DNA of 49,615 bases from the NCBI GenBank assembly GCA_029775875.1, contig JARVKD010000005.1, forward strand, positions 1 through 49,615, in the 5' to 3' direction. The notes beneath the pieces are model-generated. The model made no database searches. It saw only the letters and a program-made list of their open reading frames with translations, and was not told the DNA's origin. Shown piece after piece: positions 1-49,615 of the stretch. Position numbers and translations under genes: made by a program. Numbering within the stretch: position 1 is the stretch's first letter; each line of letters begins with the position of its first letter. Source of the stretch: Nitrososphaeria archaeon. GTDB taxonomy: Archaea; Thermoproteota; Nitrososphaeria; Nitrososphaerales; JACAEJ01.

Positions 1-100
1 AATCCGAATAGAAGAGAATATCTCCATTGCAGGAGCATTTACCATAAACGCCCCTCTCCTCTAATACTTGAATTAAGCGTACTTTCTTCTGCCTAGCCAT
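1..100 (-). CDS. partial CDS at left edge, hypothetical (MARQKKVRLIQVLEERGVYGKCSCNGDILFYSD...)
   Basis: ATG at 98-100 on minus strand, open to the window edge; CxC present; not in ORF track. Confidence 0.5.
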   Translation of the reverse strand, partial: MARQKKVRLIQVLEERGVYGKCSCNGDILFYSD

Positions 101-121
101 ATCTTAACGCCCCAAAGTCTT

Positions 122-416
122 ATAACAAGATAACGACCTTAACGAGAAAATTTCTTAGAAGAATGAACCTTTAATCAATAACAAGATAACAACACTATTA
201 GAAAAATTTTTTGTTAGATATCAACCCTTATCATCTTCGAGGAGCCTTCTTTTGATGATTCTTTGATAATTGTCCATGGTACCAACTTCCCTTTCTAAAA
301 TGATCTATACAAAGAAATAGTAGCATAGCTAAGGTTCAAATTATTGACCTTTATTATCTTCGAGGAGGTTCTTTCGGTGATTCTCTGATAATTATCCATG
401 CTACCTTCCCTTTCTA
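122..416. repeat. diverged direct repeats in intergenic DNA (122-153 ~ 178-210; 229-298 ~ 352-416)
   Basis: ATAACAAGATAAC occurs twice; TTAT(C/T)ATCTTCGAGGAG...TGATTCT(T/C)TGATAATT(G/A)TCCATG...TTCCCTTTCTAA occurs twice. Confidence 0.7.
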
Positions 417-530
417 ACTTTGCTATTTTTAATATCTCTAATCCTTTTATACCTAACCTAATGCTTTTCTTGAAACCTTTTAAACAATAGACTTATAGGT
501 CTTGTAAAAAATTATGTGTAAGGTGATAGA

Positions 531-899
531 ATGTCCAAGAAGTTGTTAAGTAAATTTGAGAAGAAGATGGGTTTCACTCCAGAGATTATGAGTGTAGCGG
601 CAAAGCTAGATCCAAAGATGGGAGAATTCTATGAATTCTGTGACTTTACGATACAGGAGGATGGTGCCCTATCATCGAAGATGAAGATGCTCATGATAAT
701 GGTTATGGGCGCTCAAAGGCACTGCAAGGAATGTGTAGTTTCAGCAATGAGAGGTGCATATAACAAAGGTGCAACAGAAGCAGAGATATTAGAAGCCATA
801 AGAGTTGTGGCAGTTGGGGGAGGAGCCCCAGCCATCGCTGCCTGCAAAGATGCTCTTCAAATGCTGAAGGATAAGAAGTTCAAAAAGGGAACTTGCTAA
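531..899 (+). CDS. carboxymuconolactone decarboxylase / AhpD-like protein
   Basis: AhpD-type motif HCKECVVSAMRGAYNKGATEAEILEAI. Confidence 0.85.
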   Translation: MSKKLLSKFEKKMGFTPEIMSVAAKLDPKMGEFYEFCDFTIQEDGALSSKMKMLMIMVMGAQRHCKECVVSAMRGAYNKGATEAEILEAIRVVAVGGGAPAIAACKDALQMLKDKKFKKGTC

Positions 900-951
900 A
901 CTAACCATAATTTCACATAAACAATGTCATTAGGTTGTAGTAATCATAAGA

Positions 952-1617
952 TTAGAAATTAATATGAGTATATGATGATAGCATGCGCATAATCTCTTTT
1001 GCCCTTTTCTCTAGTTCATCATCGATAGTCTTCTTTTTGATGAATTCTTGAAGAATTCTTGTCACTTCTTTTGCCCTCATCGTAGCATCATCCCAATTAA
1101 TAGGCTTAAAGCCCTGAAGCTTCTTTGGTCCTTCGTTACCGCCTTCTGAATAGTACCAATCTCTAAAATCCGCCCAGCAACCAGCATGAAAGAGTAAATA
1201 GCCTATGGGAGTTACTATTGGAGGTATCCCAAGACTTAATGCTCTAGCCGTATTCTTATGCACATTGCTTTCACCCCAGATCATACTATAGGATACCATC
1301 ATGCTACCCCCTGCTGGGATCAAATTGCCTAAGACCTTAAAGAGCTTTACATCAAGACCAGATTCTGCCAGATTAACAGTTACTCCATCAGAAGATATAT
1401 TCTCATAATAATCTTCGTCTATCCAACCCTTTATCCCTAAAGAAATTCTACCAGAACTGTATATCCCAACAAAAACAGGGGGTCTGAACCTTTTTCCATT
1501 TCTTGTAAGATAGAACTCAAAGTACCTCTGCTCAAAATAGTGCCTTTTCTTGACTTCTATATGAATCTCATAGCCATCTAATTGCTTGCCTTCAAAGATG
1601 TAAAGGATATGTTGCAA
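952..1617 (-). CDS. conserved archaeal hypothetical, DUF1122-like
   Basis: full-length ORF; family recognised from memory. Confidence 0.6.
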   Translation of the reverse strand: MQHILYIFEGKQLDGYEIHIEVKKRHYFEQRYFEFYLTRNGKRFRPPVFVGIYSSGRISLGIKGWIDEDYYENISSDGVTVNLAESGLDVKLFKVLGNLIPAGGSMMVSYSMIWGESNVHKNTARALSLGIPPIVTPIGYLLFHAGCWADFRDWYYSEGGNEGPKKLQGFKPINWDDATMRAKEVTRILQEFIKKKTIDDELEKRAKEIMRMLSSYTHINF

Positions 1618-1665
1618 TCTCTCTAACTTTGATTAGTGAAAGAGGCTTTAAAGATTTATTCCAAT

Positions 1666-2775
1666 TTATGAGCCAAAGCCTTCGCACTTATACTTTGTAA
1701 GAGTTTCAATTCCGTCTGATTTTACCAAAAAGGTATCTTCACACTTAAAAGAGCCTATTCCAGGGATCATCAAAGGAGCATGTATGAAAGCAAGGACCAT
1801 GTTTTCAGAAACTTTGTATTGTCTTTGAGCAGATAGAATCGTTGTTATTGGATCTTCCTCTACCAAAAGACCTACTCCATGGGCAAAGCCTGTCAAATAA
1901 TACTTCTCATAATCATTCTTTTCAAGTATTTTCTTTATTTCATTCTCAACATCGATGAACTTTACTCCAGGCTTAACATTGTCCTTTGCCTTTTCATATG
2001 CATCATGTAGGGCTTGATGAACCTTTTTTGCTTCTTCTGATGCTTTGCCAACAAATACAGTTCTTGTTATGTTGCTATTGTATCCCATATAATCTGCAGA
2101 AACTACTACTGAGACTGCGCAATTGTTTCTAACCTTAACATCATTGCGAGGCTCTGCGTGAGCCCTTGGATTTGGACCAGCGTTCACGTATACATGAGGA
2201 GATTCTGAACCTGCCTTCATCATATAGTACATGGCTTCAGCAGCAATATCGAGTTCACTAACTCCAATTGAAATAGAATCCAAAGCCTTTTCCAAACCTT
2301 TCTCGGCTATCTTGGAAGCCTTCCTTATCGCTTCGATCTCATCATTATCCTTTATCATTCTGAGATCCATTATCATACCATGAACGTTTCGCACTTCTAT
2401 CTTAGGGTTAAGAGTCTTAAAGAGTTCAAAAAAGGCTACATAAGAATCTCTCTCAACGCTATAGTCAAAGCCAATTATTTTGTAATTATGATCTCTTATC
2501 CATCCAGTAATGCCTCTCATCAAATCTTCAACCCTTCTATAGGTAACAACATCTTTGATCCAAGTCTTGCTGAGGAATTCTTCTGCCTCTTGTTCAATTA
2601 TGAATGCTGTAGGCTCTCCTTCTATTGGTATCATTAAAGATGGTCTTAGCCACTTTATGCCAGTAAAATACATGAAGGAGGATAAAGTTCTGATGTTCGA
2701 GGCTTCTATGCCAGCCTCTTTCATAGATTTTTGAAACTTCTCAACCCTTTTCCTTAGAGCATCTTTATCAAACAT
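1666..2775 (-). CDS. M24 (creatinase/Xaa-Pro peptidase) fold protein, degenerate metal site
   Basis: M24 landmarks YNSNITRT, GFAHGVGLLVEEDP, IPGIGSFKCEDTFLV; three of five metal ligands substituted. Confidence 0.85.
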   Translation of the reverse strand: MFDKDALRKRVEKFQKSMKEAGIEASNIRTLSSFMYFTGIKWLRPSLMIPIEGEPTAFIIEQEAEEFLSKTWIKDVVTYRRVEDLMRGITGWIRDHNYKIIGFDYSVERDSYVAFFELFKTLNPKIEVRNVHGMIMDLRMIKDNDEIEAIRKASKIAEKGLEKALDSISIGVSELDIAAEAMYYMMKAGSESPHVYVNAGPNPRAHAEPRNDVKVRNNCAVSVVVSADYMGYNSNITRTVFVGKASEEAKKVHQALHDAYEKAKDNVKPGVKFIDVENEIKKILEKNDYEKYYLTGFAHGVGLLVEEDPITTILSAQRQYKVSENMVLAFIHAPLMIPGIGSFKCEDTFLVKSDGIETLTKYKCEGFGS

Positions 2776-2849
2776 TCAACAAGCACCCTACCTAGCTCTA
2801 GGCTTTGCACAAATCATTAATTAATAAGTTTTAAACATGAGTAAAGAAA

Positions 2850-3482
2850 TTATAACTTTTTGACTATAAGAATGACTCTTTGAAGGAATGTGATAAGGGC
2901 CAATATTAGAACTACAATAACTCCATAATTAGTAAAGCTCAAAATGCTGGCAATAGACAATACTAGTATTCTTTCTGCTCTCTCACCTATACCCGTCCCT
3001 GAGAGATTTATCCCCAAAGATTCTCCTCTCGCTCTAGCATAGCTGACAAGAAGAGAGAAGGACAAAGCCATTAAAACCAAAACAGCATCACTAAAACCTC
3101 CTATTAGTATACCAGTGTATACTAACAACTCTCCCAATCTGTCAAAAGTAGAATCTATGAAGGCTCCTCTTGATGAGACTAAGCCTTTTGCCCTTGCTAC
3201 TGAGCCATCCAATACATCTGCAAAGCCCGATACTAGCAAAAATACTCCACCGTAAAACCCGTCTTTAAAGAATATACTTGAATAAAGTAAACCTGATAGA
3301 AAAGCCATTGTTAACCCAAAGGATGACCAAAAGAAAGGAGGCAAACCAGTCTTAGCCAATAATAAGCCTAGTTTATTGAAAAAAGGTTCAAAGATTTCCC
3401 TAAATTTGTTGAGCATAGCCCCCATATCTCTTCGATGATGGATTATATATATGTGAAAAAGCTCTAAAGTCAATTTGCTCAA
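2850..3482 (-). CDS. CDP-alcohol phosphatidyltransferase family (archaetidyl-transferase-like)
   Basis: DGSVARAKGLVSSRGAFIDSTFD matches DGx2ARx8Gx3Dx3D; hydrophobic segments. Confidence 0.85.
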   Translation of the reverse strand: MSKLTLELFHIYIIHHRRDMGAMLNKFREIFEPFFNKLGLLLAKTGLPPFFWSSFGLTMAFLSGLLYSSIFFKDGFYGGVFLLVSGFADVLDGSVARAKGLVSSRGAFIDSTFDRLGELLVYTGILIGGFSDAVLVLMALSFSLLVSYARARGESLGINLSGTGIGERAERILVLSIASILSFTNYGVIVVLILALITFLQRVILIVKKL

Positions 3483-3510
3483 TTTTATATTCTAGTGTTT
3501 TGTAGCTTCT

Positions 3511-3729
3511 ATGATGGCTTTGGGCAAGGTTCAGAAGGGCGTAATATGCTCTGTAATAGATTGTAACAATGAGGCTATTCGCTCGTTGGGCAGAGACAAA
3601 TTTTCAGCATCTGATCTAAAATTAAAGGAAGGAAGAAGGGTTTACCTCTGTGAGCATCATTACAAAGTGTGGAAGAAAGAAACAAAAAAGATGAGAGAAT
3701 TAGATAGGCTAAGGTATGGTCAAAAATAG
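3511..3729 (+). CDS. small hypothetical protein with possible Zn-binding Cys/His
   Basis: CSVIDCNNEAIRSLG...YLCEHHYKVWKKE; lysine-rich tail. Confidence 0.55.
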   Translation: MMALGKVQKGVICSVIDCNNEAIRSLGRDKFSASDLKLKEGRRVYLCEHHYKVWKKETKKMRELDRLRYGQK

Positions 3730-3770
3730 TTATATACAGGATAACCTGTTATCCCATAAGGCGTAGTCAT

Positions 3771-4163
3771 ATGGCTGAAAAACCAACAGCTGCGTTTATC
3801 TTATCTCTAATCGGGGCTATACTAATCCTCATTGATGGTCTATGGGTAGCTGTCGCATTTTCTATCTTAGGTGGCATAGGTTTTGTGTTGCCAGGGTTTG
3901 AGTGGCTAGGTGGTTTGTTTCTCATTGTAGCTGTAGTAGCCATTATACTGGGTATACTCACCCTTATCGGCGCCATGATGATGAACACTACAAATAAAGA
4001 TAAAGTCAGAACAGGGTCGATCCTTGTACTGGTCTTCTCGATAATAAGTCTGATCGGAGGAGGTGGTTTCTTCATAGGTTTTATTCTATGCCTAATAGGC
4101 AGTATACTAGGACTTACATGGAAACCCACAGCTGCAGCCCCGCCCCCACCGCCTCCTACGTAA
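3771..4163 (+). CDS. multi-TM membrane protein with poly-proline tail
   Basis: several Gly/Ile/Val-rich hydrophobic segments, C-terminus AAAPPPPPPT. Confidence 0.6.
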   Translation: MAEKPTAAFILSLIGAILILIDGLWVAVAFSILGGIGFVLPGFEWLGGLFLIVAVVAIILGILTLIGAMMMNTTNKDKVRTGSILVLVFSIISLIGGGGFFIGFILCLIGSILGLTWKPTAAAPPPPPPT

Positions 4164-4173
4164 AGGAGGCTTT

Positions 4174-4329
4174 TTATTCTCTACTAATCCTGTTAAGATA
4201 GTCAAAAAGCTGGCGAGTGTAGTTACTTAGTCCATCGACGCGTTTAACTATTTCAGCGAATTGAACTTCTAAACGTGTAACTCTCTCTTTAAGTTCAGTT
4301 ATATCCCTATCATAAGATTTTTCAGACAA
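4174..4329 (-). CDS. small coiled-coil ORF, TTG start, 51 aa (MSEKSYDRDITELKERVTRLEVQFAEIVKRVDGLSNYTRQLFDYLNRISRE)
   Basis: read by hand; absent from ORF track; heptad-like L/V spacing. Confidence 0.5.
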   Translation of the reverse strand: MSEKSYDRDITELKERVTRLEVQFAEIVKRVDGLSNYTRQLFDYLNRISRE

Positions 4330-4400
4330 ATTCTCTCGTCATTAAATTTGGATTTATGACTATTTGAGCTTTGTGCAAAATTCCCCAAATCTTAAACTGG

Positions 4401-4434
4401 GAATTGGATTTGTTTATAAATCCATGGCCAATTC
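4401..4434. promoter_or_regulatory. nested dyads overlapping a TATA-like box upstream of ThrRS
   Basis: GAATTGG(4401-4407)/CCAATTC(4428-4434) and TGGATTT(4405-4411)/AAATCCA(4418-4424); TTTATAAA inside. Confidence 0.5.
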
Positions 4435-4473
4435 TATATACCTTGGTTTGTGGCGTTTGGTGAGGTAATGAAG

Positions 4474-5859
4474 ATGATAAATTTCCAAGCAGGTAATTAC
4501 TATCTAATGGATAAAGATGGACAAGTACACACTATAGATGGCGCAAAAATAAAAGATCAAAACCTTCAAGCTTTAATCGAAAATGAGGTGTATAAAAAGA
4601 GCGTTGCTAAAAAGGCCCCACACATAGAATTGATGAAAAAACTCAAGTTAGTAGGATATGAAGAATTATCTGAGCCTGGTCACATAAGACTAACCCCAAA
4701 AGGAACCCTGATCTTTGATTTATTGGCTGACAGGGCTTTACAAATAGCTTTAGAGTTAGGGGCGAATCCTATCAAAACGCCAATCCTTTATGATCTTGAT
4801 CTTAAGCCTGTGAGTGAACATGCTAAGCTTTTTGGTCAAAGGATGTATAAACTAAAGAGCGGTAAGAGAACCTTTGCTTTAAGGTATGCAGCCTGCTTCG
4901 GACAATTCTCTTTCCTCTCAGATTCAATTCTATCTTACCGAGATTTACCTCTTAAGATCTTCGAATTGGCTGATAGCTACAGGCTTGAGCAGAGGGGAGA
5001 ATTGATAGGGCTTGCAAGGTTAAGGAAGTTTCATATGCCAGATATACACATACTATGCCATGACCTGGAAGAGGCTAAAGTTGAATTTAAGAAAATTTAT
5101 AAAAAATGCTTTGAGGAAGGGGAAAAATTCGGCTGGGATTATGTGAGCCTATATAATGTTAGTAAGGGCTTTCTTGACGATCCTGAAGGATTTGATTATG
5201 TTAGATCTTTGGTAAAGATGGAAGGAAATCAGGTCTTAATTAATGTAGTTGAGTCTGGCATGTATTATTGGGTCCTTAACATTGAATTTAATTTCGTCAG
5301 CCAACAAAAGCGTATCATCGAGAGCTCTACTGCCCAGATAGATGTTGGGAATGCTGAAAGGTTCAACATATCTTATGTAGATGAAGAAGGTAAGGAGAGA
5401 AGGCCTGTAATAATCCACACAGCAGTCATAGGATCTTTGGAAAGGTTCATGGCAGACTTATTGGAAAGGGCATCGAGTTTAGAAATTCCCTCTTTGCCAA
5501 CATGGATCTGCCCAGTTCAAGTTAGGTTCATCAACGTAAGTAATGACTCTTTAGACTTTACAATAAAATTGGCTGAGAAGTTTAATCATAATAATATTCG
5601 GGCTGATGTTGATGATAGAAATGAGAGTGTGGCAAAGAGGATAGCCAGTGCTGAAGTTGAATGGATACCATACATAGTAGTTATAGGCAAGAAAGAAGTC
5701 AGTGGTGGAAAATTACCAGTTAGGATAAGGTCTTTGAGAAAGACGATAGATATGAGTGAGGAAGATTTGTCAAAGAAAGTTAAAGATGAAACTCAAGGTT
5801 GGCCATACCGTCCTTTATACTTTAACATGCTCTTATCAAAAAGGCCAAAATTTGTCTAA
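4474..5859 (+). CDS. thrS: threonyl-tRNA synthetase catalytic form without N-terminal editing domain
   Basis: class II core (APHIELMKKLKL, CFGQFSF, YRLEQRGELIGLARLRKFHMPDIHIL, IIHTAVIGSLERF) plus anticodon-binding domain; ATG 4474 follows GGTGAGG (track start is GTG 4450). Confidence 0.9.
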   Translation: MINFQAGNYYLMDKDGQVHTIDGAKIKDQNLQALIENEVYKKSVAKKAPHIELMKKLKLVGYEELSEPGHIRLTPKGTLIFDLLADRALQIALELGANPIKTPILYDLDLKPVSEHAKLFGQRMYKLKSGKRTFALRYAACFGQFSFLSDSILSYRDLPLKIFELADSYRLEQRGELIGLARLRKFHMPDIHILCHDLEEAKVEFKKIYKKCFEEGEKFGWDYVSLYNVSKGFLDDPEGFDYVRSLVKMEGNQVLINVVESGMYYWVLNIEFNFVSQQKRIIESSTAQIDVGNAERFNISYVDEEGKERRPVIIHTAVIGSLERFMADLLERASSLEIPSLPTWICPVQVRFINVSNDSLDFTIKLAEKFNHNNIRADVDDRNESVAKRIASAEVEWIPYIVVIGKKEVSGGKLPVRIRSLRKTIDMSEEDLSKKVKDETQGWPYRPLYFNMLLSKRPKFV

Positions 5860-6746
5860 TGTTTTCTATTATTCTGAGATAAATAAGATAAGCCGATAAT
5901 TTCATTCATAAGCTTTGCAGCTACTACGGCTGTAATGCCACTATCATAAAGAGGTGTGAGCTCTACTATATCAAATCCTATGATCCTTTTTCCCTTTAAT
6001 GAATAGAGAAACTCTAATAGTTTATGTAGAGATAGGCCATCAGGCTCAGGGTTGCCTACTCCTGGGGCGAATGAAGGATCCAGTACGTCCAAATCAATAC
6101 TTACATAAACGTTTTCAAAATCCTTGAGAAAATCTAGCAATAACATTTCTGCATTTGGAATAGTTTGTATAGTTTGCAGGGATATCAGGGATAGTCTTAT
6201 CTTATCAGCAATCTTCCATTCATCTTTGCTAGCAGCCCTAGAACCAATATGAATGATAGATTCAGTTCCTACCTTATCTGTCAAGCGCCTAAGAAAAGTT
6301 GCATGGCTTAACTTCAGTCCAGCAAACTCATCTCTTAAGTCTAAATGGGCATCGAATATTATGAGTGCGGTATCTTTAGGCATGGAAAGATATGTGCCAA
6401 AAGTTAAGGTATGCTCCCCACCGAGGATGCCAAAAGTCACTCCTTCTTGAACTAGTTCTTCCACAACTTTTTCTACTGAATAAACCATATCATCAACATC
6501 ATTGGTCAGTTTTAAGTTTCCAAGGTCTAACAAACTCAAACTTTCTAGATCAACATCTAAAAAAGGGGAGTAAACTTCAATGTTCATGTAGGCTTGCCTG
6601 ATAGCATTAGGACCAAATCTTGCACCAGGTCTGAAGGTTACAGTTGAATCAAAAGGAACGCCAAAGATTTTTACAATAGGCTTTATACCCTCTTTTATAA
6701 CGGTTATTAAAGGCTCTGATGTGAGGAAAAGATCCTTATAGCTCAT
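5856..6746 (-). CDS. speB: agmatinase/arginase family ureohydrolase
   Basis: GGEHTLTFG, DAHLDLRDE, SIDLDVLDPSFAPGVG. Confidence 0.92.
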   Translation of the reverse strand: MSYKDLFLTSEPLITVIKEGIKPIVKIFGVPFDSTVTFRPGARFGPNAIRQAYMNIEVYSPFLDVDLESLSLLDLGNLKLTNDVDDMVYSVEKVVEELVQEGVTFGILGGEHTLTFGTYLSMPKDTALIIFDAHLDLRDEFAGLKLSHATFLRRLTDKVGTESIIHIGSRAASKDEWKIADKIRLSLISLQTIQTIPNAEMLLLDFLKDFENVYVSIDLDVLDPSFAPGVGNPEPDGLSLHKLLEFLYSLKGKRIIGFDIVELTPLYDSGITAVVAAKLMNEIIGLSYLSQNNRKH

Positions 6747-6747
6747 T

Positions 6748-7737
6748 CTAACTTAACCTTTCTAAGAGTGAAGCAACTATTAAGGGAAATGCCAATGTTA
6801 CCTCACTTACTACCACGACCTTTCTTGCATCCTTGTTTATCTTCCCCCAAGACACAGCTTCATCCAACGTTGCGCCAGAAAGCCCTCCAGTCTCCGGTCT
6901 ATCAAGAGTTATCTGTATGACGTAGTTCAACTTTTTCCTCTCAAAGTAAAAGGATTGGAATACATAATTTTTAGGCACTCCTCCTCCAAGGATCACTGCC
7001 CCTACATTATCGTACATCTTTCTTATAGCCCAAATCTCTTGAAGATCCATGAATGCATCGACGCGCAAAGTATCTTTTCTCTTTTTATTGTGTATCGCTG
7101 CCATAAGGCCATAAACAGAGTCTTGAATGGCAGGGGCAAATATCCTCACATTATTAAGATAGGCAGACTTAAGTATGGAATCCTCGCCTGGCAAGCGCTT
7201 AGCTATCTCCATAAGAAACTCATTGATCGAAAGAATTTCCCCCTTTCTAGCCTCAGCTATATCTTTGTAGATTTTAAGAATAGGTTCATCAAATCTCTCT
7301 TCAAAATCCTTTTCAAAGACAAACACATCGTAGATTCTGTCTATCCCCATTTTGTAGAGACTCTCGTCGTTCACGTATGGAGAACCTTTATGATGTTCCC
7401 CACCAAAAGCCTCCAGAACATCATGGACAAGATTCGCTCCAGTGCTTACAATGGCATTTACCCAGCCTTTTTTTATCAAAGTTATTATGACTTTCTTCAA
7501 TCCAGCTGGGACCAAAGCACCAGATAGAGTAAGGAAGATGTGCGCCTTTTCTCTAATCATCTTTTCATAAATATCTACAGCCTTTGCAAGGGCTCCAGAA
7601 GAAAATGAGCCAGAACTCTTCATTTGAAGAATTAGTTCATTTACCGTCATGCCTTTCCAGACTTCTATTGGTTTAACTGGCTCTCTCTTCAGCTCATTGT
7701 TTGAATTCTCCATTTTTGTCTTTCTTTCCTCGACCAT
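6748..7737 (-). CDS. dys: deoxyhypusine synthase
   Basis: STGANLVHDVLEAFGGEHHKGSPYV, ILGGGVPKNYVFQ, EAVSWGKI active-site Lys. Confidence 0.92.
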   Translation of the reverse strand: MVEERKTKMENSNNELKREPVKPIEVWKGMTVNELILQMKSSGSFSSGALAKAVDIYEKMIREKAHIFLTLSGALVPAGLKKVIITLIKKGWVNAIVSTGANLVHDVLEAFGGEHHKGSPYVNDESLYKMGIDRIYDVFVFEKDFEERFDEPILKIYKDIAEARKGEILSINEFLMEIAKRLPGEDSILKSAYLNNVRIFAPAIQDSVYGLMAAIHNKKRKDTLRVDAFMDLQEIWAIRKMYDNVGAVILGGGVPKNYVFQSFYFERKKLNYVIQITLDRPETGGLSGATLDEAVSWGKINKDARKVVVVSEVTLAFPLIVASLLERLS

Positions 7738-7808
7738 TATAGTGAATTAATGAATTGTTCCATACTTATAACTATTATTGATGATTCATGTGTGAAAAAC
7801 CATGATGA

Positions 7809-9251
7809 TTACTTGCTTGATAACTTATAATGCTCAAGAAGGTGATGATATTGCTCTATTGGCATTAGAGAATTGAACGCTCTTTCTACAACTTCACTTA
7901 AAGCAGGATGGATATGCATTCCTTGAAATATTGGGTCTGCGCTCTGCTTAGGGGTATACATCAAGTTTATTATCTCATGTATAAGAATGGAGGCATAAGG
8001 TCCAATGATGTGTGCCCCTAATATCTTCATATTTTCCCTCTCAATTATCACTTTAACAAAGTAATCCTTTACGTTCATAGCCTCTCCTTTTGCTGTATCT
8101 TGATACCTATGAATCCCTATCAGCACTTTATCCTTTCCATATCTTTCTATCGCTTCCTTCTCTTTAAGACCGACGCTTGCAACTTCAGGGTAGGCAAAAA
8201 CAGCATGTGGTACTGCATGATAATCCACCTTTACCCTCCTTTTCAATATGGCATTGTAGTATACGATTAGGGATTCGTAGTTTGCCTTATGCTTAAACAT
8301 ATATTTACCATTCGCATCACCTAAAGCCCAAACATTTGGTTGAGAAGTTTCTAAATATTCATTGACTATGATCCATCCTTCTTTGTCTACTTTTATTCCT
8401 GCTCTTTCTGGATGAAGTATGTCAGTATTAGGACCTCTTCCACTGGCTACGAGTATTTCCTCTGCCATTATCTCAATCTTTTTTCCGTTCTCCCTGTTAA
8501 TAGCGAAGAGCTTTTTCATGCCATTCGATGCTTTCTCCACTTTACGAACCTCATGGTTTGTGATAACTTTCATGTGCTTCTGAAACTCTCTCTTTGCCAA
8601 CGCTGACACTTCTGGCTCTTCTTCAGGTAGAAACTGTGGGTTTCTACCTATTATCGTGACTTCTGAACCCATGGCAGAGAAAAAATGACCGTATTCTGCT
8701 GCAATGTATCCTCCACCTATTATAGCAACGCTTTTTGGCAATTCGTTCAGTTTAAGCAATGTATCGCTGGTAAGGTAACCTACTTTTTCTAGACCTTTTA
8801 TTGGAGGGATTGTGGTTTTAGAACCTGTGCAAAGTATGATCAAATTTGATTTTATGGTATCGTTTCCAACCTTTAACGTGTATGGCGCTATGAATTCTGC
8901 AATGGTAGGATAGTAATCTATGTTTTTGGAATTGGAGAGTCCTTCTCTTATTCTATCTATCTCAGCATGGATAATATTCCTCATCCTCTTCATTACTTCA
9001 TTAAAATCTATACTCTTCAATTCAACGTCTATGCCAAATTCTCCTACTCTCTGTATTGTCCTAACCAACTCAGCAGGGTATAGCAATATCTTCGATGGTA
9101 TGCAACCTCTCGTCAGACAGATACCGCCAGGCTCATCTTTGTCTATTACGGCAATTTTTACGTTTGGATTATCTTGAATCAATGCATCTACAACAGTCAT
9201 GGCAGAGCCAGTGCCTATTACTATCAAGTCGTATTCCTTCAAATTAGACAC
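7809..9251 (-). CDS. pyridine nucleotide-disulfide oxidoreductase (dihydrolipoyl dehydrogenase-like)
   Basis: GGICLTRGCIPSK redox motif, IGGGYIAAEYG, HIHPALSEVVERAF. Confidence 0.88.
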   Translation of the reverse strand: MSNLKEYDLIVIGTGSAMTVVDALIQDNPNVKIAVIDKDEPGGICLTRGCIPSKILLYPAELVRTIQRVGEFGIDVELKSIDFNEVMKRMRNIIHAEIDRIREGLSNSKNIDYYPTIAEFIAPYTLKVGNDTIKSNLIILCTGSKTTIPPIKGLEKVGYLTSDTLLKLNELPKSVAIIGGGYIAAEYGHFFSAMGSEVTIIGRNPQFLPEEEPEVSALAKREFQKHMKVITNHEVRKVEKASNGMKKLFAINRENGKKIEIMAEEILVASGRGPNTDILHPERAGIKVDKEGWIIVNEYLETSQPNVWALGDANGKYMFKHKANYESLIVYYNAILKRRVKVDYHAVPHAVFAYPEVASVGLKEKEAIERYGKDKVLIGIHRYQDTAKGEAMNVKDYFVKVIIERENMKILGAHIIGPYASILIHEIINLMYTPKQSADPIFQGMHIHPALSEVVERAFNSLMPIEQYHHLLEHYKLSSK

Positions 9252-9301
9252 CTATTGCCTGTCGATATGAAAAAGTGCATAACTCTATAAATATCTCACG
9301 T

Positions 9302-9394
9302 TTACTCTGCAATTAACCTATAAGTTTGTGGTTTTGTTTCAGTTATTCTCTCTATAATCTTCTTTGCCTCAAGGTCGAGCTTTACAACTTCCAT
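9302..9394 (-). CDS. candidate 30-aa microprotein MEVVKLDLEAKKIIERITETKPQTYRLIAE
   Basis: ATG at 9392-9394 preceded by AGGTGAG; intergenic; not in ORF track. Confidence 0.35.
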   Translation of the reverse strand: MEVVKLDLEAKKIIERITETKPQTYRLIAE

Positions 9395-9489
9395 TTTACT
9401 CTCTCACCTACGCACTTCGACAAATCCGTTACGCTATGTCAAAATTTATCTCTATTTTAGCAATAACGTTTTGAGAAGTCCTGAATGAG

Positions 9490-10059
9490 TTAGACTATCA
9501 ATACCAATCCATATACATCGAAAGCCTCAGTTGCAGATGTATAGACCTTGGTCTTATATCCAGCCTTTTCTATGGTTGCTGCTACATCTATCCCCATGGA
9601 CTCCATAGCTGGTCTAGCAATACTAGGATTCTTACACTTTCCTGGCTGAAGCGCACATTCATCACACAAAAGGCAACGTCCACAGGCCATAGCGAAAGCG
9701 GATAGATATCCAGATAAGAGAATCTGCCTCTCCAACTCTGCAGCTGTTTTTTGTAGATTTACCATATTCTTTATCGAGTGAATCCCACCTTGAAAGACAC
9801 CTTCTGGTACTTCCGATGAGAAGCGCATAGTGAAGAGAAGGGCGTAGTTATATTCTTTAACAAGCTTCCTTGTCTGTTCTGGTGTTGGGCTAAAGGGCGG
9901 GCAAGTTAGAGAGTGAGCATAGAAGGGACATCCATACTGACACTTTAGCCTTGTTCTATCGTTTATGACTATATCGTCTGTGCTTATGATCTTTGCATCG
10001 GAGGCTCCGAGCTTTCTTGCTACTTCACAAAACTTTGTCAAATCTTCTAGAGTTTGCAT
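9490..10059 (-). CDS. DUF2284-like Cys-rich metal-binding protein
   Basis: CQYGCPFYAHSLTCPPFSP and CGRCLLCDECALQPGKC. Confidence 0.75.
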   Translation of the reverse strand: MQTLEDLTKFCEVARKLGASDAKIISTDDIVINDRTRLKCQYGCPFYAHSLTCPPFSPTPEQTRKLVKEYNYALLFTMRFSSEVPEGVFQGGIHSIKNMVNLQKTAAELERQILLSGYLSAFAMACGRCLLCDECALQPGKCKNPSIARPAMESMGIDVAATIEKAGYKTKVYTSATEAFDVYGLVLIV

Positions 10060-10158
10060 AACAGTATTCTCTCATGAATTTGATTTAAAGTTTATGTTAA
10101 AGAATTGATCTCATTATTCTTAACTATTTGCTTTATATTCCCTGTAATTTAGATTAAT

Positions 10159-12711
10159 TTAAGGAGTCCAGAAGAAGTCCTCAAGCTTCATAGCTCCTAA
10201 TATTTCGTCAAAACTGTATCCTAGAGCATCCAATAACTGCTCAAAAGTTCCTCTAAGGTAGTCAAGATACTTTTCAACATCTATCTCTTCTATTTTTGCT
10301 AAACTTAACGGCTTTACACTTGGTGGCGTTGTAGTCTTTACAAAGGATATTATCTCTCCAGCCTTTACTTCTTGACCTCTGTTTATCAATAATTGTGCAG
10401 CTTTAACATGCTGAGGGGTTGTCTCTGTATATTTGCTTGGAGGCTTGCCTATCATCACATTGAAAGCGAGATCTTCTAAAGGTATCTTTCTCTCTCTCAA
10501 TAAGATATACTTCTCACGAAGTTGCTTCTTTATAGCCTCTCTAGCCTTCTCAAAATCTTTTGGAGATTCTACTTTGCTCAAAGTATCAATGGTCTCATAG
10601 AAAGCATTTCTTATGAATGCAGGGACATGGCTCTTCTTTCCTGTCAAGCCTTTTATATCAACACTACCATCTGGTAGAACTCCAAGATAGTTCTTCTTTC
10701 TTTGGCTAAAAGCAACATATCGATAAGTTTTATCAAGGTCAAGCTCTATCTCAAGCTCTTTTTCAGCCCATTCTGAAATATCAGTTACTTGCTTTTTGCT
10801 AGGGCTCTCAAGGAATAATGAATCAGTATCTCCATAAACCACGTTTATATTGAGCTCTTTACACTTTTCTATGGTGTTTGTTATGACATACCTACCTATG
10901 GCTGCTGTTGCCTCGGCTACAGGAAGGCAGTAAAGAGGATAGATTTCAGACCCCATAACCCCATAAGAAGCATTCAGTATGACTTTTAGAGCTTGAGCTA
11001 CAACATTGTACAGATTCTTATCAGAAGGATTAAGAGAAGGATCTTTTGATAAAGGCTTGTAGTAATTTACCCTTAGGTCTCTTAATGATCCTATAACTAA
11101 TGATGATATGCCTTTACGCTTTTTACATACCCAATGCTCGGTCTCAGGTATCATGTTATCCATACAATCAGGATGAATACAACGCACAGTCTCATAAGAT
11201 AAATTGTGGACTTTTATTATGCTAGGATACAGTGATGCAAAGTCAAGGACTGAAACGTTGAAATGAACGCCAGCCTTTGGCTCAACCACAAGGGCTCCTT
11301 TGTACTTTTTACCCTTTATCACTGGCTCAGAAACGGCTCCACCCTTCTCCTCCAATTCCTCTTTTTTAGGTATCAAGGCGTTCATTCTTCTATGCTCGAA
11401 ATACATCATGCTCCTTATCCAGTTCGACACTCCTAGCCTTGCAACATCATCCATGGGCATCTTTGCAACTCTTGCTATTACCACCAATAGTTTCATGAGG
11501 AGATTATCGTTAAAGCTCGTTAGCTTGTAAGTAATGGCACTATCATTATGGCAGTATCTTGCAAGTTCGTAAAGAGGTAAAGAGCCTAAAGAGCCTTCAA
11601 ATTCTATCTTTGACTCTCCTATTAGAGCCTCACTTACACCGCCCAAAGTATGTTCAACATACTTTCCTCCAAAGGCATATATCTGAAGAGATCTGTTCAT
11701 GAAGGTCTTGTAAAGGTCTATGTGCACGCCATGCTTAATGTAGGCTACATCTTTTCCCAAAGAGATGGGTATCTGCTCCTTAGTTAAATTGAACTTCATA
11801 GCTCTATGATACAGATAGTTAAGATCGAAATCATCTCCATTAAAAGTTATCAAGAAGGGATAATCCAACATGCGCTTAAAGACAGACAAGATTAGTTCTT
11901 TCTCGCTTTCAAAGAAGAAGATCTTCACATAATCATTTACGACCTTCTTTCCTAACTCTGCATCCTTTCTCTTGAGCAAGAATACTTCGTTGGCTCCATC
12001 GCTACCAACTATAGATACTGCTAGAATAGGTAACTCTGCCTTAACAGCGTCTGGGAGACGGTTCTCAGCCTCTGGTAGGACTTCAATATCTAAAGCGGCA
12101 CGGCGTATATCTGGTAGAGGCTGGCTCAAGAGCTTAGCCCATTCTATGATATGGGACTTAAATTCAGGGTCTGACTGATCAAGAACCTTCTTTAGACTCT
12201 CTTCTACTGCCTTTGGCAGTTTGTACTCAAGGGGAAATATCCTCGAATTCTTGACCTCATAAAAAGCCCCTACTATCAGACCTTCGTCATAAAGATAGTT
12301 TTCATAGTACTTTATGTCAGCTTCCCATGCTTCTATCACATTTCTTATGCTTTTTTCTGATGATGTTCCTCCTATGGCAAGAGGGTCTGTAACAACTATC
12401 TTCGTCAAAATCACTTTGCTATCCCTCAACAGATCTTTCTTCTCTTCTTGTATTAGATCGATGACATCTGATCTACCTTTAAGGTCCTTGAGTTGTTCTA
12501 TTGGCAATTTTGAATAGCAGTATGGCTTATGCCCCGTATCATCATACCAAAGATGAATCTTTTGAGTGTTAGAATTATAGAACTTTAATACTGCAACTTT
12601 GGCATCGCCATCATAAATGGCTGAAACAAGAAGAGAAGGAGGAATGCTAGGGTTATGCTCTAAAAGCCTTTTCAATTTATTTTCATATTCGCTCAAGCTC
12701 TCTACCAACAT
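10159..12711 (-). CDS. polB: family B DNA polymerase
   Basis: Exo motifs ALDIEVLPE, FNGDDFDLNYLYHRA, YCHNDSAITY; Pol motifs DFASLYPSI, LNASYGVMG, YGDTDSLFL. Confidence 0.95.
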   Translation of the reverse strand: MLVESLSEYENKLKRLLEHNPSIPPSLLVSAIYDGDAKVAVLKFYNSNTQKIHLWYDDTGHKPYCYSKLPIEQLKDLKGRSDVIDLIQEEKKDLLRDSKVILTKIVVTDPLAIGGTSSEKSIRNVIEAWEADIKYYENYLYDEGLIVGAFYEVKNSRIFPLEYKLPKAVEESLKKVLDQSDPEFKSHIIEWAKLLSQPLPDIRRAALDIEVLPEAENRLPDAVKAELPILAVSIVGSDGANEVFLLKRKDAELGKKVVNDYVKIFFFESEKELILSVFKRMLDYPFLITFNGDDFDLNYLYHRAMKFNLTKEQIPISLGKDVAYIKHGVHIDLYKTFMNRSLQIYAFGGKYVEHTLGGVSEALIGESKIEFEGSLGSLPLYELARYCHNDSAITYKLTSFNDNLLMKLLVVIARVAKMPMDDVARLGVSNWIRSMMYFEHRRMNALIPKKEELEEKGGAVSEPVIKGKKYKGALVVEPKAGVHFNVSVLDFASLYPSIIKVHNLSYETVRCIHPDCMDNMIPETEHWVCKKRKGISSLVIGSLRDLRVNYYKPLSKDPSLNPSDKNLYNVVAQALKVILNASYGVMGSEIYPLYCLPVAEATAAIGRYVITNTIEKCKELNINVVYGDTDSLFLESPSKKQVTDISEWAEKELEIELDLDKTYRYVAFSQRKKNYLGVLPDGSVDIKGLTGKKSHVPAFIRNAFYETIDTLSKVESPKDFEKAREAIKKQLREKYILLRERKIPLEDLAFNVMIGKPPSKYTETTPQHVKAAQLLINRGQEVKAGEIISFVKTTTPPSVKPLSLAKIEEIDVEKYLDYLRGTFEQLLDALGYSFDEILGAMKLEDFFWTP

Positions 12712-12770
12712 CCAACCGATTATCTAACAATGGTAAGATATATTAATTAAAAAAGTTAAGGGTAATCACT

Positions 12771-13175
12771 TTGAAGATAGACTCTAATAAGTTGATCATA
12801 GGTCTTGGTTTATTCTTTTTGATAACTGGTATTGTATGGGTATCTTTTGCAGTCTTTCATGAAGGAACAATGCTGCTTATAGAGCCAGGTATAGCTAATC
12901 TCATCACTGGAGCTTTATTACTAATGAAATTTGGTAGAAAATATGTTAGAGCTTTGGTGATAGCCTCAGGCTTGTATAGCTTCATAATATGCTCTTACCA
13001 ATTCTATGCTGCTAGCAATCTGTTGGGATTGGGATTGACAGCCTTCGCTTTAGCATCATTGATAGGTTATGGTCTAGGCTTACTGGCTTTTCTTTTTGTT
13101 GTAATACTATCGTATACGAATGCCAAGGCTTTCATTCCGGCTACTAGCCAAAAGGAAGATAAGGAGCCAAAATAG
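12771..13175 (+). CDS. multi-TM membrane protein
   Basis: hydrophobic segments; full ORF. Confidence 0.5.
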   Translation: MKIDSNKLIIGLGLFFLITGIVWVSFAVFHEGTMLLIEPGIANLITGALLLMKFGRKYVRALVIASGLYSFIICSYQFYAASNLLGLGLTAFALASLIGYGLGLLAFLFVVILSYTNAKAFIPATSQKEDKEPK

Positions 13176-13179
13176 ACAG

Positions 13180-13566
13180 TTACTTCTTTACTTCAACCCT
13201 TATCTCTCTTATCAAGTTAATTCCTAGAGATGCAATCCTTCCTCCCGCTATCATGATGAAGAACATGAGCAGATACCAGAAAAGCATCGCCATGATCTTG
13301 TTCATTTCTTCACCTGGTGCTAATAGCACATTTTGAGACCCTCCATCTGATGGAATAGTTATTTGAATATCTGGGAAGTTGAACAATCTTGGCGGGGCGG
13401 TAGCGCCAGTGAAAACACTGAACATAAAGTAGACAGAAAGAAATATCATCGCAACTCCAACTGCCAGTAAAACGTATCCAATAACTTTCTCATATCTTGG
13501 ATTCATTCTTCTTTTTATCCTTATGGTTGAAATATAAAAGATGATTTTTAAGACAAATCTGACCAA
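13180..13566 (-). CDS. membrane protein, two predicted TM segments (start may be internal Met)
   Basis: YVLLAVGVAMIFLSVYFMF and MAMLFWYLLMFFIMIAGG. Confidence 0.5.
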   Translation of the reverse strand: MVRFVLKIIFYISTIRIKRRMNPRYEKVIGYVLLAVGVAMIFLSVYFMFSVFTGATAPPRLFNFPDIQITIPSDGGSQNVLLAPGEEMNKIMAMLFWYLLMFFIMIAGGRIASLGINLIREIRVEVKK

Positions 13567-13709
13567 CTGGGTAATTCTTTTTGTATTGGATTCTTTCTAT
13601 CATGAAGAGTTTTCAATCTGTAAGATTTGTCGTGTAATCATTAATCTAAACCTTATTAACCTTTAAGATACTGATTTCTGTAAGTAGTAGCAGAAGATTG
13701 GTGCTGATC

Positions 13710-14780
13710 ATGGATATAGAGGAGAAGATCGATCTAATCGCTAGACCGCCTACCGAGGAAGTAGTTACAATGAACGATCTTAGAAGGCTTTTGGAGAATG
13801 AGGAGCATCCAAAGCATTACATAGGCTTCGAGATTTCAGGACTCATGCACATTGGAACTTTGTTAATATCGGGCTTCAAAATTAATGATTTCATTAAAGC
13901 AGGAATTAATTGCAGAGTGTTTTTGGCTGATTGGCATAGCTATATCAACAATAAGTTTGGCGGAGATTGGGATAAGATAAAGATAGCATCTAAATATTAT
14001 GAAGAAGCCTTCAAGTTCTTCTGTCCTAGAGTTGAGATTGTTCATGGGTCGGATCTATATCGTGGTAACGATGAGTACTGGAAGAATCTAGTAAAATTCT
14101 CAAAGCATATAACATTAGCGAGAAACACTCGATGCTTAACGATAATGGGAAGGAGCAAGAAGGATAAGTTGGATTTCGCTCAGTACCTTTACCCTCCTAT
14201 GCAGGCTATAGACATCAAGGCTATGAATATCGATATTGCCCATGCTGGCATGGATCAGCGCAAAGTTCACATGCTAACTCGAGAGGTATTCCCAAGGTTG
14301 AAATGGAGATTACCAGTAGCCGTTCACCATAGCCTATTGCCAGGACTGTCTGAACCTTCTCGTCAAGGGTTGGATGAGAATTCTAAGCTTGATATGATCT
14401 TCTCGAGCAAGATGAGTAAGTCTAAACCATTTACTTGTATATTCATTCATGATGAAGCTGATGAGATTGAGAAGAAGATACAAAAGGCATGGTGTCCAGA
14501 AGGAGTTACAGATTACAATCCGATATTAGAGATAGCAAAACAGATAATCTTCCATGAATTTAATGTTTTAGAGATAGACAGACCTGCCAAATTTGGTGGA
14601 AAAATAACCTTTGAAAATTATTATGAGTTAGAAAAAGCCTACAAGGAAAAGAAACTTCATCCAGCAGATTTGAAAACAGAGGTGGCAAGAATTATTGATA
14701 AGATAATAGCTCCTATAAGGTCTTATTTTAAGGGCAAGCCTGAACTCTTGGAGGTCTTTAAATCTGCTGATATGACCTAA
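13710..14780 (+). CDS. tyrS: tyrosyl-tRNA synthetase
   Basis: SGLMHIGTL, MDQRKVHMLTRE, KMSKSKP; ATG 13710 preferred. Confidence 0.9.
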   Translation: MDIEEKIDLIARPPTEEVVTMNDLRRLLENEEHPKHYIGFEISGLMHIGTLLISGFKINDFIKAGINCRVFLADWHSYINNKFGGDWDKIKIASKYYEEAFKFFCPRVEIVHGSDLYRGNDEYWKNLVKFSKHITLARNTRCLTIMGRSKKDKLDFAQYLYPPMQAIDIKAMNIDIAHAGMDQRKVHMLTREVFPRLKWRLPVAVHHSLLPGLSEPSRQGLDENSKLDMIFSSKMSKSKPFTCIFIHDEADEIEKKIQKAWCPEGVTDYNPILEIAKQIIFHEFNVLEIDRPAKFGGKITFENYYELEKAYKEKKLHPADLKTEVARIIDKIIAPIRSYFKGKPELLEVFKSADMT

Positions 14781-14815
14781 TACAACAATAATCTTTACGC
14801 ATAGTTCTTGATTTT

Positions 14816-15367
14816 TTAGCTTTTAGATTCTATTCTTCTAAGGAAGTAAAAAGTGTAGAAGGAGATGATGGTTACTGAAAGAAATATCTTTGTGGCAAAG
14901 ACAAGGTTCCAAGGTATTTCAGGGTTAGGGAAAGGAGTGATGAGCACATCAGGATTTAGCTCGCCCAATATCTCACTAGCCCCCATTAAGCTTCCCCAAA
15001 GAGTGAAATTGAACAAAACCTCATACAAAGACATGGCTCCTACAAAAAAAGCAATAAGCATGAACAACTGTCTTTTGAATTTCGAAAACTTTGAAATCAT
15101 TTCTTTGTTCAGTTCGAGAAGGGAAAACCAGAAGACTATCACGGATGCCATAAACCAAGATATAGGCTTGGCATAAATTGGAAAGATCGTTGGGGGAGGG
15201 AACTCTGAATTAACGAAAGTCTCTCCAACAACTTTTATTCCATACATCATTGCAGTAACGATGCCATAAATTGTAACTGTAATTATGATGAAAAAGGAAG
15301 CGAGGCAGACTATTTTATACATGGTTCTGATCTTGTCTTCTTCATTTGAGAAGCTTATCAATCCCAT
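14816..15367 (-). CDS. hypothetical multi-TM membrane protein
   Basis: about four hydrophobic segments. Confidence 0.55.
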   Translation of the reverse strand: MGLISFSNEEDKIRTMYKIVCLASFFIIITVTIYGIVTAMMYGIKVVGETFVNSEFPPPTIFPIYAKPISWFMASVIVFWFSLLELNKEMISKFSKFKRQLFMLIAFFVGAMSLYEVLFNFTLWGSLMGASEILGELNPDVLITPFPNPEIPWNLVFATKIFLSVTIISFYTFYFLRRIESKS

Positions 15368-15469
15368 ATTTGTCTCTTAGTGCTTTGTGAGTTTAGAATA
15401 AAAAACTTTGCTATTTCAATTCTTATCACTATGTTAATTAGATGTCAAATCCAATGCCTAGTGGTTATC

Positions 15470-16576
15470 TTGATTGCCATTAACAAGCCTTTGATAGGAG
15501 ATGAAGAAAAGGAAGAAGTGATGAAAGTTTTAGGCAGTGGGAGGCTTACAGATTCTAGCTTTGATGGGAGCCCCATGGTGAGGGAATTCGAGAAGAGCCT
15601 TGCTAATTTCATCGGGGTTAAGCATGCTATAGCCTTGAATTCTGGTACTTCAGCGTTGATGGCTTCTCTTATCGCATTGGATATTGGTCATGGCGACGAG
15701 GTCTTGATGCCTTCTTTCACTTTCGTTGCTACAGCCAACACAGTCCTTGCGAGAGGTGCAAAGCCAGTGTTTGTCGATATAAATTTGAATGATTACACTA
15801 TGGATACAGATGACCTTAAAAGAAAGATCAATAAAAGATCAAGAGCAATAATCCCTGTTCATCTCTATGGTCATCCTGCTGATATGAATCCTATAATTGA
15901 ACTGGCAAGAAAGAATGACTTATTTGTAATAGAGGATGCTGCCCAGTCTTTGGGCTCTTCATACAAAGGCAACCAGACTGGTTCAATGGGTGATTTAGGT
16001 TGCTTCAGCTTTTACTCGACAAAAGTTGTGACATGTGGAGAAGGCGGTGCTATAACTACCAACGATGATGATTTATATGTCAATTTAAAGAAGATAAGAA
16101 ACCATGGTATATTTAGTAATCACAATCCAGAAATTTTGGGTCTGAACTTAAGGATGCCTGAAATAGAAGCAGCTTTGATAAACGTTCAGATGAGAAAGAT
16201 AGATTCATTTTTAAGAATCAGAAGAAAGAATGCAAAGATGCTATCAGAATATCTTGATGGTTTAAAAGGAGTAATTTTACCAAGGGAAAGAAATGACTGC
16301 AAATACAACTGGTATCTTTATACCATCTCTTTAGAGAAGAGTCGTGACTCAGTACTAAAAATTCTAAACGATAAGGGTATTGGGGCTACTGTCTATTACA
16401 GAACTCCTTTGCATAAAACCCAACTATATAAAAGACTTGGCTATGATGATAATCTTCCTAAAACCATATGGGCATCTGAACATGTTTTATCTTTACCAGT
16501 TCATCCAGAGATCAATGAACAAGATATTTCTAATATTGCTTCTTTACTCAAAGACGCCATCAAAACTATATCCTAG
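15470..16576 (+). CDS. DegT/DnrJ/EryC1-type sugar aminotransferase
   Basis: NSGTSALMASLIALDIGHGDEV, EDAAQSLGSSYKG, FSFYSTKVVTCGEGGAI; start likely TTG 15470 or GTG 15461 rather than 15380. Confidence 0.88.
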   Translation: MIAINKPLIGDEEKEEVMKVLGSGRLTDSSFDGSPMVREFEKSLANFIGVKHAIALNSGTSALMASLIALDIGHGDEVLMPSFTFVATANTVLARGAKPVFVDINLNDYTMDTDDLKRKINKRSRAIIPVHLYGHPADMNPIIELARKNDLFVIEDAAQSLGSSYKGNQTGSMGDLGCFSFYSTKVVTCGEGGAITTNDDDLYVNLKKIRNHGIFSNHNPEILGLNLRMPEIEAALINVQMRKIDSFLRIRRKNAKMLSEYLDGLKGVILPRERNDCKYNWYLYTISLEKSRDSVLKILNDKGIGATVYYRTPLHKTQLYKRLGYDDNLPKTIWASEHVLSLPVHPEINEQDISNIASLLKDAIKTIS

Positions 16577-16588
16577 ATGATGGTAGCA

Positions 16589-17314
16589 ATGGCAAGGATA
16601 GTGATACTCGTACCAACCTATAATGAGCGTGATAACATATCCCTTCTTCTAGACGAGGTCTTCAAGAATCTTTCTAATAGAAATCATGATTCGCATATAG
16701 TAGTCATAGATGATAGTAGCCCAGATGGGACAGGAGATTTAGTCAAGAAGATCACTGAAACTAATGATCATGTCCACTTATTATCTAGAGCAGGAAAGCT
16801 TGGATTAGGCTCAGCCTATATCGATGGTTTAAGATGGTCTCTTTCTAATCTCTCTCCAGATATATTCATACAGATGGATGCCGATCTTTCACACCCGCCT
16901 AGTTATCTACCAAACCTTGCAGAAGGCGTTCTTGAAGGATACGATGTGATCATAGGCTCTAGGTATGTTAAGGGTGGAGGCTCTACATCATGGTCTTGGT
17001 ATAGAAGAATAATTAGCCATGGTGCAAACCTATTGGTGCGTTTGATGCTTGGCATAAAAGAAGAGGATGCAACGAGTGGCTTTAGGGCTTTGAGCAAAAG
17101 AGCTGTTAAATTCTTACTTAAATTCACTTTGAGTAGCAGAGGTTATTCATATCAGATAGAAAGCCTGTTCTTATACTCTAAGCTAGGATTACCAATAAAA
17201 GAGGTTCCAATAATATTTCATGGAAGGAAAAAAGGAAGGGCTAAGCTCTCTATCTCAGAAATCTTAAGCTTTGCCTTTTTGCTTATACGCTTAAGAACGA
17301 TCAAATTTAAGTGA
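16589..17314 (+). CDS. family 2 glycosyltransferase, dolichyl-phosphate mannosyltransferase-like
   Basis: VLVPTYNERDNI, IDDSSPDGTGDLV, QMDADLSHPP. Confidence 0.88.
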   Translation: MARIVILVPTYNERDNISLLLDEVFKNLSNRNHDSHIVVIDDSSPDGTGDLVKKITETNDHVHLLSRAGKLGLGSAYIDGLRWSLSNLSPDIFIQMDADLSHPPSYLPNLAEGVLEGYDVIIGSRYVKGGGSTSWSWYRRIISHGANLLVRLMLGIKEEDATSGFRALSKRAVKFLLKFTLSSRGYSYQIESLFLYSKLGLPIKEVPIIFHGRKKGRAKLSISEILSFAFLLIRLRTIKFK

Positions 17315-17358
17315 TCAAAGTAATTTTCAAATACTAGTGTTTCAAAAGTTATATCGAA

Positions 17359-17541
17359 TTGAGCAGTCCTAAAGAAGAGAAAAAGGAAACTTTCGGGGGA
17401 GTAGTCTATGAGTGTGTTAGGTGTGGCACTCAAGTTACTGCCGAGAAACTTGCCCAACTACCAGAGATAAAGTGTATCTGTGGTTATAGAATACTGAAGA
17501 AGTCTAGGCCTCCTATAGTTAAGCAGTTAAAAGCCATCTAA
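17359..17541 (+). CDS. rpoP: DNA-directed RNA polymerase subunit Rpo12/RpoP
   Basis: YECVRCGTQV...IKCICGYRILKKSRPPI; TTG start. Confidence 0.85.
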   Translation: MSSPKEEKKETFGGVVYECVRCGTQVTAEKLAQLPEIKCICGYRILKKSRPPIVKQLKAI

Positions 17542-18821
17542 ACGAGTTTTCCTAATAGATAATTGCTTCTTGCTTCTATTATCTCAACGTCAACGAATCT
17601 TCCCAATAAATTCTGGTCACTCCTCACCACTATTGGTTTGTAAGCAAAGTTTCTGCCTATCCATGAACCATCTTTCTTACCTTTTTCATTTATTAAGCAT
17701 CTACCAGCCCAATTAAGCCATTTTAGATTCCTATCATGAGATATCTCTTTTATAATCTGAACCAAACCTTTGCATCTTTTTTCGATGATATCACGAGGCA
17801 ATTGCTTAAGCTTTGATGCTTCTGTCTTAGGACGGGCACCAAACTTCGATATGTTAACTATATCTGGCTTTATCCTTTTAATCAATTCAATTGTATCTTC
17901 AAAATCTTCTTCATCTTCATTGGGAAAGCCTACTATTACATCTGTGGATAAAGTTAGAGAAGGAAAGGAGGCTTGAAATGCATCTACTATCTCTATGAAA
18001 TCCTTTGGTGAATATACCCTCTTCATGAGTTCTAGAATCTTCTCACTTGCAGACTGTAAAGGCAGGTGTAAGAACTTGTATACCTTCCCATTATGATAAG
18101 ATTCGAGTAAATCCTTCAACATCATTTTCGTGCGCAAAGGGTTCATCATCCCTACTCTTACAAAGAATTCTCCATCGATCCTGCAAATCTTTTTGATAAG
18201 TTCTGGAAGCTTTGTTCCTTCAAAATTATATACACTATTATCCTGAGATGTTATCCATATCTCTTTACAACCCTTTTTGGTCAAGCGATCAACCTCATTT
18301 ACTATCTCATAGTCAGGGTAACAATATGTAGAGCCTCTTGCAAATCTTGTGCAACAATAAGTGCATGCCATGGAGCAGCCTTCAGCTATTTGAACGATGC
18401 CTGTAACTGGATTGAGAAGATGCTTGGGCAAAGAAGGCTTTATGGCCGGCTCATCTGAAAAGATCAATAATTTATCCTGACCATCATCGATTCTTTTCAA
18501 AACTTCGACTATTAAGTGAATTGATCTTGGGTCTAGCATTGCAGAAAAAGTTGATACTGTCTTTTTAATTCTCTCAAAATTTATTCTTGGAAGACAGCCT
18601 GCTATAATCAACTTCTTATTCAAGGACGAAATTTGCTTCAAAGTAGAAATTACTCTATCTTCCGTGGGTTGCTTTACTGCACAAGTGTTTACCAATACGT
18701 AATCAGCCTCTTTCAAATCGGTTAGAGAATAGCCAGCTTTTTCGAGAAGCCCTATCATGATTTCAGTATCAGATCTGTTGGCAGAGCAACCAAAGGATTT
18801 CACGAAGAAGTTCTTATTCAA
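17538..18821 (-). CDS. MiaB-like tRNA methylthiotransferase (archaeal t6A type)
   Basis: FGCSANRSDTEIM, CSMACTYC radical SAM motif, TRAM-like C-terminus. Confidence 0.9.
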   Translation of the reverse strand: MNKNFFVKSFGCSANRSDTEIMIGLLEKAGYSLTDLKEADYVLVNTCAVKQPTEDRVISTLKQISSLNKKLIIAGCLPRINFERIKKTVSTFSAMLDPRSIHLIVEVLKRIDDGQDKLLIFSDEPAIKPSLPKHLLNPVTGIVQIAEGCSMACTYCCTRFARGSTYCYPDYEIVNEVDRLTKKGCKEIWITSQDNSVYNFEGTKLPELIKKICRIDGEFFVRVGMMNPLRTKMMLKDLLESYHNGKVYKFLHLPLQSASEKILELMKRVYSPKDFIEIVDAFQASFPSLTLSTDVIVGFPNEDEEDFEDTIELIKRIKPDIVNISKFGARPKTEASKLKQLPRDIIEKRCKGLVQIIKEISHDRNLKWLNWAGRCLINEKGKKDGSWIGRNFAYKPIVVRSDQNLLGRFVDVEIIEARSNYLLGKLV

Positions 18822-18833
18822 TGAGGCTCACCT

Positions 18834-18905
18834 ATGCAGCCGAATCTATTAGCAACATTATCTATAATAACCCTCGCCTTAATGATAGTCGATGGCTACT
18901 CTTAA
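18834..18905 (+). CDS. candidate 23-aa hydrophobic microprotein MQPNLLATLSIITLALMIVDGYS
   Basis: read by hand; single TM-like segment; not in ORF track. Confidence 0.25.
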   Translation: MQPNLLATLSIITLALMIVDGYS

Positions 18906-19078
18906 ATAAGCAGAATATCACTTCCCAAATATGATGATATTGTTCAAGAAAGCTTTGTGAAAAGTAAAGAATCGATCCCAAAAAAGAAAGAATGCTTGCA
19001 AAAATTGTAGGTCAATCCCTTTTAACAGATGGTTTAACATTTTAATCATAAAAGGATTAATTCATAGAATTATAAACC

Positions 19079-19100
19079 AATGGCGCCATAGGGCGCCATT
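19079..19100. promoter_or_regulatory. perfect 9-bp inverted repeat with 4-nt loop upstream of FtsZ-like gene
   Basis: AATGGCGCC-ATAG-GGCGCCATT. Confidence 0.75.
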
Positions 19101-19103
19101 AAA

Positions 19104-20168
19104 TTGAAGTTTAATCATTCTCTCTCGTTATTGAAGGAGGTAAGGGCTCGACCTCTTGAGATAGGAATAGTTGCTTTTGGTGTGGGAAGCGCTGGCTGCC
19201 GCATCCTTTCTCATATCCATCGCTCCAGCACCCTCATCGAAAAGTTCGCATACGTAAGCTGTGATGAGCAAGACCTTGGCTACTCTCCCCTAGGAGAGAA
19301 GATACTGATAGATTCAGACATAAATTCGCCAAAATCACCCTCAGCCATAAGAGGCATAGCAAATAACCATCTAGATCAGATAAGAAAATTTTTGGTTGAT
19401 TCTAAGTATGTATTTATCGTATCAGGATTAGGGGGTAACATTGGGTCAGGATTATCTCCATTACTGGCAAAGATAGCCAAAGAGAACAAGGTTACCGTTG
19501 TTAGCATAGTAGCCATGCCCTTCAGGTTTGAGAAGAATAAGCACTTCTATGCAGGTGTAGCCTTAAGACAGATAAGAAGAATGTCCGATGCTGTTGTAAT
19601 CATTGATAATGATTCACTATTAGAGAGAGCTCCGAAAGAGCCCATGCTGGATGTATATGCTCTCATGAATGAGAAGATTTCGAATGCACTTAACAAGCTT
19701 GTAGAACCTCCTCAAGGAAAGGAAGTTGGGGTTGGTTTGAAAACGTTCATCGAGACAATAAACCGAGAAGGCTATGCCATTTTGACTGTTTGCGAATCTT
19801 TTAAAGCAACAGAAGAAGCATTAGTAGGAGCAAGTCAATCCATACATCAAATCGCTGAGCTTAAGCAAGCCAGCAATGCCATTCTTTGCATTGCAAGCAA
19901 TGGAAAAGTATCCACAGAAGATGTTGCTGCATCTATAAGTAGACTGGGTTCATTGTTTGGCGACGGCTCTATGGAGATACAGTATGGGATAAGCACAAAC
20001 GATAAACAAGGCTTGACAGCTATCTTATTGACATCGGGCTTCAAAAACACAAAGTTCAGCGATTATGACCCTATGGCTAAGGTCTTAAAAGGCATTGAGA
20101 TGGATGAAGATTTAGATACGAGTCTGAACATTAAATTGCCAAAAATCTCTAACTTGGAGGAATCCTAA
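19104..20168 (+). CDS. divergent FtsZ/tubulin-superfamily protein
   Basis: FGVGSAGCRILSHI, SGLGGNIGSGLSPLLAKIAKE (T4-like), VSIVAMPFRFE; TTG start uncertain. Confidence 0.8.
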   Translation: MKFNHSLSLLKEVRARPLEIGIVAFGVGSAGCRILSHIHRSSTLIEKFAYVSCDEQDLGYSPLGEKILIDSDINSPKSPSAIRGIANNHLDQIRKFLVDSKYVFIVSGLGGNIGSGLSPLLAKIAKENKVTVVSIVAMPFRFEKNKHFYAGVALRQIRRMSDAVVIIDNDSLLERAPKEPMLDVYALMNEKISNALNKLVEPPQGKEVGVGLKTFIETINREGYAILTVCESFKATEEALVGASQSIHQIAELKQASNAILCIASNGKVSTEDVAASISRLGSLFGDGSMEIQYGISTNDKQGLTAILLTSGFKNTKFSDYDPMAKVLKGIEMDEDLDTSLNIKLPKISNLEES

Positions 20169-20806
20169 AACTTAATCTTGGTTATTCGCAATAAATTTAA
20201 CTTAATTCTATTCATTATTGAAGTGGGTCTCCCAAAGATCTTTCCTCGACCATTGAATATTGATTTCATAGCGTCTAAGAATTCATTATCTTCAACCTCC
20301 ACAAAGGCATCTCCAACCGCTGAAGGTAGATGTGAATCACTTCCAGCGGTCTCCGGCAGATTTAGCATCTTGGCATAAGCCCTTGATAGCTTGAAGTTAT
20401 GCTTGAACAAAATGGATGATGAGTTTAAAACTTCTATGGCATCTATGCCTTCTAATCTCTTTATCTTTCTATTACCACGAGAATCAAAAGGATGGGCAAG
20501 AACACAAAAACCTCCAACTTCGTGTATGGCTTCAAGGGGATTTTCTTTTGACAATTTTATGTCAAGATCATCTTGAAGATTTATTCCTAAAACATGCCCA
20601 TAGGGCGTCTTTAATTCAATACCTGGTATGAACAACGTAGAGTTGATATTTTCAGGCTTATGTATAGTAACTCTATTATGATCTGTGACAACTACGGCAT
20701 TTATTCCTTTGAATCTTGCCCATCTACTGATCTCAAAAAAGTCTCCAAATGCATCATGGGACCATTTTGTGTGAACGTGAAAATCTATCCTAATTTTAGC
20801 CACCAT
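20165..20806 (-). CDS. PHP-domain metal-dependent phosphoesterase
   Basis: IDFHVHTKWSHDA, VVTDHN, PGIELKTPYGHVLG, AGSDSHLP. Confidence 0.88.
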   Translation of the reverse strand: MVAKIRIDFHVHTKWSHDAFGDFFEISRWARFKGINAVVVTDHNRVTIHKPENINSTLFIPGIELKTPYGHVLGINLQDDLDIKLSKENPLEAIHEVGGFCVLAHPFDSRGNRKIKRLEGIDAIEVLNSSSILFKHNFKLSRAYAKMLNLPETAGSDSHLPSAVGDAFVEVEDNEFLDAMKSIFNGRGKIFGRPTSIMNRIKLNLLRITKIKF

Positions 20807-20945
20807 CTTGTAGAGAAAAGAAAGTCAGAATCGTCTGTAATCCCATAATTTCTTATCAATAAGCGGATCTTTTCACAGCCTTTAAATCTGTAAACGTAAT
20901 TCAATGAGCAAATCTCTCTCATATAATTATCCACTCAATTTCATG

Positions 20946-21623
20946 CTATAAATCTATCACATTTTTATCAAGCTTTGAATTCAAAAGCTTCTTCGTCGTC
21001 TTCCAAGATTTTCTTGCAAAAGGGGGCATGTCGCCATATTCCTTGATCCAATGTTCTAAAAATTTTATAGTCTTATCATCTGCTGGATAGCCACTGCCAA
21101 TATCGCCAAATTTCTGTGACAATTCTAAAACTTCCCGATCTCTATTTACTTTAGCTATTATCGATGCTGCAGATACTATGGGATAAATTCTATCGGCATG
21201 ATGAACAGAAACTATCTCAACCCTTCTTTGCAAAACCTCCAAAATGTCTTGCTTAAATCTATCAACATTCACGTCAGAAGCATCTACATAAACAATTTCA
21301 GCATCCAAAGATTCTATTACTCTTGCCATTGACAAAGCCTCAAGGTAATTCAACCTTTTGTACTTCTTACCCCTTAAAACATAATCGTCTATTTGCTCAG
21401 GCTTGAGTTTTATTACAACTACATTGTCAGCAATATTCACGATTTGATTATAGAGTTCCTCCCTTCTATTTACCGATAATAATTTGGAATCTTTAACGCC
21501 TATCTCGATCAAATTTTCTAGTTTATCTTCTTTTACGCTCACTCCTGCAATTACCAAAGGTCCTAGTATGGCTCCCCTGCCCGCATCGTCCACACCGCCT
21601 ATCTTACGATCATCAACTTTCAT
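20946..21623 (-). CDS. rnhB: ribonuclease HII
   Basis: GGVDDAGRGAILGPLVIAG, SAASIIAKVNRD, GSGYPADDKTIKFL. Confidence 0.93.
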   Translation of the reverse strand: MKVDDRKIGGVDDAGRGAILGPLVIAGVSVKEDKLENLIEIGVKDSKLLSVNRREELYNQIVNIADNVVVIKLKPEQIDDYVLRGKKYKRLNYLEALSMARVIESLDAEIVYVDASDVNVDRFKQDILEVLQRRVEIVSVHHADRIYPIVSAASIIAKVNRDREVLELSQKFGDIGSGYPADDKTIKFLEHWIKEYGDMPPFARKSWKTTKKLLNSKLDKNVIDL

Positions 21624-22212
21624 GGTCTTTACCCTTTATCTTTGATGAGATTCCCTCAGCCAGTATTGTAGGAAGTCTTTCTCTATTCTCGAAAGTGACT
21701 TCTATTACTTCAACGAAAGGCTTTGACTTTATCTCTTGAATAAGGGGATCGTTAAGACGCTTATGAACAATTCCTAGCACTGGCTTTCCACTCTCCACTA
21801 TGGTCTTTACAGCATGCCTAAAATCTGGGCTAAAGAGCTCCATAGGTCCTATCTCATCACATATTATTACATCACAGAAATCTATAGCATCCAGCAAACT
21901 CTTTGCTCCTATCTCTGCTAAGTCTACGAGATTGACTCTATACTTGCCAAGCCTAGGACCCACATTAAGCTTGATAGATGCCAAAATTCCTTTACGACCT
22001 GAAGCTACATCTATCAACTCAAAGCCAGTTCTCTCGCCCTTGATCCTAACTTCTTTGGAGAGCATTCCTCCTAAAGCGTATCCATAACCCCTCATAATGC
22101 CCATAGTCTTCATCAAAACTGTAGTTTTACCTATTCCTGGATCGCCTGTTACAAGCCAGACCCTAACCGATTCTTTCGAGCCTTGCACAAAGTTTAATTT
22201 ATGAAGATACAA
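21613..22212 (-). CDS. THEP1-type nucleoside triphosphatase
   Basis: TGDPGIGKTTVLMKT, ICDEIGPMELFS. Confidence 0.88.
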   Translation of the reverse strand: MYLHKLNFVQGSKESVRVWLVTGDPGIGKTTVLMKTMGIMRGYGYALGGMLSKEVRIKGERTGFELIDVASGRKGILASIKLNVGPRLGKYRVNLVDLAEIGAKSLLDAIDFCDVIICDEIGPMELFSPDFRHAVKTIVESGKPVLGIVHKRLNDPLIQEIKSKPFVEVIEVTFENRERLPTILAEGISSKIKGKDHES

Positions 22213-22257
22213 TTTAAGTTTGCTAAAATAATAAGTGCAAAATAAGGTTGGAGGTTC

Positions 22258-23415
22258 TTGTCAATTCATGAGCATGCTATAAAGATAGTAGAGGGTAAAA
22301 CGACTCTATTAGTGCCAAAAGTCTCCATTAATGCTAACATCCCACCAAAAATGCCTGCCTTTTACAACCCTCAAGCAAAGTTGAACAGGGATTTGTCGAT
22401 ATTCATCTACAAAGCCATGGCGAAAAAGCTCTCTGGACATGCTAGAATGGCAGACTCTCTATCAGGTGTAGGAGCAAGGGGTGTTAGAGTTGCTGTAGAA
22501 GTTCCTGAAATAAGTGAGGTTTTCATGAACGATCTTAACCCTATTGCAATAGATTATGCAAAGGCATCAGCCAAGATAAATGAAGTTTATGATAGATGCT
22601 CTTTCACCGTTATGGATGCTTCACGTTTTCTCATAGAACACGCTTTTCCTAAAAATAGGTTTGAAATAGTCGATGTTGATCCCTTCGGTTCTCCTGCTCC
22701 ATATTTAGACTGTGTAGTAAGGGCTGTAAAAGATAAGGGACTGATTTCAATAACTGCCACTGACACAGCCGTTTTATGTGGAATCTATCCAAAGGTTTCT
22801 GCAAGAAAGTACTTTGGCTACTCTCTTAACACTGAGTACTGCCATGAAATAGGGATTAGGCTATTGCTAGGAGCTTTAGCGCATTCAGCCATGAGATTAG
22901 ATATAGGGATAAATCCTTTATTCTCTCATAGTACGAGGCATTACATTCGCATCTATGCTACAATAGCATCAGGAGCAAGATATGCTGATGAAACTAGAGA
23001 TAGTCTAGGATACATTCTTCATTGCTTCAATTGCTTTAATAGAAAGATAAGTTCAATGATAGAAAAGAATTGTTATGAATGTGGATCGATTTTTAGATTC
23101 GCAGGTCCCCTTTGGATAAAAGAAATACATGACAAAGATTTCCTGTTGTACTTATTGAACAAAATCACTTTGACAAAAGAATGTGAGAAGATGATAAGAA
23201 ACTCGTTGAACGAGGCTGATATGCCTCCTACTTATTATATACCTGATAAGATTGCTGATCGATTACAATTAACGATACCAAGATTAAATGATATTATTGA
23301 TGCTATAAAGAACAAAGGCTATAGAGCCATTAAGAGCGCAATAAATCCTAAAGGGATAAAGACAGATGCACCATCATCAGTTGTAATGGAGATAATAAAG
23401 GAATTGAATAGATAG
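22258..23415 (+). CDS. trm1: tRNA (guanine26-N2)-dimethyltransferase Trm1
   Basis: ADSLSGVGARGVRVAVE, DVDPFGSPAPYLD, C-terminal CFNCF...CYECG; TTG start after GGAGG. Confidence 0.92.
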   Translation: MSIHEHAIKIVEGKTTLLVPKVSINANIPPKMPAFYNPQAKLNRDLSIFIYKAMAKKLSGHARMADSLSGVGARGVRVAVEVPEISEVFMNDLNPIAIDYAKASAKINEVYDRCSFTVMDASRFLIEHAFPKNRFEIVDVDPFGSPAPYLDCVVRAVKDKGLISITATDTAVLCGIYPKVSARKYFGYSLNTEYCHEIGIRLLLGALAHSAMRLDIGINPLFSHSTRHYIRIYATIASGARYADETRDSLGYILHCFNCFNRKISSMIEKNCYECGSIFRFAGPLWIKEIHDKDFLLYLLNKITLTKECEKMIRNSLNEADMPPTYYIPDKIADRLQLTIPRLNDIIDAIKNKGYRAIKSAINPKGIKTDAPSSVVMEIIKELNR

Positions 23416-23467
23416 AATATATGAGACAATCACAAAGAATTTCAGCTTCATATTAATTCTATCTTCA

Positions 23468-24700
23468 TTACGTTAGTGAAAAGCCTGGCAGTAGCTTTGA
23501 AGCTATGCATTTTGTAGCATCACTGGCATAAAAGAGCCCTTTCTTGGTGAGCTTTAGATACCCTTCCTCATCCTTCAAGAGCCCAAAGATGAAGAGCATC
23601 CTCAAAAACCACTTTAATTCTTTCTTAATCTCTCCATTGAACCTTCTTCTGAACTCATCCTTCGAAACTTTAGAATGGTAAAGGTTTCTCAAGAACCAGA
23701 TCTTCATAACCTTTCTTAAGGGGAATACTGTACCTTTTAAAATGGGCAAATCTCCTGACTTTAGTGAATTTATGTAATCTGTTAAAGACGGAGTATTAAC
23801 GCTAAAGACCTTTTCTATGACTGACCAAGCATTTGGACCTACTCCAACAAAGTCCTTGAATTCAAAGGGTCCACAATAGCCTTCTGGGTCTTTAGAGAAC
23901 CTCCAAAGGGCACTCATAGGATAGCCTGCATCAGATAAAAATTCAAAGATCATTTCATACATTGAATGCTCTTTTTTTATGCTCGGAAGCTTTATCAAAC
24001 CTCCCTTCACAGAATCATAAATTTCTGAGTATGGCACAAGGATAAGAGGATAGGTAGATATACTCGAGACTTCTAAGTCTATTGCAGTCTCAAGATCATG
24101 CTTTATATCATCTAAATCTTGTTCAGGAAGGGCGAACATCAAATCTAAATTAATGTGCTTGAAGCCGTGATCCTTTACTCTCTTGATGGCATTCAAGGCT
24201 ATTTTGGACTCATGCCCTCTTCCTATTATTGCAAGAATTTCATCGTTGAAGGATTGAACCCCTATGCTTATGCTTTCTATCCCAGAATCTACTAGTGTGC
24301 TAAGGGTCTTATCGTTCAGATCTAGAGGGTTTGCTTCTATCGCTGTTTTTCCATCAAAGTCGTAAAGTTCTTCAATCTGCTTTAGAATTTCAGCCACTCC
24401 TTCTGGCATAAGGGTTGGAGTTCCCCCGCTGAAATAGACAGTTTTGACATTGATGCCTTCGAATAGATGTGAGTAGATTTTAAGCTCTTCTTTTACAGCT
24501 TGTAAATAAGATTTTGCAAGCTTAGGGTTCCATGGGTTGCTTCTGAATAGACAAAAATCACACTGTGATCTGCAAAAAGGTATCCTAACATTTATGGATA
24601 GATCATCACAATTTACATTATCAATTCTAAAGGAAGGAGAGTAATTAATATTGTCAAAGGTCCTTGATACTAATCGATTTATGATTAGCTCACTGAACAC
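23468..24700 (-). CDS. HemN/HemW-like radical SAM protein
   Basis: IPFCRSQCDFCLF, YFSGGTPTLMP, ISIGVQSFND. Confidence 0.88.
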   Translation of the reverse strand: MFSELIINRLVSRTFDNINYSPSFRIDNVNCDDLSINVRIPFCRSQCDFCLFRSNPWNPKLAKSYLQAVKEELKIYSHLFEGINVKTVYFSGGTPTLMPEGVAEILKQIEELYDFDGKTAIEANPLDLNDKTLSTLVDSGIESISIGVQSFNDEILAIIGRGHESKIALNAIKRVKDHGFKHINLDLMFALPEQDLDDIKHDLETAIDLEVSSISTYPLILVPYSEIYDSVKGGLIKLPSIKKEHSMYEMIFEFLSDAGYPMSALWRFSKDPEGYCGPFEFKDFVGVGPNAWSVIEKVFSVNTPSLTDYINSLKSGDLPILKGTVFPLRKVMKIWFLRNLYHSKVSKDEFRRRFNGEIKKELKWFLRMLFIFGLLKDEEGYLKLTKKGLFYASDATKCIASKLLPGFSLT

Positions 24701-24744
24701 ACGAATCTTTTTAGGCTAGAGGCTTAAAACTTTTTTGCAAAAAT

Positions 24745-25227
24745 TCAGAGTTTGTAGCCTATCTTTCTAAGAAAATCCTTTCTCCACTTAATGTCCTCAT
24801 CCTCTTCTATTCCCTTAGATTTGAAGCCATCTACAACTCCCAAAATCCCTCTGCCTTGATCTGTTTCAGCAAGAATTACTTCAACTGGATTTGCCGTTGC
24901 GCAATAGATGTTACAGACTTCTGGTACTTCTTTGATTTTGTTCAATACGTTGATAGGATAAGCATCTTTCATAAAGATTATGAAAGCATGCCCTGAACTT
25001 AACTTAAAAGCCATCTCTGAAGCAAATCTTCTTAACTCATCATCATTACCGTCATGCCTAACAAGGCATTTCCCAGAAGATTCACAAAAAGCCAAGCCAA
25101 ACTTTATGGTTGGAACTGAATTTACTAAAGCCTCATAGATATCCTCAACAGTCTTTATGAAGTGACTTTGCCCTATGATCATGTTTACGCCTTCTGGAGG
25201 CTCTATCTTAACAGTTTTCAATTCCAA
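24745..25227 (-). CDS. adenosine-specific kinase family (COG1839-like)
   Basis: [43 protein letters not shown]. Confidence 0.8.
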
Positions 25228-25317
25228 TTTGATTCTATGTAAATGAGGAAGAATCGAATTTAATGTTTTCTTTTGATTATGAAAAAGATTATCTATTTTG
25301 TGTTACAAATTATAACT

Positions 25318-25869
25318 ATGAGAAAACCATCTGAAAAGATAGATGTAAAGCCGAGTTTGGTGACTAGATTGTTGTATCCAAGACCTATAGTGCTGATTAC
25401 TTGCATCGATAGCTCAGGAAAGCCGAACATAATGCCAGCTGCATGGGCTATGCCCGCATCTTTTGACCCTCCAATGGTAGCCATAGGTATAGCTTTGACT
25501 AGATATTCCCATGAGCTTATATCAAAGACTCGTGAATTCGTGATAAACATACCTACAAAAGAACTTGTAAAGCATATCGATTATCTGGGGAGTGTATCTG
25601 GTAGAGATGTTGATAAGTTCAAAGCATCTAAATTGACAGCTCTGCCAGCAAAGAAGGTGAAGACACCTTTGATAGGAGAATGCGTAGCTCATATTGAATG
25701 TGAGGTAGCTTCAATGCTTGATACTGGCGATCATACGATATTCGTTGGAAGAGTGGTTGCTGCTCAGGCGAACAGAGACGCCTTTAAAACCAACTATGAT
25801 CTAAATAAAGTGAAGATTATTCTAAGACATGAGAAAAGGTATCTTACTACTGGCAGGTATATCATTTAG
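25318..25869 (+). CDS. flavin reductase-like (FMN-binding split barrel) protein
   Basis: YPRPIVLITCIDSSGKPNIMPAAW, FVINIPTKELV; internal ATG 25318 preferred. Confidence 0.82.
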   Translation: MRKPSEKIDVKPSLVTRLLYPRPIVLITCIDSSGKPNIMPAAWAMPASFDPPMVAIGIALTRYSHELISKTREFVINIPTKELVKHIDYLGSVSGRDVDKFKASKLTALPAKKVKTPLIGECVAHIECEVASMLDTGDHTIFVGRVVAAQANRDAFKTNYDLNKVKIILRHEKRYLTTGRYII

Positions 25870-26300
25870 CTCTTTTTAAGCTTTGAGACAGATTTGATGA
25901 TTTGATCCAAGCTACTCGCTACCTCTCCAGCTTCCACTATGCAGGCTGATGCAGCAGATTTATCGATACCAACAGCTGAGCCGATCTGGGCTTTGCTAGG
26001 CACGAAGACATATGGTACTTTTCTTTCTTCACAAAGTATTGGCAGATGAGCCACTATCTCAGGAGGCTCTACATCTTCAGCGATTACTACGAGTTTGGCT
26101 AACCCTCTCTCAATAGCTTTCGTAACTTCGTTAGTCCCTTTCTTTATCTTTCCACTCTGCCTCACTTGGCGTAAAACCTCATAGGTTGCATCAGACAACT
26201 CTTTAGGAGTGTCAAACTTTACGAAGTAGGGCTTAGGGTCCTTACTATTTTGCATCTTTTCTTCCGCATCCATTTTGATTATCATCTGCGGCTTGCGCAT
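25866..26300 (-). CDS. rpl7ae: ribosomal protein L7Ae
   Basis: KGTNEVTKAIERGLAKLVVIAEDVEPPEIVAHLPILCEE; true start probably internal. Confidence 0.94.
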   Translation of the reverse strand: MRKPQMIIKMDAEEKMQNSKDPKPYFVKFDTPKELSDATYEVLRQVRQSGKIKKGTNEVTKAIERGLAKLVVIAEDVEPPEIVAHLPILCEERKVPYVFVPSKAQIGSAVGIDKSAASACIVEAGEVASSLDQIIKSVSKLKKS

Positions 26301-26393
26301 CTAAATCAATTATGGACCTACTTATAAGGTAAGCGCTAAAAGTCTCTAAACTTGATTTTGACAATTTACAAACCTTAATCTTATTTCAGTCTA

Positions 26394-27665
26394 TCAAGAC
26401 TTCAATCTTTTACAGATGAAGGGTACAAGCATCTCATCCTCAGACAGTCCACCATGAGAACCTTTCATTATGAAATCCTTCTCCAATCCTCTATGGCGAT
26501 AAGCAAAGGAATAATTTGCGTATGGGAGCATTATCAGGTCTCCTACTCTATCAGTTACTCTCTTCTTATTGGATCCAGCACCAAAAAGACCTTTCTCAAT
26601 AGCCTCATTGGAGTCTAAGACAAGAAATTTATCTTTAAGCTTTTTATTGATGTAATCTTTAACTTCATTTATCTCGCCAGGCTTGACGTAAAGGAATGTT
26701 GCCCTTGAGTCGCCAGTAGGCGGGATCCATAATTTGTTCATAAGTTCATGATGCTCTGAAGCAAAGATGGTATTCTCCCTAGACAATTCTGATTGTCCAT
26801 GATCTGCCGTGATCATCAAAAGTATCTCTTTGGCTGCTTTGCTTTTCAATTTATCTATGAACTCACTTTTATAAGAATAAAGGAAACCTCTAAACTCAGC
26901 AAGAGCTTCTTCAGAAGAGGGACCGTAGATATGAGAGATAGCGTCTAATAAGTCCCAGTAAACGTAAACGTAAGTTTCATCACCTATTTCACTTTCCAAT
27001 AGTTTTCTTAAGATTACAAATAGGTCTGAAGAGTTTATGTAATTTAAGATTTTAGCGCCAGTGTGGTGCATTCTAGATAGCCCACTATCTCTATGCCTTG
27101 TGATAGCGTATGATTTTATTCCTTTTTTGTTAAGGATTTCATGAATGGTCTCAAGCCCAAGAAATTCTTTTGGGTCAAGCCCCATTTCTAACAACACTCC
27201 CCACTTGTAATCGTAAGCTGGGGTGAAGTCTATCATATTGGCGATCAATCCATACTCTCTCAGATACATGGTATAGCCCATGATGCCATGCTCTTCTGGT
27301 GTTGCTCCAGTATTGACGGTAGTAAGAGCGGTGGTTGTTGTCGATGGAAAGGTTGAGGTGATAGGAATCATCGTGCTATTATCTGACAGAATTTTGATGA
27401 AAGGACTTTTTATTTGAGGGATTAAAAAATTCTTGTAGCCCATAGAATCGACCACTAAGAGGATGATTTTGTTAACACTGTCAAGATGATCCTTGATAAT
27501 CTCCTTTGGTAAAGTATCTCTTTTCGATACATTTGATTTGAAGATTGATAAAATCGTTGCAGGTATGTTGTATATAGAATATTTCTCGTAGAAAGGTGTA
27601 ACAAATCCTTCCAATTTGCTCTTTTTCTTTATCTCTCTCCCAACTTTTTCGGCTAGAAACAACAC
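26394..27665 (-). CDS. type I phosphodiesterase/nucleotide pyrophosphatase-like (alkaline phosphatase superfamily)
   Basis: VVDSMGYKNF, FPSTTTTALTTVNTGATPEEHG, MITADHGQ. Confidence 0.85.
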   Translation of the reverse strand: MLFLAEKVGREIKKKSKLEGFVTPFYEKYSIYNIPATILSIFKSNVSKRDTLPKEIIKDHLDSVNKIILLVVDSMGYKNFLIPQIKSPFIKILSDNSTMIPITSTFPSTTTTALTTVNTGATPEEHGIMGYTMYLREYGLIANMIDFTPAYDYKWGVLLEMGLDPKEFLGLETIHEILNKKGIKSYAITRHRDSGLSRMHHTGAKILNYINSSDLFVILRKLLESEIGDETYVYVYWDLLDAISHIYGPSSEEALAEFRGFLYSYKSEFIDKLKSKAAKEILLMITADHGQSELSRENTIFASEHHELMNKLWIPPTGDSRATFLYVKPGEINEVKDYINKKLKDKFLVLDSNEAIEKGLFGAGSNKKRVTDRVGDLIMLPYANYSFAYRHRGLEKDFIMKGSHGGLSEDEMLVPFICKRLKS

Positions 27666-27723
27666 ATATTCACTAATACCCTTGAGAATTCAATCAGGCA
27701 CCTCTTTAACTTTATCATGGTAC

Positions 27724-29478
27724 TTATCTTGACGTGAAGTAGATAACTATCTTGTCATCAGACTTTGAATCTATGCGCCCAAAGCCCAGCCTTTCTAACT
27801 GCACTAAAGAGTTCATGGGTTCATCAGCAAGGCTCTTCTCAGCCAATCCTTCAATCTTCTTTCCTGTAGGCATTACTAAGATTATCTTAACAGTATCTTG
27901 AGTAGGAAGCCAGTGAATGAGAGGTGCTTCAGCCTCTCTTGCCTCATGAATAGACAATCCTTTAAAACTCGCTTTAAGATAATTGCCCTCAAACTTTACA
28001 TCACCAATATTCATAAGCCCCATGAGCCTTGTGATAGGTTTTGATAGCAATAGCTCCTTATCTGACTTTGATACGAAGACCTTTGCAATACCGTTTTTTT
28101 GATGGACTTTAAGTTCTCTGTTGCCTCTTGCTTTGTCATCAGGATGCTTGGGTAAGACTGCCTTTAGATTCTCTTTAATTCCATGAATTTGAAGCTCGAT
28201 TTTATCCATTATGGCAAAGTACCTAGATGCAACCTTATCGACAACTTGTCTGTTATAGGAGTAAAGATTTTGCCAACTTAAGGTTGCATCCACTGGCTTA
28301 ATTCCAACATCATATATCAGCTTACGAATGGCATCTGGCTGAAAGCCTCTCCGCCTTAAAGCCAAAAAAGTTGCAAGTCTAGGATCGTCAAAGCCTTCGT
28401 ATAATCCATCTCTTATGCCTTGAATTATCTTAGATTTGCTCAAGACTGCTCCTTCTATCTTTAGCCTCCCATAATGAATGGCAACCGGATATTCCCAATT
28501 CAAATGCTTATACATATACATCTGCCTTACAGCATTTGTTAAGTGCTCCTTACCTCTTATGATATGAGTTATACCCATTAAATGATCGTCAACGCCTGCT
28601 GCAAAGTTATACAATGGCCAGATATGATACTTCGACCCAACTCTTGGATGTGGATGCTTTATCGTATCGACTATGCGAAGAGCAGGCCAGTCTCTTACAG
28701 CAGGATTAGGATGATTGAGATCTGTTTTAACTCTAACAATGGCTTGTCCCTCTTTATAATTTCCATCGAGCATATCCTTCCATCTACTCATCTGCTCCTC
28801 TAAAGTCAAATTTCTACATGGACAAGCTTTGCTTGAGGCTATATGGCTGCGAAAAGTTGTTGGTTCGCAAGTGCAAACATAAGCTCCATTTGCCTTGATC
28901 AGATCTTCTACAACTTTATAGTATATGCTGAGCCTATCGCTCTGAATGAACTCCTCATCCCATCTACATTCTAGCCAATTAAGGTCCTCTCTGATCAAAT
29001 CATAAAATATCAAAGATGCCTTCTTTAGCCTTGGATCAGTATCTTCAAACCTAAGGATGAATTTGCCATCGTATTGCCTAGCGTAATCATGAGAGAGGAT
29101 TATGGCACGGGCTGAGCCTAAATGAAGAGCGCAGTCTGGGTTTGGAGAAAATCTAGTGACTATCTTGGCATATTTATCAGCATCTGGAAGAGGAGGCAGT
29201 TTCTTCTCTTCAGCTTTAACCTTAGGAACTTCAACAATAGCATCTGGAAAATTTGTTTTAAGAATAGATAACTGCTCATTCAGGCTAAGTCGATTGACTT
29301 CATCCACTATCTGCTTCAAGGAAGGGTATAATTTCTTTACAAGATTTTTTAGATCTGGTCTCTCTCCTAAAACTTTCCCTAAAACTGCACCTGCCTCACA
29401 TCTCCCATCATGCTTGTAAGCGTTCAATAAAGCATGCTTACGAATTAATAGTGAGACATCAGGCTGAATCTCCGCCAA
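27724..29478 (-). CDS. gltX: glutamyl-tRNA synthetase (archaeal/eukaryal type)
   Basis: RFSPNPDCALHLGSARA, LRFEDTDPR, HGRLKIEGAVLSKSK. Confidence 0.94.
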   Translation of the reverse strand: MAEIQPDVSLLIRKHALLNAYKHDGRCEAGAVLGKVLGERPDLKNLVKKLYPSLKQIVDEVNRLSLNEQLSILKTNFPDAIVEVPKVKAEEKKLPPLPDADKYAKIVTRFSPNPDCALHLGSARAIILSHDYARQYDGKFILRFEDTDPRLKKASLIFYDLIREDLNWLECRWDEEFIQSDRLSIYYKVVEDLIKANGAYVCTCEPTTFRSHIASSKACPCRNLTLEEQMSRWKDMLDGNYKEGQAIVRVKTDLNHPNPAVRDWPALRIVDTIKHPHPRVGSKYHIWPLYNFAAGVDDHLMGITHIIRGKEHLTNAVRQMYMYKHLNWEYPVAIHYGRLKIEGAVLSKSKIIQGIRDGLYEGFDDPRLATFLALRRRGFQPDAIRKLIYDVGIKPVDATLSWQNLYSYNRQVVDKVASRYFAIMDKIELQIHGIKENLKAVLPKHPDDKARGNRELKVHQKNGIAKVFVSKSDKELLLSKPITRLMGLMNIGDVKFEGNYLKASFKGLSIHEAREAEAPLIHWLPTQDTVKIILVMPTGKKIEGLAEKSLADEPMNSLVQLERLGFGRIDSKSDDKIVIYFTSR

Positions 29479-29525
29479 TTGTAATCAATTTAATTAGTAA
29501 CTCTTATGTTAAATATTTCCCTTTT

Positions 29526-30533
29526 CTATAAATTTCTGGTCACAATAAAATTGGTCAATTCTGATAAACTCTTCTTTGCAGAGGAATCGGGGTATCTTTT
29601 AAGAATTGAAATTGCCTTATCTGCATAGAATCTGGCTTCGTCTCTAATTTTATCAGCTACTCCTGTTTTGGAGATGATCATCAACGCTTCGTCCATCTCT
29701 TCTTGTGTAACCTTTCTCTTCCCAAAGACTCTTTGAATCTTAATCCTATCTTCATCATTTGCAAGCTTTAAGGCTAAAGATAATGCTAAAGTCTTCTTTC
29801 CTTCTCTCAAGTCACTTCCCACAGGCTTTCCTGTCAGTTTAGGGTCTCCTGCAATACCAAGCAAATCATCCACTAATTGAAAGGCTATGCCAAGGTTTCT
29901 TCCAAAGTTAGCCATGGATTCTTCATCCTTTTTTTCAGCATTACCGACTATGCTACCAATCCTACAAGCAGTCTCAAAAAGAGCTGCAGTCTTGTTCCGA
30001 ATCATATCAAAGTAAGTTTCTTTTGAATGAAAGCGCTTGCTTGAAGTCATTTTTAGATCCTTGGCTTGCCCTTCACAGACCCTGATGGAAGACTTGACAG
30101 CTAATTCTAAAACTCTAATTATAACGCTTTGTTTTATGTTCATCTCTTGCATCCCTGAAACTATAGCCTCGAAGGCTTTAGCAAAGAGAATATCTCCAGA
30201 GATTATTGCAATAGGAACTCCGTATTTTGCGTGAACTGTAGGAGCGTTATGGCGTGTTAAGTCATGATCCATTATATCATCGTGCACTAAAGTGAAGTTA
30301 TGAATGAGTTCAAGACCTGCAGCCGCAGGTATGGCTTTTCTTACATCTTTATCAAAAAGTTCAAAGGATTTCATAACAAGAAAGGGTCTTAGTCGCTTAC
30401 CTCCTGTTCTTATCAAATGTGATGAGGCATCATACAAAATCTTCGGTTTACCTTTCAATAATGAGTAAATGTAATCGTTTACCTGTAATGCCGATGCTTC
30501 CAGTTGCTCTGTTAGACTCATTGCTTTAGCCAC
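29526..30533 (-). CDS. polyprenyl (geranylgeranyl) diphosphate synthase
   Basis: LVHDDIMDHDLTRHN, FQLVDDLLGIAGD. Confidence 0.93.
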   Translation of the reverse strand: MAKAMSLTEQLEASALQVNDYIYSLLKGKPKILYDASSHLIRTGGKRLRPFLVMKSFELFDKDVRKAIPAAAGLELIHNFTLVHDDIMDHDLTRHNAPTVHAKYGVPIAIISGDILFAKAFEAIVSGMQEMNIKQSVIIRVLELAVKSSIRVCEGQAKDLKMTSSKRFHSKETYFDMIRNKTAALFETACRIGSIVGNAEKKDEESMANFGRNLGIAFQLVDDLLGIAGDPKLTGKPVGSDLREGKKTLALSLALKLANDEDRIKIQRVFGKRKVTQEEMDEALMIISKTGVADKIRDEARFYADKAISILKRYPDSSAKKSLSELTNFIVTRNL

Positions 30534-31576
30534 TCTGCCAATTCTCCTGTGATAGTAAATCTTACCCTTCTCATATCTTGTATATTATTACAACCAACTG
30601 CAAACATGGTCGTCTTAAGCTCATAAATAGTCTTTTGGAGAAAGGAAAGCAGAGAATTTTTAGAGACTGCTGCATGTCTTAGCAAGGGCAAAGCCATACC
30701 TGTCAGATTAGCTCCTAGAACTAAGCTCTTAGCTATGTCCAAGCCTGTTCTTATGCCCCCAGAAGCAATTACGGGTATCTTTGTGGCTCTTCTAGTTTCT
30801 ATCAAGCTTACAGCCGTTGGTATTCCCCAGTCCCAAAAGAGCTGACCAAGTTCAGCCTTTTCTTTATTATCTAAAGCCAAAGCTCTATAATGCTCCACTG
30901 CAGACCAGCTGGTTCCTCCAGCCCCTGAAACATTTATGGCTGAAACCCCAGCCAATTCTAGCTTTATGGCTACTTCTTTTGATATTCCGAACCCTACTTC
31001 TTTGACTATAACAGGTACGCTCAATTGGGATATCAACTCACGAATCTTGTCTATTATTCCTTTATACTGAGGCTCTCCACCAACTTGAATGGCTTCTTGT
31101 AAGGGGTTCAAATGAATGACAAAGGCTTCAGCTCCTATCATGTCTATGCACTTTTTTGCCTCTTCTTTTCCAAAACCTTTCAATAGCTGTGCAGCTCCTA
31201 TGTTAGAAGCCAAGAAGATGTTCGGGGCTCTCTTTCTTACTATAGAGTAAGTTTCAGCCAAAGATGGTGAAGACAGTCCTACCCTCTGGCTACCAACTAC
31301 CATCCCTATGCCAAGCTCTTCAGCGGCTAAAGCCAAGTTTTCGTTTATCTTTGCAGATTCAGGGGAGCCTCCCACCATAGCATCTATTAGTATAGGTGCT
31401 GAGAACTTATGATTTAGGAATGAAGTTGATGTGTCTATAGAATCTAAATTTAATTCTGGTAAAGCGTTATGAATTAAATGGACACACTCAAAAAGGGTAG
31501 ACTTCTTTGACTCTACCTGTTTTTCCAAACTTATGTTTATATGATCTGCCTTTCTTTCTATCAAATCTTCATTCAT
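30518..31576 (-). CDS. fni: type 2 isopentenyl-diphosphate isomerase
   Basis: R(K)ADHI start, GMVVGSQRVGL, VSGAGGTSWS, ASGGIRTGLDIAK. Confidence 0.93.
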   Translation of the reverse strand: MNEDLIERKADHINISLEKQVESKKSTLFECVHLIHNALPELNLDSIDTSTSFLNHKFSAPILIDAMVGGSPESAKINENLALAAEELGIGMVVGSQRVGLSSPSLAETYSIVRKRAPNIFLASNIGAAQLLKGFGKEEAKKCIDMIGAEAFVIHLNPLQEAIQVGGEPQYKGIIDKIRELISQLSVPVIVKEVGFGISKEVAIKLELAGVSAINVSGAGGTSWSAVEHYRALALDNKEKAELGQLFWDWGIPTAVSLIETRRATKIPVIASGGIRTGLDIAKSLVLGANLTGMALPLLRHAAVSKNSLLSFLQKTIYELKTTMFAVGCNNIQDMRRVRFTITGELAEWLKQ

Positions 31577-32340
31577 TTTCTTGAACCTCTTATCAACGTG
31601 CCTTTTAAAAGCTCGCCCTTTAACGCTCTTAGGATTCTCTCTTGGTTTGTGCCATTTATGAACATTACATCTATGCCATCCTTTGCCATTCTTATAGCTT
31701 CCTTTACCTTAAGCCCCATGCCGCCAGTAACGTCCATGTCTATGCTCTTGACTTGAATCTTTGTTAAATCTTCTGGCTTTAGCTCTTCTATGAGAGAGTC
31801 TGGTTGATTTAAATCCCTGAATATGCCATCTACGTTCAAAAGAAAGATTACTCTAATTGGCTTTAATGCTTCTGATAACATCCTTGTAATTTCGTCCCCT
31901 GATAGAACGTAGAAACCTTTTGATTTTAAAAGGACATCTCCATAAGTGACAGGAGTTAAGCCATTATCAATAAGGGATAAAAACAGCTTTCTTTTTGCTT
32001 TAGTGGTCAATTGTACAAAGTTTGATGGAGGCAAGGAATAAGGATTTAATCCATGCTTATCCAAACAACTTAGAATCTTAAGGTTAAGTTCCAGCATAGA
32101 TGCCCTAGTCTTTGACACCCCTTCAGCAGAAACTTTTGATGGCTTTGTCGTCAATCCATACTTGTCAGCAAAGTAGTGTCCAAAAGAACCACCGCCATGC
32201 ACTAATATGAGAGGATTTTCTGATTTTGATAGAGCATTGCCAATAGCATCTATCACTTGTAAATTTATAGTTAGAGGCTTCTCCTTATGCGTGATAAGAG
32301 AACCCCCTAACTTTACTATTGCTAACTCTTTTCTTGCCAA
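31573..32340 (-). CDS. ipk: isopentenyl phosphate kinase
   Basis: IVKLGGSLITHKEKP, LVHGGGSFGHYFADKYGL, SGDEITRML. Confidence 0.92.
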   Translation of the reverse strand: MARKELAIVKLGGSLITHKEKPLTINLQVIDAIGNALSKSENPLILVHGGGSFGHYFADKYGLTTKPSKVSAEGVSKTRASMLELNLKILSCLDKHGLNPYSLPPSNFVQLTTKAKRKLFLSLIDNGLTPVTYGDVLLKSKGFYVLSGDEITRMLSEALKPIRVIFLLNVDGIFRDLNQPDSLIEELKPEDLTKIQVKSIDMDVTGGMGLKVKEAIRMAKDGIDVMFINGTNQERILRALKGELLKGTLIRGSRK

Positions 32341-33284
32341 ACCTTTACACCTTCAAGAGGCAATTTCACTATAGATGCATCGATGCCTTTCCTCTTTAAC
32401 GATTCAGCTACAACTCTTGCTTCGCTAGATTTTGGTAAAGCTATAATGCAGCCTCCTCCACCAGCACCAGTAAGCTTTGCTCCTATACAACCAGCTTCAA
32501 GAGCCTTTTCTATTAATTGGTCTAATTCTCTTGTTGACATTCCAAGATTGCTCAAGACTGAATGAAAGAAGTTCATTATGGCACCTAAAGTGGTAAGGTC
32601 TCTATTCATTAATGCAAAGGCTGCCTTCTCTGTAAAGTAATTAGAAGATGCAACTAAGGATGCAAAAAGATTAGGATATGACTTCTTAATTTTTGAAAAT
32701 TTTGAGACCATTTTAGACGTTCTGCGCTTAATCCCGCTATGGCATACAATAAACTCAACATCTTTATCCAACTTTATTTGTCTAGGCTTCTCTCCCATCC
32801 TGAATAGAATTACTCCGCCATAGACTGCAACGTTCACGTCTATGCCCGATGGCTTACCATGAGTTATTCTCTCAGATACCATGGCAAGATTTACCATTTC
32901 TTCTGGCGATAATTCATGATCAAAGGCTGACGCTGTGGCTGCAACCGTTGCCACAGCAACTGCGCTAGATGAGCCAAGACCTGAAGACACAGGCAGATTA
33001 GAATCTATCATCACTCTAACGCCCTTTTTCTCTCCTATGAATTCTAGAGTAGCCTTTATGGCTTCCAAAGTAGGTTTAAGAGATAAGGGAACTTGCCCTT
33101 TTTTCGAAGAGTAAGAGCCTAAAGTCTTAGATAAAATCTCAATACCTTCAAAAGCTTCAGCCTGTACCAATGCTCCTTTATCAATGGCAGCAGCAAGGGC
33201 CAAAGAGCCGTGAACTACAAAATGCTCTCCAGTAATTATGATCTTGCCTGGAGCCTTAGCAAAAAATTTCAAAATTAACTTCAC
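32322..33284 (-). CDS. mvk: mevalonate kinase
   Basis: APGKIIITGEHFVVHG, PVSSGLGSSSAVAVA, KLTGAGGGGC. Confidence 0.93.
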   Translation of the reverse strand: MKLILKFFAKAPGKIIITGEHFVVHGSLALAAAIDKGALVQAEAFEGIEILSKTLGSYSSKKGQVPLSLKPTLEAIKATLEFIGEKKGVRVMIDSNLPVSSGLGSSSAVAVATVAATASAFDHELSPEEMVNLAMVSERITHGKPSGIDVNVAVYGGVILFRMGEKPRQIKLDKDVEFIVCHSGIKRRTSKMVSKFSKIKKSYPNLFASLVASSNYFTEKAAFALMNRDLTTLGAIMNFFHSVLSNLGMSTRELDQLIEKALEAGCIGAKLTGAGGGGCIIALPKSSEARVVAESLKRKGIDASIVKLPLEGVKVWQEKS

Positions 33285-34123
33285 TGAAATAGGATAGATG
33301 CGTAGCCAACCACGCTACTATAGTCTCCAGTTATATCCCCACTAGTCGCATACTTGAGAAGTTTTCCATTCGTTATGTTCAACTCTTTGGCTGCTGTAAT
33401 CATCGTTGCTACAGGCCCATATCCACACATAGTCACATTCAAATTTTCAATGACGTTGTAGAGTTTAGATACATCCATCTGTAGTATCGCCTTAATCGCC
33501 TCTGAATCCTTCCTTGAAGCAATCTCTTGCGCTTCATAATGGGTAAAGTCTGAAGAAGCTATTAGTAAGAATTTCTTATCTTTTACACAATTTGCTATGG
33601 CTTTGCCAACATCAATTGCTGTACTCATGTCTTGAAGCATCATACTTATTGGTAGTATCTTGAACTTGCTACCAAAGATGTATTGGAGAAATGGAATCTG
33701 GACTTCGATAGAGTGCTCTCTCATATGGGCTGAATCATCAAAGTCAACGATGCCAGACGATTCTACTAAGCGCTTTGCCGAATTGCCATCGACTTCAACC
33801 TTTCCTAAAGGCGTCTCCCATATTCCTTCTCTAACAGTTGCTACACCGCTACCAATGCCGTAGTGGTTTGGTCCTGCTATTACTACTAACTCTACGCCCT
33901 TCAAATAAGAACAAGCATAGTATCCATGGGCAGCTACAGGACCTGAATACATGTATCCTGCATGTGGTGAAACAAGGACAACTCTCTCACCAATGGCTTC
34001 AACCGATGGACTCTTCTTTTTTGGACCTATTCTATGAAAGAAGGATTCTTCAATGCTTGCCTTTAATTCATCACTGTCAAAAGGATAAAACATGCCTGCT
34101 ACAGCAGGACGTCTTAACCTCAC
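33281..34123 (-). CDS. MEMO1 family protein
   Basis: RRPAVAGMFYP, VSPHAGYMYSGPVAAH, SSDFTHYE. Confidence 0.92.
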   Translation of the reverse strand: MRLRRPAVAGMFYPFDSDELKASIEESFFHRIGPKKKSPSVEAIGERVVLVSPHAGYMYSGPVAAHGYYACSYLKGVELVVIAGPNHYGIGSGVATVREGIWETPLGKVEVDGNSAKRLVESSGIVDFDDSAHMREHSIEVQIPFLQYIFGSKFKILPISMMLQDMSTAIDVGKAIANCVKDKKFLLIASSDFTHYEAQEIASRKDSEAIKAILQMDVSKLYNVIENLNVTMCGYGPVATMITAAKELNITNGKLLKYATSGDITGDYSSVVGYASILFQ

Positions 34124-34794
34124 TTTGCACTTTCCTCCACAGTCTTTGTTTCAAAATCCTCTATTGAATGCTTCATTGGCTGATCAGGAGTTAAGGCTCC
34201 TGAGTGAACTAGAACTGCTCTTGCCAATAGCCAGAAGATGGTAGCCAAAGCCCTTCTCCCTCTGTTATTGCCTGGGATTACTAGATCTATGTTAGAAGTA
34301 ACGTTGTCTGTATCACAAATAGCAATTACAGGCACTCCCACCTTTGATGCCTCTTCTATAGCTCTTGCGTCTATCATAGGATCTGCCACTATCACAAGTT
34401 CTGGGTCTATATGTTCAGGGTAGAGAGGGTTTGTGAACGTACCGGGCATGAACCTGCCTGTTATGGGAATTGCTCCTGTCAATGAGCAGAACATCTCAAC
34501 AGGAGTCTTACCATACTCTTTTGCGGAACATACAACTATTCTCTTGATGTCAGACCTTGCTATTGACTTCGCAGCTACTTCTATTCTTGATAGGATCTTC
34601 TCAAGGTCTATTATCCGTAGACCATCAGGTCTAGTTCTACTTATGAACTTCTCCATGTCCTTGGTCTTGACCAAAGTGCCGACTCTTATGCCAGTAGCAA
34701 GTAGAGTCTTCTCTGAGAGCTGAGCAACTACGACCTTCTCAGAAGAGCCGCTTTCATCCTTCTCCTCATCAGTTTTTCTGCGTGACAATTTCAT
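34120..34794 (-). CDS. rps2: ribosomal protein S2
   Basis: RFMPGTFTNP, VIVADPMIDARAIEEASKVGVPVIAICDTDN. Confidence 0.95.
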   Translation of the reverse strand: MKLSRRKTDEEKDESGSSEKVVVAQLSEKTLLATGIRVGTLVKTKDMEKFISRTRPDGLRIIDLEKILSRIEVAAKSIARSDIKRIVVCSAKEYGKTPVEMFCSLTGAIPITGRFMPGTFTNPLYPEHIDPELVIVADPMIDARAIEEASKVGVPVIAICDTDNVTSNIDLVIPGNNRGRRALATIFWLLARAVLVHSGALTPDQPMKHSIEDFETKTVEESAK

Positions 34795-36038
34795 ACCTCC
34801 AGTTTAGCCATATTACATCCGCCCAACTCTTCATCTATCCTTAAAAGCTCATTGAGCTTTGATAAGCGTTCCCCTCCTACCACTCCAGACTTTATCATCT
34901 TAGACTGAGTTGCTATAGCTATATGAGATAAGTGAACATCAGAAGTATCTCCTGATCTATGAGAAGTTATCAAAGCATAATTGTGCCTTCTTGCATTTTC
35001 AGCGAAATCCATGGCATCGCCTAAAGTCCCTGCTTGATTTACCTTTAATATCGCAGCATTCCCTGCTTTCATCTCCACACCTTTTAATAATCGCGATGTA
35101 TTTGTTACGAAGATATCATCACCTACAACGTATACTTTACTCAGCTTCTTCGTAAGTTCAGCAAATTCTTCGTAAGCTTCTTCATGAAAAGGATCTTCCA
35201 AAAAAAAGAGATGGTATTTCTTAACCAATTCCATAACAAACTCTAGTTGCTCCCCGGGGGATCTCTTTGCTCCCCATCTAGTATAAACGTAAGCTTTTGA
35301 ATCTTCATCCCAAAGGGAAGAGGAAGCAAAATCAACTCCCAATCTTATATCAACACCCAAAGAATCAGAAACTATTTTTGATGAGGATGATACTAATTCA
35401 AAGGCCTCTTCGTCTTTTATGTGTGGTGCCCAGCCTCCTTCATCCCCCTTACCTCCTGTGAAGTAAGGGTCTTTCTTTTCGATCTGCTTCCTTACCTCCT
35501 TATGCACGGCTATGTTAGCCCTCAAACCCTCTTTAATGCTCTTTGCACCTAAAGGACAGACCAAGAATTCTTGAATATCAGGTGCGCCAGGACCAGAATG
35601 CTTTCCTCCACACAAAACATTACCTAAAGGGTAAGGCATGAGATATGGTCCTTTTGGTAAAAGAGCTTTGTATAGAGGTACACCTTTAGCTTTTGCAAAA
35701 GCCTCGGCTGTTGCCACGCTTATAGCATAGGCAGCTGATCCACCTATTCGACTGAAGTTCTTTGTGCCATCTATCTCCCTCAACAATTGGCTTAAAGATT
35801 TAGGATTGGAAGCATCAAAACCTATCAATTTTGGTGAATAATCAGTAATCAATTTTAAAGTAGCTTTAATACCATCTGGATTAAAGCCAACTGCCTCATA
35901 CTTGCCAGTGCTAGCTCCCCTTGGAGCACAAGCCCTCCCGATGAAGCCCTCAACCTTTACGTCAGTTTCTATAGATTCATCCCCTCTACTATCGTAGCAG
36001 ATTCTTGCTTTGATTGACTCGATCGAAGCTTTTTTCAT
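34791..36038 (-). CDS. eno: enolase
   Basis: ICYDSRGDESIE, RGASTGKYEA, GDEGGWAPHI, LEDPFHEE, ITSHRSGDTSD. Confidence 0.94.
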   Translation of the reverse strand: MKKASIESIKARICYDSRGDESIETDVKVEGFIGRACAPRGASTGKYEAVGFNPDGIKATLKLITDYSPKLIGFDASNPKSLSQLLREIDGTKNFSRIGGSAAYAISVATAEAFAKAKGVPLYKALLPKGPYLMPYPLGNVLCGGKHSGPGAPDIQEFLVCPLGAKSIKEGLRANIAVHKEVRKQIEKKDPYFTGGKGDEGGWAPHIKDEEAFELVSSSSKIVSDSLGVDIRLGVDFASSSLWDEDSKAYVYTRWGAKRSPGEQLEFVMELVKKYHLFFLEDPFHEEAYEEFAELTKKLSKVYVVGDDIFVTNTSRLLKGVEMKAGNAAILKVNQAGTLGDAMDFAENARRHNYALITSHRSGDTSDVHLSHIAIATQSKMIKSGVVGGERLSKLNELLRIDEELGGCNMAKLEV

Positions 36039-36047
36039 TACGGCACC

Positions 36048-36284
36048 TCAAAGTTGCTCTGATTCGAACTCGGAATGTCTCTCAGCAAGGACCTCAAAGT
36101 AAGGTATTGTACTATCAATCACATTAACATTGGATAACAAAATCCTCCTGCAACAGTACCTCTTCACTCCTATTTTATCTAGGACTTTGCCAGGATCCTC
36201 CCCTTCTTTCACTTTCTTGACGAATTCTTCGTACTTGTCTCCTATCAGTGAGCCGCATGTAAAGCATCTAACAGGGATCAGCAT
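36048..36284 (-). CDS. rpoN: RNA polymerase subunit Rpo10/RpoN
   Basis: [18 protein letters not shown]...KRYCCRRI. Confidence 0.93.
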
Positions 36285-36470
36285 AGAAATAACCTTCTTT
36301 TAATTCACCCTAAAATGGTTTATGGTCATAAATAAGAATAAATTAGCAGTATTTAGGTCTTCTCTAGATAATGCCATTTTTGAGTTCATTAGTTTGACGA
36401 AGTTTATTAACAATTTAAACTTTTTAGCTTCATATTCTATTCATAAACTTTTAACTGCCTCAAATAGTCA

Positions 36471-37127
36471 TTACTCCAAAAATTCTCTTTTGATAAACGA
36501 AATCTTTGAGACTTCATCTATGTATGCCTCGGGGTCCATCTCTCGAACTAAAACTCTGTCCAGATCAATTATATATATAGCGTGCAGACGAGCATTCTTT
36601 ATTTCATCAAAGCTTACTGGAGGGTTTTTGTAATATTTATCACAAAGAGTTTTTACCTCCAGTATTTCATCAACCCTTCTATAACTGGGAGGTTTCTGAA
36701 AGACCTCTGGTATCTGCAATATGTTCGTGGGCAAGGTTCCAAGGCCAAACTTGTCTGAGAAGGCGCTATACCTTGCTATCTTGCTCGCAAGTCTGGCTCT
36801 ATTGTAAGTGGAAGGATCGAGAGCATGCTCTGGCGAAGTATAGCCTGTTTCTATCTCGATTATCAGCTTTCCCTCTCCCCTAACTCCAAAAAGGTCACAT
36901 ACTAGTATATCGCTCAATTGGTGCTCTACGTCTACATAATAGCCTCTTAAAATCAGATGCTTTGAGCATAAAAGTTCCATTACTGAGTGGTTTATCTTGA
37001 CCAAGTTCCTTCTATATAGCTCCATTAACCTATGTGCAACTTGCTCTAACTCGGATCTTACTCTAATGTCCTCATTTTCAGATATTCTCCTCAATAGAGT
37101 GTTTATATCTTCATCGAACTTCTCCAT
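36471..37127 (-). CDS. hypothetical, possible PD-(D/E)XK-fold protein
   Basis: VEHQLSDILVCDLFGVRGEGKLIIEIETGYTSPEHALDPSTYNRARLASKIARYS. Confidence 0.6.
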   Translation of the reverse strand: MEKFDEDINTLLRRISENEDIRVRSELEQVAHRLMELYRRNLVKINHSVMELLCSKHLILRGYYVDVEHQLSDILVCDLFGVRGEGKLIIEIETGYTSPEHALDPSTYNRARLASKIARYSAFSDKFGLGTLPTNILQIPEVFQKPPSYRRVDEILEVKTLCDKYYKNPPVSFDEIKNARLHAIYIIDLDRVLVREMDPEAYIDEVSKISFIKREFLE

Positions 37128-37220
37128 ATCAACCCTATTGACTACTCAGTACTTTTACTTTAATTGTGATAATTAAAATGGACCTAGATGCTTGAAATAT
37201 CTATGAAAAGAATCTGCACT

Positions 37221-37634
37221 TTATCTATAGGATTTCTGCTTTCTTCTCCTAGGGCCTGGTCCTCCAAACTTCTTTGGCTCTGTGCGCCTTGGATCTCCGG
37301 CTAGAAGGTGTTTGTTGAACTCTATAATCTTCTGTTTCAATTCTGAGCTTTTACTCCACTCCACGAGAGCTCGAGATATAGCTATGGCTGAGGCTTCAGC
37401 CCTACTCATGAAACCTCCACCCTTTACCTTCACATCTATGTCTACCTTGTCTCTTATATCTCCAGCCAACTGCAATGGGGTGAGTATGACTTCTCTCGCA
37501 ACTTCAGGTGTGACGATCTCTGCAGGGACTTTGTTTATCCTAACTCTACCACTCCCAGCAGAAATGGCAGCTGTTGCTCTTGCTGTCTTTCTTGAACCTG
37601 AATATAGTTTCACATTAGAGCTCGATTTACTCAC
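37221..37634 (-). CDS. rps9: ribosomal protein S9
   Basis: GSRKTARATA..., GGGFMSRAEA, GPGPRRRKQKSYR. Confidence 0.96.
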   Translation of the reverse strand: MSKSSSNVKLYSGSRKTARATAAISAGSGRVRINKVPAEIVTPEVAREVILTPLQLAGDIRDKVDIDVKVKGGGFMSRAEASAIAISRALVEWSKSSELKQKIIEFNKHLLAGDPRRTEPKKFGGPGPRRRKQKSYR

Positions 37635-38082
37635 CTTTCCAACCTAGCCTAAAGGACAACTCACCTAGTGTAAGATAGAAAGATAAAGGTTTTTTCGCTA
37701 TAGCATCTTCAAATTTGGTCTTTTCAAAAGTCTTGTACTGCTCAGGTACACCTATGTATACCCTCAATCTTTTCAAAGCCTCCAAGCCTTTGGCTTTGCG
37801 TATTGGAAGCATCCCACGAATCATCTTGCTCAGTATGGTATCAGGTCTTCTCGGATGAAAAGGGCCGTGACGGGGGCTTATTACACTACCAATCTCTAAT
37901 CTTTTTAAATACTCGTTTATGATGCTCGACTTGCTGCCTGATAGTAAGACTTTTTCAGCGTTCACAACAATCACTTTATTACCGTTCAGCAAAGATTTCG
38001 CTATATGGGAAGAGAGCCTTCCGGCTATGTACCCTTGAGCGTCTACAACCATGATTTTAGCGCTCTTCACGCTAGCCGCCAA
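37627..38082 (-). CDS. rpl13: ribosomal protein L13
   Basis: VVDAQGYIAGRLSSHIAK, RGMLPIRKAKGLEALKRLRVYIG. Confidence 0.95.
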   Translation of the reverse strand: MAASVKSAKIMVVDAQGYIAGRLSSHIAKSLLNGNKVIVVNAEKVLLSGSKSSIINEYLKRLEIGSVISPRHGPFHPRRPDTILSKMIRGMLPIRKAKGLEALKRLRVYIGVPEQYKTFEKTKFEDAIAKKPLSFYLTLGELSFRLGWKGE

Positions 38083-38431
38083 TCAAGATCACTCCTTTCC
38101 CATTAGGAAATTTTTTTATGAACTTGCTTAGTGGCATGGCGTTACCCCCTGCCTTTTGAATCTTCCAGTAAGCCTTTTCTGAGAAGCTATAAGCTCCAAT
38201 GGTTACTTTATGTGAGATAGTACCACCTCCAAGAATCTTACCAGGCACAAATACTAAATCGCCTTCCTTTGTCAGTCTAGAGACCTTTCCTATGTTCACT
38301 GCTGGTCTTCTTGAACTAGACTTCGACAAATATTCAATAGCAGCGAGCCAGATATGAGAGTTGCTTTTCTTGTATGCCTGTCTTAAGGTGTATATTGCAT
38401 TATTCAAAACAGGATTTTCGATTCTGCTCAA
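38072..38431 (-). CDS. rpl18e: ribosomal protein L18e
   Basis: GKVSRLTKEGDLVFVPGKILGGG. Confidence 0.93.
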   Translation of the reverse strand: MSRIENPVLNNAIYTLRQAYKKSNSHIWLAAIEYLSKSSSRRPAVNIGKVSRLTKEGDLVFVPGKILGGGTISHKVTIGAYSFSEKAYWKIQKAGGNAMPLSKFIKKFPNGKGVILIGG

Positions 38432-38432
38432 A

Positions 38433-39077
38433 CTACTTCACACTCTTTGATTTTTCTGAGAAATCTAAAAGTTTCTTATGTAAGATTTCGACCGCTTTAG
38501 TTAAGATTTCGCTGGCTGGGAGAGAGCCTGAAGATTCGATATACAGCATGTGAGTATCCTCCTCTTCAGAAATAGGCTTAAGGACTGAGACTGTCGTGGG
38601 TTGCCACTTTGCATGTTCTTTTCCTTTTCCTAATCTGGCATATGCTTCAAGTTTTATCACTTGTCTAGGGGCAAGCTTGACTATGGGTATGGAGCTGCTT
38701 ATGGGTTTTACAAACTTGTCTTCAGACTTTAAATCTCCAGAGTAAACAACCTTTGTCTTATCAGTGGCTTCAGCATCTAAAACTAGAAGAACTCTACATC
38801 TAGGGCAACCCAAAGGACTTTTGCAGTCACATTCTTCTGGCAGAACATATCTTTCAAGATCAGTCTTTAGGGGAATCAGACCGAGCCTATGGGCTAAAAG
38901 CTCGTCATACATTATGGAAGAGTTCTCGATTATTACAACCTCATCAATAGCCATTGTAGGCACTTCAGAGATGGCAAAACGGCGTATTGCATTAGCATAA
39001 CTCCTGTGAATGCCCTTGATCAACACTTTGATCTTCATTTCATCCTGCTCCAATACTTGTATTTTTACCAAGAACAA
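38433..39077 (-). CDS. rpoD: RNA polymerase subunit Rpo3/RpoD
   Basis: AIRRFAISEVPTMAIDEV, LAHRLGLIPL, CDCKSPLGCPRC. Confidence 0.95.
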   Translation of the reverse strand: MFLVKIQVLEQDEMKIKVLIKGIHRSYANAIRRFAISEVPTMAIDEVVIIENSSIMYDELLAHRLGLIPLKTDLERYVLPEECDCKSPLGCPRCRVLLVLDAEATDKTKVVYSGDLKSEDKFVKPISSSIPIVKLAPRQVIKLEAYARLGKGKEHAKWQPTTVSVLKPISEEEDTHMLYIESSGSLPASEILTKAVEILHKKLLDFSEKSKSVK

Positions 39078-39121
39078 AACCCTCCTATCAGTAATTTAAA
39101 TGCCATTTTAGGTTCAGTCTC

Positions 39122-39538
39122 TCAGGCTCTTCTACCCCTTCTACCGCCCGGTTTCCTAGTAGTATCATGAGGAATAGGTGTACAGTCTTCTATCCTTCCT
39201 ATCTTGAAGCCTGAGCGAGCCAAGGCTCTTATGGCTGCTTGAGCACCTGGGCCTGGAGTTCTAGGACCTGTACCGCCTACAGCACGGACTTTAATGTGTA
39301 GAGCATTAATGCCCTTTGCCTTTGCTATTTCAGCAACTGCTGTAGATGATTTCATAGCAGCATAAGGAGAAGATTCGAGCCTATCCGCCTTTACATGCCT
39401 CCCTCCCGAACTAAAGGCTATTGTCTCAGCGCCAGTCAAGTCGGTTATGTGCACTATGGTATTGTTATAAGAGCTATATATGTGGGCCAATCCCCACCTC
39501 TCTTTTGTTTCCGAGCTTTTCTCACTCATTTTATTCAC
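39122..39538 (-). CDS. rps11: ribosomal protein S11
   Basis: [40 protein letters not shown]-like ([19 protein letters not shown]). Confidence 0.96.
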
Positions 39539-40043
39539 CTTGAGCAGATATTGTTTGACTCTTAAGGGTGCTACTATCGCTCAACCTAACTTTATCATAT
39601 TCGTCTCTTTTTACCATGTATCCAGGTCTTGTGACGATTTTATCTCCTATCATTACATGACCATGGGTTATCATTTGACGAGCCTGATAAGGAGACAAAG
39701 CCATGCCTTTTTTCCAGACTACAGTTTGGAGACGCCTTTCTAACAGATTCTCAACTGTCAGGCCAAGGACATCGTCCAAACCTGATTTCAAATCCACTAT
39801 TCCCAAATTACTTAAGGATGATAAAAGTTCTTTTTCTTTCCTCTCTCTTATCTCATGGGGTGTTGCCAAAAGCATCCTCGCTTGTTTCCTTATCCTTGAA
39901 AGTTCTGTGTGTGCCTTCCATAGTTCACGCTTGTTTCTCAGCCCATAAGTGCCTATCATAAATAACTCTTGAGATAATTGATCGCTTCGCCAAGGATGCT
40001 TTGGTGCAGAATACTTCTTGCGAGGCTTTTTAGGATCTCCCAT
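39531..40043 (-). CDS. rps4: ribosomal protein S4
   Basis: [18 protein letters not shown] start at 40043; the track's 40169 start overlaps rps13. Confidence 0.95.
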
Positions 40044-40048
40044 AATGA

Positions 40049-40513
40049 TCACTTTTGTTGTAATACTGGGGCGCCCTTCTTCACACCAACGGCTCTTCCC
40101 TTTCTCCCAGTAGTTCTTGTACGCTGTCCTCTTACCTTTAAGCCTAATGAATGCCTTACACCACGCCAACTCATTAGCATCTTTTCACGTTCTATCTCTG
40201 TCTTTAGAACAAAATCTAAGTCTGAACCTATGTAGTGGGAATTAACGCCTGTGTCTGGGGCTTTCTTATGGTTTAACATGAAAGCAGGAATGCCTATCTT
40301 ACTAGGATCTTTAAGACATTCTTGAATTTCAGAAATCTGCCCATCGCTAAGGGCTCCCAGCCTCATTCTGCTATCTATCTTAAGGGCATTGGTAATAGCA
40401 CTGGCTAAATTATGACTTACACCTTTAATATCTGTTAGAGCAACGGCTACCTTTTTCGTTCCATCTAAATCCTTCCCAGCGATTCTAACTATATGCTTGA
40501 ATTCTGAGGACAA
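40049..40513 (-). CDS. rps13: ribosomal protein S13
   Basis: HIVRIAGKDLDGTKKVAVALTDIKGVSHNLA; RGVRHSLGLKVRGQRTRTTGRKG. Confidence 0.96.
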   Translation of the reverse strand: MSSEFKHIVRIAGKDLDGTKKVAVALTDIKGVSHNLASAITNALKIDSRMRLGALSDGQISEIQECLKDPSKIGIPAFMLNHKKAPDTGVNSHYIGSDLDFVLKTEIEREKMLMSWRGVRHSLGLKVRGQRTRTTGRKGRAVGVKKGAPVLQQK

Positions 40514-40593
40514 AGATTATACACTTTTTGTGAATATTAGCCCTAAACATCTATTATAAATGTTTGCCGTTAACATAAATCGTTCTATCTCAG

Positions 40594-41535
40594 TCACGAT
40601 AAAACTTCGATGGAATCCACTTTACCATCGCCATTTAAATCGAATCCACGAATCACTATGGCCCATTTTCTTTCGTCATGATAATTCTTCAAGACCTCTC
40701 TAGTAAAGTTCGTTATGGCTATGACTGATGACTTCGTGCCTATATATCTTAGCCCTGCAAGAACGATTATGCTCTTCTTTTCATCATGAGGATTTGGAAT
40801 CTTAGCTATGAGTCCGTCATGATCGCCATTGAATGTTCTCCCTTGTGCATCTAATAGTCCAGCCCAGTAATTTTGCTCATTGAATCTGATTGGCAAATAC
40901 TTGTTGACATCTGCAGTGATAAGGTTCGTACCGGGACCGCCTATCAAGATGAGATTGTTTTTCTCTTCCTTCTCCGCTTTTACATCCACATCGAGCTTTA
41001 CAATAAAATCGTTTGGCATCTTACTGAATTGTCCAAGAAAGAAAGCAAGTTGAACTGCATAATGCCCGTCTCTCGCAGATGCCTTATATGGGCCATGAGC
41101 TTCAGGGGAACCAACGATTATACGCCCATCAAAAGCACTTGAATCTAAAAACTCATTAAAGAAAGAGATGATCTTTTCATCCACAAAGGCTGAACCTGAT
41201 AAGTTAAGTCTTTTCTCACCAAATGGTAACTCAACGCCAAAAGCTGGGTGAGTTACTTTATAGTACTTGGCCAATGCGCCTTTTATAGGTTCTTCTCTTT
41301 CAATAGATAAAAGCCCTATTTTATATAACTGCCTAATGTAATAGTAAACCTTTTGTTCATAAATCTTGAGAAACCTCGCTATTTCGGCAGGGTACATAGG
41401 CTTCTGAGCAAGAAGGTTGAGGATCTTCCAACTAAGGGGGTTTAAGGTAGGTCTCATAATCGATGGCTCATCGAAGATCACAATACTTTTCATCAAAGGA
41501 CCGTCTTTTCCTTCGATTATAAGCCTCTTTTTCAT
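40594..41535 (-). CDS. ArsR-like HTH regulator with S-layer-like domain and C-terminal EF-hand-type loop
   Basis: N-terminal HTH (PMYPAEIARFLKIYEQKVYYYIRQLYKIGLL); VIVGSPEAHGP; C-terminal DLNGDGKVDSIE. Confidence 0.65.
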   Translation of the reverse strand: MKKRLIIEGKDGPLMKSIVIFDEPSIMRPTLNPLSWKILNLLAQKPMYPAEIARFLKIYEQKVYYYIRQLYKIGLLSIEREEPIKGALAKYYKVTHPAFGVELPFGEKRLNLSGSAFVDEKIISFFNEFLDSSAFDGRIIVGSPEAHGPYKASARDGHYAVQLAFFLGQFSKMPNDFIVKLDVDVKAEKEEKNNLILIGGPGTNLITADVNKYLPIRFNEQNYWAGLLDAQGRTFNGDHDGLIAKIPNPHDEKKSIIVLAGLRYIGTKSSVIAITNFTREVLKNYHDERKWAIVIRGFDLNGDGKVDSIEVLS

Positions 41536-41735
41536 GAGTAAATTTAGTTAGGGACTATTATAAATTGTTTTTTAGTGGCTCTATTCACAAAAATTTAAAC
41601 CTAAGGCTACCGATTCTTGATTAATACAATCTCTAATAGGAACATTTGGGACCAAACGGAGAACGTCAGGCTTCCCAACTAATCTTTCTAGATTTTAAGC
41701 CTTTACTCGAACAAGTACTCAATTGAATTGCATGA

Positions 41736-42008
41736 TTAATCGGTCTTCTCCTTGCCAGTAGATTCTGTTTTAGTTGAAGCTTCTTGTGTTGAGGTGGTAA
41801 TTTCAGCTTCCATAGGTGCTGGCGGTGGCGTGGTAGCCATAGTCCAACCTATCCATGCTAGGATCCCTAGAATTACCAAGATGGCTATGAATGCAGATAT
41901 CTGTAGTACGAGTTGAGGAGCAACGAAGAATAGGAGCCAACCATAAACTATTATGCCTAAAACACTTGCAATCAATATCAAAGCTCCTATAACTTGATCC
42001 TTATTCAA
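41736..42008 (-). CDS. small membrane protein, two TM segments, charged tail
   Basis: VIGALILIASVLGIIVYGWLLFFV, ISAFIAILVILGILAWIGW. Confidence 0.55.
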   Translation of the reverse strand: MNKDQVIGALILIASVLGIIVYGWLLFFVAPQLVLQISAFIAILVILGILAWIGWTMATTPPPAPMEAEITTSTQEASTKTESTGKEKTD

Positions 42009-42274
42009 CGTCTCTCACCTCCTCCCTTTTGGTAAGCTGTATAACAACCTTGTGCATTATTAATCCCCATTTACTACCCATTCCATAAAGGCTCCCTCAT
42101 AAAGATTTCCTTAATCCAATAAATCATTCCTCTATAAATGGTTTTTTAATGGTCAATGAAAAACTCTCATCCTGATTACAAAATCAACATAGCCTACTTA
42201 AAAAGAGATTATAACGGCAATACATTAGAGTGCTATGGGATTTTTAAACCTCTTCATAAAAACTAGTCTTGGTT

Positions 42275-44035
42275 ATGTGTGGAATCATAGGATACGTCGG
42301 TGATAAAGACGCAGTTCCTATCTTAATGAATGGAATAAGGAGGCTTGAATATAGAGGATACGACTCTTGGGGTTTAGCTATTATCCAAGGAGAGATCAAA
42401 TTAATGAAGAATACAGGAAAGATAAGTGAAAGCGGGTCAAATTCTTTTGGACTTAAGGGAAATGTAGGCATTGCACACACAAGATGGGCTACTCATGGCG
42501 GTGTTACAAGAGAGAACGCTCATCCACATACTTCGTGTGGAAAAGAAATAGCCATAGTCCATAATGGAATAATAGAAAACTACCAAGAAATGAAGAAATC
42601 ACTATTAGCTGAAGGTCATAAGTTTACAAGCCAGACCGATAGCGAAGTAATAGCCCACCTTCTTGAAAAATTCTATAATAAATTCAAAGACATAAAGAAA
42701 ACTCTTTTAGCAACTGTAAAGAGGATCAAGGGAAACTTTGCTTTCCTCGCGATCTTTCAAGATGAACCTGATTTGATCTTAGGTGCAAGAAAAGACTCTC
42801 CTCTTGTAATAGGCGTGAGAAAAAATGAACTCTTCTTTGCTAGCGATGTTTTATCCTTTGTTGAATATACGGATAAGGTGATCTTTTTAGATAACTTAGA
42901 GGCAGTAATGGCAAAAAAGGATTCTTTAAAAATATTCGATTTTAATGGGAGAGAAGTTCGAAAAGGCATAACACAAGTAGCATGGGAAGCTTACGATGTA
43001 TCAAAGAAGGAGTTTACTCATTATACCCTTAAGGAGATTCATGAGCAATCAAGCACTATTAAGAATTCTCTTTACCAAGACCCAATTAAGTTAACGAAAT
43101 TTTGCAAATCTATCAAAGTAGCTAAGAAATTGTTCATAACTGCTTCTGGCACTAGCTTTCACGCAGGACTCTTAGCAAGGCATCTATTCTCAAAGATTTC
43201 AAAAGTTTACTGTGAAGCCATCCTGGCAAGTGAATTCAGTCAGGTAATGGACTGGGTGGACAAAGATACAGTTATTCTTGCTATTTCACAGAGTGGTGAG
43301 ACTGCTGATATTCTACATGCTGTTAGGGAAGCAAAAGAGAAAGGAGCAAAAATCCTCTCAATAGTTAATGTCATGAGTTCAACTCTCGATAGAGAGAGTG
43401 ATCTCACGCTTTATCTGAACTGTGGCCCAGAGATAGGCGTTGCAGCAACTAAGAGCTTCACAGCCCAACTTGCACTTATCTATCTTCTTGCCCTAACCAC
43501 GGTTGATGAAGTTGTTAACATAAATAAGCTCAAAAGGCTCAATGATTACGTTGAATTTATTCTTGAACAAAAAAACAAAATCATGAATATAGCAGAAAAG
43601 TACAAAGACAGCAGCGACTTTTACTTTATAGGTCGATCTGTCCACCATCCGATAGCATTGGAGGGCGCTCTTAAGCTCAAGGAACTCTCTTACATTCATG
43701 CTGAGGGAATGGCTGCTGGGGAGTTAAAGCATGGCACTCTTGCTTTGATAGATGAAAGAACTCCTGTCGTAGTGCTTAACCCGAAGGACCAGACTTACCA
43801 TGAGACTCTTAGCAATGCACTAGAAATGAAGGCAAGAGGGGCGAAGATAATAGGAATCTCGAATTTAAATAATGAAATTTATGATGATCTCATCCTTTTA
43901 CCTCAAATTGAAGAACTGCTTTACCCTATAATAGAAGTTATACCTTTACAGATGCTTGCATACTATATGGCTGTCAATAGAGGGGCGGATGTCGACAGAC
44001 CTAGGAACCTTGCAAAGTCTGTCACTGTAAAGTAA
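42275..44035 (+). CDS. glmS: glutamine-fructose-6-phosphate aminotransferase (isomerizing)
   Basis: N-terminal Cys nucleophile CGIIGYVG right after ATG 42275 (track TTG start unlikely); SIS domains; C-terminal AKSVTVK. Confidence 0.94.
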   Translation: MCGIIGYVGDKDAVPILMNGIRRLEYRGYDSWGLAIIQGEIKLMKNTGKISESGSNSFGLKGNVGIAHTRWATHGGVTRENAHPHTSCGKEIAIVHNGIIENYQEMKKSLLAEGHKFTSQTDSEVIAHLLEKFYNKFKDIKKTLLATVKRIKGNFAFLAIFQDEPDLILGARKDSPLVIGVRKNELFFASDVLSFVEYTDKVIFLDNLEAVMAKKDSLKIFDFNGREVRKGITQVAWEAYDVSKKEFTHYTLKEIHEQSSTIKNSLYQDPIKLTKFCKSIKVAKKLFITASGTSFHAGLLARHLFSKISKVYCEAILASEFSQVMDWVDKDTVILAISQSGETADILHAVREAKEKGAKILSIVNVMSSTLDRESDLTLYLNCGPEIGVAATKSFTAQLALIYLLALTTVDEVVNINKLKRLNDYVEFILEQKNKIMNIAEKYKDSSDFYFIGRSVHHPIALEGALKLKELSYIHAEGMAAGELKHGTLALIDERTPVVVLNPKDQTYHETLSNALEMKARGAKIIGISNLNNEIYDDLILLPQIEELLYPIIEVIPLQMLAYYMAVNRGADVDRPRNLAKSVTVK

Positions 44036-44043
44036 ACTTCGCA

Positions 44044-44292
44044 TTATGTGGCTGTATAGACAATATCGCCCTCTCTAACTCTTTGAACTACCTTTAAGCC
44101 TACAGACTTTCCTGCCTCAGCAGACTGAACATCTTGATGCTCTATCTGCATGGATTCTACCATCTGCTCGAAATTAGTTGTGCTTCCTCTTATCAGAATC
44201 TTATCCCCAACTTTTAGAGGCGCTTTTAGCTCTACTACAGCAACTCCTATCTTCGGATAATAATGTGTAATCTTACCTATTTCTCCCATCAC
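44044..44292 (-). CDS. stand-alone EF-Tu domain-2-like beta-barrel protein
   Basis: GKITHYYPKIGVAVVELKAPLKVGDKILIRGSTTNFEQMVESMQIEH. Confidence 0.7.
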   Translation of the reverse strand: MMGEIGKITHYYPKIGVAVVELKAPLKVGDKILIRGSTTNFEQMVESMQIEHQDVQSAEAGKSVGLKVVQRVREGDIVYTAT

Positions 44293-44529
44293 ATCTAACT
44301 ATACAAATACTAAGTATATTAAATTTAATAGTCAAGAAAAAATATTTTCATATTGGAAATTGCTCATGAAGCAAGGGTCAAAATTTTGATGATTCTTATA
44401 GGAAAAAGTATCGTGATGGTATTAAATGGCTTATTAATAAACCAGTTTTGCCATTTGTCCCATTAGTATTTAGAACTTCTCATTATCTGACATAAAATCT
44501 TAAGACCAAGGGGAAGTAATACACTGCTA

Positions 44530-44736
44530 ATGAGTCAGAAGCTGGTGTATCAGTTAATTAAGGAATTAGGCGGTACAGCTTTTCCAAAACAAATAATCGA
44601 ATTGGCTAAAAAAAGATATCCCGACAGTAAGCTATACGCCTACATCTATACTCGACTACAAAGTCTAGCAAAGTGGGGATATATTAGGAAGAACCCTGAT
44701 GGTAGTTGGTCAATAATGGCTGAATTACCATGCTGA
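44530..44736 (+). CDS. small winged-helix-like protein
   Basis: GTAFPKQIIELAKKRYPDSKLYAYIYTRLQSLAKWGYIRKNPDGSW. Confidence 0.55.
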   Translation: MSQKLVYQLIKELGGTAFPKQIIELAKKRYPDSKLYAYIYTRLQSLAKWGYIRKNPDGSWSIMAELPC

Positions 44737-44747
44737 AAAATTAATTG

Positions 44748-46595
44748 TCACTCATTAAAGTATTTCATCAAGCTAGTATTTTCAGTGGTAATATTACTGA
44801 CAACCTCATAAACTTGAGGAAGTCTCACGTCACCTTCCATATATTTGAAAGCGCATCTTAATTTATTTCCGAAGTAGGCTACGTCCCACTTATCTCTTTT
44901 TGTAATCCTCACTAGAAAGTCAGCTTTAGCAGGTTGCCAAGAGGTTGTTAACGATGTATCGATACCAAATGCAACACCAATAACGATACGCCTTAATTCT
45001 CTATTTTCTCCCATTCTTTGAAGGGTCTCAATTAGTGCCTCAGTTATGATGCGTTCTCTTCTAATCTTATCTAATTTAGCTATAGTTTCTTCGATTTCCT
45101 TCTTATTGAAAGAGCATTTACTTTCCTCTAAAGCAAGCTCATTTGATTGCTTTGAATTGTCTGGTGGAAGCCATGCCATGACGTCAACATACATCCTTTT
45201 CTGCTCTCTTCCTTTGTGCTTTTCAGGTAGTATGGCAGCGTCTCCCTGTGCCCCTTGATACCTTACTGACATTATGTCGAAGTTATTAGGTTTAAGAATT
45301 TGGTGAATTACGACGTAGGTTACTTCATCTTCGGCAAGTTCTCTTTCTATTTTCTTAACAGAAGAAGGCCTTACGTATCTTCTTGAGTCGAACAATCTAA
45401 TTAGAGATTCCTTGAACTTGTTTTTGTCTATCTTAAAAATAGATTTACGGTCCCATTTAAGCCGAAAGGTAGCTCTTTGGTCCCTATCATGGATGATCAT
45501 TCCATCAGAGAATAAGAAAATCGAGAACAGTACTTTATTATTATACCATTTGTCCGTTATCCTCTGGAGTAACTCTGTTAAGTCGAGAGTGTTGTCAGTT
45601 AGGTTGTTCTTTATGAAACGTTCAACATTTGTAATAAAATCAAAAGGTAACCCTTCAGAGAGAGACTGTTTGATGAACCTGTCAATTAACGTCTTTCTAG
45701 TTTTAACACTATCATCCTTTACAACATATCTTACAAAGACCGTACTAACAGGGATTACAAATGATGAGAATATTAGCATGCCTCTGTCTGGGTCAGCAGC
45801 ATGCGAAAATCTGTTAATCTTAACGACTAATGAGTCTTGATCTAGCCGAATCCTTGACTCCCCTTTTTGATATTTCCTTTGCCTCCAATCTTGAATCCAA
45901 TCTGCAAGGCTCATAGCAGATCGTATATCTTTTTGATAATTTTGAAATTCATTCGCGTTAAGTAACCCACGGACTACAGTCTCTTCCACAGTCTTATTAC
46001 TGCTTATAATGTCAGCATAATTATCTACCGTTTCTTTTACAGCCAAAGTTATTGTTTTCTCTGCAAGAGGGACTAGGCCTTTAGCCGGACAGGATAAGTA
46101 ATTAGGGTCCCTTTTCAGAATGTAAGGGTTTTTATCCATAGTGGGCCACGTTCCTACAATAAAACCTTTAAAACCGAACACTTCATCAAGAATTCGCCCA
46201 ACAGTCAAAGGATTGAACTCTTTCTTACCTCCATGCTCTTTTAAAGACAGCTTTTGGCCAGATATCTTTAGATATAAGCATCCTGATAGAACGGACGCTA
46301 CTCCGCCTATTGCTCTTTGAAGTTCATGATCTTCTGTAAGGACAGATTCAGAAAATTCGCCCAAAATTATTGGAACCTCTACCGAACCTTCACAAATTGT
46401 GATAAGAAAATCTGGAGTTGTTAGAGAATAGATGCTATGGATAGCACACTTTTCTGAATTTTTGAAACTTTTAGGACTCCTAACCAACTTGATGGGGATC
46501 TCTTTAATCTTAGATTGGTTGATTCCTTCCTTAACAAACGGTAGAATATAGTGGTACGCCTGTTCTAAGCATTCAAAATAAACTCTTATTTCCAT
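44748..46595 (-). CDS. putative restriction endonuclease (two nuclease-like motif regions)
   Basis: TPDFLITICEGSVEVPIILGEFS near N-terminus; YVDVMAWLPPDNSKQSNELALEESK near C-terminus; same operon as two methyltransferases; ATG 46595 follows GGTGTGG (track start 46616). Confidence 0.6.
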   Translation of the reverse strand: MEIRVYFECLEQAYHYILPFVKEGINQSKIKEIPIKLVRSPKSFKNSEKCAIHSIYSLTTPDFLITICEGSVEVPIILGEFSESVLTEDHELQRAIGGVASVLSGCLYLKISGQKLSLKEHGGKKEFNPLTVGRILDEVFGFKGFIVGTWPTMDKNPYILKRDPNYLSCPAKGLVPLAEKTITLAVKETVDNYADIISSNKTVEETVVRGLLNANEFQNYQKDIRSAMSLADWIQDWRQRKYQKGESRIRLDQDSLVVKINRFSHAADPDRGMLIFSSFVIPVSTVFVRYVVKDDSVKTRKTLIDRFIKQSLSEGLPFDFITNVERFIKNNLTDNTLDLTELLQRITDKWYNNKVLFSIFLFSDGMIIHDRDQRATFRLKWDRKSIFKIDKNKFKESLIRLFDSRRYVRPSSVKKIERELAEDEVTYVVIHQILKPNNFDIMSVRYQGAQGDAAILPEKHKGREQKRMYVDVMAWLPPDNSKQSNELALEESKCSFNKKEIEETIAKLDKIRRERIITEALIETLQRMGENRELRRIVIGVAFGIDTSLTTSWQPAKADFLVRITKRDKWDVAYFGNKLRCAFKYMEGDVRLPQVYEVVSNITTENTSLMKYFNE

Positions 46596-46605
46596 GCCCA
46601 CACCT

Positions 46606-47802
46606 TTATTTTTCACATGTTAATAAGATCACGTGCTCCTGTTTTGTTTTATTCCTAAATGCTGGGTTAAAGGTTTTGCTTGCATAGCCCAAATTATACT
46701 CAACCTCATTCACAAGTTTAAATCCTGTCTTATCAGCAAGCTCACGAATTATTGCGTCTCCCTTCAGAAGTTCCTTTCGTATGATCGAATCTCCAACAAC
46801 TATTATGAATGGTTTTCCAGGTTTGAGAATACGGTTAAAATGTTTAAAACACTTCATCATATCATTCATGTAGGTATCAATATTCTCCTTCTGGCTTGAA
46901 TGCCTAAGTCTTGAACCCATCTCGTTAAATTTCGCATTTTCCCAATCTAATCCTAGCCAGAGCATCCGTAATTTGTGATACAAGTAATAATCATAAGTAT
47001 TTGGATAAGGTGGTGAGGTAACTATAAGATCAGCAATGTTGTCATCAAGGAAATCTAAGTATCTGCTGTCAGCATGATATATGTCTACTCTACAATCACT
47101 AGCCATTTGATTAAACTGTTTAACCCTACTAACCATGTCTAGTGCCTTTTCTCTAAAGAGGAGGAAAGGTTGTTTGGGAGGGATTTCTTTTTTTATAGCC
47201 GCATACCTTGTTTCGCTATCTTGATTAGAAACAGGAACTATGACGCAAGAAAACGCTAATAGAAGAAGGTCTTTGAGTTCAGGGGTAACGTCTGCTTCCA
47301 TTATAAGTGCCTTAATTATTGAAAGTTCGTGTAAAACATGTTCTTGAAACCAATGATCTCTATTTGGGAAGTCAGGTAAAACATATGAAAAAGCTCCATT
47401 CTTTATATGCTCTCCCATAAAAGCTAGAAGTGTTTTATGTCCATGGAGTTTTAAAACAAAAGAGTCTATTCTTCTCTCTATAATTCTAATCAAATCAGGT
47501 ACTTTGCGTAACTCATCCTCTGGGATTTTTGTTATTTTTACCTTTGACATGAAGACTCCAAGTGGATGTATATCAACACCTATGCTGTTTCTCCCTAATA
47601 ATTTTCCCTCAACTAAAGTCGTCCCACTACCACAAAAAGGATCAAAAACAGTGTCATATTTCAGACTAAACTGTCTTATCATAAAGTTTGGTATTTGCGG
47701 TATGAATTTTGCAGGAAAAGGATGGAAGTTATGGGTAAGATATGTAGTATCTTTAGCATTTAATACTATGTTAAGTATTTGTTCTTTAGCTAGGAATGTC
47801 AT
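46606..47802 (-). CDS. amino-DNA methyltransferase (N4-C/N6-A type)
   Basis: THNFHPFPAKFIPQIP, DPFCGSGTTLVEG (motif I), DLIVTSPPYPNTYDYY (motif IV). Confidence 0.88.
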   Translation of the reverse strand: MTFLAKEQILNIVLNAKDTTYLTHNFHPFPAKFIPQIPNFMIRQFSLKYDTVFDPFCGSGTTLVEGKLLGRNSIGVDIHPLGVFMSKVKITKIPEDELRKVPDLIRIIERRIDSFVLKLHGHKTLLAFMGEHIKNGAFSYVLPDFPNRDHWFQEHVLHELSIIKALIMEADVTPELKDLLLLAFSCVIVPVSNQDSETRYAAIKKEIPPKQPFLLFREKALDMVSRVKQFNQMASDCRVDIYHADSRYLDFLDDNIADLIVTSPPYPNTYDYYLYHKLRMLWLGLDWENAKFNEMGSRLRHSSQKENIDTYMNDMMKCFKHFNRILKPGKPFIIVVGDSIIRKELLKGDAIIRELADKTGFKLVNEVEYNLGYASKTFNPAFRNKTKQEHVILLTCEK

Positions 47803-48971
47803 ATGCTCGCCTTAGTATTTGCTTCTTGAGGTTTTCTTAATACTACCAAGAATGTGTGATTAATATTTACGTAGAATACTGTGGGATAACCTAATAATAC
47901 TAAACTTCTTTGCTCGTTTTGATCCCAGACTATAAGATCATGATACAGGAAACCTACTTTTTTACCTATATGGGCGATATCGGAATGGAAATCTATGAAC
48001 GGCCTTCCATTTTGAGGATCTCTGCAATCTTTAACTACCCACACATTATATCCGCCTGGCTTAGTTACTAAGATTAATTTCCTCATTAAAGCTTTGATTT
48101 CTTTTAAGAAAGCATCGTAAGGAAGATTACCAAAATCCCTAGGATCTTCCCCATATTGTTTAACTACAGATTTGTTGTCAAATACTAGTCTCGAAGTTTT
48201 GTGAGTTTTTTTCCTATCTTCAATAGAGCGAATGATAAAGTTTGCATATGGTGGTGAAGTAAACATTAATTGTACACTATTTGGTTCCACCCATTTTAGC
48301 AGTTCTCTACAGTCGCCACAAATTACTTTTTGATCTGGCTTCTCAATAAGCGTCTGTTGACCAAGAACCTCTTTTGCAAGGTCAACAAATTTATCATATA
48401 ATTCTATGCCTATTCCTCTTCGTTCGAGATTCCTTGCAGCGACTAAAGTCGTCCCAACTCCTACAAACGGGTCTAAGACTAGATCGCCTTCTTTTGTGTA
48501 CATTTTAATTACTCTCTCAGCTAAAGCTACAGAAAAAGTGGCTCCATGCTTAAGATGGTACCACTCCCGTGCAGAACTTACCTCCCTTGCGCTCCAGACA
48601 CTCTTACTTAATTGTGTCCACTCTTTAGGTGTTAGACCGTTAAAACCAACTCGCTCACTTTCATTTGTTCGGTTTTCACTCTTGGCTGGAGTTTTCACTA
48701 CACTCTTGCCTTCATCTGTGACTAGCTCTACTTGGTAACCATCTTGGGTACGGTTAATCTGTACACGGCTTCCTGCAGAAAACTTACCTTTCAGAAAAGG
48801 CGACCAGATTCTTGCATATTTATCAAGTCTTCCAGGCATTCCATTTACCAGGACATTGGAGGGCATAAGCATGTCCCCGATAAGTTCACTTCGGCTGTTG
48901 GTAGGTATTTGGATGAAACCTTTAAGAACTTCCATGCTTCTAAGAGTTTTCTTAATTACTTTCTCGCTCAT
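47799..48971 (-). CDS. second amino-DNA methyltransferase with ~140-aa N-terminal extension
   Basis: LVLDPFVGVGTTLVAARNLERRGIGIEL (motif I), VQLMFTSPPYANF (motif IV). Confidence 0.88.
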   Translation of the reverse strand: MSEKVIKKTLRSMEVLKGFIQIPTNSRSELIGDMLMPSNVLVNGMPGRLDKYARIWSPFLKGKFSAGSRVQINRTQDGYQVELVTDEGKSVVKTPAKSENRTNESERVGFNGLTPKEWTQLSKSVWSAREVSSAREWYHLKHGATFSVALAERVIKMYTKEGDLVLDPFVGVGTTLVAARNLERRGIGIELYDKFVDLAKEVLGQQTLIEKPDQKVICGDCRELLKWVEPNSVQLMFTSPPYANFIIRSIEDRKKTHKTSRLVFDNKSVVKQYGEDPRDFGNLPYDAFLKEIKALMRKLILVTKPGGYNVWVVKDCRDPQNGRPFIDFHSDIAHIGKKVGFLYHDLIVWDQNEQRSLVLLGYPTVFYVNINHTFLVVLRKPQEANTKASI

Positions 48972-49198
48972 TCAACTTTCACCTTATTATTAAAGTAAAT
49001 TCTCGCTGGACCGACTTTTCTTGAATAAACATCCCCTTTCTCTTCCATTGCTGAAAGGAAACCTGCCATAAATTGTCGGTTTACATGGGAGGCTTTTGCT
49101 AGTTCCTTCACACTAAGCCCCGGAGTCTTTGAGAGAAGTCTCCTGACTCTCATAGTTAAATCTTTATTCTTATGAGACTGCGTATTCATTTCTGTCAT
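48968..49198 (-). CDS. winged-helix regulator, possible controller of the R-M operon
   Basis: LLSKTPGLSVKELAKASHVNRQFMAGFLSAMEEKGDVYSRKVGPARIYF; 4-nt overlap with downstream methyltransferase. Confidence 0.65.
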   Translation of the reverse strand: MTEMNTQSHKNKDLTMRVRRLLSKTPGLSVKELAKASHVNRQFMAGFLSAMEEKGDVYSRKVGPARIYFNNKVKVE

Positions 49199-49336
49199 CC
49201 TTTTGGTTTTCCTTTATGATAATACATGTTTTCCTTAATAAATTTAACGAACTATTTAACGCTTTGAGAGACTTAGTAAGAAGCCGTTTCAATTATAGCC
49301 TTTGCTACAAGTGAAAGAATTATATTATTTTTGACT

Positions 49337-49615
49337 TTACTTCTTCATGTATTCTCTTATGCCTTTTACCTTATCTTCCATAGTTCTAGGCTTATCTCTT
49401 CTATCGTCTATTCTAAGGTTAGATTCAACTCTTTTAATTCCAGCTTTGAATAAAGCCTCATGGGCAACTTTTTCTACTGAATAAACCATATCATCAACAT
49501 CATTGGTTAGTTTTAGGTTTCCAAGGTCTAACAAACTCAAACTTTCCAGATCAACGTCTAAAAAAAGGGAGTAAACTTCAATGTTCATGTAGGCTTGTCT
49601 GATAGCATTAGGACC
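49337..49615 (-). pseudogene. partial chimeric ORF: agmatinase segment fused to MTH1187/DUF77-like C-terminus, open at right edge
   Basis: 49465-49615 aligns to 6464-6614 with 6 mismatches; frame stays open upstream of the track's Met (GPNAIRQAY); tail HEALFKAGIKRVESNLRIDDRRDKPRTMEDKVKGI. Confidence 0.7.

What the first reader, a model, noticed from the sequence alone, without database searches (positions are those of the whole stretch)
44748..49198. Four-gene overlapping operon wHTH - MTase - MTase - putative endonuclease: candidate new restriction-modification system
Seen: the minus-strand genes are coupled by overlap (48968-48971, 4 nt; 47799-47802, 4 nt; MTase1 and the 622-aa ORF nearly abut). 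The regulator is transcribed first, then both methyltransferases, then the putative nuclease. Knowledge: both MTases carry TSPPY and FxGxG-type motifs of amino-methyltransferases; paired, non-identical MTases typically occur where the recognition site is asymmetric and each strand needs its own enzyme. Inference: an archaeal R-M system, perhaps type IIS-like, with delayed endonuclease expression.
Basis: partly seen in the sequence, partly recalled or inferred. Interest (0 to 1): 0.72.

Follow-up and report, generated by a model that had tools for sequence, protein, structure and literature searches.

The report
Archaeal BsmI-like restriction-modification island
A 5-kb gene island in an archaeon carries a DNA-cutting enzyme distantly related to the laboratory enzyme BsmI, two methylating enzymes that would protect the host's own DNA, and a small regulator; the same gene set recurs in bacteria, so it is a real but rare member of a known kind of anti-virus system rather than something new in principle.

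Summary
In detail: four minus-strand genes (wHTH, M1, M2, 622-aa ORF) are tightly coupled. The core interpretation also holds. The M1-M2-622-aa set is conserved in a Helicobacter plasmid, an actinobacterium, a WWE3 bacterium and Brachyspira; all four genes, wHTH included, recur on viral-collection contig L013. The 622-aa protein (R) has no Pfam family but matches a PADLOC Type II REase model. Foldseek of two predicted models hits only the four BsmI structures significantly (best E 2.8e-11, full length). Both glutamates mutated in BsmI nicking variants (E109, E546) correspond to invariant residues (E87 by profile alignment, E498 by motif and order). R is most likely a single-chain, two-active-site Type IIS/IIT endonuclease, with one methyltransferase per strand of an asymmetric site (both TSPPY, predicted m4C). 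The island (about 44328-49312) is absent from a congener, so probably acquired horizontally. Unusual: M1 carries an N-terminal module found on other archaeal DNA methyltransferases and not in Pfam; R is only 34% identical to that of L013 although M1 and M2 are 83% and 68%; a BsmI-type locus uses other methyltransferases. Recognition site, activity and delayed nuclease expression are untested. New member of a known kind.

The parts
44328..49312 (.). R-M island: segment absent from congener G002, where the two flanks lie 8 bp apart; about 44443-49293 relative to G001, which holds an unrelated 0.87-kb segment there
   Evidence: blastn of window against L108 and L109; junction sequences
48968..49198 (-). 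wHTH (MarR-like) putative regulator, first gene; overlaps M1 by 4 nt
   Evidence: PF01047 E 2e-5; 73% identical over 62 aa in L013 at the same place
47799..48971 (-). M1, amino-methyltransferase (TSPPY at about 48246-48260)
   Evidence: PF01555 E 7e-30; 48-83% identical core in seven homologous loci
48687..48959 (-). N-terminal module of M1 (residues 5-95), absent from all seven M1 homologues, present on other DNA MTases of the same archaeal phylum
   Evidence: no Pfam match, no PDB match
46606..47802 (-). M2, amino-methyltransferase (TSPPYPNTYDYYLYHK; TSPPY at about 47005-47019)
   Evidence: PF01555 E 2e-22; 32-68% identical homologues next to M1 in all loci
44748..46616 (-). R, BsmI-like restriction endonuclease, 622 aa from GTG or 615 aa from ATG 46595
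   Evidence: PDLC03439 REase_II E 4e-22; Foldseek BsmI; profile top hit BsmI E 0.004
46257..46592 (-). N-terminal nuclease domain of R (residues 9-120); D69 at 46410-46412, E87 at 46356-46358
   Evidence: hhalign to BsmI 85-142, E 5.6e-8, D69=D91 and E87=E109; invariant in six homologues
45117..45185 (-). C-terminal catalytic motif of R: D478 (45183-45185) ... E498-S-K500 (45117-45125)
   Evidence: D478 and E498 invariant in six homologues; same order as BsmI D528...E546-S-K548
44530..44736 (+). 68-aa convergent ORF inside the island, immediately 3' of R; role unknown, may not belong to the system
   Evidence: inside the insertion

Best explanation
This is a horizontally acquired Type II restriction-modification system. 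R is a single-chain endonuclease with two different active sites (N-terminal D69/E87 and C-terminal D478/E498/K500), each cutting one strand in or close to an asymmetric recognition sequence, as in BsmI. M1 and M2 each methylate one strand of that sequence (probably N4-methylcytosine, from TSPPY) and so protect the host; foreign DNA lacking the marks is cut. The wHTH protein, encoded first and coupled to M1, probably controls the operon. Shown: gene order, homology, conserved linkage, catalytic residues, BsmI fold match, empty site in a congener. Inferred: activity, asymmetric site, m4C, regulation.
For: Conserved M1-M2-R order in a Helicobacter plasmid, IMCC26256, WWE3 and Brachyspira, and wHTH-M1-M2-R in L013. 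All R members tested match PDLC03439, a Type II restriction enzyme model. Two AF2 models, window R (pLDDT 43) and WWE3 R (pLDDT 66, pTM 0.74), give BsmI as the only significant PDB matches, E 3.6e-6 and 2.8e-11 over about 570 columns, next hit E 0.01-0.03. A sequence profile independently ranks BsmI first (E 0.004). BsmI chains deposited as nicking and inactive mutants carry Glu-to-Val changes at E109 and/or E546; E109 aligns with invariant E87 and E546 corresponds by order and motif to invariant E498. Empty site in G002.
Against: No activity, methylation or expression data. The window R model has low confidence (pLDDT 43), and the C-terminal part of the better model is also poor (residues 443-524 below 50). 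The C-terminal site is matched to BsmI by motif and order, not by a significant alignment. One relative (L013) has Ile in place of the C-terminal Lys. The BsmI-type locus in G684 uses other kinds of MTases, so the recognition site cannot be carried over.
Confidence: 0.86

Rival explanations
1. R has one working nuclease site and acts as a strand-specific nickase, or needs two copies to make a double-strand break; the C-terminal domain is structural.
For: The L013 relative has E-N-I instead of E-S-K at the C-terminal site, and the C-terminal domain aligns least well with BsmI.
Against: In the window and four other members D, E and K of the C-terminal motif are kept; D478 and E498 are invariant in all six.
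Confidence: 0.08
2. The system no longer restricts: M1 and M2 survive as an epigenetic or anti-restriction pair and R is decaying.
For: Two Asgard genomes hold M1 and M2 without a detectable R; a spirochaete relative of R is broken by several stops; window R is the more divergent of the window/L013 pair.
Against: Window R is open over its full length with all putative catalytic residues intact.
Confidence: 0.06
3. The locus is an assembly or binning artefact and does not belong to this archaeon.
For: The window is a whole contig of a fragmented assembly; its last 144 bases (beyond 49471) do not match congeners and fuse an arginase-like piece to a thiamine-binding gene.
Against: Both island borders run into DNA 90-94% identical to congener G001, and the M1 N-terminal module belongs to the same archaeal phylum.
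Confidence: 0.03

Closest known systems
R.BsmI (Type IIS, GAATGC by memory; PDB 9f38, 9ezd, 9ez5, 9ez7)
   Same: Full-length fold match; N-terminal PD...E and C-terminal D...ESK catalytic motifs in the same order; two MTases also stand beside the BsmI-type gene found here (L116).
   Different: About 10% identity in the structural alignment; a close BsmI relative belongs to another PADLOC model (PDLC03434), and its locus has a DPPY-type and a D12-like MTase (by reading), not the TSPPY pair.
PADLOC REase_II family PDLC03439 (602 positions; prototype not named in the library)
   Same: All six R proteins match it, E 4e-22 to 5e-67.
   Different: The window member is a weak match, archaeal, preceded by a wHTH gene and partnered with an M1 carrying an extra domain.
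Helicobacter sp. NHP19-003 plasmid pNHP190003_3 locus (K6J72_RS08100-08110)
   Same: M1 48%, M2 32%, R 25-27% identical, same order.
   Different: No M1 N-terminal module, no wHTH homologue found; R annotated as hypothetical protein.
Type IIT single-chain enzymes (Mva1269I, BtsCI, AciI, BsrI, BssSI, BsrBI; PMC4081073)
   Same: One chain with two different catalytic sites, generally accompanied by two MTases.
   Different: No sequence comparison with these enzymes (other than BsmI) was possible here.

Membership tests
Type II restriction-modification system | Endonuclease gene linked to cognate DNA methyltransferase(s) | tested here: met
   R beside two PF01555 MTases, order conserved in five further sources
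Type II restriction-modification system | Sequence-specific cleavage blocked by methylation | not testable with these tools
   needs biochemistry or methylation calling
Type IIT / BsmI-like two-active-site endonuclease | Single chain with two distinct catalytic sites | tested here: met
   D69/E87 and D478/E498 invariant in six homologues; they correspond to the glutamates changed in the deposited BsmI nicking mutants; the C-terminal correspondence rests on motif and order only, and catalysis itself was not tested
Type IIT / BsmI-like two-active-site endonuclease | BsmI fold | tested here: met
   Foldseek E 2.8e-11 (WWE3 member) and 3.6e-6 (window), only BsmI significant; models are of low to middling confidence
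Type IIT / BsmI-like two-active-site endonuclease | Asymmetric recognition site cut close by | not testable with these tools
   two non-identical MTases are consistent with it
BsmI subfamily proper (PDLC03434) | Match to the BsmI-type sequence model | tested here: not met
   window R and its relatives match PDLC03439 only; a close BsmI relative matches PDLC03434 at 2.6e-177
C-protein-regulated R-M system | Small HTH regulator encoded upstream that delays R expression | tested here: inconclusive
   wHTH present and conserved in L013, but it is MarR-like rather than the HTH_3 type known for C proteins (own knowledge), and expression was not tested
m4C amino-methyltransferase | Motif IV S-P-P-Y type (TSPPY) | tested here: met
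   TSPPY in M1 and M2, invariant in the 7-member alignments; base specificity predicted from the motif only

The most novel reading that the evidence does not exclude
The system is a mosaic in which the endonuclease has been exchanged while the methyltransferase pair stayed, and M1 has gained an archaeal DNA-binding module that, with the wHTH, gives an archaeal way of regulating a bacterial-type R-M system.
Probability: 0.18. Interest if true: 0.5.

Novelty: new member of a known kind. Interest (0 to 1): 0.36.

Why it matters
It links an endonuclease family annotated as hypothetical, without a Pfam model, to a solved structure and a two-site cutting mechanism, so recognition site, cut positions and nicking variants become directly testable. 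It adds an archaeal member to a BsmI-like group. It also exposes an N-terminal module, not in Pfam, shared by several archaeal DNA methyltransferases.

Tried and rejected
Single-sequence searches with R in the genome contigs and viral collections found nothing, as did alignment searches of the viral set with R; searching with M1 alignments solved this. AarI/BspMI/PaqCI was considered from memory as a relative and dropped because no sequence or fold match to PaqCI appeared. The weak L096 hit looks like a Lon-type protease and was discarded (by reading). R-gene exchange was tested with trees: M1 and M2 group window with L013 at full support, R does not, but the AU test does not reject that grouping for R (p 0.33), so exchange is not proven. 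The 8-bp repeat TGAGCGAG near the M1 module is out of frame with the protein junction and was not taken as a target duplication. No paper on the BsmI structure was found in the library.

Full report
Observation. The wHTH and M1 genes, and the M1 and M2 genes, overlap by 4 nt. The last ORF overlaps M2 by 11 nt from its GTG, or lies 10 nt after M2 if it starts at ATG 46595, which fits the start of its homologues. M1 and M2 match PF01555, the small ORF matches MarR, and the 622-aa ORF has no Pfam family but matches PADLOC's Type II restriction enzyme model PDLC03439 at E 4e-22, over most of the model length. The neighbourhood is archaeal: archaeal GltX, S11, RNA polymerase subunit D and a family B DNA polymerase lie in the window.

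Conserved gene set. A plasmid search with R found Helicobacter sp. NHP19-003, where MTase, MTase and the R homologue stand in the same order (pairwise comparisons). Searching with the M1 alignment found loci in actinobacterium IMCC26256, a WWE3 bacterium and Brachyspira catarrhinii with the same three genes, and two Asgard genomes with M1 and M2 divergent and no R detected. In the viral collection, contig L013 holds all four genes including the wHTH; nothing in the 10 kb read proves it to be viral. The family is rare: no other genome among 398 sampled from the host's phylum, and in samples of 247, 333 and 247 genomes from three bacterial phyla almost only the seeds, one broken copy and a BsmI-type relative.

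What R is. Two AlphaFold2 models were made, window R (pLDDT 43) and the WWE3 member (pLDDT 66, pTM 0.74). In both cases the only significant PDB matches were the four BsmI structures, E 3.6e-6 and 2.8e-11 at best, over about 570 columns. A sequence profile of six R proteins independently puts BsmI first, E 0.004. A protein from a spirochaete-phylum genome (L095) is a close BsmI relative (E 6e-175) and had been picked up by the R profile at E 1e-6. Comparing the deposited BsmI chains shows Val in place of E109 in the top-nicking chain, Val in place of E546 in the bottom-nicking chain, and both in the inactive one. Profile-profile alignment places D69 on BsmI D91 and E87 on E109 (E 5.6e-8). The C-terminal D478...E498-S-K500 has the same order and type as BsmI D528...E546-S-K548, but this half did not align significantly by itself. 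D69, E87, D478 and E498 are invariant in six homologues; K500 is Ile in L013. The review PMC4081073 describes Type IIT enzymes as having two different catalytic sites, recognising asymmetric sequences and generally having two separate MTases, which is the anatomy seen here.

Mechanism. Shown: gene order, conservation, candidate catalytic residues, fold relation. Inferred: each R site cuts one strand of an asymmetric sequence; M1 and M2 (both TSPPY, the motif typical of N4-cytosine methylation by established knowledge of the families) protect one strand each; the wHTH regulates. The recognition sequence is unknown and should not be assumed to be that of BsmI, because the BsmI-type locus found here (L116) has a DPPY-type and a D12-like MTase instead (types by reading).

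Origin. In congener G002 the flanking genes are adjacent: matching blocks end at window 44327 and resume at 49313, with 8 bp between them in G002. In G001 the same site holds a different 0.87-kb segment. The cassette is therefore most simply an insertion at a variable site.

Oddities. First, window M1 has about 100 extra N-terminal residues; L013 M1 reads MSEKVGFNG where the window reads MSEKV-(module)-SERVGFNG. The module is present on four other DNA methyltransferases in the same phylum, on cores of different motif order, and has no Pfam or PDB match. Second, on shared columns window and L013 are 83% (M1) and 68% (M2) identical but only 34% (R), and L013 R is nearer to the WWE3 R (41%; difference 2.5 to 11.7 points by bootstrap). 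In the Helicobacter-Brachyspira pair the values are 68, 64 and 54%. Exchange or rapid change of R is suggested, but the tree test does not settle it.

Verdict. A real, probably functional Type II (IIS/IIT) R-M system with a BsmI-like endonuclease: a new member of a known kind with some unusual archaeal features.

Noticed in passing
48687-48959 and L112-L115: N-terminal module of about 90 aa (G-F-x-x-I-P...R-x-E-L-x-G...D-K-x-x-R-x-W...L-K) shared by DNA methyltransferases of different motif order in the host's phylum; not in Pfam.
   Followed up: partly
49337-49615: Contig-end ORF joins an arginase-like N-terminal piece to the C-terminal part of a thiamine-binding protein; congeners have a normal thiamine-binding gene. 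Possible chimeric contig end.
   Followed up: partly
44530-44736: 68-aa ORF convergent with R inside the island, without a significant family match.
   Followed up: partly
L013 7059-8861: R relative with Ile replacing the C-terminal Lys of the D...ExK motif (ENI instead of ESK).
   Followed up: partly
L116 287-2374: Close BsmI relative in a spirochaete-phylum genome with two MTases of other types next to it.
   Followed up: partly
L094, L097, L098: Broken R relative with several in-frame stops in another genome of the Brachyspira phylum.
   Followed up: no
L005 946-3224, L006 1884-4156: Asgard genomes with divergently arranged M1 and M2 and no R detected in the assembly.
   Followed up: partly
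L109 9351-10216: Congener G001 carries an unrelated 0.87-kb segment with a 125-aa ORF at the same integration site.
   Followed up: partly
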